DNA from: Crossiella sp. SN42
GTDB taxonomy: Bacteria > Actinomycetota > Actinomycetes > Mycobacteriales > Pseudonocardiaceae
Reading direction: 5' to 3'
Length of the DNA stretch: 47,304 nucleotides
Assembly (NCBI RefSeq): GCF_023897065.1
Contig: NZ_JAMHIV010000052.1
Coordinates: 1 to 47,304 of the forward strand
Shown in pieces: positions 1-47,304 of the stretch (position 1 is its first letter; each line of letters starts with the position of its first letter). Below the pieces are notes generated by a model, which was not told the origin of the DNA, ran no database searches, and was given only the letters and a program-made list of their open reading frames with translations. The position numbers and the translations under genes are program-made.

Positions 1-7
1 TTGCCCC

Positions 8-586
8 ATGCCACGCCCCAGCGTCCGCGAACTCATCGTCGAGACCGCCCTCACCGAGTTCCACCGCAAAGGCTTCTCCGCCTGCTCCGTCGAGGCCATC
101 ACCCGTGCCGCGGGCGTCCCCAAGGGCTCCTTCTACAACCACTTCCGCAGCAAGGAAGAGCTCGGCGTCGAGGTGATCGGCCGGTACGCCGGCAATCCCG
201 ACTGGTACCGCGACGCCAAGTCCGACGCGCCGCCGCTGGAGCGGCTGCGGGCGCGGTTCGTGGTGATGCGGGATGTCATGGCGGACAACGAGTTCACCCA
301 GGGCTGCCTGATCGGCAACATGGGTTCCGAGCAGGCTGACCACAGCGCGTCGATCCGGGCCGAGGTGGACGCCAGCCTCGCCTCCTGGTCCGACGTGATC
401 GCCCAGACCATCCGGGAGGGGCAGGCCGACGGGACCGCCAGGGCGGGGCTGGACCCGGACCGGACGGCCCGTTTTGTGCTGAACGCGTGGCAGGGCACGT
501 TGTTGCGGGCGAAGGCGGTCAAGTCGGAGCAGCCGTTCGACGACTTCTTCGCCATGGTGTTCGACGACCTGCTCGCCCCGAACTGA
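8..586 (+). CDS. TetR/AcrR family transcriptional regulator
   Basis: One-component repressor-type regulator of 192 residues. An N-terminal TetR helix-turn-helix lies at about residues 24-48 (AITRAAGVPKGSFYNHF, the family hallmark), followed by an all-helical ligand-binding half containing GCLIGNMGSE, a motif seen in the AcuR/YxaF-like branch (TetR_C_11 type). The ATG at 8 is preceded by an in-frame-independent TTG at 1; the upstream region lies outside the window, so the start and the operator cannot be judged. It converges on the YdeI-like gene with about 80 bp between stops. The target gene is unknown and may lie upstream of the window. Confidence 0.9.
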   Translation: MPRPSVRELIVETALTEFHRKGFSACSVEAITRAAGVPKGSFYNHFRSKEELGVEVIGRYAGNPDWYRDAKSDAPPLERLRARFVVMRDVMADNEFTQGCLIGNMGSEQADHSASIRAEVDASLASWSDVIAQTIREGQADGTARAGLDPDRTARFVLNAWQGTLLRAKAVKSEQPFDDFFAMVFDDLLAPN

Positions 587-624
587 GGCTCGCGCGCCGC
601 GTCAGGTCAGCGTCCGCCGACCTT

Positions 625-654
625 GCGCGGCGACCGCATCCCCCAGCGCCGCGC
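625..654. terminator. Possible weak bidirectional terminator
   Basis: An 8-bp inverted repeat (GCGCGGCG at 625-632, CGCCGCGC at 647-654) sits between the convergent TetR and YdeI-like genes. It has no T-run and a 14-nt loop, so it is only a candidate. Confidence 0.35.
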
Positions 655-665
655 CCCGCGCCCGC

Positions 666-1115
666 TCAGCGCGCCCGGCCCTCCTTGAGCATGGCCACCG
701 ACTTCGCGATCCGCCGTGCCCTGGTCTCCTCGGTCTTCGCGCCGTCCACGTTGAGCAGGTGCCAGCGCTGGTTGCTGTAGGAGATGCCGTGGAAGAACTC
801 GGCGGCGGCCGGCTCGGCGGCCAGTGCGGCGGCGAAGTCCTCGGGCAGCTCCACGGTGCGGGGCGCGCTGTCCAGGGCCACCGTCACCTCGACCTGCTCA
901 CCGGCGGCCACCCCGGCCGCGGTGCGGTTCTCCGCGCTCAGCGGCAGCCAGAACTCCCCGCCCATCACCGCCACCGTGCTGCGGTAGGTGTGCCCGCCGA
1001 CGGTGACCAGCACCGCGGGCCGCTTGCCCGCCCCCAGCGCCTCGACCACCTCCGCGGGGACCTGGAGCCCGGTCGCGGTCTTGCCGCCGAGCACGACCGT
1101 GGTCGAGAACTTCAT
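666..1115 (-). CDS. YdeI/OmpD-associated family protein (DUF1905-type)
   Basis: A 149-residue protein with the usual actinobacterial two-part layout: an N-terminal DUF1905-like beta-barrel (residues about 1-85, MKFSTTVVLGGKTATGLQVP) and a C-terminal helical YdeI/bacteriocin-protection segment (PEDFAAAL, then a helix-rich tail with SYSNQRWHLLNV and RRIAKSVAML). The ATG at 1115 is chosen over an upstream in-frame ATG because AGGAGAAAGGA lies just before it and conservation begins there. It is divergent from the PrnB-like gene with only 35 bp between starts, so the two probably share a promoter region. Molecular function is not known; relatives were linked to resistance to cationic peptides or bacteriocins. 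Confidence 0.8.
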   Translation of the reverse strand: MKFSTTVVLGGKTATGLQVPAEVVEALGAGKRPAVLVTVGGHTYRSTVAVMGGEFWLPLSAENRTAAGVAAGEQVEVTVALDSAPRTVELPEDFAAALAAEPAAAEFFHGISYSNQRWHLLNVDGAKTEETRARRIAKSVAMLKEGRAR

Positions 1116-1150
1116 CGCGGTGTCCTTTCTCCTGTGGTACCAACGCGATC

Positions 1151-2284
1151 GTGACCACCGCAACGGATCGACTGGATCAGTGGATCCGGACGGAGTTCGC
1201 CGACCTCAACACCGAGCTGGAGCAGCGGTACTTCGCCGCCCGCACCGAGATCCTGCTCGGTGACCCCGACATCGACCGCCTGAAGCACACGATCGCGACC
1301 CGCGGCGCCGCGCTGATCGCCGAGCTGGACCCGGTGGACAGTTACGACCTGCTCGGCCTGGTCGGCTTCTACCTGGGCGCCTGCCGCCGCCACGAGACCG
1401 GCACGGACGCGGAACTGGCCCCCGCGCACGCCGCGGCCAACCGGATCGGCCTGGCCCTCGGCGTCGCGCCGCGGTACGTCTTCGCGCACCAGTCGCTGCA
1501 CAACCTGGCCGGTCGCGAGGGGTACCGCACCTTCACCACACTGCCGGACGAACGCGTCTTCATCGAGTACAACGGCCTGTCCGTGCTGGCCTACCAGCGC
1601 GCTGCCACCGCGCTGCGCCGCATCCCGACCCTGGGCGTCGGCAACCCGCTGGCCGGCTACCTGCTGGCCGAGGCGCACAGCGCGCTGCTGGACGTGCTGC
1701 GGTTCAACCAGAGCCTGGCCAAGGAACTGGACGTGGACCGGTTCTTCTTCAACATCCGCCCGTACTTCAAGTCCTACCGGGTCAACGGCATCGACTACCG
1801 CGGCGCCAACGCCGGCGACTTCGCCGCGGTGAACGAGATCGACCTACTGCTGGGCCTGTGCCGCCCCCAGGACCCGTTCTACCAGCACATCCTCACCGAG
1901 AAGGCGCCGTACCTGCCGCCGGAGGACCAGCCGCTGCTGCGCGCCGCGATGACCCAGCAGCCGCTGCTGACCGCCTTCCTCCGCGAGTCCGCCGCGCCGA
2001 TGCCCGCCCAGCTGCGCGCCAACGCCGAGCTCTTCCTCGACGTCTGCCGGGCGCACGCGGCCGCCTACACCTATCACCACCACCAGCTGGTCAAACCGTT
2101 CCTGGAGGCCCCGGCCCGGCACGCCCCGCCCAGCCGCCAGGACGGCCTGACCGCCAGCGGCCCACCGCTGGCGGTGGTCATCGAGGGCCTGGCCCGGCTC
2201 GCGGACCTGCGCGCGGCCAGGGACCGCCCCGGCCTGACCACCGCCCGCGCCGACCTGGACCTGTTGCGTGAGCGCTGCGCCTAG
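1151..2284 (+). CDS. PrnB-like (DUF1864) haem-fold protein
   Basis: A 377-residue protein resembling monodechloroaminopyrrolnitrin synthase PrnB, a member of the indoleamine/tryptophan 2,3-dioxygenase structural superfamily. The clearest match is the block around residues 180-235 (FFFNIRPYFKSYRVNG, then a VNEIDLLLGL helix), which corresponds to the PrnB segment with DELRPFYEPIRVGG. A triple histidine at 309-311 (YHHHQLVKPF) lies where PrnB has its C-terminal haem-ligand histidine. Start is GTG at 1151. There are no halogenase or pyrrolnitrin genes nearby, so it is unlikely to make pyrrolnitrin; an oxygen- or haem-dependent tailoring role on an unknown indole-like substrate is inference. Its stop codon overlaps the stop of the convergent DUF72 gene (CTAG). 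Confidence 0.7.
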   Translation: MTTATDRLDQWIRTEFADLNTELEQRYFAARTEILLGDPDIDRLKHTIATRGAALIAELDPVDSYDLLGLVGFYLGACRRHETGTDAELAPAHAAANRIGLALGVAPRYVFAHQSLHNLAGREGYRTFTTLPDERVFIEYNGLSVLAYQRAATALRRIPTLGVGNPLAGYLLAEAHSALLDVLRFNQSLAKELDVDRFFFNIRPYFKSYRVNGIDYRGANAGDFAAVNEIDLLLGLCRPQDPFYQHILTEKAPYLPPEDQPLLRAAMTQQPLLTAFLRESAAPMPAQLRANAELFLDVCRAHAAAYTYHHHQLVKPFLEAPARHAPPSRQDGLTASGPPLAVVIEGLARLADLRAARDRPGLTTARADLDLLRERCA

Positions 2285-3162
2285 CAGGCCTCGGCGGGCA
2301 CCAGGTCGCGGAACCGGGCCGCGTTCACGTGCGCGCTGTCGCCGGAACAGTTGTTGAAGACCACGTACGCGGTCTCCGCCCGTGCCGCCAGGTCCCGCAC
2401 CCGCTCGGCCCAGTCCGCCAGCTCGGTGTCGTCGTAGCGGTACCGGTACCGAGCCAGCTTGTCGCCCCACTCCCACTCGGGGCTCCGGCCGTGCAACCGC
2501 AGCACGGCGTCCGGCGCGGTCACCGCCGTGATCGGTGGCACCGAGCCGGGCAGGCCCTGCGTCATGTCCACGCACACGTACGCGATCCCTTGCCTGGCAA
2601 GGAAATCCAGCGTGCCGTCCCGCTCCTCCTCGCTCAGCCAGGCCGGATTGCGGAACTCGGCGCACATCCGCAGCGGCGCCACCCGCCGCGCGCACTCGGC
2701 CAGATAGTCCCGCGCCCGCTCGCCCGGCCGGAAGTAGGGCGGGAACTGGAACAGCAGCAGCCCCAGCTTTCCCGCTGCCACCAACGGATCCAGCTCACCG
2801 AGGAACCGCTGCCACACCTGGTCGAACAGCTCCGGTTCCAGGTCGCCCGGCCGCACCTCGCGCGGACCGGCCGGCCGCAGCTCCGGCGGCAGCATGGCCA
2901 CCGGCGTCCGGTGCCGGGTCAGCAAGCTGAAAGCCTTGACGTTGAAGACAAAACCCGCCGGCGTGCGGTCGGCCCAGGCCTTGGTGACGGAGGCCCTCGG
3001 CAGTCCGTAGTAGGTCGAGTTGACCTCCACGAAGTCGAAACGCTCCGCGTAGCAACGCAACCGCTGCTCCGGCGTGTACACCCCCGGCGGGTACCAGCCC
3101 GTCGCGATCAGCGAGGAGTCGGACCAGCCCGCCGTACCAACCCGTATGGCTCCCACCCGCAT
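2281..3162 (-). CDS. DUF72 (YecE-like) TIM-barrel protein
   Basis: A 293-residue member of the DUF72 family. Recognisable features are the opening strand IRVGTAGWSD, the early motif FVEVNSTYYGLP, VKAFSLLTRHR, the strand LLFQFPPYF, CAEFRNPAWL, and the C-terminal YVVFNNCSGDSAHVNA. These fold as a TIM barrel related to xylose-isomerase-like enzymes. No substrate is established for the family. Length is slightly above the usual 240-280 residues. It ends tail-to-tail with the PrnB-like gene with a 4-nt overlap and is divergent from the SGNH esterase. Confidence 0.88.
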   Translation of the reverse strand: MRVGAIRVGTAGWSDSSLIATGWYPPGVYTPEQRLRCYAERFDFVEVNSTYYGLPRASVTKAWADRTPAGFVFNVKAFSLLTRHRTPVAMLPPELRPAGPREVRPGDLEPELFDQVWQRFLGELDPLVAAGKLGLLLFQFPPYFRPGERARDYLAECARRVAPLRMCAEFRNPAWLSEEERDGTLDFLARQGIAYVCVDMTQGLPGSVPPITAVTAPDAVLRLHGRSPEWEWGDKLARYRYRYDDTELADWAERVRDLAARAETAYVVFNNCSGDSAHVNAARFRDLVPAEAC

Positions 3163-3264
3163 CGGCTGCCCCGCCGCGCCGCGCCCGAAACGAGGCCAGA
3201 TGGCGGCTCTACCTATTTAATTCACCGGCTCTTGACCGTGCCGAGCGCCACCGGTCACGCTCCG

Positions 3265-3288
3265 TACCGTCTTGCTACTCGCAAGTAG
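3265..3288 (+). promoter_or_regulatory. Putative promoter and operator of the SGNH esterase
   Basis: A TACCGT -10-like box at 3265-3270 is followed by a short inverted repeat CTACT-cgc-AAGTAG (3275-3288) and then an AGGGAAGG ribosome site before the ATG at 3300. No good -35 was seen at the normal spacing. The AT-rich stretch around 3210-3225 marks the divergent intergenic region. Confidence 0.4.
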
Positions 3289-3299
3289 GGAAGGTCCCC

Positions 3300-4157
3300 A
3301 TGGCTCGGTTCCTGCTCGTGGCCGGTCTGGTCGCGACGATGGCACTGCCCGCCGCGTCGTCCCTCGCAACGGCCGCGCCGACCGCCGTCCAGCGCTATGT
3401 GGCACTGGGCGACTCCTTCGCCTCCGTCGGCACCATCACCAACATCCACCTGGACCCCGTGGGCTGCGCGCGGTCCAAGGACAACTACCCGGCCCAGCTC
3501 GCCGCCCGCCTCAAGCCCAAGACCTTCGTCGACCGCAGCTGCGGCGGCGCCAGGACCCCCGACATGACCGCGCCCCAGACCGTCCCCCTCGGCGTCAACC
3601 CGCCCCAGCTGGACTCCCTCACCCCCGACACCGACCTGGTCACCCTGTCCATCGGCGGCAACGACATCGGCTTCGCCGAGATCGTGCTGACCTGCGCCAC
3701 CCTGAGCGCCACCGACCCCGCCGGCGCGCCTTGCAAGAAGCACTTCACCAAGGACGGCGACGAGATCAACCGCCGCATCGCCGATCTGGGCCCCAAGGTC
3801 ACCAAGGTGCTGGAGGGCATCAAGTCCAGGTCTCCCAAGGCCCGCATCGCGGTGGTCGGCTACCTGCGCATCCTGCCGCCCACCAAGGGCTGCTGGCCCC
3901 TCGTGCCCATCTCGGCCGGAGACGTGGCGTACTTCGAGCAGGTCCAGTCCCACCTGAACACCAGCATCGGCAGCTGGTCGACCCAGGCAGGCGCCACCTT
4001 CGTCAACCCAGGCCTGGTGACCGGGCACGACGTGTGCCAACTGCCGGGCGTGAAGTGGGTGGAGGGCCTGATCCCGACCTCGCTGTCGGTCCCGGTGCAC
4101 CCCAACGCCAAGGGCCAGGAGTACGTGGCCGGCCTGACCGCCACCGCCCTGCGCTGA
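3300..4157 (+). CDS. Secreted SGNH/GDSL-type esterase/lipase
   Basis: A 285-residue exported hydrolase. Residues 1-26 form a Sec signal peptide ending ATAAP. Block I is YVALGDSF with nucleophile Ser39; the oxyanion residues include the glycine/asparagine of block III, GGND at 119-122; block V gives His267 in VPVHPN. This matches the actinomycete SGNH lipase/esterase family (Streptomyces scabies esterase-like), which cleaves ester bonds outside the cell. Several cysteines (CARSK, CGGAR, TCATL, PCKKH, GCWP, VCQLP) are placed as in the disulphide-stabilised family members. AGGGAAGG precedes the ATG. Natural substrate is not predictable. Confidence 0.92.
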   Translation: MARFLLVAGLVATMALPAASSLATAAPTAVQRYVALGDSFASVGTITNIHLDPVGCARSKDNYPAQLAARLKPKTFVDRSCGGARTPDMTAPQTVPLGVNPPQLDSLTPDTDLVTLSIGGNDIGFAEIVLTCATLSATDPAGAPCKKHFTKDGDEINRRIADLGPKVTKVLEGIKSRSPKARIAVVGYLRILPPTKGCWPLVPISAGDVAYFEQVQSHLNTSIGSWSTQAGATFVNPGLVTGHDVCQLPGVKWVEGLIPTSLSVPVHPNAKGQEYVAGLTATALR

Positions 4158-4165
4158 CCCGCGTC

Positions 4166-4204
4166 GCGGCTGCTCGCCCCGCTCAGCCTGAGGCGAGCAG
4201 CCGC
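4166..4204. terminator. Bidirectional terminator hairpin
   Basis: A perfect 13-bp inverted repeat, GCGGCTGCTCGCC (4166-4178) and GGCGAGCAGCCGC (4192-4204), lies between the convergent esterase and NB-ARC genes. The right arm overlaps the last codons of the NB-ARC gene. Confidence 0.75.
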
Positions 4205-6288
4205 CGCACCCGCTCCGCTTCCTGTCCGCGCCGCTGCTTCTGGAACAACTCCAGCGCTTCCGCCCGCACCGCCTGCGCCTGCGCCGGATCCACCTCGGCC
4301 AGCGCGTCACCCAGGCGGTCGAGCACATCCGCCTCCGTGGCGGCATCGGTCCGCTGGCGGCACAGCTCCAGCGCCTCTCGGTAGAGCCGGATCGCCTCGT
4401 CCAGATCGCCGCTGCGGTGCGCCAGGTAGCCCAGGCTGAGCAGGCAACGGGGGATGCCGCGCAGGTTGTCGTCCCGCTGGCAGCGGGCCAGCGCGTCGAG
4501 GCAGTGCGCCCGCGCGGTGTCCAGGTCCCCGAGCTGCGCGGTGTACCAGCCGACCTCGTTGAGCGCGTGCGCGCCGCTGACTGCCTGGAGCTCCTCGTAC
4601 AGCGCCAGCGCAGCCTGCGAATGCGTCAGCGCCTGCTGGTAGTCCTTCAGCTGCGCCCAGGCCGAGGCCACCGCGCGGTGCGTGTGCGCCTGCCCGAGCC
4701 GATCGTCGGCTGCCTGGGCTGCTTCCAGACCCAGTTGCAGCTGTCGCAGCGCCTCATCGTGTTGCCCGAGCTGCGTGCAGGCCCGCCCCAGGTGCCGATG
4801 CGCCTGGATGCGGCAGGTCCAGTCGCTCAGGTGCGCCGCCGCCGCAGTCCCGGCCTGCCACATGGTGAGGTTGTCGCGCAGGTAGCCCTGGCTCAGGTTG
4901 TACGAGGTCAAGGTCCAGGCCAGCTGCCACACGGCCGCGTGCCAGTCCAGCTCCACCGCCAGCTGCTGGGCCGCCATCAGGTTGGCGTGCTCGGCGGCGA
5001 ACCACTCCCCGGCCTCAGCCGCGGTCTCCGGCAGCACGGGCGCGCAGCCCTCCCGCAGACTGGGCAGCTCGATCGGCATGTGGTGCCGGTCGATCAGCAC
5101 GTCCGCGCCGTGCGCCATGTGGCAGTAGAAGTCGAGCAGCCGCCGCTGGGCCTGCTCCCAGTCCTGCTCGGACAGGCGCTGCCGGGCGACCTCACCGGCG
5201 TACAACCGCACCAGGTCGTGCATCCGGTACCGCTCGTGTTCGCGCTGCACCAGCGACACGTCCACCAGCTCGTCGAGCAGCCGCTCGACCTCGGCCTCCG
5301 GCAACCCGGCCAGGCTGGCCGCGGCCGCAACGCTGATGTCCTGCCCCGGCGCCAGCCCCAGCAACGCGAACACCCTGGCCTCAGCGGCTGGCAACGCCTG
5401 GTAGGAGCAGGACAGCACGGTCCGCACGGAGTGCGACTTGCCGCCATCCAGGGCAACCAGCCGCCGGCTCTCCTCCCGCAGTTTCTTCGCCATCCGGGCC
5501 AGCGACGCTCTGCTGTCCAGCCGCGCGGCCACAATGCTCAACGCCAGCGGCAGTCCGGCACACCAGCGCAGCAGCTCCGCAGTCGCCTCCGGCTCAGCTG
5601 CCAGTTGCGCCGCATCCAGCCGCCTGGCCAGCAGCGCCCGCGCCGCCTCGTCATCAAGAACGGTGACTTCCAGCGGGTGGAAAGGCGTGCTCACCCGCAA
5701 GCCAGCCAGCCGGTCCCGGCTAGTGATCAACACGGTGCAGGTCGGATTCCCTGGCAGCAGGTCAACGACCTGGCCCCCGTCCCTGGCGTTGTCCAGCACG
5801 ATGAGCATGCGCCGCCCGTGCAGCTCACTCCGGTACAGCCCGATCAGGGCGTGCTCTTCCGCCGGAATCCGTTCCGGCGGAACGTTCAGGGCGTTCAGGA
5901 ATCCGCGCACCGCCTCCTGCGGGGACATCGGCTGCTCCCGCGGATCGAAGCCCCGCAGGTTCACGAACAGCTGCCCGTCCGGGAACCGGTGCGCGTTCTG
6001 GTGCGCCCAGTGCACCGCCAGCCAGGTCTTGCCCACGCCACCGGCGCCGTTCAACGCCGAGATGGCCACCGTGGCGCCTTCGGTCGCCGAGCCGGCAAGC
6101 GCGTCGTTCAGCGCCGCCAGCTCAGCTTCCCGGCCGGTGAACGCGCTGGGCGAGGGTGGTAGCTGCTGCGGCCGTGGCCACTCCCGATCGGCCGCGAACC
6201 AGACCCCGCCGTGGATGACCCCGGCTTGCACCGACGGCCCGAGCACCGGCCCGTTGACGGTGTTGCGAACCTCGCGGGCGGCTGACAT
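4183..6288 (-). CDS. NB-ARC ATPase with TPR repeats (AfsR-like, no SARP domain)
   Basis: A 701-residue STAND-type regulator. Residues 1-30 hold the short segment NTVNGPVLGPSVQAGVIHGG, which recurs at the N-terminus of many actinomycete NTPase-TPR proteins. The NB-ARC domain follows: P-loop GAGGVGKT at 81-88, Walker B-like LIVLDN at 162-167, a TSRDRL sensor, GLPLAL, and a winged-helix segment with an RMHDLVRLYA motif. The C-terminal third (from about residue 470) is made of tetratricopeptide repeats. Unlike AfsR it lacks a DNA-binding domain, so it probably senses a ligand and acts through a partner. The ATG at 6288 is chosen because the conserved N-terminal motif begins right after it; the ribosome site is weak. 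It lies 70 bp downstream of the Endo H-like gene on the same strand. Confidence 0.85.
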   Translation of the reverse strand: MSAAREVRNTVNGPVLGPSVQAGVIHGGVWFAADREWPRPQQLPPSPSAFTGREAELAALNDALAGSATEGATVAISALNGAGGVGKTWLAVHWAHQNAHRFPDGQLFVNLRGFDPREQPMSPQEAVRGFLNALNVPPERIPAEEHALIGLYRSELHGRRMLIVLDNARDGGQVVDLLPGNPTCTVLITSRDRLAGLRVSTPFHPLEVTVLDDEAARALLARRLDAAQLAAEPEATAELLRWCAGLPLALSIVAARLDSRASLARMAKKLREESRRLVALDGGKSHSVRTVLSCSYQALPAAEARVFALLGLAPGQDISVAAAASLAGLPEAEVERLLDELVDVSLVQREHERYRMHDLVRLYAGEVARQRLSEQDWEQAQRRLLDFYCHMAHGADVLIDRHHMPIELPSLREGCAPVLPETAAEAGEWFAAEHANLMAAQQLAVELDWHAAVWQLAWTLTSYNLSQGYLRDNLTMWQAGTAAAAHLSDWTCRIQAHRHLGRACTQLGQHDEALRQLQLGLEAAQAADDRLGQAHTHRAVASAWAQLKDYQQALTHSQAALALYEELQAVSGAHALNEVGWYTAQLGDLDTARAHCLDALARCQRDDNLRGIPRCLLSLGYLAHRSGDLDEAIRLYREALELCRQRTDAATEADVLDRLGDALAEVDPAQAQAVRAEALELFQKQRRGQEAERVRRLLASG

Positions 6289-6358
6289 GGCGCACAGTTT
6301 GCCCGACTGGCAACCACTATCGAAGGAACTCGCCAGTGTTGTCGCGGCCCGATCACCG

Positions 6359-7279
6359 CTACTTCGTGTACACCGCGTCGCTTCCGTACAGCTCACGGGT
6401 GAAGCTGGAGATGTAGGAAGCCGAGTCAGCCGCGCCCAGGTTGTAGGTCAGGAACACGCCGTACCCCTCGCTCACGGTGCGCCGGGCGAGGCCGGCCGCG
6501 GTGCCGGTGGCGGTGCGGCCGATCTCCACGGCCGCGGGGGAGAGGCGCTGCTTGGGCAGGGAGATGTTCGGCACGCCCCAGGAGCCGTAGTACGGGTTCC
6601 AGGCGTAGCTGAACTTCGGGCCGATGTTCACCCCGCCGTAGGAGAGCCGGGTGGCCGACGGGCCGATGTTGTACAGCGAGATGATCTTGTTGGGCAGGGT
6701 GTTCCGCAGCGCGGTGACCAGGTGCACGAACGAGCTGGCGTTGGGCTGGCCGGTGCCGTTCTCGCCGTACTTGGCGTACTCGTCGTCGAAGTCGATGCCG
6801 TCGAGCCCGTACCTGGTGACCGCGTCGGAGAGCTGCTTGGCGAAGGCCTCCGCCGCCGCCTTGGTCGGGAAGTTCGCGAAGCCCGCGCCCTGGTGGTTGC
6901 CGAGCACGGACAGCACCACCTTGATGCCCTTGGCCTGCAGCGGGCGGATCTGGGTCGCCGCGTTGTCCAGCACCCGCCGCACGTTCTCGTTGAAGTGCAG
7001 GTACGCCGCCTTCTTCGCCGCGTCGTAGTTGATGTTGGCGGCGAAGATGATGCCGATGTCGAAGACGTTCGCGCCGCCCTTGGCCAGCGTGTACTTGCCG
7101 ACGTTGAGCATGCTGTGGTTGTTGACCTCGACGTAGGCCACGGAGACCGGCCCGTTCTTGGCCCGGGGCGCCGGGCTGCCCGACGCGGCGGCGGGGGTGG
7201 TCACGCCGACCGCGAGGGTGGCCGCGGCCAGTGCTGCGAGCGCGGCCGACCGCGCGGTGATCCGACCGAACTTGACCAT
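6359..7279 (-). CDS. Secreted endo-beta-N-acetylglucosaminidase, Endo H-like (GH18)
   Basis: A 306-residue exported enzyme very close to Streptomyces plicatus Endo H, which hydrolyses the GlcNAc-beta-1,4-GlcNAc core of high-mannose and hybrid N-glycans (EC 3.2.1.96). A Sec signal peptide covers about residues 1-33. The mature part starts with the conserved VSVAYVEVNN; the GH18 DxxDxDxE motif is D160-G-I-D163-F-D165-D166-E167, with D165 and E167 corresponding to Endo H Asp130 and Glu132. Other near-identical blocks are SVLGNHQGAGFANFP and KIISLYNIGP. Length matches Endo H. GGGAG lies about 10 nt before the ATG. A DasR-like palindrome sits 42 bp upstream, pointing to control by aminosugar availability. 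Confidence 0.95.
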   Translation of the reverse strand: MVKFGRITARSAALAALAAATLAVGVTTPAAASGSPAPRAKNGPVSVAYVEVNNHSMLNVGKYTLAKGGANVFDIGIIFAANINYDAAKKAAYLHFNENVRRVLDNAATQIRPLQAKGIKVVLSVLGNHQGAGFANFPTKAAAEAFAKQLSDAVTRYGLDGIDFDDEYAKYGENGTGQPNASSFVHLVTALRNTLPNKIISLYNIGPSATRLSYGGVNIGPKFSYAWNPYYGSWGVPNISLPKQRLSPAAVEIGRTATGTAAGLARRTVSEGYGVFLTYNLGAADSASYISSFTRELYGSDAVYTK

Positions 7280-7320
7280 CGTTGATCAAACTCCCGTCGA
7301 CTGAGCTGCTGGGATCGCGT

Positions 7321-7336
7321 GCTGGTCCAGACAACT
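7321..7336 (-). promoter_or_regulatory. DasR-like operator (dre) upstream of the Endo H gene
   Basis: GCTGGTCCAGACAACT differs only slightly from the DasR consensus ACTGGTCTAGACCACT (13 of the 15 bases from CTGGTC onward agree by eye). A second half-site, CACTGGTCCA, lies at 7352-7361. Both are upstream of the start at 7279. Confidence 0.6.
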
Positions 7337-7386
7337 ATCGGCCGCGAGAGCACACTGGTCCATCCGCCGAAGTGTGGGCGCCTGCC

Positions 7387-7998
7387 TTAGCCGGCGGCGG
7401 TGACCGCGGCCAGGCGACGGTGCTCCAGCACGGCCGCGACCAGGAAGCCGCCGGTGCCCGCGATGGCCAGCACCCAGAACAGGCCGGGCGCGCCGAGGAA
7501 GAGCGCGGCCGAGGAGATCAGGGTGAGGTAGCTGCCGAGCACGTAGTGCAGGACGTTGCGGCGCACCGCGCCCTCGCCCAGGTACAGCAGGCCGACCACA
7601 AATCCGGCCCCGGCCGGCCACAGCATCGAGTGCACGTTCGGCATGCCCGGCAGCGCGTGCAGCCCGTTGATGGTCAGCGCCAGCCCGGCCATGCCGATCA
7701 CCCAGGCCGCGCCGATCAGCTTGCCGGAGAACGCTTCCGGCCCGCTCAGGCCCTTCTGGGCGCGCAGCGCGGCGAGGGTGGCGAAGACCGTGCCCGCGGC
7801 GAGCCCGGCGATCAGCAGCGCCATCGGCAGCCAGCCGGGCAGGGGGACCAGCGGGTTGTCGCCCTTGCTGAGCGCGGAGGCGCCGTGCCCGAACAGGTAG
7901 GCGAAGGCGAAACCGAGGTAGGCGGCGCGGCTGTCGACCTCACCGGCGCGGGCGGCGAGGCGGGGGGCCGTCGGGACGGCGAAGGTCGCGGTGGTCAT
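7387..7998 (-). CDS. Six-helix integral membrane protein, function unknown
   Basis: A 203-residue protein with about six hydrophobic helices (for example LPMALLIAGLAAGTVFATLAA, here interrupted by no charged residues, then IGAAWVIGMAGLALTI, and a C-terminal FLVAAV helix). Short charged loops and an RAQKGLSG cytoplasmic loop are visible. It loosely recalls the AmiS/UreI size and topology, but I see no diagnostic motif, so no transport role is claimed. The start codon overlaps the stop of the broken TetR gene (ATGA), so it was probably the last gene of an operon reductase-tetR-membrane protein. The Endo H gene lies about 107 bp downstream. Confidence 0.75.
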   Translation of the reverse strand: MTTATFAVPTAPRLAARAGEVDSRAAYLGFAFAYLFGHGASALSKGDNPLVPLPGWLPMALLIAGLAAGTVFATLAALRAQKGLSGPEAFSGKLIGAAWVIGMAGLALTINGLHALPGMPNVHSMLWPAGAGFVVGLLYLGEGAVRRNVLHYVLGSYLTLISSAALFLGAPGLFWVLAIAGTGGFLVAAVLEHRRLAAVTAAG

Positions 7999-8511
7999 GG
8001 CTGTGGCCTTCCGTTCGTGAGGTGGCACAAGGGGATGGTGATCCGCTGGTTGATGTCGGCAGGCCAGGGAAACGGCGTGCACATGGCGCGCTGGTGGGCA
8101 AGCCCGTGCAGGCCGAGCCACAGCGCGACCGCGTCGGCCGCCGGTGCGGTGCTGTCGCCATGGCCTCGGGTGACGCAGTCGCGCAGGAGCCCGGCGATGA
8201 GCTCCAGCGACGCCGCGCCCAGGGTGGCCACCATGTCGGCGATGAGCCCACCGCGGCCGAGCACGGGTTTCTGTGCGGCATACCTGGGCTTCGCCCGCGG
8301 CCACCCGGAGCGCTACCGCCTCATGTTCGACGGCGCGTGGAGGTAGATCGACGGGGCGGCGATGCCGGTGCGGCGAGCCACCGCGCGCAGGGTCACCGCC
8401 CGCTCGTCACCACCGTCGTTGATCAGGCCGGCGGCCGCGGCCAGGATCTCCGCGCGCAGCAGCGCCCTCGCCCCGGCGGTTCCTGGTGTGCGCGCGGATG
8501 GCGCTGGTCAC
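7995..8511 (-). pseudogene. TetR regulator remnant with frameshift and internal inversion
   Basis: Three pieces of one TetR protein are present. The N-terminus reads on the minus strand from a GTG at 8511 (RNRRGEG), shifts frame near 8470-8477, and continues through VTLRAVARRTGIAAPSIYLH to about 8335. The middle piece, AAYLGFARGHPERYRLMF then DGAW, is on the opposite (plus) strand at about 8277-8340. The C-terminus resumes on the minus strand at 8264-7995. Each piece aligns in order with the intact TetR at 9668-10309; PAADAVALWLGLHGLAHQRA is identical in both. About 45 residues between the helix-turn-helix and AAYL appear lost. Original coupling to neighbours survives: GTGA with the reductase gene and ATGA with the membrane protein gene. 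Confidence 0.85.
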
Positions 8512-9560
8512 GGGTGCGGCTGCGCGACGATGACCACCTTGCCCAGCACAGTCCGCGACTCCGCCAGCGCCAGCGCCGCACCGGCCTCCGACAGCGGGAA
8601 CCGCCCGGCGATCTGCGCGGTGAGCACGCCCTCGGCCAGCAGCCGCAGCACCTGCGTGAGGTCCTCGGCCAGCCGGGCGCGGAAGTCGGCCAGGCGGCGC
8701 TTGCCCGCCCAGAAGTTGTAGAACGTCGCGCTCTTGCCGTTGGGCAGCAGGTTCCACACCAGCAGCCGCCCGAACGACTTCAGCACCGGCAGCCGCGAGT
8801 TCCCGTCCTCGTTCTTGGTGGCCGCGGTGCCGTAGGAGACGAGGGTGCCGCCGCGGCGCAACAACCGCCACGACTCCGCCAGCCCCGCCCCGCCCACGTG
8901 GTCGAACACCGCGTGCACGCCCTCCGGCGCGATCTCACGGATCCGCTGGTACATGTCCGGATCGCGGTAGTTGACCGGGATCGCGCCCAGCTCACGCACC
9001 GAGTCGTGGTGCTGAAGGGAGGCGGTGCCGATCACCCTGATCCCGGCATGCCGGGCCAGCTGCACCAGCGTGGACCCAACCCCGCCATTGGCGCCCAGCA
9101 CCACGATCGTGCCGCCCTCGGGCACCTTGGCCGCCCGGTGCAGCATCTGCCAGGCGGTGATCCCGTTGACCACCACCGTTTCCGCCGCGGCGGGATCCAC
9201 CCCGTCCGGCACCGGCACCAGATCGGCGGCCTCCAGCACCAGCGAACTGGCCCAGCCCCCGATCTTGGTCACCGCGGCGAACCGCCGCCCGGCCAACGCG
9301 CCGTCCACCCCAGGCCCGACCGCGGTGACCGTCCCGACCACGTCGTACCCGGGCACGAACGGAAACGGCGGCTGGTCGTAGTACTTGCCCCGCCGCATCT
9401 GCTGCTCGGCGAACGAGACCCCGGTCGCGTCCATCCGCAACACAACCTGCCCCGCGCCCGGCGCAGGCAGCTCCGAGGTCCGCACCTGGAGCCCACTGGA
9501 GTCGACCTTGCCAGGCAGAACAACCTGGGTGGCCTGGGTGGTGACAGTGCTACTGGCCAT
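8508..9560 (-). CDS. Medium-chain reductase, NADPH:quinone oxidoreductase type
   Basis: A 350-residue MDR-superfamily enzyme. The N-terminal GroES-like domain includes DATGVSFAEQQMRRGKYY and FVPGYDVVGTVTAVG; the Rossmann domain has LGANGGVGS at 155-163 followed by AFDHVGG-like VFDHVGGAG. The structural-zinc cysteines and catalytic-zinc ligands of true alcohol dehydrogenases are absent, pointing to a zinc-independent zeta-crystallin/quinone reductase-like enzyme using NADPH. The ATG at 9560 follows a strong GGAGGAGA site, whereas the in-frame ATG at 9608 has none and would overlap the operator. It is divergent from an intact TetR and overlaps the TetR remnant downstream, a typical arrangement for a TetR-controlled detoxifying reductase. 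Confidence 0.9.
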   Translation of the reverse strand: MASSTVTTQATQVVLPGKVDSSGLQVRTSELPAPGAGQVVLRMDATGVSFAEQQMRRGKYYDQPPFPFVPGYDVVGTVTAVGPGVDGALAGRRFAAVTKIGGWASSLVLEAADLVPVPDGVDPAAAETVVVNGITAWQMLHRAAKVPEGGTIVVLGANGGVGSTLVQLARHAGIRVIGTASLQHHDSVRELGAIPVNYRDPDMYQRIREIAPEGVHAVFDHVGGAGLAESWRLLRRGGTLVSYGTAATKNEDGNSRLPVLKSFGRLLVWNLLPNGKSATFYNFWAGKRRLADFRARLAEDLTQVLRLLAEGVLTAQIAGRFPLSEAGAALALAESRTVLGKVVIVAQPHP

Positions 9561-9586
9561 GGCGTGCTCTCCTCCAACGCTTGAAC

Positions 9587-9600
9587 TTACGTCCGTAAGG
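9587..9600. promoter_or_regulatory. Probable TetR operator palindrome
   Basis: CTTACG-tc-CGTAAG is a perfect 6+6 inverted repeat between the divergent reductase and TetR genes. Related half-sites recur at 9639-9645 (CCGTAAG) and 9651-9659 (CTTGTAAGC), the latter overlapping the TetR -10 region, as expected for autoregulation. Confidence 0.65.
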
Positions 9601-9654
9601 CTACGCACGTTAGCTAGCTCAGCGCAACGGCTAACACCCGTAAGCCTTTGCTTG

Positions 9655-9660
9655 TAAGCT
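9655..9660 (+). promoter_or_regulatory. -10 box of a leaderless tetR transcript
   Basis: TAAGCT is separated by 7 nt from the ATG at 9668, which has no ribosome-binding site. Transcription would begin at or next to the start codon. Confidence 0.5.
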
Positions 9661-9667
9661 AACGCCC

Positions 9668-10309
9668 ATGGAAGACGCCAAGGCCGCGCCCAAGCCCGCC
9701 CGCGCCCGCAACCGCCGCGGCGAAGGCGCCCGCCTGCGCGAGGAGATCGTGACCGCGGCAGTCGCCCTGCTCGACGAAACTGGCGACGAAAGCGCCGTCA
9801 CCCTGCGCGCGGTGGCCCGCCAGGTGGGCATCGCCGCCCCGTCGATCTACCGCCACTTCCCCGACCAGCCGAGCATCATGCTGGCCGTGGTCCAACAGGC
9901 CTTCGCCGAACTGGAAACCCGCCTCAGCACCGCCAGAGACGCCGCCCCCCAGCACCCCCGAGCCCGCCTGACCGCCGTCTGCACCGCCTACCTGAACTTC
10001 GCCCAACAACACCCCGGCCGCTACCGCACCATGTTCGGCGGCCTGTGGATGCCCGACCTGGACAACAGCACCCTGACCGAATCCGACATGACCGAGCTCG
10101 GCCAAGCCGCCATGCGCCTACTCGCCGAGGTCTTGTCGTACTGCGTCACCGCTGGCCTGTCCACCAGCACCGATCCGGCTGCGGACGCGGTTGCCCTGTG
10201 GCTGGGGCTGCATGGCCTCGCGCACCAGCGCGCGGTGACCGTGGTCTTTCCGGGACCGGCGGACATCGCCGACCGCATGATCACCGCGCTCGCGCACCTG
10301 CGCGGTTAG
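9668..10309 (+). CDS. TetR/AcrR family regulator with WHG-type C-terminal domain
   Basis: A 213-residue TetR regulator. A basic N-terminal tail (RARNRRGEGARLREEIV) leads into the helix-turn-helix VTLRAVARQVGIAAPSIYRHF (about residues 38-60, quoted ends only). The C-terminal half has the WHG-family pattern AYLNFAQQHPGRYRTMF and ALWLGLHGLAHQRA. It is divergent from the quinone-type reductase with 107 bp between starts holding palindromic operator sites, so it most likely represses that gene and itself. It is a clear paralogue of the broken TetR at 7995-8511. It converges on the PIN-domain gene with a 5-bp gap. Confidence 0.93.
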   Translation: MEDAKAAPKPARARNRRGEGARLREEIVTAAVALLDETGDESAVTLRAVARQVGIAAPSIYRHFPDQPSIMLAVVQQAFAELETRLSTARDAAPQHPRARLTAVCTAYLNFAQQHPGRYRTMFGGLWMPDLDNSTLTESDMTELGQAAMRLLAEVLSYCVTAGLSTSTDPAADAVALWLGLHGLAHQRAVTVVFPGPADIADRMITALAHLRG

Positions 10310-10314
10310 CGGGG

Positions 10315-11160
10315 TTACGAGGGGTCTCCGTCTGGCGTGGACAGTGCGACTACGTCGAGCCCCGCGGCTCTGGCACGGAGCACCATGCCCAGGTCGGAAG
10401 TGACCAGTTTGATCTTGCGTCCGATCCAGGTCTCGACGACGAGGGCGCTGGCAACGATCTCGTCGTCGGCGCGGGCATGCCGTACGTGTCCAGGCGGGTC
10501 GAACAGCAACTCGATGGTGTCGTCAGGGTGGCCGACCGGAGGCGATGGTTGAGCGAGGTCCGCTACTTCGCGCAGCCTGCCAACCGAGTCCGGCTCGGTG
10601 AGTTCACGGCTCAGAACCGCAAGGGTGACCCTGGCTCTGCTTCGCGCGCCAGTGCGCTTGAGCCGGTCGAGTTCATCTACGACCACGAGGGGCACCACCA
10701 CGTGTACGGGAGAGGCCGGAATGCCGATAGCCGCCGCGTAGTCGATGTGCCTGATGCTGTTGCTGTGATGGAGGTAGACGTTGGTGTCCGGCATGACGAA
10801 CGTGCCGGAACGCTTCCATCTCGCTCGTTCGCGGACCAGTTCTGCGCAGGCCGCTTCGAGCGTGGCCACTCGCTCGTCGAGTTCGAGGGCGGCGATGTCC
10901 GCAAGCCGAGTAGCCTCCGAGATCGATCCGGGTTCGGTTAAAAGAAGAACATAGCGTTTTGTCATCACCAGTCGCGAGATGTCTTCCGCGTCGATCTGGG
11001 CTCGTAGCTTGCGGTAAGATTCAATTGCCCATTGATGGTAATCGCGGAGGTACTGCTTCGGGTCGGTTCCCCGGACCAAGTTCTGTGCCCCCATGCGTAC
11101 CTGCTCCAGCGCCATATACAGGTTGGAGATGTTCGCGCCGGGGTGCGGAGTGATGTGCAT
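10315..11160 (-). CDS. PIN-domain protein
   Basis: A 281-residue protein. The N-terminal half is helical with no known family recognised. A PIN-like nuclease fold occupies about residues 118-275, with the expected acidic residues: D125 in FVMPDTNVYLHH, E163 in VVVDELDRLK, D232/D233 in RADDEIVASA and D256 in LVTSDLGMV. Such domains usually cleave RNA with Mg2+. There is no small antitoxin gene next to it, so a VapBC pair is not supported; the long N-terminal region may regulate it. The ATG at 11160 is chosen because the upstream in-frame extension is low in coding character. Base composition is a little less GC-rich than flanking core genes. It belongs to the accessory patch with the RepA-like gene. 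Confidence 0.75.
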   Translation of the reverse strand: MHITPHPGANISNLYMALEQVRMGAQNLVRGTDPKQYLRDYHQWAIESYRKLRAQIDAEDISRLVMTKRYVLLLTEPGSISEATRLADIAALELDERVATLEAACAELVRERARWKRSGTFVMPDTNVYLHHSNSIRHIDYAAAIGIPASPVHVVVPLVVVDELDRLKRTGARSRARVTLAVLSRELTEPDSVGRLREVADLAQPSPPVGHPDDTIELLFDPPGHVRHARADDEIVASALVVETWIGRKIKLVTSDLGMVLRARAAGLDVVALSTPDGDPS

Positions 11161-11557
11161 CGGGTCATCGTTGCAGCAGTTTGTCCTCTGCTGGTCAAGG
11201 TGAGATTGCGACACCGGGTTGAGTTCGGTATCAACAGGTTGAGGGAAGCCCGCTGGGTCGATTCCATGCCCCTGGTCCTGGCAGTTTTCCGCCCAGGGGG
11301 CCGGGCTATCCGATTTCCGTCCCGATTGCCTCACCGCTCCCCGGGCGATATCCGAGTCGCCTCGAATTCGACTAGCCTGGCGAGGCTGGAAGACCTGTTT
11401 TCGACGCTTCAGTCAGAAACGCGCTAGCAGTCATGATCCGACTGTCCGAAGTGGCCTTGCGCGAAGAAGGCTCGGCATCGTCAGTTCCTGTGACGTGAGC
11501 CGCGTACGACGCGGCGTGCCTGCTGCCGTCACGTTGAAATTATGGCAAGCTCTGGTT
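11161..11557. other. Intergenic region upstream of the RepA-like gene
   Basis: About 400 bp between the divergent PIN and RepA-like genes with no convincing gene. It holds a 10-bp palindrome TCGAATTCGA at 11362-11371 and a perfect inverted repeat GCCGCGT-acg-ACGCGGC at 11499-11515. No clear iteron array, AT-rich origin or partition site was seen, but these palindromes are candidates for RepA or promoter sites. Confidence 0.45.
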
Positions 11558-12562
11558 ATGAGTCACAAATCTGCCGCAGTCAGACGAGAAGAAGATGCAG
11601 AAGCCTTTGTCAGGGCAAGGATGGCTGCGCCCGTAATTGGCTATACGACCGCATTCTTGGCGCAGTCACCGTTGCCGTACAGAGCTCCGCGTGACGGGTT
11701 CATGTGGCGGCGCGATTTGTCGAACTCAACATTTGTAGCGAACTCTGGTTTTGTGGCTGATCGCCATGGCGATATGCAGCCGATCGGTCTCCCGTATGGC
11801 ATTTACCCGCGTCTTCTTTTGATCTGGCTGTGCACCCAGGTGTATCGCAGTGGAAGTCTGCAGATCAAGTTCGACAGTAGTTTTGCGGAATTTGCTCGTG
11901 AATTGCGACCAGGGTTTCGATCCAGTGGAGGGCGCAATGGAAGTCTGACGCGTCTCAGGGACCAGAGGGCGAGGCTGTACGGCTCTTCCCTTTCTTTCTG
12001 TGGATTCGAGACAAATGCTACTGTCGACGCCAGGTACCTTGCGGGTATGACTCCGGTGGCAACAGAGAATATGGATGGATCGGTGACCGTTGCATCCGAA
12101 CTTCTGCGGCAGGTGCAGGAGTACTGTGTTCCCCTTAATCTCAGGGTGCTCTGGGCTTTATCGAGGTCGCCTATGTGTATGGATCTGTATGTCTGGCTGG
12201 CGTACTTCCTCAGTCGGCGGCGTCATGATATCACTGTTACATGGGATTCTCTTCACAAGCGGTTTGGTGCGGAATTTAGAGACAATCATCAGGGTAGGTT
12301 TGCGTTTCGCAAGACGTTCAAAGAGTACCTTAACCAAGTGCTACTTGCTTGTCCCGATGTCAGGGCTGAGGTGTATGCGACCGGAGTTCATATAATGTCG
12401 GAATCAAACTCTCTCCCTGTCGGCGATCTAGCGGCAATAGATAGGTCTGCTGGAGATCGAACGCTACAGCTGGGAATTCACAATGAATTATCGGGAGTCA
12501 TTTATGGTTCTGTAGTGCAAATTGGCAAATTGTGCCACTGTGTTAAGTTAGGGGATCGATGA
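11558..12562 (+). CDS. Plasmid RepA-like replication initiator, chromosomal
   Basis: A 334-residue protein matching the plasmid RepA family (PF04796-type). Diagnostic blocks are LPYGIYPRLLLIWL at 78-91, the SSFAEFARELRPG helix, SLTRLRDQRARLYGSSLSF, and the second winged-helix region VPLNLRVLWALSRSPMCMDLY followed by WLAYFLSR, WDSLHKRFGAEF and FRKTFKEYL. These proteins open plasmid origins. The gene is plainly AT-richer than everything around it, with many A/T-ending codons, a sign of horizontal origin. No parA, tra or integrase gene is visible in the window. The ATG at 11558 is preferred; an upstream GTG at 11495 is possible and neither has a strong ribosome site. It could be a remnant of an integrated plasmid, possibly still functional. 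Confidence 0.82.
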   Translation: MSHKSAAVRREEDAEAFVRARMAAPVIGYTTAFLAQSPLPYRAPRDGFMWRRDLSNSTFVANSGFVADRHGDMQPIGLPYGIYPRLLLIWLCTQVYRSGSLQIKFDSSFAEFARELRPGFRSSGGRNGSLTRLRDQRARLYGSSLSFCGFETNATVDARYLAGMTPVATENMDGSVTVASELLRQVQEYCVPLNLRVLWALSRSPMCMDLYVWLAYFLSRRRHDITVTWDSLHKRFGAEFRDNHQGRFAFRKTFKEYLNQVLLACPDVRAEVYATGVHIMSESNSLPVGDLAAIDRSAGDRTLQLGIHNELSGVIYGSVVQIGKLCHCVKLGDR

Positions 12563-12969
12563 CTTTCTGTGCACCTTCTTAAGCAGGAGGCGTTGAGTTT
12601 GATGGAAGAGTTTTATGCCCCTTGGATCGGCCGGTGACAATCTGTCTCCGTTGCGGTGTGCGGCCCAGGATGCCTGGTCGATCTCTGCGAGATACCCTCG
12701 CCCGTGTGGCCAGGTTGTCGCCAGGTCGTCCTGGTTGTCCCAGGGAAGGTGAACTCGGGGCGCTCCAGCGAGGCGTCCACTCGGCGAGACGGTGCGACTC
12801 AACGGTTCCACGCCGTGTGGATCCCGCCAGAAGGGGGTGGGGCGCTGCACGGCGTGAAGTCGGAGCTTCTGGCGGATCTGTACGGCATGGTTGACCCGCA
12901 AATCCGCTACACACAAACGGCCCACGTGGCTGATGCGAGCATCAAGTCAGTAGGCCGTGTGAGTAGTGC
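12563..12969. other. Unassigned region between RepA-like gene and tRNA-Leu
   Basis: About 400 bp with open frames on both strands but none with a recognisable domain, good ribosome site or consistent codon bias. It contains two imperfect direct copies of a C[A/T]GGTTGTC[G/C]-type element (12710-12725 and 12730-12744) and a CCAGG-tcgt-CCTGG palindrome at 12721-12734. These could be iteron-like sites for the RepA-like protein or just degenerate sequence. No repeat of the tRNA 3' end was found here. Confidence 0.4.
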
Positions 12970-13055
12970 TGGTGTCCGAGGGGGGACTTGAACCCCCACC
13001 CCCTTTCGGGGACTAGCACCTCAAGCTAGCGCGTCTGCCATTCCGCCACCCGGAC
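12970..13055 (-). tRNA. tRNA-Leu (anticodon GAG)
   Basis: On the minus strand the gene folds as a class II tRNA: acceptor GTCCGGG pairs with CTCGGAC, the D-arm has TGGCGGAATGGCAGACGC, the anticodon stem CTAGC encloses the loop TTGAGGT (anticodon GAG, reading CUC/CUU), a long variable arm CCCCGAAAGGGG follows, and the T-arm GGGGG-TTCAAGT-CCCCC is perfect. Discriminator A and an encoded CCA end the gene at 12970. The accessory region with the RepA-like gene lies on its 3' side, where integrative elements commonly insert. Confidence 0.96.
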
Positions 13056-13175
13056 CGGTGGTGACCCCCTGACCTGCGTCAGCGGGCTCATCCCGCTCAG
13101 CGTAGCGCACACCGCCCGTCCCCTGGTCCGCGGGTCGTTCAGACCGGCCGTGACGGGGCTGTCGGGGGTGGTGGT

Positions 13176-13181
13176 TACCCT
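13176..13181 (+). promoter_or_regulatory. -10 box of leaderless xth transcript
   Basis: TACCCT lies 7 nt before the GTG at 13189; no ribosome-binding site is present. This spacing favours the GTG at 13189 over the one at 13150. Confidence 0.5.
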
Positions 13182-13188
13182 CGCGGCC

Positions 13189-13986
13189 GTGCTGACCGTG
13201 TCGACCGTGAACGTCAACGGCCTGCGGGCCGCCGCCAAGAAGGGCTTTTTGCCCTGGCTCGCCGCTACCAAGGCCCAGGTGGTGTGCCTCCAGGAGGTGC
13301 GGGCCGAGCCGGGGCAGTTGAGCGATAAGGTGCGTGAGCCTGCGGGGTGGCATGTGGTGCACGCGCACAGTGAGCTCAAGGGCCGCGCCGGGGTCTCCCT
13401 GTTGACCCGGGAACAGCCCAGTGCGGTGCGGATCGGGTTCGGCGTGGCCGAGTTCGACAACAGTGGCCGCTACGCCGAGGTCGACCTGCCCGGGCTGACC
13501 GTGGCCAGCCTTTACCTGCCCAGTGGCGATGTGGGGACCGAGCGGCAGGACGAGAAGGAGCGGTTCATGGCCGCCTTCCTGCCCTACCTCATCGAGCGCC
13601 GGGAGAAGGCGGCGACCGAGGGGCGGGAGGTGCTGGTGTGTGGGGACTGGAACATCGCGCACCGGGAGATCGACCTCAAGAACTGGAAGAGCAACCAGAA
13701 GGAGTCCGGGTTCCTGCCCGAGGAGCGGGCGTGGCTGGGGCGGGTGCTGGACGAGGGGGGTTACGTCGACGTGCACCGTGGGCTGCAGCCGGAGGGGCCT
13801 GGGCCGTACACCTGGTGGTCCTACCGCGGCAAGGCCTATGACAACGACTCGGGCTGGCGGATCGACTACCACATGGCCACGCCCGGACTGGCCGAGCGGG
13901 CCCGGACCGCGGTGGTGGAGCGGGCCGCGACCTACGCCGAGCGCTGGTCCGACCACTCGCCGGTGACGGTGGAGTACGCCGCCTGA
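13189..13986 (+). CDS. xth: Exodeoxyribonuclease III (AP endonuclease family)
   Basis: A 265-residue EEP-fold DNA repair nuclease that cuts at abasic sites and has 3'-5' exonuclease activity. The active-site residues are in place: TVNVNGLRAA at the N-terminus, E36 in CLQEVR, the GDWN loop at 152-155 with the DNA-contacting N155, the RIDY strand at 224-227, and the terminal SDH motif at 254-256. WWSYRGKAYDNDSGWRIDY is typical of bacterial Xth. Start is set at GTG 13189 because conservation begins with LTVSTVNVNG and a -10-like box lies 7 nt upstream; a GTG at 13150 would add 13 residues. It stands alone between tRNA-Leu and fbiC. Confidence 0.93.
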   Translation: MLTVSTVNVNGLRAAAKKGFLPWLAATKAQVVCLQEVRAEPGQLSDKVREPAGWHVVHAHSELKGRAGVSLLTREQPSAVRIGFGVAEFDNSGRYAEVDLPGLTVASLYLPSGDVGTERQDEKERFMAAFLPYLIERREKAATEGREVLVCGDWNIAHREIDLKNWKSNQKESGFLPEERAWLGRVLDEGGYVDVHRGLQPEGPGPYTWWSYRGKAYDNDSGWRIDYHMATPGLAERARTAVVERAATYAERWSDHSPVTVEYAA

Positions 13987-14084
13987 TCCCCGGACCAGCT
14001 GGGTGTCTTATTCCCGAACTCTCGGTGATATTCGGAACGACCCGACCGGTCCGCGCGTCGTTCCCTCCGCTCACCGCACATGCC

Positions 14085-14090
14085 TAGGCT
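14085..14090 (+). promoter_or_regulatory. -10 box of leaderless fbiC transcript
   Basis: TAGGCT is 6 nt before the GTG at 14097. An imperfect inverted repeat (TTCCCGAA near 14010 and TTCGGAA near 14032) lies upstream and could be an operator. Confidence 0.5.
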
Positions 14091-14096
14091 GCGGGA

Positions 14097-16595
14097 GTGA
14101 CCGCGGATGATCAGCGACCCAGCCCATCGGCGATCCGGCGTGCGCTTCGGCGGGCCCGGGACGGTGTCAGCCTGGACGCGGCGGAGGCGGCCGTGTTGCT
14201 GGCCGCGCGGGATGAGGAGTTCGAGCAGCTGCTGGCCGCGGCGGCCACGGTGCGGGACGCGCACCTGCGGGCCGAGGGTCGGGAGGGCCTGGTCACCTAC
14301 AGCCGCAAGGTGTTCATCCCGCTGACCCGGTTGTGCCGGGACCGCTGCCACTACTGCACCTTCGTCACCGTGCCGCACCGCGTGCCCGGCGCCTACCTGG
14401 AACGCGACGAGGTGCTGGAGATCGCCCGCCAGGGCGCGGCGATGGGCTGCAAGGAAGCGCTTTTCACCCTCGGGGACCGGCCGGAGGAGCGCTGGCCGCA
14501 GGCCAAGGAGTGGCTGGACGAGCGGGGCTATTCCTCCACCGTGGAATACCTGCGGGCCTGTGCGATCGCGGTGCTGGAGGAGACCGGGCTGCTGCCGCAC
14601 CTCAACCCCGGCGTGCTCAGCTGGGAGGAGCTGCAGCGGCTCAAGCCGGTGGCGCCGAGCATGGGCATGATGCTGGAGACCACCGCGACCCGGCTGTGGA
14701 GCGAGCCGGGCGGTCCGCACTACGGCTCGCCGGACAAGGAACCCGCGGTCCGGCTGCGTTCGATCACCGACGCCGGCCGGGTCGGCGTGCCGTTCACCAC
14801 CGGCATCCTGATCGGCATCGGCGAGAACCTCACCGAGCGCGCCGAGTCGCTGCTCGCGATTCGCCAGATCGCCCGCCAGTACGGGCACATCCAGGAAGTC
14901 ATTGTGCAGAACTTCCTGGCCAAGCCGGGCACCGCGATGATGCACGCGCCCGACGCCGACCTGCGCGAACTGGCCGCCACGGTCGCGGTCGCCCGGCTGC
15001 TGATGCCCTCGGGGGTGAGCGTGCAGGCGCCGCCGAACCTGGTCGGCAACGAGCACCTGCTGATGCTGCGCGCCGGTATCGACGACTGGGGCGGGGTGTC
15101 GCCGCTGACCGCCGACCACGTCAACCCGGAGAAGCCCTGGCCGCAGATCGACTCGCTCGCCGCGACCACCGCCGAAGCCGGGTTCACGCTGGTGGAGCGG
15201 CTGACCGCGTACCCGAAGTTCGTCCGCCAGGGCCAGCCTTGGTTCGACGTCCGGGTGCTGCCGCACCTGAGCGCGCTGGCCCAGCCGGACGGCCTGGCCG
15301 ACATGGCCGCGCCCGTGGTCGGCCGGGAGTGGCAGGAGCCGGACGGCGGGCTGGCCGGGACCGGCCGGGTCGACCTGCACACCAGCATCGACACCGAGGG
15401 CCGCACCGGCGACCGCCGCGGCGACTTCGACAGCGTCTACGGCGACTGGGACGAGCTGCGCGCCCAGGCCGGGGGAGCGGTCTCGCCGGAGCGGCTGGAC
15501 GAGGACGTGCGGGCCGGGTTGCGGCTGGCCGAGTCCGACCCGGCCGCGCTGCTTGAGGAGCGCAACGCGGCCGCCGCGCTGGCCCTGTTCACCGCCGACG
15601 GCCCCGCGCTGGAGGCGATGACCAGGCTGGCCGACCAGCTGCGCGCGGACGTGGTCGGCGCGGACGTCACCTACGTGGTCAACCGCAACATCAACTTCTC
15701 CAACGTCTGCTACGTCGGCTGCCGGTTCTGCGCCTTCGCCCAGCGGGAGCGGGACGCCGACGCCTACCGGCTGTCCCCGGAACAGGTCGCCGACCGGGCC
15801 GAGGAGGCCTGGAACGAGGGCGCCACCGAGGTCTGCATGCAGGGCGGCATCGACCCGGAGATCCCGGTCACCGGCTACGCCGACCTGGTGCGCGCGATCA
15901 AGGCGCGGGTGCCGGGCATGCACGTGCACGCGTTCAGCCCGATGGAGATCGTCAGCGGCGCGACCAAGGCCGGGGTCAGCGTCACCGAGTGGCTGACCGA
16001 GCTGCGCGACGCCGGGCTGGACACCATCCCCGGCACCGCGGCGGAGATCCTGGACGACGAGGTCCGCTGGGTGCTGACCAAGGGCAAGCTGCCCACCGCC
16101 ACCTGGCTGGAGGTGGTCGGCACCGCACACAAGCTGGGCATCCGCTCCAGCTCCACGATGATGTACGGCCACGTCGACCACCCCGGCCACTGGCTCGGCC
16201 ACCTGCGCACGCTGGCCAGGCTGCAGGACGAGACCGGCGGCTTCACCGAGTTCGTGCCGCTGCCCTTCGTGCACCGCAACGCGCCGATCTACCTCGCCGG
16301 GGTGGCCAGGCCCGGCCCGACCCGGCGGGACAACCGGGCGGTGCACGCGATGGCGCGGCTGGCCCTGCACGGCCGGATCCCCAACATCCAGTGCTCCTGG
16401 GTCAAGCTCGGCGACGAGGGCACCGCGGACGTGCTCACCGGTGGCGCGAACGACCTCGGCGGCACGCTGATGGAGGAGACGATCAGCCGTATGGCCGGGT
16501 CAGAGCACGGTTCGGCGCGCACTGTCCAGCAGCTTCACTCGATCGCGGCCGCGGTGCACCGGCCCGCGCGACAGCGCACTACCACGTATGCCTAG
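14097..16595 (+). CDS. fbiC: FO synthase, bifunctional CofG-CofH
   Basis: An 832-residue fusion of two radical SAM enzymes that makes 7,8-didemethyl-8-hydroxy-5-deazariboflavin (FO), the chromophore of coenzyme F420, from tyrosine and a ribityl-uracil intermediate. The N-terminal CofG half carries C80-x3-C84-x2-C87 ([11 protein letters not shown]); the C-terminal CofH half carries C538-x3-C542-x2-C545 ([10 protein letters not shown]). Both [4Fe-4S] motifs are intact. Linker around residues 420-510 is variable. Length is close to other actinobacterial FbiC proteins. It has its own promoter and a hairpin downstream, so it is probably monocistronic. Presence shows the organism makes F420. Confidence 0.97.
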
Positions 16596-16619
16596 GAGTT
16601 GATCAAGTAGCCGGGTGAA

Positions 16620-16641
16620 AGCGGGTTGTCACCAGCCCGCT
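16620..16641 (+). terminator. Terminator hairpin after fbiC
   Basis: AGCGGGTTG-tcac-CAGCCCGCT forms a 9-bp stem with one G.U pair and a 4-nt loop, 25 nt after the fbiC stop. No T-run follows. Confidence 0.5.
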
Positions 16642-16772
16642 ACTCTTCCACCGGTAACGAAGGTGCAACCGGCGGCAAATATGAGCGGGTTGACACGTTC
16701 GGTAGCTTTTCCCCGCAGAACCACAGGTACCCTCACTCGAACGGGTTAAACCGTGCATTGGGAGGAACGCTC

Positions 16773-17027
16773 GTGAGCAGCCGCACCGCTCGTGCCGGTC
16801 AGCGCGTGGTCACCACGCTCGTGGCCGTCCCGGCAACCGGTCTTCTCGCCTCCGGAGTCGCCAGCGCAGGCGAGACCGCCCAGGCGGCCGTCGCCACCGT
16901 CGGCACCACCGGCCTGGTGCCGATCGTCGCGGTGGCCCTCGGCGTCGGCGGCATGGTCGCCGGCGTGGTGCGCGGCCTGCGCGGGCAGACCAAGGTCGAC
17001 CCGGCGAACGAGCGAATCAACCCGTAG
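16773..17027 (+). CDS. Small exported or membrane protein, unknown function
   Basis: An 84-residue protein with a signal-like N-terminus (RTARAGQRVVTTLVAVPATG, then a SGVASAGE cleavage-like site near residue 32) and a second hydrophobic helix (GLVPIVAVALGVGGMVAGVV) followed by a basic stretch VRGLRGQTK. It is therefore either a two-helix membrane protein or a cleaved protein anchored by one helix. The GTG at 16773 follows GGAGG with good spacing, which decides this start over longer reading. A TTGACA hexamer at 16690-16695 may be part of its promoter, though no well-spaced -10 was found. I recognise no family. Confidence 0.7.
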   Translation: MSSRTARAGQRVVTTLVAVPATGLLASGVASAGETAQAAVATVGTTGLVPIVAVALGVGGMVAGVVRGLRGQTKVDPANERINP

Positions 17028-17052
17028 CGCGAACGCCGGTCGCGGCACCTGA

Positions 17053-18096
<1,044 letters not shown>

Positions 18097-18143
18097 CTCC
18101 GCCGCCAGGGTGAGTTGATCAAGCGACGGTGGCTCGCCCCGGT

Positions 18144-18149
18144 TAGCTT
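18144..18149 (+). promoter_or_regulatory. -10 box of leaderless yihY transcript
   Basis: TAGCTT lies 6 nt before the GTG at 18156, with no ribosome-binding site between them. Confidence 0.45.
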
Positions 18150-18155
18150 TCCGGG

Positions 18156-19181
18156 GTGAGCACCGACCAGCCCTCCTGGTTCACCAGGCAGCGTCAGCGA
18201 TTTCCCTGGCTGGACCACCTGATCCGGTCCGCCCTGCGCTACCAGGAGCGCTACGGCGACCACTACGCGGCCGCGATCACCTACTTCAGCGTGCTGTCAC
18301 TGGTGCCGGTGCTCATGGTCGCCTTCGCCGCCGCCGGCCTGGTGCTCTCCGGCAACCTCGAGCTGCTCGAACAGGTCAAGAACGAGCTGGCCGCGGCGGT
18401 GCCGGACAAGGCGCTCAGCGAGACGCTGACCCTGGCGGTGGACCAGGCCATCAAGCAGCGGTACGCGGTCGGCATCACCGGTCTGGCGGTCGCGCTGTAC
18501 TCCGGCATCGGCTGGATGACCAACCTGCGGGACGCGATCACCGCGCAGTGGGGGCAGGCCCGCGAGGACCTGCCGATCGTGCGCACCTACGTGGTCGACT
18601 TCCTCGCCCTGATCACCCTCGGCCTGGCCCTGGTGCTCAGCTTCGGCCTGACCACCGTGGTGCAGGCCTTCGCCGAGGATCTGCTGGAGCTGGTCGGCCT
18701 GCACAACCAGGGCCTGCCCAAGGTGCTGTTCATCGGCCTCGGCCTGCTGCTGTCCGTGGCGGCCAACTGGGGTGTGTTCCTGTGGGTGCTGGCCTGGTTG
18801 CCGCGCAAGCGGGTCACCGTGCGCAGCGCGATCAAGGGCGCGCTGGCCGCGGCCATCGGTTTCGAGCTGCTCAAGCAGGTCGGCGGCATCTACCTGCGCA
18901 GCATCAGCGCCTCGCCGGCGGGCGCGGCCTTCGGTTCGCTGCTGGGCCTGCTGGTCTTCATCTACCTGGTCTCGCGCTTCCTGCTCTTCGTCACCGCCTG
19001 GACCGCCACCGCGCGGGAGAACCGGCAACCCGAGCCGGTCCAGCCGCCGCCGCCCGCGGTGATCCGGCCGGTGGTGGAGGTCCGCAGCGGACCCGCGCCC
19101 CGGCAGACCGCGACCCTGCTGGGCATCGGCGCCGCCGCCGGACTGCTGCTGCGCGCCCTGTTCCGCTCCCGCCGGGACTGA
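18156..19181 (+). CDS. YihY/BrkB family inner membrane protein
   Basis: A 341-residue membrane protein of the YihY/virulence factor BrkB family (once misnamed ribonuclease BN). Features: RYGDHYAAAITYFSVLSLVP leading into the first helix, the amphipathic segment with VGITGLAVALYSGIGWM, a central pair of helices, GALAAAIGFELLKQ, and the last helix SLLGLLVFIYLVSRFLLF. About six membrane segments are visible, then a proline-rich cytoplasmic tail and a final short hydrophobic stretch (LLGIGAAAGLLLRALF). Function of the family is unsettled. It converges on dacA, separated by a strong terminator. Confidence 0.92.
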   Translation: MSTDQPSWFTRQRQRFPWLDHLIRSALRYQERYGDHYAAAITYFSVLSLVPVLMVAFAAAGLVLSGNLELLEQVKNELAAAVPDKALSETLTLAVDQAIKQRYAVGITGLAVALYSGIGWMTNLRDAITAQWGQAREDLPIVRTYVVDFLALITLGLALVLSFGLTTVVQAFAEDLLELVGLHNQGLPKVLFIGLGLLLSVAANWGVFLWVLAWLPRKRVTVRSAIKGALAAAIGFELLKQVGGIYLRSISASPAGAAFGSLLGLLVFIYLVSRFLLFVTAWTATARENRQPEPVQPPPPAVIRPVVEVRSGPAPRQTATLLGIGAAAGLLLRALFRSRRD

Positions 19182-19201
19182 GGCGGAGAGCCCGGAAAAG
19201 C

Positions 19202-19239
19202 ACTGTGCCGCCCTCCCGGCCAGGGGAGGGCGGCACAGT
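19202..19239. terminator. Strong bidirectional terminator
   Basis: A perfect 16-bp stem, ACTGTGCCGCCCTCCC (19202-19217) with its complement at 19224-19239, and a 6-nt loop separates the convergent yihY and dacA genes. Confidence 0.88.
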
Positions 19240-19263
19240 CAGCTCAACGCGTCAGCGGGCCGC

Positions 19264-20595
19264 TCAGACCGCCGCGGCGGCGGCTCTGGCCTTGGCCGCG
19301 GCCTTCGCGCGCTTCTTCCGCACGTACAGGAAGGCGAAGATGAGCACGAACACGCCCGCCGCGATGGTCAGCGGCAGGCCGACCGTGCCGAACGGGGTGA
19401 TCGGCGCGGCCGAGGGGTTCTCCGGCACGTTGATGCCGTTGTTGCCGTCCTGCTTGGCCTGGGCCGCGCCGCCGTCGCCGCTGGACGCGGTCTCCGCGGG
19501 CGCCCGCTCCACCAGCTGGCCGATCGGCTCGGTCGAGGGCTTCAGGCTGAAGCCGTACTCCAGCAGCTTGGCCGCCTGCTGGTAGGGCGCCATGTTCGTC
19601 GCCTTCTCCGCCCTGATCAAGACCGCGACCAGGCGACGGCCGCTCTTCTCCGCGGCGCCGATGAAGGTGTGCCTGGCGTCGTCGGTGAAGCCGGTCTTGC
19701 CGCCGATCGCGCCGGCGTAGGCGGTCAGCAGCTGGTTGTCGTTGTTCACCCGGAACGCCGGCTTGCCCGCGAAGCCGGGGAAGTTCATCGACTTGGTGGC
19801 GACCGCCTTGGCGAACTCGGGGTTCTTCAGCGCGGCCTTGAAGATGACCGCCTGGTCGTAGGCCGAGGTGGACATGCCGGGGCCGTCCAGGCCGGACGGG
19901 GTGGCCGCGCGGGTGTCCAGCGCGCCCAGCTGGCGGGCCAGCTGGTTCATCTTGCGCACCGTCTCCTCCACGCCGCCGAGCTTGCGGGAGAGCGCGTGCG
20001 CGGCGTCGTTGCCGGAGTCCAACATCATGCCGGTGATCAGGTCCTTGACGGTGTACTTGCCACCGACCCCGATCCCGACCTTGCTGCCCTCCTGCTCGGT
20101 GTCGGACTTCTCGCCGGTGATCACCGTCGAGGGGTCCAGCTCCTTCAGGGCGACCAGCGCGGTCAGCACCTTGATGATGGAGGCCGGGCGGTGCCGGGCG
20201 TGCGGGTCCTTGGCCGCGATGACCGCACCCGAGTTCAGGTCGGCGATCAGCCAGGACTGGGCGTTGACGAGGTTCAGCCCTGGCGGGGCGGCCACGCCGT
20301 TGGGCGGGATCACCCCGCACTCGTACAGGCGGGGGCCGCCGACCGGCTTGGCCGGCACCGGCAGCGGGCCGGGCGCGGTCTTGCCGGGTTTGGGCTGCTC
20401 GGACATGTCCACCGCGGGCGGCGGGACACTGCGGTCCGGGCAGGAGGCAGCCTGGCTGGACGAGGTCGGCGACGTGTTGCCCGGGGTCTTCGACGGCTGG
20501 GCCTGCACGACCGGAGCGCTCAGCACCGCGGCAGCCAGCAGCGCGCAGACAGAGGCGACCAGCGCCGTTGCGGGGCGGTGGGCGGTAGAAGGCAC
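19264..20595 (-). CDS. dacA: D-alanyl-D-alanine carboxypeptidase (S11, PBP5-like)
   Basis: A 443-residue penicillin-binding protein that trims the terminal D-Ala of peptidoglycan pentapeptides outside the membrane. A signal peptide spans about residues 1-32, then a proline-rich linker. Catalytic motifs are S139-I-I-K142, S194-G-N196 and K300-T-G302. A C-terminal helix (TIAAGVFVLIFAFLYV) with a KKRAKAAAKARA tail anchors it. Length and order agree with the S11 family in actinobacteria. It is divergent from the SCO4848-family gene. Confidence 0.95.
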   Translation of the reverse strand: MPSTAHRPATALVASVCALLAAAVLSAPVVQAQPSKTPGNTSPTSSSQAASCPDRSVPPPAVDMSEQPKPGKTAPGPLPVPAKPVGGPRLYECGVIPPNGVAAPPGLNLVNAQSWLIADLNSGAVIAAKDPHARHRPASIIKVLTALVALKELDPSTVITGEKSDTEQEGSKVGIGVGGKYTVKDLITGMMLDSGNDAAHALSRKLGGVEETVRKMNQLARQLGALDTRAATPSGLDGPGMSTSAYDQAVIFKAALKNPEFAKAVATKSMNFPGFAGKPAFRVNNDNQLLTAYAGAIGGKTGFTDDARHTFIGAAEKSGRRLVAVLIRAEKATNMAPYQQAAKLLEYGFSLKPSTEPIGQLVERAPAETASSGDGGAAQAKQDGNNGINVPENPSAAPITPFGTVGLPLTIAAGVFVLIFAFLYVRKKRAKAAAKARAAAAAV

Positions 20596-20642
20596 AAGGG
20601 CAGGCTAGCCACCCCAGCCCGGGAACGGTATTCGGCCCACCG

Positions 20643-20648
20643 GATACT
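20643..20648 (+). promoter_or_regulatory. -10 box of the SCO4848-family gene
   Basis: GATACT lies 6 nt before the GTG at 20655, consistent with a leaderless transcript and favouring that start over the GTG at 20652. Confidence 0.45.
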
Positions 20649-20654
20649 GCGGTG

Positions 20655-20900
20655 GTGACGCTGTCCCGCCGTGCCTCGCTGTTCCTGTTGGCCTTCGCCG
20701 TCTGGACCTGGTGGATCTGGCCGACGTTCCTGGTGAACATCTCCCGGGACGCTCGTTCCTGGGCGCCGGACGGCTCACCGACCGGCTTCTTCACCGTGCA
20801 CCTGGTGCTGGTCGTCACGTCCCTGGTGCTCGGAACTGTGATCGGTGTCATGGGCTGGCGCGGGTTCCGTGCCATACGTAGGCAGACTACGGCATCCTGA
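20655..20900 (+). CDS. SCO4848-family small membrane protein
   Basis: An 81-residue protein with two membrane helices. LSRRASLFLLAFAVWTWWIW, TFLVNI, FFTVHLVLVVTSLVLGTVIG and GWRGFR match the actinobacterial SCO4848 family, which in Streptomyces sits next to a D,D-carboxypeptidase gene as it does here. The function is unknown; the conserved neighbourhood hints at a cell-envelope role. The start at GTG 20655 is one codon shorter than an alternative GTG at 20652. Confidence 0.85.
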   Translation: MTLSRRASLFLLAFAVWTWWIWPTFLVNISRDARSWAPDGSPTGFFTVHLVLVVTSLVLGTVIGVMGWRGFRAIRRQTTAS

Positions 20901-20943
20901 TCTGAAGAACTGCTGAATTCGTCCCACCACGAAGGAGACCGCC

Positions 20944-21291
20944 GTGGAGTTCGTGCGGCTTGTCCTGGTTTTCCTGCACCTGCTCGGCATGGCCATGCTG
21001 GTCGGGATGATCCTGCTCCAGCTCAAGACCGCCAAGGACGGCCCGCTGAACAAGGGCTGGCTGCACGGCGTGCTGCTGCAGCTGGTCACCGGCGTCGCCC
21101 TGGTCGGCATCCAGTACCCGCTCGGCCGGGACGTGGACAACATCAAGATCGGCGTGAAGCTGCTGGTGCTGATCGTCATCGGCGCGCTGGTCGCGGCGAA
21201 CCTGAGCAAGCAGAAGATCGCTAGCTGGATGGTGCCGACGCTGGCGGCGCTGACCGTGCTGAACGTGGGTGTCGCGGTCTTCTGGCGGTGA
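20944..21291 (+). CDS. Four-helix integral membrane protein, unknown function
   Basis: A 115-residue protein with four hydrophobic segments (LVLVFLHLLGMAMLVGMILL, WLHGVLLQLVTGVALVGI, IGVKLLVLIVIGALVAANL, MVPTLAALTVLNVGVAVFW). A histidine in the first helix (FLHLLG) is kept in a pattern also seen in small haem-binding or CopD-like membrane proteins, but that is speculation. GAAGGAGA precedes the GTG start with ideal spacing. It converges on sdhB, with a terminator between. No family is recognised with certainty. Confidence 0.8.
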   Translation: MEFVRLVLVFLHLLGMAMLVGMILLQLKTAKDGPLNKGWLHGVLLQLVTGVALVGIQYPLGRDVDNIKIGVKLLVLIVIGALVAANLSKQKIASWMVPTLAALTVLNVGVAVFWR

Positions 21292-21308
21292 CCCGGCCCT
21301 GAAACGAA

Positions 21309-21341
21309 GAGAACCGGCGTGCGGATCGCACGCCGGTTCTC
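21309..21341. terminator. Bidirectional terminator between the membrane gene and sdhB
   Basis: GAGAACCGGCGTGCG (21309-21323) pairs perfectly with 21327-21341 across a 3-nt loop. Confidence 0.88.
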
Positions 21342-21357
21342 GTTCAGCTGGGTGAGC

Positions 21358-22139
21358 TCAGCGGCGGAACAGCAGCGCTCGCTTCACTTCCTGGATCGCC
21401 TTGGTGACCTGGATGCCACGCGGGCAGGCGTCGGTGCAGTTGAACGTGGTGCGGCAGCGCCAGACGCCGTCGACGTCGTTGAGGATGTCCAGGCGCTCCT
21501 CGGCGGCCTCGTCCCGGCTGTCGAAGATGAACCGGTGCGCGTTCACGATCGCGGCCGGGCCGAAGTAGGAGCCCTCCACCCAGTACACCGGGCAGCTGGT
21601 GGTGCAGCAGGCGCACAGGATGCACTTGGTGGTGTCGTCGAAGCGCTCGCGGTCGGCCGCGGACTGGATGCGCTCCTTGGTCGGGTCCTGGCCGTAGTTG
21701 ATCAGGTACGGCTTGACCGCGCGGAAGGCCTCGAAGAAGGGCTCCATGTCCACCAGGAGGTCCTTGTGGACGGGCAGGCCCTTGATCGGCTCCAGGGTGA
21801 TCGTGGTCGGCTTGCCCTTCTTCGCCATCAGGTCCTTGACCAGGACCTTGCAGGCCAGCCGGTTCACGCCGTTGATCCGCATCGCGTCCGAGCCGCACAC
21901 GCCGTGCGCGCAGGAGCGGCGGAAGGTCAGCGACCCGTCCACGTACCACTTGATGTAGTGCATCAGGTTGAGCACTCGATCGGTGGGCAGCGCGGGCACC
22001 GAGAAGGACTCCCAGCGCGGCTCCGCGTCGGTCTCCGGGGTGAACCGGCGGATCCGGACGGTGACGAGCGTGGACCCCTCGGGGGCGGGGGGAAGGGCGC
22101 CGCGGGAACCAGCCGCGGGGGCCTCAGCAGTCGCGGTCA

Positions 22140-22140
<1 letters not shown>
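21358..22140 (-). CDS. sdhB: Succinate dehydrogenase iron-sulfur subunit
   Basis: A 260-residue subunit that passes electrons from the flavin to the quinone site of complex II on the inner face of the membrane. The [2Fe-2S] region is C77, C82, D85, C97 (SCAHGVCGSDAM), with Asp in place of the third Cys as in E. coli SdhB. The [4Fe-4S] and [3Fe-4S] ligands are C173, C176, C179 and C183 in CILCACCTTSCPVYW, plus C229, C235 and C239 (FNCTDACPRG). The ATG overlaps the sdhA stop (ATGA), so translation is coupled. Last gene of sdhCDAB. Confidence 0.97.
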
Positions 22141-23891
<1,751 letters not shown>

Positions 23892-23905
23892 GGTGGGAGC
23901 CTCGC

Positions 23906-24331
23906 TCAGCCGAAGTTCGGGGTGAAGGTGAAGATCACGAACGTGCCGAGCGCGACTGTCAGGATCACGGACACGTACAGCAGCATGGTCAGCCAGAAGC
24001 GGGTGCTGTCCTTGCGCGAGTAGTCGTTGATGATCGTGCGCATGCCGTTGCCGCCGTGCAGCATGGCCAGCCACAGCATGGACAGGTCCCAGAACTGCCA
24101 GAACGGCGAGGCCCAGCGGCCGGCCACGAAGGCGAAGTTGACCTTGTGCACACCGCCGTCCAGGAACAGCATGATCAGCAGGTGGCCGAGCACCAGGAAC
24201 ACCAGCACCAGGCCGGACAGTCGCATGAACAGCCAGCTGGCCAGCTCGAAGTTGCTCCGGCGGGCCTGCTTGCGGCGCGGGTGCCGCGGCGGGGCCAGGT
24301 CGGGGGCGGACAGGCTCATGTCAGCGCTCAT
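23906..24331 (-). CDS. sdhD: Succinate dehydrogenase membrane anchor subunit
   Basis: A 141-residue anchor with three membrane helices (for instance LVLVFLVLGHLLIMLF with His50 as a likely haem b or quinone-site residue, and FWQFWDLSMLWLAMLHGGNG). It holds the SdhA-SdhB dimer on the membrane with SdhC. A basic, proline-rich N-terminus (PPRHPRRKQARRS) precedes the first helix. One nucleotide separates it from sdhC. Another ATG four codons downstream (MSLSAPD) is an equally possible start. Confidence 0.92.
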   Translation of the reverse strand: MSADMSLSAPDLAPPRHPRRKQARRSNFELASWLFMRLSGLVLVFLVLGHLLIMLFLDGGVHKVNFAFVAGRWASPFWQFWDLSMLWLAMLHGGNGMRTIINDYSRKDSTRFWLTMLLYVSVILTVALGTFVIFTFTPNFG

Positions 24332-24332
24332 C

Positions 24333-24758
24333 TCACATCCCGCCCATCAGCATGCTGTAGGCCTTGGCCAGCAGGTGGTAGGAGCCCGGGATCATCAGCG
24401 CGGCCCAGATGACCAGCACGGTCCACATCATCGGGCGCTGGTAGCGCGGGCCCTTGCCCCAGAAGTCGACCAGCATGACCCGGATGCCGTTGAGCGCGTG
24501 GAAGAGCACCGCGGCGACCAGGCCCAGCTCGAACAGGACGAAGAACGGTTCCTTGTAGGTCGCGATGACCTTGTCGTACGCCTCCGGCGACACCCGCACC
24601 AGCGCGGTGTCCAGGACGTGCACGAACAGGAAGAAGAACGTGAGCACCCCGGTGATCCGGTGGGCGACCCACGACCACATCCCCAGGTCTCCCCGGTACA
24701 GCTTCCCACCGCCGCGGGAACCCCGCTGCTGGGTTGCCGCGGCCTCAGTGCTGGCCAT
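24333..24758 (-). CDS. sdhC: Succinate dehydrogenase cytochrome b556 subunit
   Basis: A 141-residue three-helix anchor with the SdhC pattern: SWVAHRITGVLTFFFLFVHV in helix 1 (His33-Arg34 motif) and LFHALNGIRVMLVDFW in helix 2, where His87 is the expected haem b ligand. It forms the quinone site with SdhD. It is the first gene of the operon sdhCDAB, all on the minus strand and tightly packed. A possible promoter lies upstream with TAGCAT (minus strand, 24833-24838) but no convincing -35. Confidence 0.93.
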   Translation of the reverse strand: MASTEAAATQQRGSRGGGKLYRGDLGMWSWVAHRITGVLTFFFLFVHVLDTALVRVSPEAYDKVIATYKEPFFVLFELGLVAAVLFHALNGIRVMLVDFWGKGPRYQRPMMWTVLVIWAALMIPGSYHLLAKAYSMLMGGM

Positions 24759-25143
24759 GGTGGACGGCCTCCAACGTCATTGCTGGATCTCTGGCTACCG
24801 GTGTTCGGGTACCGGGGGCCTTGACCCACGGGATGCTAGCCGTGTAGGCGCTGCACGACCCACTTGGCGTAGCCCGCTGTGATCGACGAGACAGCCTGAT
24901 GGGGGGAGTCGCGCGCACGTCGCAACGCGCGCGTAACTCGCGCGCGCGAACTCTCGGCGCGAACGGGGCGGCCTGTGGATGGAGCGCCCAACAATTCGGT
25001 CACGTCGGGCAGACTGCCTGCGGAGGGCGCCATACCGGCGGGTACGGTTCGGCGTTTGTAAGACGCCCCTGTCGATGGAGCCGGGGGTTGTGTCGGGCAG
25101 TCGCGAGGCTGTTCGGCGAGGCCATGTGAAGGAGACGAGAGCC
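24759..25143. other. Divergent intergenic region, sdhC to BMP lipoprotein gene
   Basis: About 385 bp with no gene. Around 24908-24960 is an unusual run of alternating CG with three spaced GCGCGC/CGCGCG blocks separated by AAC/TAACT. A TAGCAT box for sdhC (minus strand) is the only promoter-like element noted there; the promoter of the lipoprotein gene could not be assigned. Confidence 0.5.
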
Positions 25144-26289
25144 GTGCGTCGGATGCGAAACGCCGCGGTGGCCGCGGTCGCGATCACCAGCGTCCTGTCG
25201 CTGGTCGCGTGCGCGAAGGACAGCGGACCGGGCGGCGCCCCTGGGGGCAACGCCACGGGCAACGGGTGCGAGAAGGCGGCCCCGCCCGCTGCCCCGGCCG
25301 GGTCCACCAGCAGCAGCACGACCGGGACCAAGCCCGACGCCAAGGCGCTCAAGGTCGGCCTGACCTTCGACATCGGCGGCCGGGGCGACGCGTCGTTCAA
25401 CGACGCCGCCGCCGCGGGTGTCGACCGCGCGATCGCCGAGCTTGGCCTGCAGAAGAGCAACGTCAAGGAGGCCTCGGCCGCCGCGGGCGACACCGAGGAC
25501 GTCAAGTCCAGCCGCCTGCGCCAGCTGGCCAGCGAGGGCTACAACCCGGTCATCGCGATCGGCTTCGCCTACGCCGACGCGCTCAAGGTGGTCGCCGCGC
25601 AGTTCCCGAACACCCGCTTCGCCATCGTGGACGCGGGCGTGGAGGGCGCGAAGAACGTCACCCCGCTGCTCTTCGCCGAGGAGCAGGGCTCCTTCCTGGC
25701 CGGCGTGATCGCCGCCTACAAGAGCAAGAAGTGCTCGGTCGGCTTCGTCGGCGGCGTGAACGTGCCGCTGATCCAGAAGTTCGAGGCCGGCTTCTACCAG
25801 GGCGCCAAGGCCGCCGCGCCGAACATCAAGGTCGAGAAGAAGTACCTCACCCCGGCGGGTGACCTCTCCGGCTTCAACGACCCGAACAAGGGCAAGGTCG
25901 CCTCGGACGGTCTGATCGACGGCGGCGCGGACGTGCTCTACCAGGCCGCGGGCGGCTCCGGTAAGGGCGTGTTCAGCGCGGCCAAGTCCCGGGGCGCGCT
26001 GGCCATCGGGGTGGACTCCGACCAGTACAAGCAGACCACCGTCGCGGACTCCAAGGACATCATCATCTCCTCGGTGCTCAAGCGGGTCGACGTGGCCGTC
26101 TACGACTACATCGCCGCCTCCGCCAAGAACGACCTGACCACCCTGCCGAAGGTCTTCGACCTGAGCGTGGACGGCGTCGGCTACTCCATCAGCGGCGGCA
26201 AGATCGACGACATCAAGGGCACGCTGGACGCCTACAAGGCCGCGATCGTGTCCGGTCAGATCAAGGTCTCGGACAAGCCGAGCAGCTGA
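25144..26289 (+). CDS. BMP-family nucleoside-binding lipoprotein of an ABC importer
   Basis: A 381-residue solute-binding protein. The N-terminus is a lipoprotein signal with lipobox LVAC and acylated Cys23, followed by a Gly/Ser/Pro-rich linker. The BMP (PnrA/TmpC-like) domain starts at KVGLTFDIGGRGDASFND, a hallmark with the conserved Asp/Asn nucleoside-site residues, and continues with AIGFAYADALK, VDAGVEG, EEQGSFLAGVIAA, VGFVGGVNVPLIQKFEAGF and GVDSDQY. Members bind purine or pyrimidine nucleosides. The downstream ATPase and two permeases plus cdd and deoA support nucleoside uptake. GTG 25144 is chosen for GAAGGAGA upstream; a further ATG at 25153 is possible. Confidence 0.93.
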   Translation: MRRMRNAAVAAVAITSVLSLVACAKDSGPGGAPGGNATGNGCEKAAPPAAPAGSTSSSTTGTKPDAKALKVGLTFDIGGRGDASFNDAAAAGVDRAIAELGLQKSNVKEASAAAGDTEDVKSSRLRQLASEGYNPVIAIGFAYADALKVVAAQFPNTRFAIVDAGVEGAKNVTPLLFAEEQGSFLAGVIAAYKSKKCSVGFVGGVNVPLIQKFEAGFYQGAKAAAPNIKVEKKYLTPAGDLSGFNDPNKGKVASDGLIDGGADVLYQAAGGSGKGVFSAAKSRGALAIGVDSDQYKQTTVADSKDIIISSVLKRVDVAVYDYIAASAKNDLTTLPKVFDLSVDGVGYSISGGKIDDIKGTLDAYKAAIVSGQIKVSDKPSS

Positions 26290-26302
26290 GCAAGCAACAA
26301 CA

Positions 26303-26339
26303 CGCGATGGGCCTGGGCCGCATTCCCAGGCCCATCGCG
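26303..26339 (+). terminator. Intercistronic hairpin between lipoprotein and ATPase genes
   Basis: A perfect 15-bp stem, CGCGATGGGCCTGGG (26303-26317) with its complement at 26325-26339 and a 7-nt loop. It probably ends some transcripts or stabilises the lipoprotein mRNA so that the binding protein is made in excess over the membrane parts. Confidence 0.8.
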
Positions 26340-26370
26340 CGTTAGCCGCCACCACTGGGAGACCTCGAAG

Positions 26371-27929
<1,559 letters not shown>

Positions 27930-27933
<4 letters not shown>

Positions 27934-29009
27934 AGCTGAACGCCCGCGCTGTCCTGCTGCCCCCGCTGCTGGCGATCGCCGCGGCCCTGCTGCTGTGCTC
28001 GATCGCGCTGATGATCTCCGGCGGCAACCCGCTGGAGGCCTTCGCCGCGATGATCGCCCAGGTCGGCCGGGGCACCACCGCGGTGGACATCGTCAACACC
28101 GGCAGCACCTACTACCTGGCCGCGCTCGCGGTGGCCATCGGCTTCCAGATGAAGCTGTTCAACATCGGCGTCGAGGGCCAGTACAAGATCGCCGCGATCA
28201 TCGCGATGGTGGCCGGTGGCTCGGTCGTGCTGCCGCCGGTGCTGCACACGCTGTTCGTCCTGGTGGTCGCCGTGCTGGTGGGCGCGCTGTGGGCGGCCAT
28301 CCCGGCCATCCTCAAGATCACCCGCGGGGTGAACGAGGTCATCTCCACGATCATGCTCAACGCGGTGGCCACCGGCATCGCCGCGTACCTGATCCAGGAC
28401 TCGGTCTTCGGCGAGCTGCGCGGCAACAACCTGGGCACGCCGCTGGTGGCCGAGTCCGGCCGGGTGCCCGGCCTGTCCCTGGGCGAGGCCGGCACGGTCT
28501 TCGGCCTGGTCGTGCTCGCGGTGCTGGCCGGGGCCGGCTACTGGGTGCTGATGAACCGCACCCGGTTCGGCTTCGAGCTGCGCGCCTCCGGCGAGTCGGC
28601 CACCGCGGCCACCGCGGGCGGGGTCAACGCGAAGAAGATGATCCTGGTCGCGATGCTGCTCTCCGGCGGTATCGCCGGCCTGGTCGCGATGCCGGAGCTG
28701 CTCGGCCGGGACTACACCTACACGCTGAACTTCCCGGCCGCCTACGGCTTCACCGGTATCGCGGTGGCGCTGCTGGGCCGCAACCACCCGGTCGGCATCG
28801 CCTTCGGCGCGCTGCTGTGGGCCTTCCTGGACAAGTCCTCGGTCGCGCTGGAGAACGTGGGCGTGCCCAAGGAGATCGTGACCATCATGCAGGGCTCGAT
28901 CGTGCTGTCGGTGGTGGTGGCTTACGAGGTGGTCCGGCGGATCACCCTGGCGGCCGAACAACGCAAGGTCGGGCAGCAGCTCGGCACGACGGACGAGGTG
29001 GCGGCATGA
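27930..29009 (+). CDS. Nucleoside ABC transporter permease 1
   Basis: A 359-residue inner membrane permease of the BPD_transp_2 (LivH/RbsC-like) family, with about 9-10 helices. Signature blocks are FKLFNIGVEGQYKI-like FQMKLFNIGVEGQYKIAAI, GVNEVISTIMLN and YGFTGIAVALLGRNHPVGIA. It matches the NupP/YufP type. The GTG start overlaps the ATPase stop (GTGA) and its own stop overlaps the next ATG (ATGA), so translation is coupled along the operon. Confidence 0.93.
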
Positions 29010-30313
29010 GTCCTGCTAGCAGGGACGAATCATCGACACAGGGCGCCAGCGTGACGAGCCTGCTCCCTCAACACCCAGGGAGCTCGGCCTTCCTGTCCGG
29101 GCCGCAGCAGCGCAAGCTGCCCAGCTGGGGCACCGGCCTGCTGCTGGTGGCCGCGGCGATCGTCGCGCTGTCCACCGCCTCCTACCTGACCGGTGTGCCG
29201 CAGCTGACCTCCTCCGGCACCTTCCAGACCGCGGTGCTGCTGGCCATGCCGATCCTGCTGGCCGGGCTCGGCGGGCTCTGGTCCGAACGCGCGGGCGTGG
29301 TCAACATCGGCCTCGAGGGCATGATGATCCTCGGCACCTGGGGCGGCGCCTGGGCCGGTTACCAGTGGGGCCCGTGGGCCGGGCTGGTCTCGGCCGCGGT
29401 CTTCGGCGCGCTGGGCGGCCTGCTGCACGCCATCGCCACGGTGACCTTCGGGGTCAACCACATCGTCTCCGGTGTGGCGATCAACCTGCTGGGCGCGGGC
29501 GTGACCAAGTACCTGTCCACGCTGCTGTTCCTGCCGGTGTCGAACAACCCGCGCGAGTCGCCGCCGGTGCCCAAGTTCGACACCTTCTCGCTGCAGCCGA
29601 TCGGCGACTGGCTGGCCGCGCTGGAGAACGAGCAGCGGGTCGGCATCTCCGACGTGGCCGGCATCCTGCGCGGCCTGGTCACGCACGTGTCCCCGCTGAC
29701 CATGCTGGCCCTGGTGCTGGTGCCGGTCACCTACCTGGTGCTCTGGCGCAGCCGGTTCGGCCTGCGGTTGCGCTCCTGCGGGGAGAACCCGGTGGCCGCC
29801 GAGTCGCTGGGCGTCAACGTCTACCTGCACAAGTACGCCGCAGTGATCATCTCCGGCGCGCTGGCCGGGCTGGGCGGGGCGGCGCTGCTGCTCAACCCCG
29901 GCCAGGCCGGTTACCTGGAGAACCAGACGAACGGCCGGGGCTACATCGGCCTGGCCGCGCTGATCTTCGGCAACTGGCGGCCCACCGGCCTGCTCGGCGG
30001 CGCCGCGCTGTTCGGCTACGCGGACGGGTTGCAGCTGCGCAGCGGCGGCGGCGCGGTGCTCGCGCTGCTGTACGCGGCGGTGCTGGCGCTGGGCGTGGTG
30101 GTCGTGGTGCAGCTGTGGCGGCGGCGCTGGGTGGCCACCGCGGTGACCGTCTCCGGCGCGCTGATCCTGTACTGGGTGTACTGGTCCTTCGACGAGCTGC
30201 CCAGCCAGCTGACCACCTACCTGCCGCACCTGGTGACGCTGGTGGTGCTGGCGGTGTCCGCGCAGCGACTGCGGCCACCGGCGGCGAACGGCGTCGAGTA
30301 CCGGCGCGGCTGA
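29006..30313 (+). CDS. Nucleoside ABC transporter permease 2
   Basis: A 435-residue permease of the same family, matching NupQ/YufQ. Key blocks are LWSERAGVVNIGLEGMMILG, FGVNHIVSGVAINLLG, GLRLRSCGENPVAAESLGVN and GRGYIGLAALIFGNWRPTG. The N-terminal 35 residues are hydrophilic, and the C-terminus carries three extra hydrophobic segments beyond the usual core (LLYAAVLALGVVVVVQLW, AVTVSGALILYWVYWSF, LVTLVVLAVSA), so the protein is longer than typical. It forms the channel together with permease 1. Confidence 0.92.
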   Translation: MSPASRDESSTQGASVTSLLPQHPGSSAFLSGPQQRKLPSWGTGLLLVAAAIVALSTASYLTGVPQLTSSGTFQTAVLLAMPILLAGLGGLWSERAGVVNIGLEGMMILGTWGGAWAGYQWGPWAGLVSAAVFGALGGLLHAIATVTFGVNHIVSGVAINLLGAGVTKYLSTLLFLPVSNNPRESPPVPKFDTFSLQPIGDWLAALENEQRVGISDVAGILRGLVTHVSPLTMLALVLVPVTYLVLWRSRFGLRLRSCGENPVAAESLGVNVYLHKYAAVIISGALAGLGGAALLLNPGQAGYLENQTNGRGYIGLAALIFGNWRPTGLLGGAALFGYADGLQLRSGGGAVLALLYAAVLALGVVVVVQLWRRRWVATAVTVSGALILYWVYWSFDELPSQLTTYLPHLVTLVVLAVSAQRLRPPAANGVEYRRG

Positions 30314-30315
30314 CA

Positions 30316-30717
30316 ATGTCCACTGTGGACTGGGAACTGCTGCGCGAGACCGCGGTCAAGGCCGCCGGGCACGCCTACTGCCCCTACTCGGGGTTGCAGG
30401 TGGGCTCGGCGGCCGTCTGCGACGACGGCCGGATCGTCACCGGCTGCAACGTGGAGAACGCCTCCTACGGCCTCGGCCTGTGCGCCGAGTGCACGATGGC
30501 CGGGCAGCTCCGCCTGACCGGCGGCGGCCGCTTCATCGCGGTGACCTGCCGCTCCGGCGCCGGCGAGCTGCTGATGCCCTGCGGCCGCTGCCGTCAGGTG
30601 CTCTACGAGCTGGGCGGCCCGGACTGCCTGCTCGACACCCCGCGCGGGATCCTGCCGATGAGCGAGGTCCTGCCGGATGCCTTCGGACCCGACCAGCTGC
30701 CGGAGCCGCCAGCATGA
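30316..30717 (+). CDS. cdd: Cytidine deaminase
   Basis: A 133-residue zinc enzyme converting cytidine and deoxycytidine to uridine and deoxyuridine. Zinc ligands and catalytic Glu are C56-A-E58 (GLCAECTM), C89 and C92 (PCGRCRQ); substrate residues N45 and E47 are in GCNVENASYG. Size fits the homotetrameric type. It starts 3 nt after the permease stop and its stop overlaps the deoA start (ATGA), placing nucleoside breakdown in the uptake operon. Confidence 0.96.
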   Translation: MSTVDWELLRETAVKAAGHAYCPYSGLQVGSAAVCDDGRIVTGCNVENASYGLGLCAECTMAGQLRLTGGGRFIAVTCRSGAGELLMPCGRCRQVLYELGGPDCLLDTPRGILPMSEVLPDAFGPDQLPEPPA

Positions 30718-31991
30718 GTCACAACGCCATTGACGTGATCCGCGCCAAGCGGGACGGAAATCGATTGACCGACGCCCAGATCGACTGGGTGATCGACGCC
30801 TACACCCGGGGCGCGGTGGCCGACGAGCAGATGTCCGCCCTGGCCATGGCGATCTTCCTGAACGGCATGACCGCCGAGGAGACCGCCCGCTGGACCGCCG
30901 CCATGGTGGCCTCCGGCGAGCACCTGGACCTGTCCGCGGTCACCAGGCCCACGGTGGACAAGCACTCCACCGGCGGCGTCGGCGACAAGATCACCCTGCC
31001 GCTGGCCCCGCTGGTCGCGGCCTGCGGCGCGGCCGTGCCGCAGCTCTCCGGCCGGGGCCTCGGCCACACCGGCGGCACCCTGGACAAGCTGGAGTCCATC
31101 CCCGGCTGGCGGGCGAACCTGTCCACCGCGGAGATCACCGCCCAGCTGAACTCGGTCGGCGCGGTGGTCTGCGCGGCCACCGAGGGCCTGGCGCCGGCCG
31201 ACCGCAAGCTGTACGCGCTGCGCGATGTCACCGGCACGGTCGAGGCCATCCCGCTGATCGCCAGCTCGATCATGAGCAAGAAGATCGCCGAGGGCGCCCA
31301 GTCCCTGGTGCTCGACGTCAAGTCCGGCACCGGCGCGTTCATGAAGACCGAGGCCGACGCCCGCCGCCTGGCCGAGGCCCTGGTCGCCATCGGCAAGGCC
31401 AACGGCCTCAACATCAGCGCCCTGCTCACCGACATGTCCGTCCCGCTGGGCCGCGCGGTCGGCAACGCGGTGGAGGTGGCCGAGTCCGTCGAGGTGCTCA
31501 AGGGCAACGGCCCGGCCGACGTCACCGAGCTGACCATCGCCCTGGCCCGCGAGATGCTCGCACTGGCCGGCGTCGACACCGACCCGGCCCCGGTCCTCGC
31601 CTCCGGCCAGGCCTACGAGACCTGGTCCCGCATGATCAGCGCCCAGGGCGGCAACCCCGAGGCCCCTCTGCCCACCCCCGCGCACGTGCACCTGGTCGAG
31701 GCCCAGGAGGACGGCGTGTTGGCCGAGCTGGACGCCTACGCCGTCGGCGTCGCAGCCTGGCGCCTGGGCGCGGGCCGGGCCCGCAAGGAAGACCCCGTGC
31801 AGCACGCCGCGGGCATCCTCTGCCACGCCAAACCCGGCGACCGGGTCACCAAGGGCCAGCCCCTGCTGGAACTGCACACCAACACCGAGGACGCCATTCC
31901 CGCCGCACTCGCCGCCCTGGACGGCGGTTACCGCATCGCCGAATCGGCCCCCGAAACCAAGCCCCTGCTCCTGGACACCCTGCGCGGCTGA
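30714..31991 (+). CDS. deoA: Thymidine phosphorylase (pyrimidine-nucleoside phosphorylase)
   Basis: A 425-residue enzyme that splits thymidine, deoxyuridine or uridine with phosphate into base and (deoxy)ribose-1-phosphate. The glycine-rich phosphate-binding motif KHSTGGVGDK is at residues 83-92, followed by VPQLSGRGLGHTGGTLDKLE, IASSIMSKKIAEGAQSLVLD and DVKSGTGAFM, all hallmarks of the family. The length matches Bacillus Pdp/E. coli DeoA. The deoxyribose-1-phosphate would feed DeoC (43164-44168) after isomerisation; no phosphopentomutase gene is in the window. Confidence 0.96.
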   Translation: MSHNAIDVIRAKRDGNRLTDAQIDWVIDAYTRGAVADEQMSALAMAIFLNGMTAEETARWTAAMVASGEHLDLSAVTRPTVDKHSTGGVGDKITLPLAPLVAACGAAVPQLSGRGLGHTGGTLDKLESIPGWRANLSTAEITAQLNSVGAVVCAATEGLAPADRKLYALRDVTGTVEAIPLIASSIMSKKIAEGAQSLVLDVKSGTGAFMKTEADARRLAEALVAIGKANGLNISALLTDMSVPLGRAVGNAVEVAESVEVLKGNGPADVTELTIALAREMLALAGVDTDPAPVLASGQAYETWSRMISAQGGNPEAPLPTPAHVHLVEAQEDGVLAELDAYAVGVAAWRLGAGRARKEDPVQHAAGILCHAKPGDRVTKGQPLLELHTNTEDAIPAALAALDGGYRIAESAPETKPLLLDTLRG

Positions 31992-32037
31992 ACCACCGAG
32001 ACCGCGACTGGCCCGAGCGGCACACGTCTACCGGACC

Positions 32038-32322
32038 ATGCGCATTGTCCCCGGCATTCTCGCCCTCGCGGTCGCGGCGACATCCGGCAAGCACTTCGTG
32101 CAAAGCTTCGAGACGACCACCCAGGGCGGTCCCTATTCCGAGCTGCCGCCGGCCCGGAATTCCCGGATCGTGAGCGCCAAGGGCAAGGCGAGCACAGAGC
32201 GGACATTCCTCATCGACCTCGCCCGAATCCCGCCCAAACAACGCGACGAGGGCTTCGACGTCACCGTCGACGACCAGGGCACGATCACTCAGGTGGACTG
32301 GCTGTACGTCCCGTCCTGGTAG
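32038..32322 (+). CDS. Small exported protein, unknown
   Basis: A 94-residue protein with a short hydrophobic N-terminus (VPGILALAVAATSG) and a hydrophilic rest containing FLIDLARIPPKQRDEGFDVT and ending QVDWLYVPSW. Codon third positions favour G/C, which supports coding. It follows deoA by 46 bp. No family is recognised; the start has no obvious ribosome site. Confidence 0.55.
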   Translation: MRIVPGILALAVAATSGKHFVQSFETTTQGGPYSELPPARNSRIVSAKGKASTERTFLIDLARIPPKQRDEGFDVTVDDQGTITQVDWLYVPSW

Positions 32323-32439
32323 CCCCGCGACGGTGGGGCGCCCGGTCGCACCGCAGGACAGCCCCGGCAACCCGATCGCCCGCGCTCCGCGCCACCGGGC
32401 AATGGGCCGCCCGACGGCTCGCGGCTCTGCGATGGTCCT

Positions 32440-32509
32440 CGCGGCTCGCGGCTCGCGGCTCGCGGCTCGCGGCTCGCGGCTCGCGGCTCGCGGCTCGCGG
32501 CCCGCGGCC
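32440..32509. repeat. Tandem array of 7-bp unit CGCGGCT
   Basis: Eight perfect head-to-tail copies of CGCGGCT (32440-32495) followed by two CGCGGCC variants (32496-32509). The unit length is not a multiple of three, and the array is intergenic. Confidence 0.95.
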
Positions 32510-32737
32510 CGGTGGTCCGATGCTCGGTGGTCCGGCGCCCGATGGTCTGGCGTGTGGCGCGCAGCGTCTTGTGGCGCGGTGCGGGGTGGCAGTGCGCATT
32601 GTGGCCCGGTGTCGATGCCGGTGCTCGGCAGTCGCGGTCCGGTGCTGTCGCAGCCTTTTCCTCGCTCCGGCCCGATTTTCCGTCCCCGGCCCAGTCGCCC
32701 CGCGCTGGCGGGACCGGCGTGGTCCTTGCCTCCACAG

Positions 32738-32775
32738 CACAGCGCCCCGGAAGCCTGGGCTCCCGGGGCGCTGTG
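32738..32775 (-). terminator. Terminator of the coiled-coil gene
   Basis: CACAGCGCCCCGG (32738-32750) pairs perfectly with 32763-32775; the loop itself contains a 4-bp AGCC/GGCT stem. It lies 12 bp past the stop of the minus-strand gene. Confidence 0.8.
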
Positions 32776-32787
32776 GGCGGTGCTGGG

Positions 32788-34125
32788 TCAGCTGTCGATG
32801 TCGACGTCTACGCCGTCTGGGTCGACGGACTTCTCCGCGTCGCGGGACTTGCCGGAGCTCTTGGCGCGGCTGCGGCGCTGCTGCCGCGGCATCACCGCGG
32901 GCGGCGGGGGCGGGGTGGGCGCGCCGCCGCCGAGGATCAGCTCGGCGAAGGTGGCCATGGCCTCGTCCAGCTGGCCGGCGTGGCGCTGGTCGGACTCCTG
33001 GTTCGCCTGGCGGACCAGGCCGAGCAGGGCGTCGGTGTCCGGGCGCTCGGTGACCGCGCCGGTGACCCGGTTCAGGCCCTGCTTGACGTTGCCGTCCAGG
33101 TCGCCCAGGCGGCCGGAGACGTTGTCCTCGACCTCGTCGATGCGGCCGCCGACCTGCTCCAGGCGGGCGTTGAGGGCTTCCAGGCGCTCGGCCAGGCTCT
33201 GCAGGCGCTCGGTCGGGTCGACCGCGGGCCGGGAGAGCAGGTCGTCCAGCTTCTCGTTCTGCTCGTCGCGGGCCGAGGACAGCGCGTTGTGCAGGCTGTT
33301 GTTGCCGTCGTTGATGCTGTTGCGCAGGCCGGTGTTGCCCTCGGTGATGCTGGTCCGCAGGGTGTTGGTGCCCTCGGTGATCGCGCCGCGCAGCGAGTTG
33401 TTGCCGTTGTCGATCGAGCTGCGCAGGGTGTCGGTGCCCTCGTTGATCGAGCTGCGCAGGGTGTCGGTGCCCTCGGCGATCAGGCCGCGCAGGTTGTCGG
33501 TGCTCTCGGTCAGCGAGCGCTGCAGCGCCTCGCGGGTGCCGTCGAGGTGCTCGTGCACGCCCTCGTCCACCTCGTCGATCCGGCCGCGCAACACGGTCTC
33601 CAGCGCCTCGACGCGCTCGCGCACCGGGTTGGTGATCGCGGCGGGCAGCGACTCCAGGCGGGCGTCCTGCTTGTCCAGGTGCCGCTCGACATTGCCGCCG
33701 AGGTCGTCAAGTCGCTTGTGGATGTTGGACAGCTTGTCCTCGAGGCCGTCCATCTTGCCCTGGACACCCTCGAAGCGGCCGGCCACGCCGTCCAGGCGGC
33801 CGTCCAGCTGGGCGAAGGGCTTGGCCAGCTTGTCGACCAGGCTCTCCACCGCGCGGCCGAGACCGGCGATGGCGCCGTCCTGGGCCTCCAGCCGGGCGAG
33901 GGTCTCGTCCAGCCGCTCGGCCAGCACGCTGACCTCGGTGCGATCGGGCAGCTCGGAGAGGCGCTTGCGCACCGAGCCGAGCGACTCCAGCGGCGAGAGT
34001 CGAGCGTGGATCTCGTCCAGCGCGTCGAAGATCTGCTGCTGTTCGCTCTCACGGATCTCGGCTGCGCGAATCAGTGTGTTGCGCATCCGATCGAAAGACA
34101 TTGTGGAGTGGTTGTTCTCGCTCAC
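32788..34125 (-). CDS. Long coiled-coil protein with 11-residue repeats
   Basis: A 445-residue, highly charged, helical protein without membrane segments or cysteines. Residues 40-200 are heptad-like coiled coil. Residues 201-288 (33262-33525) hold eight consecutive 11-residue units of the form L-R-x-x-I-x-x-G-x-[DN]-[TS], for example LRSSINEGTDT, LRSSIDNGNNS and LRGAITEGTNT. Residues 300-350 return to coiled coil. The C-terminus has GGGAPTPPPPPA, a basic patch RQQRRSRAKSSGKSR, and an acidic end. This looks like a scaffold or filament-forming protein, perhaps cytoskeletal or chromosome-associated; no named family is recognised. GTG 34125 is used with GAAGG upstream; ATG at codon 9 is an alternative. 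Confidence 0.85.
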   Translation of the reverse strand: MSENNHSTMSFDRMRNTLIRAAEIRESEQQQIFDALDEIHARLSPLESLGSVRKRLSELPDRTEVSVLAERLDETLARLEAQDGAIAGLGRAVESLVDKLAKPFAQLDGRLDGVAGRFEGVQGKMDGLEDKLSNIHKRLDDLGGNVERHLDKQDARLESLPAAITNPVRERVEALETVLRGRIDEVDEGVHEHLDGTREALQRSLTESTDNLRGLIAEGTDTLRSSINEGTDTLRSSIDNGNNSLRGAITEGTNTLRTSITEGNTGLRNSINDGNNSLHNALSSARDEQNEKLDDLLSRPAVDPTERLQSLAERLEALNARLEQVGGRIDEVEDNVSGRLGDLDGNVKQGLNRVTGAVTERPDTDALLGLVRQANQESDQRHAGQLDEAMATFAELILGGGAPTPPPPPAVMPRQQRRSRAKSSGKSRDAEKSVDPDGVDVDIDS

Positions 34126-34525
34126 GGCAGGGACCTTCGTCGAAGGGAGGGGACCGACGGACGCGACTCTAGCCAGTCGCCCGAGTTGTTGTTCACCGCC
34201 CCCCGGCCGAACTTCGGCGGAAGTTGGCTAGGAGTACGCCATTCGGGTGACTGGCTGCAGGAAACGCCAGTGGTTTGATCTTCAGTGGTTGCTCAGCGCA
34301 GAACCGCGTTCCCCATTCGAGCTACATGCATCCCCGACCATGATCGACGTTGCGTGGCAATGCAGCCACAACGACGCCTCAGAACCATCCGACAGAGTGG
34401 ACTTGCCACTAGTCGCACAAGTCAGATGATCATAGCGCTCGCTCTCCGGAACGGCCCGGCAACACGCCGGTCGACCTACCGACCGAGCGCCGGTTCACGT
34501 GTGTGGGTGCGGGTACCGTGTCGCC
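34126..34525. other. Divergent intergenic region upstream of adenosine deaminase
   Basis: About 400 bp, less GC-rich in the centre (34245-34435), with no convincing gene or RNA. It should hold the promoters of the coiled-coil gene and of add; only the add -10 box is clear. Confidence 0.5.
34514..34519 (+). promoter_or_regulatory. -10 box of leaderless add transcript
   Basis: TACCGT is 6 nt before the ATG at 34526; no ribosome site is present, which fixes this start rather than the upstream GTG. Confidence 0.5.
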
Positions 34526-35614
34526 ATGTCAACCCCGGTGACTCTGGAAACCATCCGCACCGCACCGAAGGTGCTTCTGCACGACCACCTCGATGGCGGC
34601 TTGCGACCGCAGACCGTCATCGACCTGGCCGACGCCGGCGGCTACGCCAACCTGCCCACCACGGACGCCGCTGAGCTCGGCGACTGGTTCGCCGAGGCCG
34701 CCGACTCCGGCTCCCTGGTCCGCTACCTCGAGACCTTCGCGCACACCGTCGGCGTCATGCAGAACACCGACGCGATCGTCCGGGTGGCCGCCGAGGCCGC
34801 CGAGGACCTCGCCGACGACGGTGTGGTCTACGCCGAGGTCCGCTACGCCCCCGAGCTGTTCACCGAGGGCGGCCTGGCCCTCGAGCAGATCGTCGAGGCG
34901 GTGCAGGAGGGCTTCCGGCAGGGCGAGGCCACCGCGGCCGCCCGCGGCAAGAAGGTCCGGATCGGCACCCTGCTGTGCGCGATGCGGCAGAACGCCCGCT
35001 CGCTGGAGATCGCCGAGCTGGCCGTCCGCTACCGCGACGCCGGTGTGGTCGGCTTCGACATCGCCGGGCCAGAGGCGGGCTTCCCGCCCACCCGCAACCT
35101 GGACGCCTTCGAGTACCTGCGCCAGCAGAACGCGCACTTCACCATCCACGCCGGTGAGGCCTTCGGCCTGCCGTCGATCTGGGAGGCCCTCCAGCACTGC
35201 GGCGCCGAGCGGCTCGGCCACGGCGTGCGGATCGTGGACGACATCAAGGTGGAGGAGGACGGCACCGTGCACCTGGGCCGCCTCGCCGCCTACGTCCGCG
35301 ACCGGCGCATCCCGCTGGAGATGTGCCCCAGCTCCAACCTGCAGACCGGCGCCGCGGCCTCCATCGCCGAGCACCCGATCGGCCTGCTGCACCGGCTGCG
35401 CTTCCGGGTCACGGTCAACACCGACAACCGGCTGATGAGCCACTGCTCGATGTCGAGTGAGATGGCCGCGCTGGTGGAAGCCTTCGGCTACAGCTGGGCC
35501 GACCTGCAGTGGTTCACCGTCAACGCGATGAAGTCCGCCTTCATCGGCTTCGACGAGCGCCTGGCGATCATCAACGACGTGATCAAGCCGGGCTACGCCG
35601 CGCTCCAGGCCTGA
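34526..35614 (+). CDS. add: Adenosine deaminase
   Basis: A 362-residue TIM-barrel zinc enzyme converting (deoxy)adenosine to (deoxy)inosine. Zinc ligands H19 and H21 are in [10 protein letters not shown]; other active-site blocks are [11 protein letters not shown], the catalytic [26 protein letters not shown] and NTDNRLMS with the zinc-binding Asp. Length is typical. It stands alone, flanked by a leaderless promoter and a strong terminator, but belongs functionally with cdd and deoA. Confidence 0.97.
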
Positions 35615-35623
35615 GCCGCGACG

Positions 35624-35663
35624 ACAGCGGGGCCGCACCGGCGATCCGGTGCGGCCCCGCTGT
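35624..35663. terminator. Bidirectional terminator after add
   Basis: ACAGCGGGGCCGCACCGG (35624-35641) pairs perfectly with 35646-35663 around a CGAT loop, between convergent genes. Confidence 0.9.
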
Positions 35664-35674
35664 GCACAAGGGGT

Positions 35675-36898
35675 TCAGTGCGCGCGCAGGCGTTCCTCGA
35701 AGCCGGCGACCAGCTTCTCCCAGGACTCCACCTCGGCGGTGAACGGGGCGCTCGGCGCCAGCCGGTTCGGGTCCGGCCGGACCACGAAGGAGACCAGCCA
35801 GCCCAGGCTCTCCGACTTGGCCAGCGCCTTCTCCACCGAGTCGTCGCCAGCCCACTGCGCCGCGTCGGTGATCAGCTCGACGGCCAGCTCCAGCTGGTAC
35901 GGGTCGACCTGCTCGACCCCGCCAGCCAGGTCCTCGGCCAGGCCGGTCAGCACGTAGGTGTTGTCCTGCTCGACCTCGATCTCCAGCTCGCCGTTGGTGG
36001 CCGCGGCCACCACGTCCTCCCAGGTGACCACGGCGGCCAGGTCGTTGTCGTGGTCCTCGGCCGAGTCGCCCTCGCCGGTGGCCAGGAAGCGGGCCAGCGC
36101 GCGCGGCGAGCCGAAGACGTCGATCCGGCCCTCCGAGCCGAGGAACACCGGCTTGTCATCGAGGTAGCAGCGCAGCGTGTAGTGCTCGCCGACGGAGGTG
36201 ATGATCTTGATCGGGTCGATGCCGACCTCGGCCCAGAAGCCGGTCGGCTCCTCCTCGACCTCGGTCTCCTCGCCCTCCGCGGCGTCCTCTTCCTCGGTCT
36301 CCAGCTCGTCCAGCTCGGCCTGGGCCACGGTCAGCGCGGCCTCGTCCACCTCGGGCTGGGTGACCACGGCGTCGATCGCGTCCAGGACCTTGTCCCACTC
36401 GTCGATGACCACCCTGGCCAGGTCGTTCCAGCGGGCCTCGCCGTCGCGGCCCTGGAACGGGTAGGTGCCCTGGTTGAGCAGCGCGAACCCGTCCGCGGAG
36501 TCCAGCACCTCGTGCACGGCCTCCAGCTCGCACACCTCGGCCAGCGAGCGCACGATGGCCACCGTCTCGGCCAGCTCGCCGATGGTCCAGGTGTCCGGCT
36601 CCTCGGCGACCAGCTCGGGCACGCCGACCAGGTCGTAGCGGCGCTCGTCGTCCGGGATCAGCTCACCGGCGTGCAGGCCGGGCACCTGCGCCCAGGCCGG
36701 GTGGTCGGTGAGGTCGTGCTCGGTGGCCTTGCGCAGGTAGGCGGCCAGGTGCGCGGCGTCGGCGAAGCCGTAGAGGTCCTCCCCGTGGCCGAGGAAGGCC
36801 TCCCACTCCTCGCCGTCCTCACGCCATTTCGGCGCCCACAGTGTGACCAGGTCACCCTGCGGAAGACCGAGCTCGATGGGGACGATGTCCTGAGCCAT
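35675..36898 (-). CDS. Acidic actinobacterial protein of unknown function
   Basis: A 407-residue cytoplasmic protein, very acidic, with an Asp/Glu-rich stretch (LETEEEDAAEGEETEVEEE) in the middle. The N-terminal part (IPIELGLPQGDLVTLWAPKW-like) and C-terminal part (WEKLVAGFEERL) are well-ordered alpha/beta sequence. Close relatives are often labelled primosomal protein in databases, from memory, but I see no primosome motif and do not support that name. It converges on add and lies 62 bp downstream of two YbaB-like genes on the same strand, so it may be the end of that transcript. Confidence 0.7.
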   Translation of the reverse strand: MAQDIVPIELGLPQGDLVTLWAPKWREDGEEWEAFLGHGEDLYGFADAAHLAAYLRKATEHDLTDHPAWAQVPGLHAGELIPDDERRYDLVGVPELVAEEPDTWTIGELAETVAIVRSLAEVCELEAVHEVLDSADGFALLNQGTYPFQGRDGEARWNDLARVVIDEWDKVLDAIDAVVTQPEVDEAALTVAQAELDELETEEEDAAEGEETEVEEEPTGFWAEVGIDPIKIITSVGEHYTLRCYLDDKPVFLGSEGRIDVFGSPRALARFLATGEGDSAEDHDNDLAAVVTWEDVVAAATNGELEIEVEQDNTYVLTGLAEDLAGGVEQVDPYQLELAVELITDAAQWAGDDSVEKALAKSESLGWLVSFVVRPDPNRLAPSAPFTAEVESWEKLVAGFEERLRAH

Positions 36899-36960
36899 TC
36901 CCTGCCTCCGGGTCGCCGACGGATTCGGCCGCAGCCTACGGGTTCACCACGGGTGCTGGA

Positions 36961-37425
36961 TCACCGGTCCGAGCGAAGGCTCGACAGGTCGAAGGAGAAC
37001 ACGTCCTCGTCCTCCTCCGGCTGCGCCGCCTGCCTGCCGGTCGTGGCCGCCGGGCCGGTCACCGCGGCGCTGTCCCAGCCTGCCGCGCGGGCGGGCACGG
37101 TGCCGCCGACGGCTTCCACCACCGCGGTGAACTCATCGCCCAGCGCGCGGGCGAGCACGTTGTAGGAGCGCTGCACGGCGAACTCGGCGGCCTGCCGCGC
37201 GGTCTCGGTGATCGCCTGGCCGAGCCGGTCCGCGCCCAGGTTCACCGCGGCCGGGTCCAGCCACAGCTGCACCAGCTCACCGCTGGCGTTCACCGTGGCC
37301 GCGACCAGGCCGTCCTGGCTGCGCGCCTGGCCGATGACCCTGGCCATGTCCGCCGCCAGCCGCTGACTGGCCTCAAGCCGGTCCTCGGCCTCGCGGGTCT
37401 CATCGGGCTGGTACGGCTCGCTCAT
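36961..37425 (-). CDS. YbaB/EbfC-like DNA-binding protein
   Basis: A 154-residue member of the YbaB/EbfC superfamily: a long helix (EDRLEASQRLAADMARVIG), a three-strand sheet (GLVAATVNASGELVQLWLDP) and a second long helix. A flexible tail ends in an acidic EEDEDVFSF stretch. Family members are small homodimers that bind DNA; in actinobacteria paralogues also occur beside type VII secretion genes. The start overlaps the upstream gene's stop (ATGA), so the pair may act as a heteromer. Confidence 0.8.
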   Translation of the reverse strand: MSEPYQPDETREAEDRLEASQRLAADMARVIGQARSQDGLVAATVNASGELVQLWLDPAAVNLGADRLGQAITETARQAAEFAVQRSYNVLARALGDEFTAVVEAVGGTVPARAAGWDSAAVTGPAATTGRQAAQPEEDEDVFSFDLSSLRSDR

Positions 37426-37823
37426 CGCGTCCTCCGCAGGAAAGACCCGCCATCCTCGTCATCATCGTCGGCCACCGGCTGCGGCGCCATGCCCAGCGCG
37501 CTCAGCCCGTCGGCGGCACGCGCGTCCAGCACCCCGTGCAGGGACCGGTGCAGCCGCCCGGCCGCGTCCCTGGTGGCCCGCTGGGCCTGCTTGAGCACCT
37601 CGGCGGCCAGCTGCGCGGAGCCCATCTGCAGTGCCCTCGGGTCGATCCGGACCTGCTGGACCTCCCCGCCGGGCGCCACGGTCACGCTGACCGCGCCGTC
37701 GCCGGAGGAGGCCTTGCCCAGCACCGGCCCGGTGCGGGCCAGCCGCTCCACCACCCGCTGCTCGGTGTCGGCGATCTTCGCCGCCGCCCGCGCGTTGTCC
37801 GCCTCGACGTAGTCCTCGTGCAT
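37422..37823 (-). CDS. YbaB/EbfC-like protein
   Basis: A 133-residue paralogue with the same helix-sheet-helix layout (GDGAVSVTVAPGGEVQQVRI, then QLAAEVLKQAQRATRDAAGR) and an acidic tail DDDDEDGG. It is 14 bp downstream of the NlpC/P60 gene and overlaps the next YbaB-like gene. The linkage to WXG and EspC-like genes suggests a role with type VII export, not general nucleoid binding, but that is inference. Confidence 0.8.
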   Translation of the reverse strand: MHEDYVEADNARAAAKIADTEQRVVERLARTGPVLGKASSGDGAVSVTVAPGGEVQQVRIDPRALQMGSAQLAAEVLKQAQRATRDAAGRLHRSLHGVLDARAADGLSALGMAPQPVADDDDEDGGSFLRRTR

Positions 37824-37837
37824 CGACCTACCCCCGC

Positions 37838-38995
37838 TCAGCCGGTCGGCCGGAAGAAGCCCATGAACGGCATGCCGCTGTTGGTGGTGCGCAGCTTGCC
37901 GATCTGCACCGGGTCACCGGCCTCGATGATCTGCCCGTCGCCGATGAACATCGCCACGTGACCCTTCCACACCACCAGGTCGCCGGGCAGCAGCTCGCCC
38001 GGCGGCACCTGCGCGCCCATGGCCTGGGCCGCGGAGTGCCGGGGCAGCTCGAACCCGGCCGCCGCGTAGGACCACTTGGTCAGGCCGGAGCAGTCGGTGC
38101 CCTGCGGCGGGTTGGAGGCCGCCCAGACATACGGCGTGCCCAGCGCGGTGAGCGCCTTGCGCACCGCGGCCGCGGCGATCTCGTTGGGCGCTTGCACGGT
38201 CTTGCCGCCGGGCAGGTTCACGTCCACGCCGGAGCCGGGCTGCGGTGGGATGGCCACCGGCAGGTTCGACGCGGGCGCGCCACCCCCGCCACCGCCGCCG
38301 CCCCCACCGCCACCGGAACCAGAGCCAGAGCCGGAGCCGGAACCCGAGCCGCTGTTGTGGCTGCCGGAACCGTTGCGGCCGTTGGCCCCCGCGGTGTTCG
38401 TGCCGTCCACCCCGCCGCCGAGCGCGCCGCCCATGCCGCCGAGGGAGCCCACGTCCACCCCGGGGATGCCGCGCAGCTTGCCCGCGGCCTCGCTGAGCGC
38501 CTGCTTGGCCTTGGTGATCTCCTGGTTGCCCTTGAGGTGGTAGTTGGCCGCGGTGCACCAGCACTGCTGGATCGCCTGCGGCACGCTGGCCTTGTTGCCG
38601 CCGTGCTTGCCCGCCAGCGCCGCCTCGACCTGCGGGGTGACCGTGCCGCGCAGCTCGTTGACCAGCTTCTCGATGTTGCCCTTGGCCGTGGTGACCGCGT
38701 TGTGGGCGTTGTTCACCGCGTCCTGGGCGGTCTTGCAGTTGGCGGCCAGCTTGTCCAGCGAGCCCTCCAGGGTGGCGACCCGGCCCTGGAAGACGTTCGC
38801 GCGGTCGCCGTACCAGCCGTTCATCGCGCCCTTGAACGCGCCGTTGTGCTTGCCCTTGAGGTCGGCCAGCGCGGTGTTGGCCTGGCCGAAGGCGGTGGCC
38901 GCGCGCTGGGCCGCGCCGTGGTCGCCCTCCAGGTCCTTGAGGTTGTTGCGCAGTGGCTCGGTCAGCCCGTTGAGCACGGCTTCGACGTCGGACAT
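37838..38995 (-). CDS. NlpC/P60 endopeptidase with WXG-type N-terminal domain
   Basis: A 385-residue protein. Residues 1-180 are helical with a WYG turn at 61-63 (NGWYGDRANVF), as in WXG100-like type VII substrates. Residues 209-239 are a Ser-Gly then poly-Gly linker. Residues 270-385 form an NlpC/P60 (C40) domain: Cys302 in GTDCSGLTKW, His346 in WKGHVAMFIGDG, and the LLPGDLVVW strand. Such domains cut D-Glu/mDAP peptide bonds in peptidoglycan. There is no Sec signal, so export through an ESX-like system is likely. It is 19 bp after the EspC-like gene. No ESX ATPase or channel genes are in the window. Confidence 0.88.
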   Translation of the reverse strand: MSDVEAVLNGLTEPLRNNLKDLEGDHGAAQRAATAFGQANTALADLKGKHNGAFKGAMNGWYGDRANVFQGRVATLEGSLDKLAANCKTAQDAVNNAHNAVTTAKGNIEKLVNELRGTVTPQVEAALAGKHGGNKASVPQAIQQCWCTAANYHLKGNQEITKAKQALSEAAGKLRGIPGVDVGSLGGMGGALGGGVDGTNTAGANGRNGSGSHNSGSGSGSGSGSGSGGGGGGGGGGGGAPASNLPVAIPPQPGSGVDVNLPGGKTVQAPNEIAAAAVRKALTALGTPYVWAASNPPQGTDCSGLTKWSYAAAGFELPRHSAAQAMGAQVPPGELLPGDLVVWKGHVAMFIGDGQIIEAGDPVQIGKLRTTNSGMPFMGFFRPTG

Positions 38996-39014
38996 GGCGT
39001 GGATCCCCCTGTGC

Positions 39015-39335
39015 TCAGCGCTGCGCGGAGCGCTTGACGTTGGCCGCGTGCTCGGCGTCCTGCTGGTGGTAGTCGGTCACCGTGCCGCTGACCGCCGCGC
39101 CCAGCTCGCCGAGGGCCTTGGCCGCGGCGCTGATGCCGTCCAAGATGCCCTGCGCCGCCGGGGTCAGCGCGCCGGAGACCTCCGCGCCGATCTTGCCGAA
39201 GGCGTTGCCCGGCACCGAGTTGGCCCCGGCGAGCGTGCCGGTGCCGACCTTGCCCAGGTCGCCGGACATGCCCTTGACCGCGTTGGCGTAGCTCGTCAAC
39301 GCGGCCGGGTCGACCTTGAAACCCTTCTCGGCCAT
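39015..39335 (-). CDS. EspC-like type VII secretion target
   Basis: A 106-residue helical-hairpin protein resembling the T7SS_ESX_EspC family. It begins FKVDPAALTSYANAVKGMSG, has a proline/glycine turn, a second helix ISAAAKALGELGAAVSG, and near the end carries Y89-H-Q-Q-D93, a YxxxD export signal. It likely pairs with the WYG-containing neighbour for secretion. The ATG at 39335 is chosen over a longer frame because conservation begins there. Confidence 0.8.
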   Translation of the reverse strand: MAEKGFKVDPAALTSYANAVKGMSGDLGKVGTGTLAGANSVPGNAFGKIGAEVSGALTPAAQGILDGISAAAKALGELGAAVSGTVTDYHQQDAEHAANVKRSAQR

Positions 39336-39489
39336 CGCTCCCCGTCTGCCTCTCCCCATGAGTCCCTGTGGCCGGTTCGACGCGGGGAGACCTCCCGCGG
39401 TTCCGGCCGATGCTCCAGCTTGCCGCACGTCAGCCCACCTGTGGGCGCGGATGGCCGGATTCACGCGACCGACTAGGTTGCACAGCCAG

Positions 39490-39510
39490 CTAGATGGCGA
39501 TACCTTCTAG
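39490..39510. promoter_or_regulatory. Candidate PadR autoregulatory operator
   Basis: CTAGA (39490-39494) and TCTAG (39506-39510) form an inverted repeat spanning the -10 box TACCTT (39501-39506), 6 nt before the padR GTG. This suits a leaderless, self-repressed regulator gene. Confidence 0.4.
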
Positions 39511-39512
39511 TC

Positions 39513-39878
39513 GTGAGTCCGGTCGAGGTGCGGCAGGCGCAGTGGCTGCGCGGCGTACTTGACCTGGCCGTGCTCGCCCTGCTCGCCGAGCACGGGGAGA
39601 GCTACGGCTACCTGATCTCCCAGCAGTTGGCCGAGTCCGGCCTTGGCGAGGTCAAGGGCGGCACGCTCTACCCGCTGCTCAACCGGCTGGAAGAGGGCGG
39701 GTTGCTCAACAGCTCCTGGCGGGCCGGCGACGGCGGGCCGGGGCGCAAGTTCTACGAGATCAGCCGGAGCGGCAGGCGGTTGCTGGCCGAGCACGCTCCA
39801 CAGTGGACGGCCTTCGCGGGCGCGGCGACCACGGTCGTGCAGCGCGGCCTGCGCGAGGCGGCGCTGAGTCCCGGCTGA
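39513..39878 (+). CDS. PadR family transcriptional regulator
   Basis: A 121-residue winged-helix repressor. DLAVLALLAEHGESYGYLIS, the recognition segment KGGTLYPLLNRLEEGGLLNS, and the wing GRKFYEISRSGRRLL are PadR hallmarks. PadR proteins usually repress detoxification or membrane genes in response to phenolic or cationic compounds. It is divergent from the type VII-like cluster with 177 bp between starts, so it could regulate that cluster, itself, or the SMI1 gene downstream. Confidence 0.92.
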   Translation: MSPVEVRQAQWLRGVLDLAVLALLAEHGESYGYLISQQLAESGLGEVKGGTLYPLLNRLEEGGLLNSSWRAGDGGPGRKFYEISRSGRRLLAEHAPQWTAFAGAATTVVQRGLREAALSPG

Positions 39879-40002
39879 CACTCGGGGAGAGTTCGGCGGG
39901 GCCGGCGTCGGGGGCCGGCTCCGCCGAGTTCGTTAGGACACTTGCTCCGGTCGGACCAACGATGATCACGGGTTGGCGGCACCGAACAGGCCCGTGAGCT
40001 GC

Positions 40003-40008
40003 GATCAT
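40003..40008 (+). promoter_or_regulatory. -10 box of the SMI1/KNR4 gene
   Basis: GATCAT is 6 nt before the ATG at 40015, with no ribosome site, consistent with a leaderless mRNA. Confidence 0.4.
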
Positions 40009-40014
40009 GGCCTC

Positions 40015-40596
40015 ATGGACGTTGCCGAGGGCTGGGGCCGGCTGTGGACCTGGCTGGCCGCGAGCGCGCCCACCACACACGAACTGCTCCGGCCGGGCGC
40101 GGCGCCCGCCGAGGTCGAGGAGCTGGAGCGCCGCCTGGGACTGAGCTTCCCGGCTGAGCTGCGCCGGTGGTGGACGCTGTGCGACGGCACCGTGCGCACC
40201 GACTTCGCGGAGATCTTCCCGCCCTTCTACACCCCGCACAGCACCCGCAGCGCCTTCGACGCCAGGGAGTGGCGCAGGCTGCGCTGGCGCGCCCAGTGGG
40301 CCGAGCCGGATGCCGAACCCGAGGCGGGCACCGCCGCCCGCAGCTTCCACCCGGCCTGGGTGCCGATCGCCTTCGACGGCTGCGGCGACGCGCTCGTGGT
40401 CGACCTGCGCCCCGGCCCGCTGCACGGCTGTGTGCTGGAGTGGGACCAGGATCGCTCCGAGGTGCACAAGCCGGAGTGGACCAGCCTGGGGGAGATGGTC
40501 TTCGCGGTGGCCGAGGCCCTGGAGACCGGCACGCCGGTCGGGCACAGCCACCCCACGGTCACGCCGGACGGCAGACTGGACTGGCGGATCCGCTGA
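40015..40596 (+). CDS. SMI1/KNR4 family protein
   Basis: A 193-residue SUKH-superfamily protein. The signature is PAEVEELERRLGLSFPAELR followed by RWWTLCDG, then WVPIAFDGCGDALVVDL and GCVLEWDQDRSEVH. In bacteria many members are immunity proteins against secreted toxins, others act in cytosolic signalling. No toxin gene is adjacent, though a type VII-like exported cluster lies 0.7 kb away on the other side of padR. The ATG at 40015 fits a -10 box 6 nt upstream. Confidence 0.88.
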   Translation: MDVAEGWGRLWTWLAASAPTTHELLRPGAAPAEVEELERRLGLSFPAELRRWWTLCDGTVRTDFAEIFPPFYTPHSTRSAFDAREWRRLRWRAQWAEPDAEPEAGTAARSFHPAWVPIAFDGCGDALVVDLRPGPLHGCVLEWDQDRSEVHKPEWTSLGEMVFAVAEALETGTPVGHSHPTVTPDGRLDWRIR

Positions 40597-40643
40597 CGGT
40601 TCTCGCTTTTCCGCACAAGAGTGCTGGGGACAGATGTACAACG

Positions 40644-40826
40644 TTGAAAACGAGCCGGGGTTCGTGGTCTGGCAGGTGCTGGGCGGTGCCGGTGCTGCTG
40701 CTGGTCGCGGTGCTGCTGGTGTCCGGGGCGCTGACCTGGTCCGGGGTGTGGATGCACCGGGGGCCGGCGGTCCGGCGGGCGGCGAACACGGCCGTGGACC
40801 AGCGCTGGCTCATCCAGTCGCGCTGA
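40644..40826 (+). CDS. Possible small membrane protein
   Basis: A 60-residue open frame with a basic start, one hydrophobic helix (VPVLLLVAVLLVSGALTW) and a basic tail ending DQRWLIQSR. The start would be a TTG at 40644 with a poor ribosome site, so coding is uncertain. It ends exactly at a terminator hairpin, which favours a real gene. Confidence 0.4.
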   Translation: MKTSRGSWSGRCWAVPVLLLVAVLLVSGALTWSGVWMHRGPAVRRAANTAVDQRWLIQSR

Positions 40827-40860
40827 GTGGTGGGGGCGGCCGGAAGCCGCCCCCACCACT
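40826..40860. terminator. Bidirectional terminator
   Basis: AGTGGTGGGGGCGGC (40826-40840) pairs perfectly with 40846-40860 over a 5-nt loop, between convergent genes. Confidence 0.88.
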
Positions 40861-40863
40861 GGC

Positions 40864-41722
40864 TCAGACGCCCGTCGGGTGCCAGACCGTCTTGTGCTCC
40901 AGGAACGCGCGCAGCCGGCTGATGTCCGGCTCGGCGGTCCAGTCCGGCTCCTTGGCTGGGACGCGCAGCACTCGCTTGACCGTGCCCGCGGCGGCGCGCT
41001 CCAGCTCGGTGCGCGCCTCCAGCGGCACGCCGGTGGGGTCGATCGCGTTCACGTCGGCGTGTGCGGCCAGCCACGGCGAGAGCTCCGCGGTGCCGCCGGT
41101 GAGCAGGTTGACCACACCGCCCGGCAGGTCGGAGGTGGCCAGCACCTCGGACAGGGTGATCGCGGGCAGCGGGCGCTGCTCGCTGGTGACCACCACGCAG
41201 GTGTTGCCCGCGGCGATCACCGGGGCGACCACGCTGACCAGGCCCAGCAGCGAGGAGGACTGCGGGGCGAACACCGCGACCACGCCGGTGGGCTCAGGGG
41301 TGGTGAAGGAGAAGTACGGGCCCGCCACCGGGTTGGCCGCGCCGAAGACGGTGGCCAGCTTGTCCGTCCAGCCCGCGTACCAGACCCAGCGGTCCACCGC
41401 GGCGTCCACCAGGGTCTCCGCCTTCTTGGCCGCGATTCCCTCGGCCGCGGCCACCTCGGCGGTGAACTGCTCCCGGCGGCCCTCCAGCATCTCGGCCACC
41501 CGGTAGAGCACCTGGCCGCGGTTGTAGGCGGTGGCGCCGGACCACTTGGCGAAGGCCGACCTGGCCGCGCCCACGGCGTCCCGCGCGTCCTTGCGCGAGG
41601 CCAGGGACGCGTTGGCGAGGAACTTCCCGCGTGCGTCGTTCACCGGGTACACCCGTCCGGACTCGGAGCGGGGGAACTTCCCGCCCACGTACAGCTTGTA
41701 GGTCTTGGCCACGCTGATCCGC

Positions 41723-41730
<8 letters not shown>
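40864..41730 (-). CDS. Half-length aldehyde dehydrogenase-like protein (ALDH16 C-domain type)
   Basis: A 288-residue protein aligned only with the NAD-binding half of aldehyde dehydrogenases: YKLYVGGKFPRSESGRVYPV, GVVAVFAPQSSS (where active enzymes have GVxGQVIPWNFP), AGNTCVVVTSEQRPLP and GGVVNLLTGG. The catalytic Glu and Cys region is missing. The neighbouring full-length enzyme ends 8 nt inside this gene. Full plus half sizes (479 + 288) fit the two-domain ALDH16 enzymes, whose second domain is a truncated ALDH fold. It is followed at once by a terminator, and no lost 3' part is visible, so it is not a frameshifted pseudogene. Probably a structural partner subunit. Confidence 0.85.
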
Positions 41731-43162
<1,432 letters not shown>

Positions 43163-43163
43163 C

Positions 43164-44168
43164 TCAGTCCACCGTCACGTAGTCGGGGCCGCTGTAGTGG
43201 CCCTCAAGCTGGGTCCGCCGCTGCATCAGCAGGTCGTTGAGCAGGCTGGAGGCGCCGAACCGGAACAGCGTGTTGGTCAGCCACTCCGGGCCCGCCACCT
43301 CGTGCACCGCGACCAGGTACCGGACCGCGTCCTTGGTGGTGCGGATGCCGCCGGCCGGCTTGACCCCGCGCAGCTCGCCGGTCTGGTCCCGCCAGTCCCG
43401 CACCGCCTGCAGCATCAGGTGCGTGGTGGGCAGGGTGGCGGCGGGGGAGACCTTGCCGGTGGAGGTCTTGATGAAGTCGCCACCGGCCAGCAGCGCCAGC
43501 CAGGAGGCCCGGCGGATGTTGTCGTAGGTGGCCAGCTCGCCGGTCTCCAGGATGACCTTGAGGTGGGCGTCGCCGCAGGCCGCCTTGACCGCCTTGATCT
43601 CCTCGAAGACCTGGCCGTAGCGCCCGGACAGGAACGCGCCCCGGTCGATCACCATGTCGATCTCGGTCGCGCCCGCCTCCACCGCCAGCTGCGTGTCGGC
43701 CAGCTTCACCATGCGGTTGGACCGCCCGGAGGGGAACGCGGTGGCCACACTGGCGATGCCGACCCCGCTGCCGGCCAGCGCCTCGACCGCGGTGGCCACC
43801 AGGTCGGGGTACACGCAGACCGCGCCGACCCTGGGCACCTCCGGGTAGTCCGGATCGGGCCTGCGCGCCTTCGCGCACAGCGTGCGCACCTTGCCCTGGG
43901 TGTCGGCGCCCTCCAGCGTGGTCAGGTCGACCATGCTGATGGCGGTGTCGATGGCCCAGAGCTTGGAGGCCTTCTTGATGCTCCGGGTGGCCAGGGTGGC
44001 GGCGCGCTGCTCGAGCCCGACCGCGTCCACGCCGGGCAGGCCGTGCAGGAACCGGCGCAGCGCGGTGTCGTCCCTGGTCGCGTCGGCCAGTGCAGGGGGG
44101 AGCGCCGGTCCACCGGAGGGGGCGGGTACGCCCGGTCCGGCAGCCGTCGCCGATGACGGTGCAGCCAT
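43164..44168 (-). CDS. deoC: Deoxyribose-phosphate aldolase
   Basis: A 334-residue class I aldolase that splits 2-deoxyribose-5-phosphate into glyceraldehyde-3-phosphate and acetaldehyde. The Schiff-base lysine is K234 in GGDFIKTSTGKV; VKPAGGIR supplies the second active-site lysine; VCVYPDLVATA and EIDMVIDRGAF are further DeoC blocks. An N-terminal extension of about 60 residues (SATAAGPGVPAPSGGPALPP first) is longer than the E. coli enzyme but usual for the high-molecular form. ATG 44168 begins it. First gene of deoC-ALDH-halfALDH; divergent from upp. Confidence 0.95.
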   Translation of the reverse strand: MAAPSSATAAGPGVPAPSGGPALPPALADATRDDTALRRFLHGLPGVDAVGLEQRAATLATRSIKKASKLWAIDTAISMVDLTTLEGADTQGKVRTLCAKARRPDPDYPEVPRVGAVCVYPDLVATAVEALAGSGVGIASVATAFPSGRSNRMVKLADTQLAVEAGATEIDMVIDRGAFLSGRYGQVFEEIKAVKAACGDAHLKVILETGELATYDNIRRASWLALLAGGDFIKTSTGKVSPAATLPTTHLMLQAVRDWRDQTGELRGVKPAGGIRTTKDAVRYLVAVHEVAGPEWLTNTLFRFGASSLLNDLLMQRRTQLEGHYSGPDYVTVD

Positions 44169-44251
44169 GGACCTGAGTCTAGGGTCGTGACCGCGCTCAC
44201 CCGGACAACCATCCACAACCGGCAGTTCAAGACCCAAATGGACCATCGCGC

Positions 44252-44257
44252 TACCGT
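44252..44257 (+). promoter_or_regulatory. -10 box of upp
   Basis: TACCGT lies 8 nt before the ATG at 44266; no ribosome site is seen. Confidence 0.45.
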
Positions 44258-44265
44258 CTTCGGTC

Positions 44266-44889
44266 ATGGACGTTCTCGTCGTCGACCACCCGCTGACCCG
44301 CGCCCGGCTCACCACCATGCGCGACGCGAGGACCGACAGCGCCGCGTTCCGCGCCGCGCTCCAGGAACTCACCCAGATGCTGATCTACGAGGCCATGCGG
44401 GACGCGCCGGAGGCGGTGGAGCGCATCCACACGCCGGTGGCCCGCACCGACGGTTTCCGGCTGGCCAACCCGCCGCTGCTGGTGCCGGTGCTGCGCGCCG
44501 GGCTGGGCATGGCCGACCAGGCGCACAACCTGATCCCGGACGCGCAGATGGGCTTCGTCGGGCTGGCCCGCGACGAGGAGACCCTGCAACCGACCCCGTA
44601 CCTGGAGTCGCTGCCGGCGAGCCTGGCCGGGCGCCCGGTGCTGGTGCTGGACCCGATGCTGGCCACCGGCGGGTCGATGATCTACACCATCCGGCTGCTG
44701 GTGGACCGGGGCGCCACCGACATCACCGCGGTGTGCGTGCTGGCCGCGCCCGAAGGGGTGGAGAAGCTGGCTTCCTCTGGCCTTCCGGTGCGCGTGGTCA
44801 CCGCCAGCGTGGACGAACGGCTCAATGACTCCGGGTTCATCGTCCCCGGCCTCGGTGATGCCGGGGACCGCCTCTACGGGGCGGTGTAA
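44266..44889 (+). CDS. upp: Uracil phosphoribosyltransferase
   Basis: A 207-residue salvage enzyme joining uracil and PRPP to [23 protein letters not shown] opens the family pattern; the PRPP loop is [12 protein letters not shown]; the uracil-binding flap is the C-terminal [16 protein letters not shown]. Length is exact for Upp. It uses the uracil released by DeoA and so completes the nucleoside pathway in the window. It is divergent from deoC with 97 bp between starts. Confidence 0.97.
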
Positions 44890-44915
44890 CCGCAGCTCGG
44901 CACCGGTCGACCCGA

Positions 44916-44954
44916 CGAAGGGCCTGTCCACGACACCCGTGGGCAGGCCCTTCG
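44916..44954 (+). terminator. Terminator after upp
   Basis: A 17-bp stem (44916-44932 with 44938-44954) with one G.U pair and a short loop, followed by GTTTGG, 27 nt past the upp stop. Confidence 0.85.
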
Positions 44955-44970
44955 GTTTGGTCCGATCGTG

Positions 44971-44984
44971 GGTCCATTTGGACC
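44971..44984. promoter_or_regulatory. DasR-like palindrome GGTCCA-tt-TGGACC
   Basis: A 6+6 perfect inverted repeat, followed by AGTG. It resembles dre half-sites but has a TT centre instead of TAG/CAG, so DasR binding is less sure than at 45063. Confidence 0.4.
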
Positions 44985-45062
44985 AGTGAACACCTCGCCA
45001 CACGGCCCAATCGCTTGTGGCGGAACAACATTCACGTTTCGCTAGGCCGAACGAGTGACTGA

Positions 45063-45076
45063 TTGGTCTAGACCTT
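45063..45076 (+). promoter_or_regulatory. DasR operator (dre) of the chitinase
   Basis: TTGGTCTAGACCTT contains the perfect palindrome GGTCTAGACC, the core of the DasR consensus ACTGGTCTAGACCACT. It abuts a TTGACG -35-like element at 45075-45080. Confidence 0.72.
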
Positions 45077-45083
45077 GACGTTC

Positions 45084-45099
45084 TGTGGTCTGAACCACA
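45084..45099 (+). promoter_or_regulatory. Second dre-like palindrome of the chitinase
   Basis: TGTGGT-ctga-ACCACA is an exact 6+6 inverted repeat sharing GGTCT and ACCA with the dre consensus. It lies in the would-be -35/-10 spacer. Confidence 0.5.
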
Positions 45100-45291
45100 T
45101 GGTGTTGGCAAGCGCGCTGACACCGTGCCCGCACCACCTGAGTTTCGCCGCCGCCGCCTCGCACGTGCTCCACCCACGCCATGGGTCCGCCAACCCTGGG
45201 AGCCCTGAAGAGATGAGGTCGCGATGGCTGCCGCAGATCGCCACACCCGCGTCATGACTCCCTGTCCGCGGCGGATCGAGGTGACCGGCTT

Positions 45292-45331
45292 CCGGCCGGG
45301 ACCTGGGTGCCACTGACCCCAGCCCGGCCGG
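45292..45331 (+). promoter_or_regulatory. Leader hairpin before the chitinase start
   Basis: CCGGCCGGG-ac-CTGGG pairs with CCCAG-CCCGGCCGG (45318-45331), giving a 14-bp stem with a 2-nt bulge, then GTTTC. It could act as an attenuator or an mRNA stabiliser. Confidence 0.5.
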
Positions 45332-45393
45332 TTTCACCCACCTCCACGCTCCACCCCCCTGCTGCGCCTTTCGCTCCTGACGCGAGGAGAGAC

Positions 45394-47304
45394 ATGCCCA
45401 TCCGCCGATGGCGTGCCACCGCGATGCTGACCGCCCTGCTGCTCGCCCTGTTCGGCCTGTCCGCCCTGCCGGCGAACGCGGCCACCGGGGTGACCGCGAA
45501 GTTCACCAAGACCTCCGGCTGGGACACCGGCTACGAGGGCAAGTACACGATCACCAACAACGGACCGGCGGCGATCAGCAGCTGGACGGTGGAGTTCGAC
45601 CTGCCTGCCGGGCACCGGCTGGGCTCGCTGTGGGAGGCCACGCACACCGTCAGCGGCCAGCGGGTGACCGCGAAGAGCCAGTCCTGGAACGGATCCCTGA
45701 CCGCGGGCCAGTCCGCCAGCTTCGGCTTCGGCGTGCAGTTCACCGGCGCCTACCGCGACCCGGGCGGCTGCAAGGTCAACGGCGCCTCCTGTGACGGCGG
45801 CAGCGGCGAACCGGACACCCAGGCGCCCAGCGCGCCCGGCCAGCCCTCGATCACCAGTGTCAGCAGCTCCAGCCTCTCGCTGAGCTGGCCCGCCAGCACC
45901 GACAACGTCGGCGTCACCGGCTACGAGATCGTCGGCGACGGCGTGGTGGTGGCCACCGCGACCAGTACCTCGGCCACCGTGACCGGACTGGCCGCGGACA
46001 CCTCCTACACCTTCACCGTGCGCGCCAAGGACGCCGCCGGGAACACCTCGGCGGCCAGCCCCGCGGTCACCGGCAAGACCGGCAAGGGCGGCGACCCCGG
46101 CCCCTCGGGCAACCGCAAGGTCGGCTACTTCACCCAGTGGAGCGTCTACGACCGCGCCTACCACGTGAAGAACCTGGACACCTCCGGCACCGCGGCCCGG
46201 CTGACCCACCTGAACTACGCCTTCGGCAACGTCAACGCCGAGGGCAAGTGCTTCCAGGTCAACCAGGCGGGCCAGGGCGACTCCTGGGCCGACTACCAGC
46301 GCCGCCTGCCCGCCGAGCAGGCCGTGGACGGGGTCGCCGACGTCTACAACCAGCCGCTGGCCGGCAACCTCAACCAGCTCAAGAAGCTCAAGGCCAAGTA
46401 CCCGCACCTGCGGGTGCTGATCAGCCTCGGCGGCTGGACCTGGTCGAAGTACTTCTCCAACGCCGCGCTCACCGACGCCTCGCGCAAGGCGCACGTCAGC
46501 TCCTGCATCGACATGTGGATCAAGGGCAACCTGCCGGTCATCGGCGGCGACCCGCAGGGCGGGCCCGGCTCCGGCGCGGGCATCTTCGACGGCGTGGACC
46601 TGGACTGGGAGTGGCCCGGTTCCGAGGGCAACACCGGCAACATCGTCCGGCCCGAGGACAAGCGCAACTTCAGCCTGCTGGCCGCGGAGTACCGCGCCCA
46701 GCTGGACGCCCTCGGCGCGAGCACCGGCAAGAAGTACGACCTGACCGCGTTCCTGCCCGCCGACCCGCGCAAGGTCGACGCCGGGTTCGAGGTCGGCGAG
46801 GTGGTCAAGAACCTGACCTTCGGCAACGTGCAGGGCTACGACTTCCACGGTGGCTGGGAGAAGGTGGCCAACCAGCAGTCCTCGGTCAAGCACCCCGCCG
46901 GTGACCCGAGCCCGTTCGCCTACTCCGACGAGATCGCGGTGGACGCCTGGATCAGCCGGGGCGCGCCTGCCAACTGGGTCGTGCTCGGCGTGCCCTTCTA
47001 CAGCAGGGGCTGGACCGGCGTGACCAACGCCAACAACGGCCTCTTCCAGGCCGCCACCGGTCCCGCGCCGGGCACCTACGAGGCGGGCATCGAGGACTAC
47101 AAGAAGATCAAGAACCTGGTGAGCAGTGGCTACACCGTGCACCGGGACGCCGTGGCCGGGCACGCCTGGCTGTTCAACGGCAGCACCTTCTGGACCTTCG
47201 ACGATCCCACCGAGATCACCAGGAAGGTCAACTGGGCCAAGAGCAAGGGCCTGGGCGGCGCGATGATCTGGTCCCTCGACGGCGACACCGCCGACGGTGA
47301 GCTG
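45394..47304 (+). CDS. Secreted chitinase, CBM2-FnIII-GH18, 3' end outside window
   Basis: At least 637 residues, cut by the window edge a few codons before the expected end. A Sec signal peptide covers residues 1-29 (ALPANA/A). A CBM2-type chitin/cellulose-binding domain (about 31-130, with GWDTGYEGKYTITN and SQSWNGSLTAG) and a fibronectin III domain (about 146-228, APSAPGQPSITSVSSSSLSL onward) precede the GH18 catalytic domain. Catalytic DxxDxDxE is D399-G-V-D402-L-D404-W-E406; LISLGGWTWSKYF and GAMIWSLDGD frame the barrel. It cleaves chitin outside the cell. GAGGAGA lies 5 nt before ATG. DasR-like sites upstream suggest induction by chitin breakdown products. Confidence 0.96.
   Translation, partial: MPIRRWRATAMLTALLLALFGLSALPANAATGVTAKFTKTSGWDTGYEGKYTITNNGPAAISSWTVEFDLPAGHRLGSLWEATHTVSGQRVTAKSQSWNGSLTAGQSASFGFGVQFTGAYRDPGGCKVNGASCDGGSGEPDTQAPSAPGQPSITSVSSSSLSLSWPASTDNVGVTGYEIVGDGVVVATATSTSATVTGLAADTSYTFTVRAKDAAGNTSAASPAVTGKTGKGGDPGPSGNRKVGYFTQWSVYDRAYHVKNLDTSGTAARLTHLNYAFGNVNAEGKCFQVNQAGQGDSWADYQRRLPAEQAVDGVADVYNQPLAGNLNQLKKLKAKYPHLRVLISLGGWTWSKYFSNAALTDASRKAHVSSCIDMWIKGNLPVIGGDPQGGPGSGAGIFDGVDLDWEWPGSEGNTGNIVRPEDKRNFSLLAAEYRAQLDALGASTGKKYDLTAFLPADPRKVDAGFEVGEVVKNLTFGNVQGYDFHGGWEKVANQQSSVKHPAGDPSPFAYSDEIAVDAWISRGAPANWVVLGVPFYSRGWTGVTNANNGLFQAATGPAPGTYEAGIEDYKKIKNLVSSGYTVHRDAVAGHAWLFNGSTFWTFDDPTEITRKVNWAKSKGLGGAMIWSLDGDTADGEL

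Follow-up and report, generated by a model that had tools for sequence, protein, structure and literature searches.

A TetR-family gene of Crossiella sp. SN42 that was probably inactivated recently by a small inversion with one-sided loss

Introduction

The window analysed here, a stretch of 47,304 nucleotides from Crossiella sp. SN42 (genome G000), contains a four-gene cassette in which one TetR-family gene, TetR1, lies in pieces between a membrane-protein-like gene and a reductase gene. The locus raises the question of whether TetR1 is truly broken, what kind of mutation broke it, and what its loss would mean for control of the operon. A preliminary description, made from the letters of the window, had proposed an internal inversion with a deletion and a frameshift, a flip mediated by microhomology, and a transfer of control to the intact paralogue, TetR2. 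To address these points, the window was compared with a genome labelled as the same species (G100, locus L076, a single contig of 9,170,171 bases) and with three genomes of the same genus, G001 (locus L010), G002 and G003 (locus L012).

Results

The cassette spans positions 7387-10309, with the membrane-protein-like gene, TetR1 and the reductase gene all on the minus strand, whereas TetR2 diverges from them and is read from the plus strand (Table 1). The membrane-protein-like gene has no match in the Pfam or NCBIfam profiles, and is found downstream in G100, G001, G002, G003 and G024 as well. The reductase scores under the cut-off of profile TIGR02824. The intergenic region between the reductase gene and TetR2 appears by eye to be conserved across 11 aligned loci, two of them without TetR1. 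Start/stop overlaps join TetR1 to both of its neighbours, as had been described, through GTGA (8508-8511) and ATGA (7995-7998), and both overlaps are the same in G100. Elsewhere in the window, the gene for an NB-ARC and tetratricopeptide-repeat protein (737 aa, 4183-6396) adjoins a family-18 glycosyl hydrolase-like gene (6359-7279).

Table 1. Features of the cassette and of the TetR1 locus, in window coordinates
Feature	Position	Strand	Remarks
Membrane-protein-like gene	7387..7998	-	203 aa; downstream neighbour of TetR1; membrane nature judged by eye
TetR1, dead TetR-family gene	7995..8511	- with inverted (+) piece	From orthologue and paralogue comparison
TetR1 C-terminal remnant	7995..8269	-	Original stop at 7995-7997, overlapping the ATG of the next gene
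Junction 2, flipped piece / C-terminal part	8269..8270		Zero bases lost; GA shared
TetR1 inverted 72-bp piece (CAAYLGFARGHPERYRLMFDGAW)	8270..8341	+	Opposite-strand match to G100, G001, G002 and G003
Junction 1	8341..8342		126 bp (42 codons) of G100, L076 1207-1332, missing
TetR1 N-terminal remnant	8342..8511	-	GTG start at 8511; collinear with G100
TetR1 2-bp shortening relative to intact relatives, in a short GC run	8460..8468	-	Alignment with five intact copies and G100
Reductase gene (MDR-type zinc-binding dehydrogenase / quinone oxidoreductase-like)	8508..9560	-	350 aa; Pfam ADH_zinc_N, ADH_N
Intergenic region with TTAC/GTAA-type repeats	9561..9667		Putative shared operator region; repeats found by eye
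TetR2, intact divergent paralogue	9668..10309	+	213 aa; Pfam TetR_N, TetR_C_33

Read from its GTG, the TetR1 frame reaches a stop at 8407-8409 after 34 codons, and the gene is further disrupted by the inversion and by the loss of 126 bp. The N-terminal remnant retains a recognisable helix-turn-helix region (8343-8465), matches Pfam TetR_N (E 3e-5, 24.1 bits, cut-off 24), and is 85% identical in amino acid sequence to the TetR1 of G001 over 41 codons. The inverted piece scores slightly below the cut-off of TetR_C_33 (E 1.3e-5, 26.2 bits, cut-off 26.8). The C-terminal remnant matches the same profile with an E-value of 1.7e-6, and shares 68% amino acid identity with G001 over 88 codons, all of them free of stops. 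A one-base frameshift had been noted near 8470; there is indeed a frameshift, but it is caused by a shortening of 2 bp, at about 8462-8466.

TetR1 is whole in G100 (214 aa) and intact in G001, G002 and G003, so that the search for an unbroken gene in related genomes, which had been suggested as a check, was successful. An intact homologous gene occupies the same place of the cassette in these four genomes and in G024 and G021. Positions 7301-8271 and 8342-10310 of the window are collinear with G100 at 93-94% identity, while 8270-8341 matches the opposite strand of G100 at 95.8% (69 of 72 bases). Relative to G100, a stretch of 198 bp has become the reverse complement of its own last 72 bp; the first 126 bp of the stretch are lost, all on the N-terminal side, and the C-terminal side is without loss. 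The earlier estimate of about 45 residues lost was thus right as to the loss and slightly too high as to its size, which is 42 codons when measured against the conspecific.

The flipped piece also matches the opposite strand of G001 (8270-8341, 91.7%, E 2e-22), G002 (8278-8341, 93.8%, E 6e-21) and G003 (8272-8340, 85.9%, E 2e-15), and both of its flanks are collinear in all four relatives. The remaining opposite-strand matches of the window to G001, G002 and G003 are the inverted paralogues TetR1 and TetR2 matching each other. Within the window, the comparison of TetR2 with the TetR1 locus finds both end parts, N- and C-terminal, on the minus strand, with a DNA match of 72 bp between them on the plus strand (73.6%, E 1e-8). 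This is the arrangement first described, and the four orthologues confirm it beyond doubt. Because four orthologues in the genus, including that of the conspecific G100, are intact, we accept that TetR1 is broken: judged by these alignments, it is a pseudogene within a conserved operon, disrupted by an inversion, a deletion and a frameshift, and the damage is placed after the lineage split from G100.

Two other origins of the broken appearance were considered. TetR2 lies nearby in plus orientation, and the plus-strand piece could have been derived from it by gene conversion; with an identity of 73.6% to TetR2 against 95.8% to the TetR1 of G100, TetR2 was rejected as the donor, and we give this origin practically no credence. 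Alternatively, the true TetR1 could be collinear and intact, and its broken state an artefact of assembly or sequencing, as might be suspected from a draft assembly of 82 contigs and from the intact state of TetR1 in the four further Crossiella genomes read. Such an error is very unlikely, since the 72-bp event sits inside a contig, the junction repeats are not long enough to have misled an assembler, and there is a second lesion at a distance of about 120 bp; moreover, the 11 matches in the genome of the window include no further TetR1 copy.

The age of the damage, and any relaxation of selection since inactivation, were approached through amino acid changes polarised between the window and G100. 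For TetR1, the window:G100 counts are 6:6 with L010 as outgroup and 9:3 with L012, both of them small numbers; for the three neighbouring genes pooled (336, 199 and 173 codons compared) they are 9:15 and 12:10, respectively. The excess in TetR1 over its three neighbours is not significant (Fisher p 0.50 with L010, 0.29 with L012). Pointing the other way, the ratio of amino acid to silent codon changes between the window and G100, in raw counts, is 18:13 in the TetR1 pieces, which is above that of the reductase gene (14:28) and TetR2 (14:21) and below that of the membrane gene (8:4). TetR1 probably died recently.

An initial relative-rate test, with L012 as outgroup, had given an excess of changes in the window (19:2 against L010, 18:4 against L011), with neighbouring genes at 14:11 (TetR2), 12:21 (reductase gene) and 16:24 (membrane gene) against L010. 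This excess was discarded; L012 is unsuitable as an outgroup in that test because the tree sets G003 beside G001 and G002. With L013 as outgroup the counts are 11:6 and 11:8, which are not significant.

The lack of significant acceleration also suits a reading in which a short protein with some role is still produced from the C-terminal half (ORF 7995-8264, GTG start), for example in translational coupling to the membrane gene, as do the 88 open codons and the retained ATGA overlap. However, recent gene death accounts for both the open frame and the overlap, and the DNA-binding part falls outside the frame translated from 8264; we think it very unlikely that such a protein is still made and has a role.

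With G100 as the ancestral proxy, the homology is 0 bp at junction 1 and 2 bp (GA) at junction 2. The flip had been attributed to a microhomology, GTGG/CCAC, and this proposal is not upheld: the N-side register in G100 reads CGCAC, therefore the CCAC of the window derives from the flipped piece, and breakpoints placed at random in the gene share at least 2 bases in 22% of draws and at least 4 in 3.7%. CCAC is found at this place in one of the six intact copies read (L010, in G001), and if the true ancestor resembled G001 on the N side, the junction would share 4 bp.

In G100, a 24-nt imperfect inverted repeat (19/24) links the two places joined at junction 1, which are switch points 1 and 2. 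Its score is equalled by 1.5% of 1500 same-distance pairs, a post hoc value for one of three pairs tested. The repeat is out of register for a simple switch, and is much weaker in L010-L013 (scores of 7-7.5 vs 11.5). The switch-point pairs 3-4 and 1-3 show nothing unusual (44% and 8.7% of same-distance pairs). At most, the imperfect repeat hints at a fold-back or a template switch.

The locus has the form of a short template-switch mutation, with a reverse-complement segment between collinear flanks, and one replication template switch is the most likely mechanism, with roughly an even chance of being correct. Synthesis would have departed from its template on the N side, used the opposite strand to copy 72 bp in reverse, and resumed where the C-terminal part begins, with 126 bp skipped; the order would be 1-3-2-4 under the four-point scheme, if that scheme applied. 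A separate loss of 2 bp shifted the TetR1 frame.

The same junction homologies of 0 and 2 bp would also suit end joining, with double-strand breaks at both edges, the 72-bp fragment rejoined backwards and 126 bp lost. A match to Ku was found in two of the five genomes, the conspecific G100 and G003, and end joining was therefore possible in a recent ancestor. Against this, Ku is unmatched in G000, G001 and G002, and several breaks together with the retention of a tiny fragment are required; end joining is a real possibility that nonetheless falls short of being probable. The presence of Ku is patchy within this one genus and one species.

Intragenic invertons are reversible inversions inside a coding sequence, with inverted repeats at their edges. 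The inverted internal piece of TetR1 has this look, and would on such a reading toggle the gene on and off. Six inverted pairs were listed in window 8200-8420, and not one of them borders the inversion on both sides; the pair that most closely spans the flipped piece (8201-8219/8353-8371) is 74% complementary. A reversible inverton was rejected, as repeats at the edges and completeness in both orientations were not found, and with 126 bp gone and a separate frameshift a flip back would yield no working gene. Its probability is negligible.

A survey of microinversions against G100 covered the window together with 200 kb each of contigs C4 and C2. It included 264,879 bases in collinear matches, and 30 of the 40 intervals between neighbouring matches passed the size limits. 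Opposite-strand matches were present in four of these 30 intervals: the TetR1 piece (72 bp, E 4e-32) is the only clear microinversion, and the other three matches are weak (12, 17 and 28 bp; E 0.005, 0.002 and 0.001) and were treated as chance. Inversion explained none of the 55 low-identity patches inside the matches, where patches of 16-400 bp were scored.

To see how widely TetR1 is kept, 297 genomes were searched with the reductase and TetR2; 86 of them matched, and the 30 cassettes with the best matches were examined. All 30 contain TetR2, as they must with TetR2 in the query. A TetR1-like gene lies on the same strand beside the reductase gene in 20 of these best 30 cassettes, one is the broken copy of the window, and nine are without it. 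Eleven of the 20 genes match TetR1 best (53-100%). The other nine best match the TetR2 query, at only 36-42%, and their link to TetR1 rests on position; one of them was aligned over 119 residues only. The TetR1-like genes of L081 and L103 have one stop each within the aligned stretch and are possibly broken too. A midpoint-rooted tree, which is without branch supports, gives five losses of TetR1 when the broken window copy is scored as present. Since it is missing from nine of the best 30 cassettes, with five losses on the tree, TetR1 looks like an accessory, dispensable regulator that lineages lose, and the broken copy of the window is one such case.

The recognition regions of the G100 TetR1 and the window TetR2, from LRAV to FPDQ, have 19 of 22 residues in common. 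We infer that TetR2, whose recognition region is almost the same, still regulates the upstream region that both share, so that the loss of TetR1 is tolerated and TetR2 alone may now control the operon. The pattern fits the loss of a redundant regulator. The earlier idea that control had been handed over is thus supported only in part. TetR2 and the intergenic region are intact in the window, and both are conserved whether or not a cassette has TetR1, which is often missing elsewhere; the reductase gene was flanked by two TetR genes even before TetR1 was damaged.

When the window was compared with G001 (80 kb), G002 (60 kb) and G003 (60 kb), the cassette (7399-10303) was the only shared block, the one exception being a match of 278 bp (73%) between window 45813-46087 and G003. 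Because the surroundings of the cassette are common to G001 and G002, and those of G003 and the window are each different, the four genes appear to move together. Collinearity with G100 ends at 10310, directly behind the stop codon of TetR2. Beyond this point, the 70 kb of G100 read gave no other collinear match scoring more than 800 bits, and the 3 kb of G100 beyond its cassette have only two short matches in G000. Directly beyond the cassette in the window are a PIN-domain gene (10318-11334) and a RepA_C plasmid-replication-like gene (11495-12559). A tRNA-Leu (gag) gene at 12970-13055, 2.7 kb past the cassette and near the RepA-like gene, is a possible integration site; a search of the 40 kb surrounding the G100 cassette revealed no tRNA.

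Discussion

Taken as a whole, TetR1 very probably encoded a dispensable TetR-family regulator within its four-gene cassette and was inactivated recently, after the split from G100, by one rearrangement and a separate 2-bp loss. A more ambitious account would have one template switch, helped by the species-specific imperfect palindrome, produce both the inversion and the one-sided loss, and would have the repeated loss of TetR1 across the family reflect selection for single-regulator control of the reductase operon; in this combined form it is rather unlikely to be correct.

A literature search found no paper on this locus, and none combining Crossiella, genome and pseudogene. Although the case is otherwise one of ordinary gene decay, its main interest lies in a cleanly polarised small rearrangement: a conspecific gives a base-by-base approximation of the state before this small bacterial inversion, so that the mechanism can be argued from real junctions. 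The cassettes also suggest that one of two sister regulators is repeatedly dispensable.

Among known systems, intragenic invertons share with TetR1 an inversion in coding sequence; TetR1 differs in being without edge repeats, in its deletion and in being irreversible. Within the TetR regulators of the TetR_C_33 type, TetR2 and the TetR1 pieces match both TetR_N and TetR_C_33, and the TetR1 of the window is broken.

In the four-point template-switch scheme, as set out in the available part of its source, a reverse segment between two collinear ones counts as one event (PMC7954356). TetR1 resembles these events in having a local reverse-complement segment between collinear ones, with the skipped sequence lost; the part of that source available describes them in great apes, whereas the present case is from a bacterium, with 72 bp and junction homologies of 0 and 2 bp relative to its nearest relative (PMC7954356). 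The human-chimpanzee microinversions, according to the accessible portion of the report, are 17-33 nt long and mostly pure, with inverted repeats of at least 3 nt at their flanks, and its authors put forward microhomology-mediated break-induced replication as another possible mechanism in place of template switching (PMC8755829). They too are small in-place inversions identified against a close relative; by the description in that portion, TetR1 differs in its length of 72 bp, its one-sided deletion of 126 bp, and the lack of a repeat adjoining both edges (PMC8755829). In this company, TetR1 is an ordinary pseudogene made by an unusual mutation, distinguished by its intact conspecific copy and its one-sided loss.
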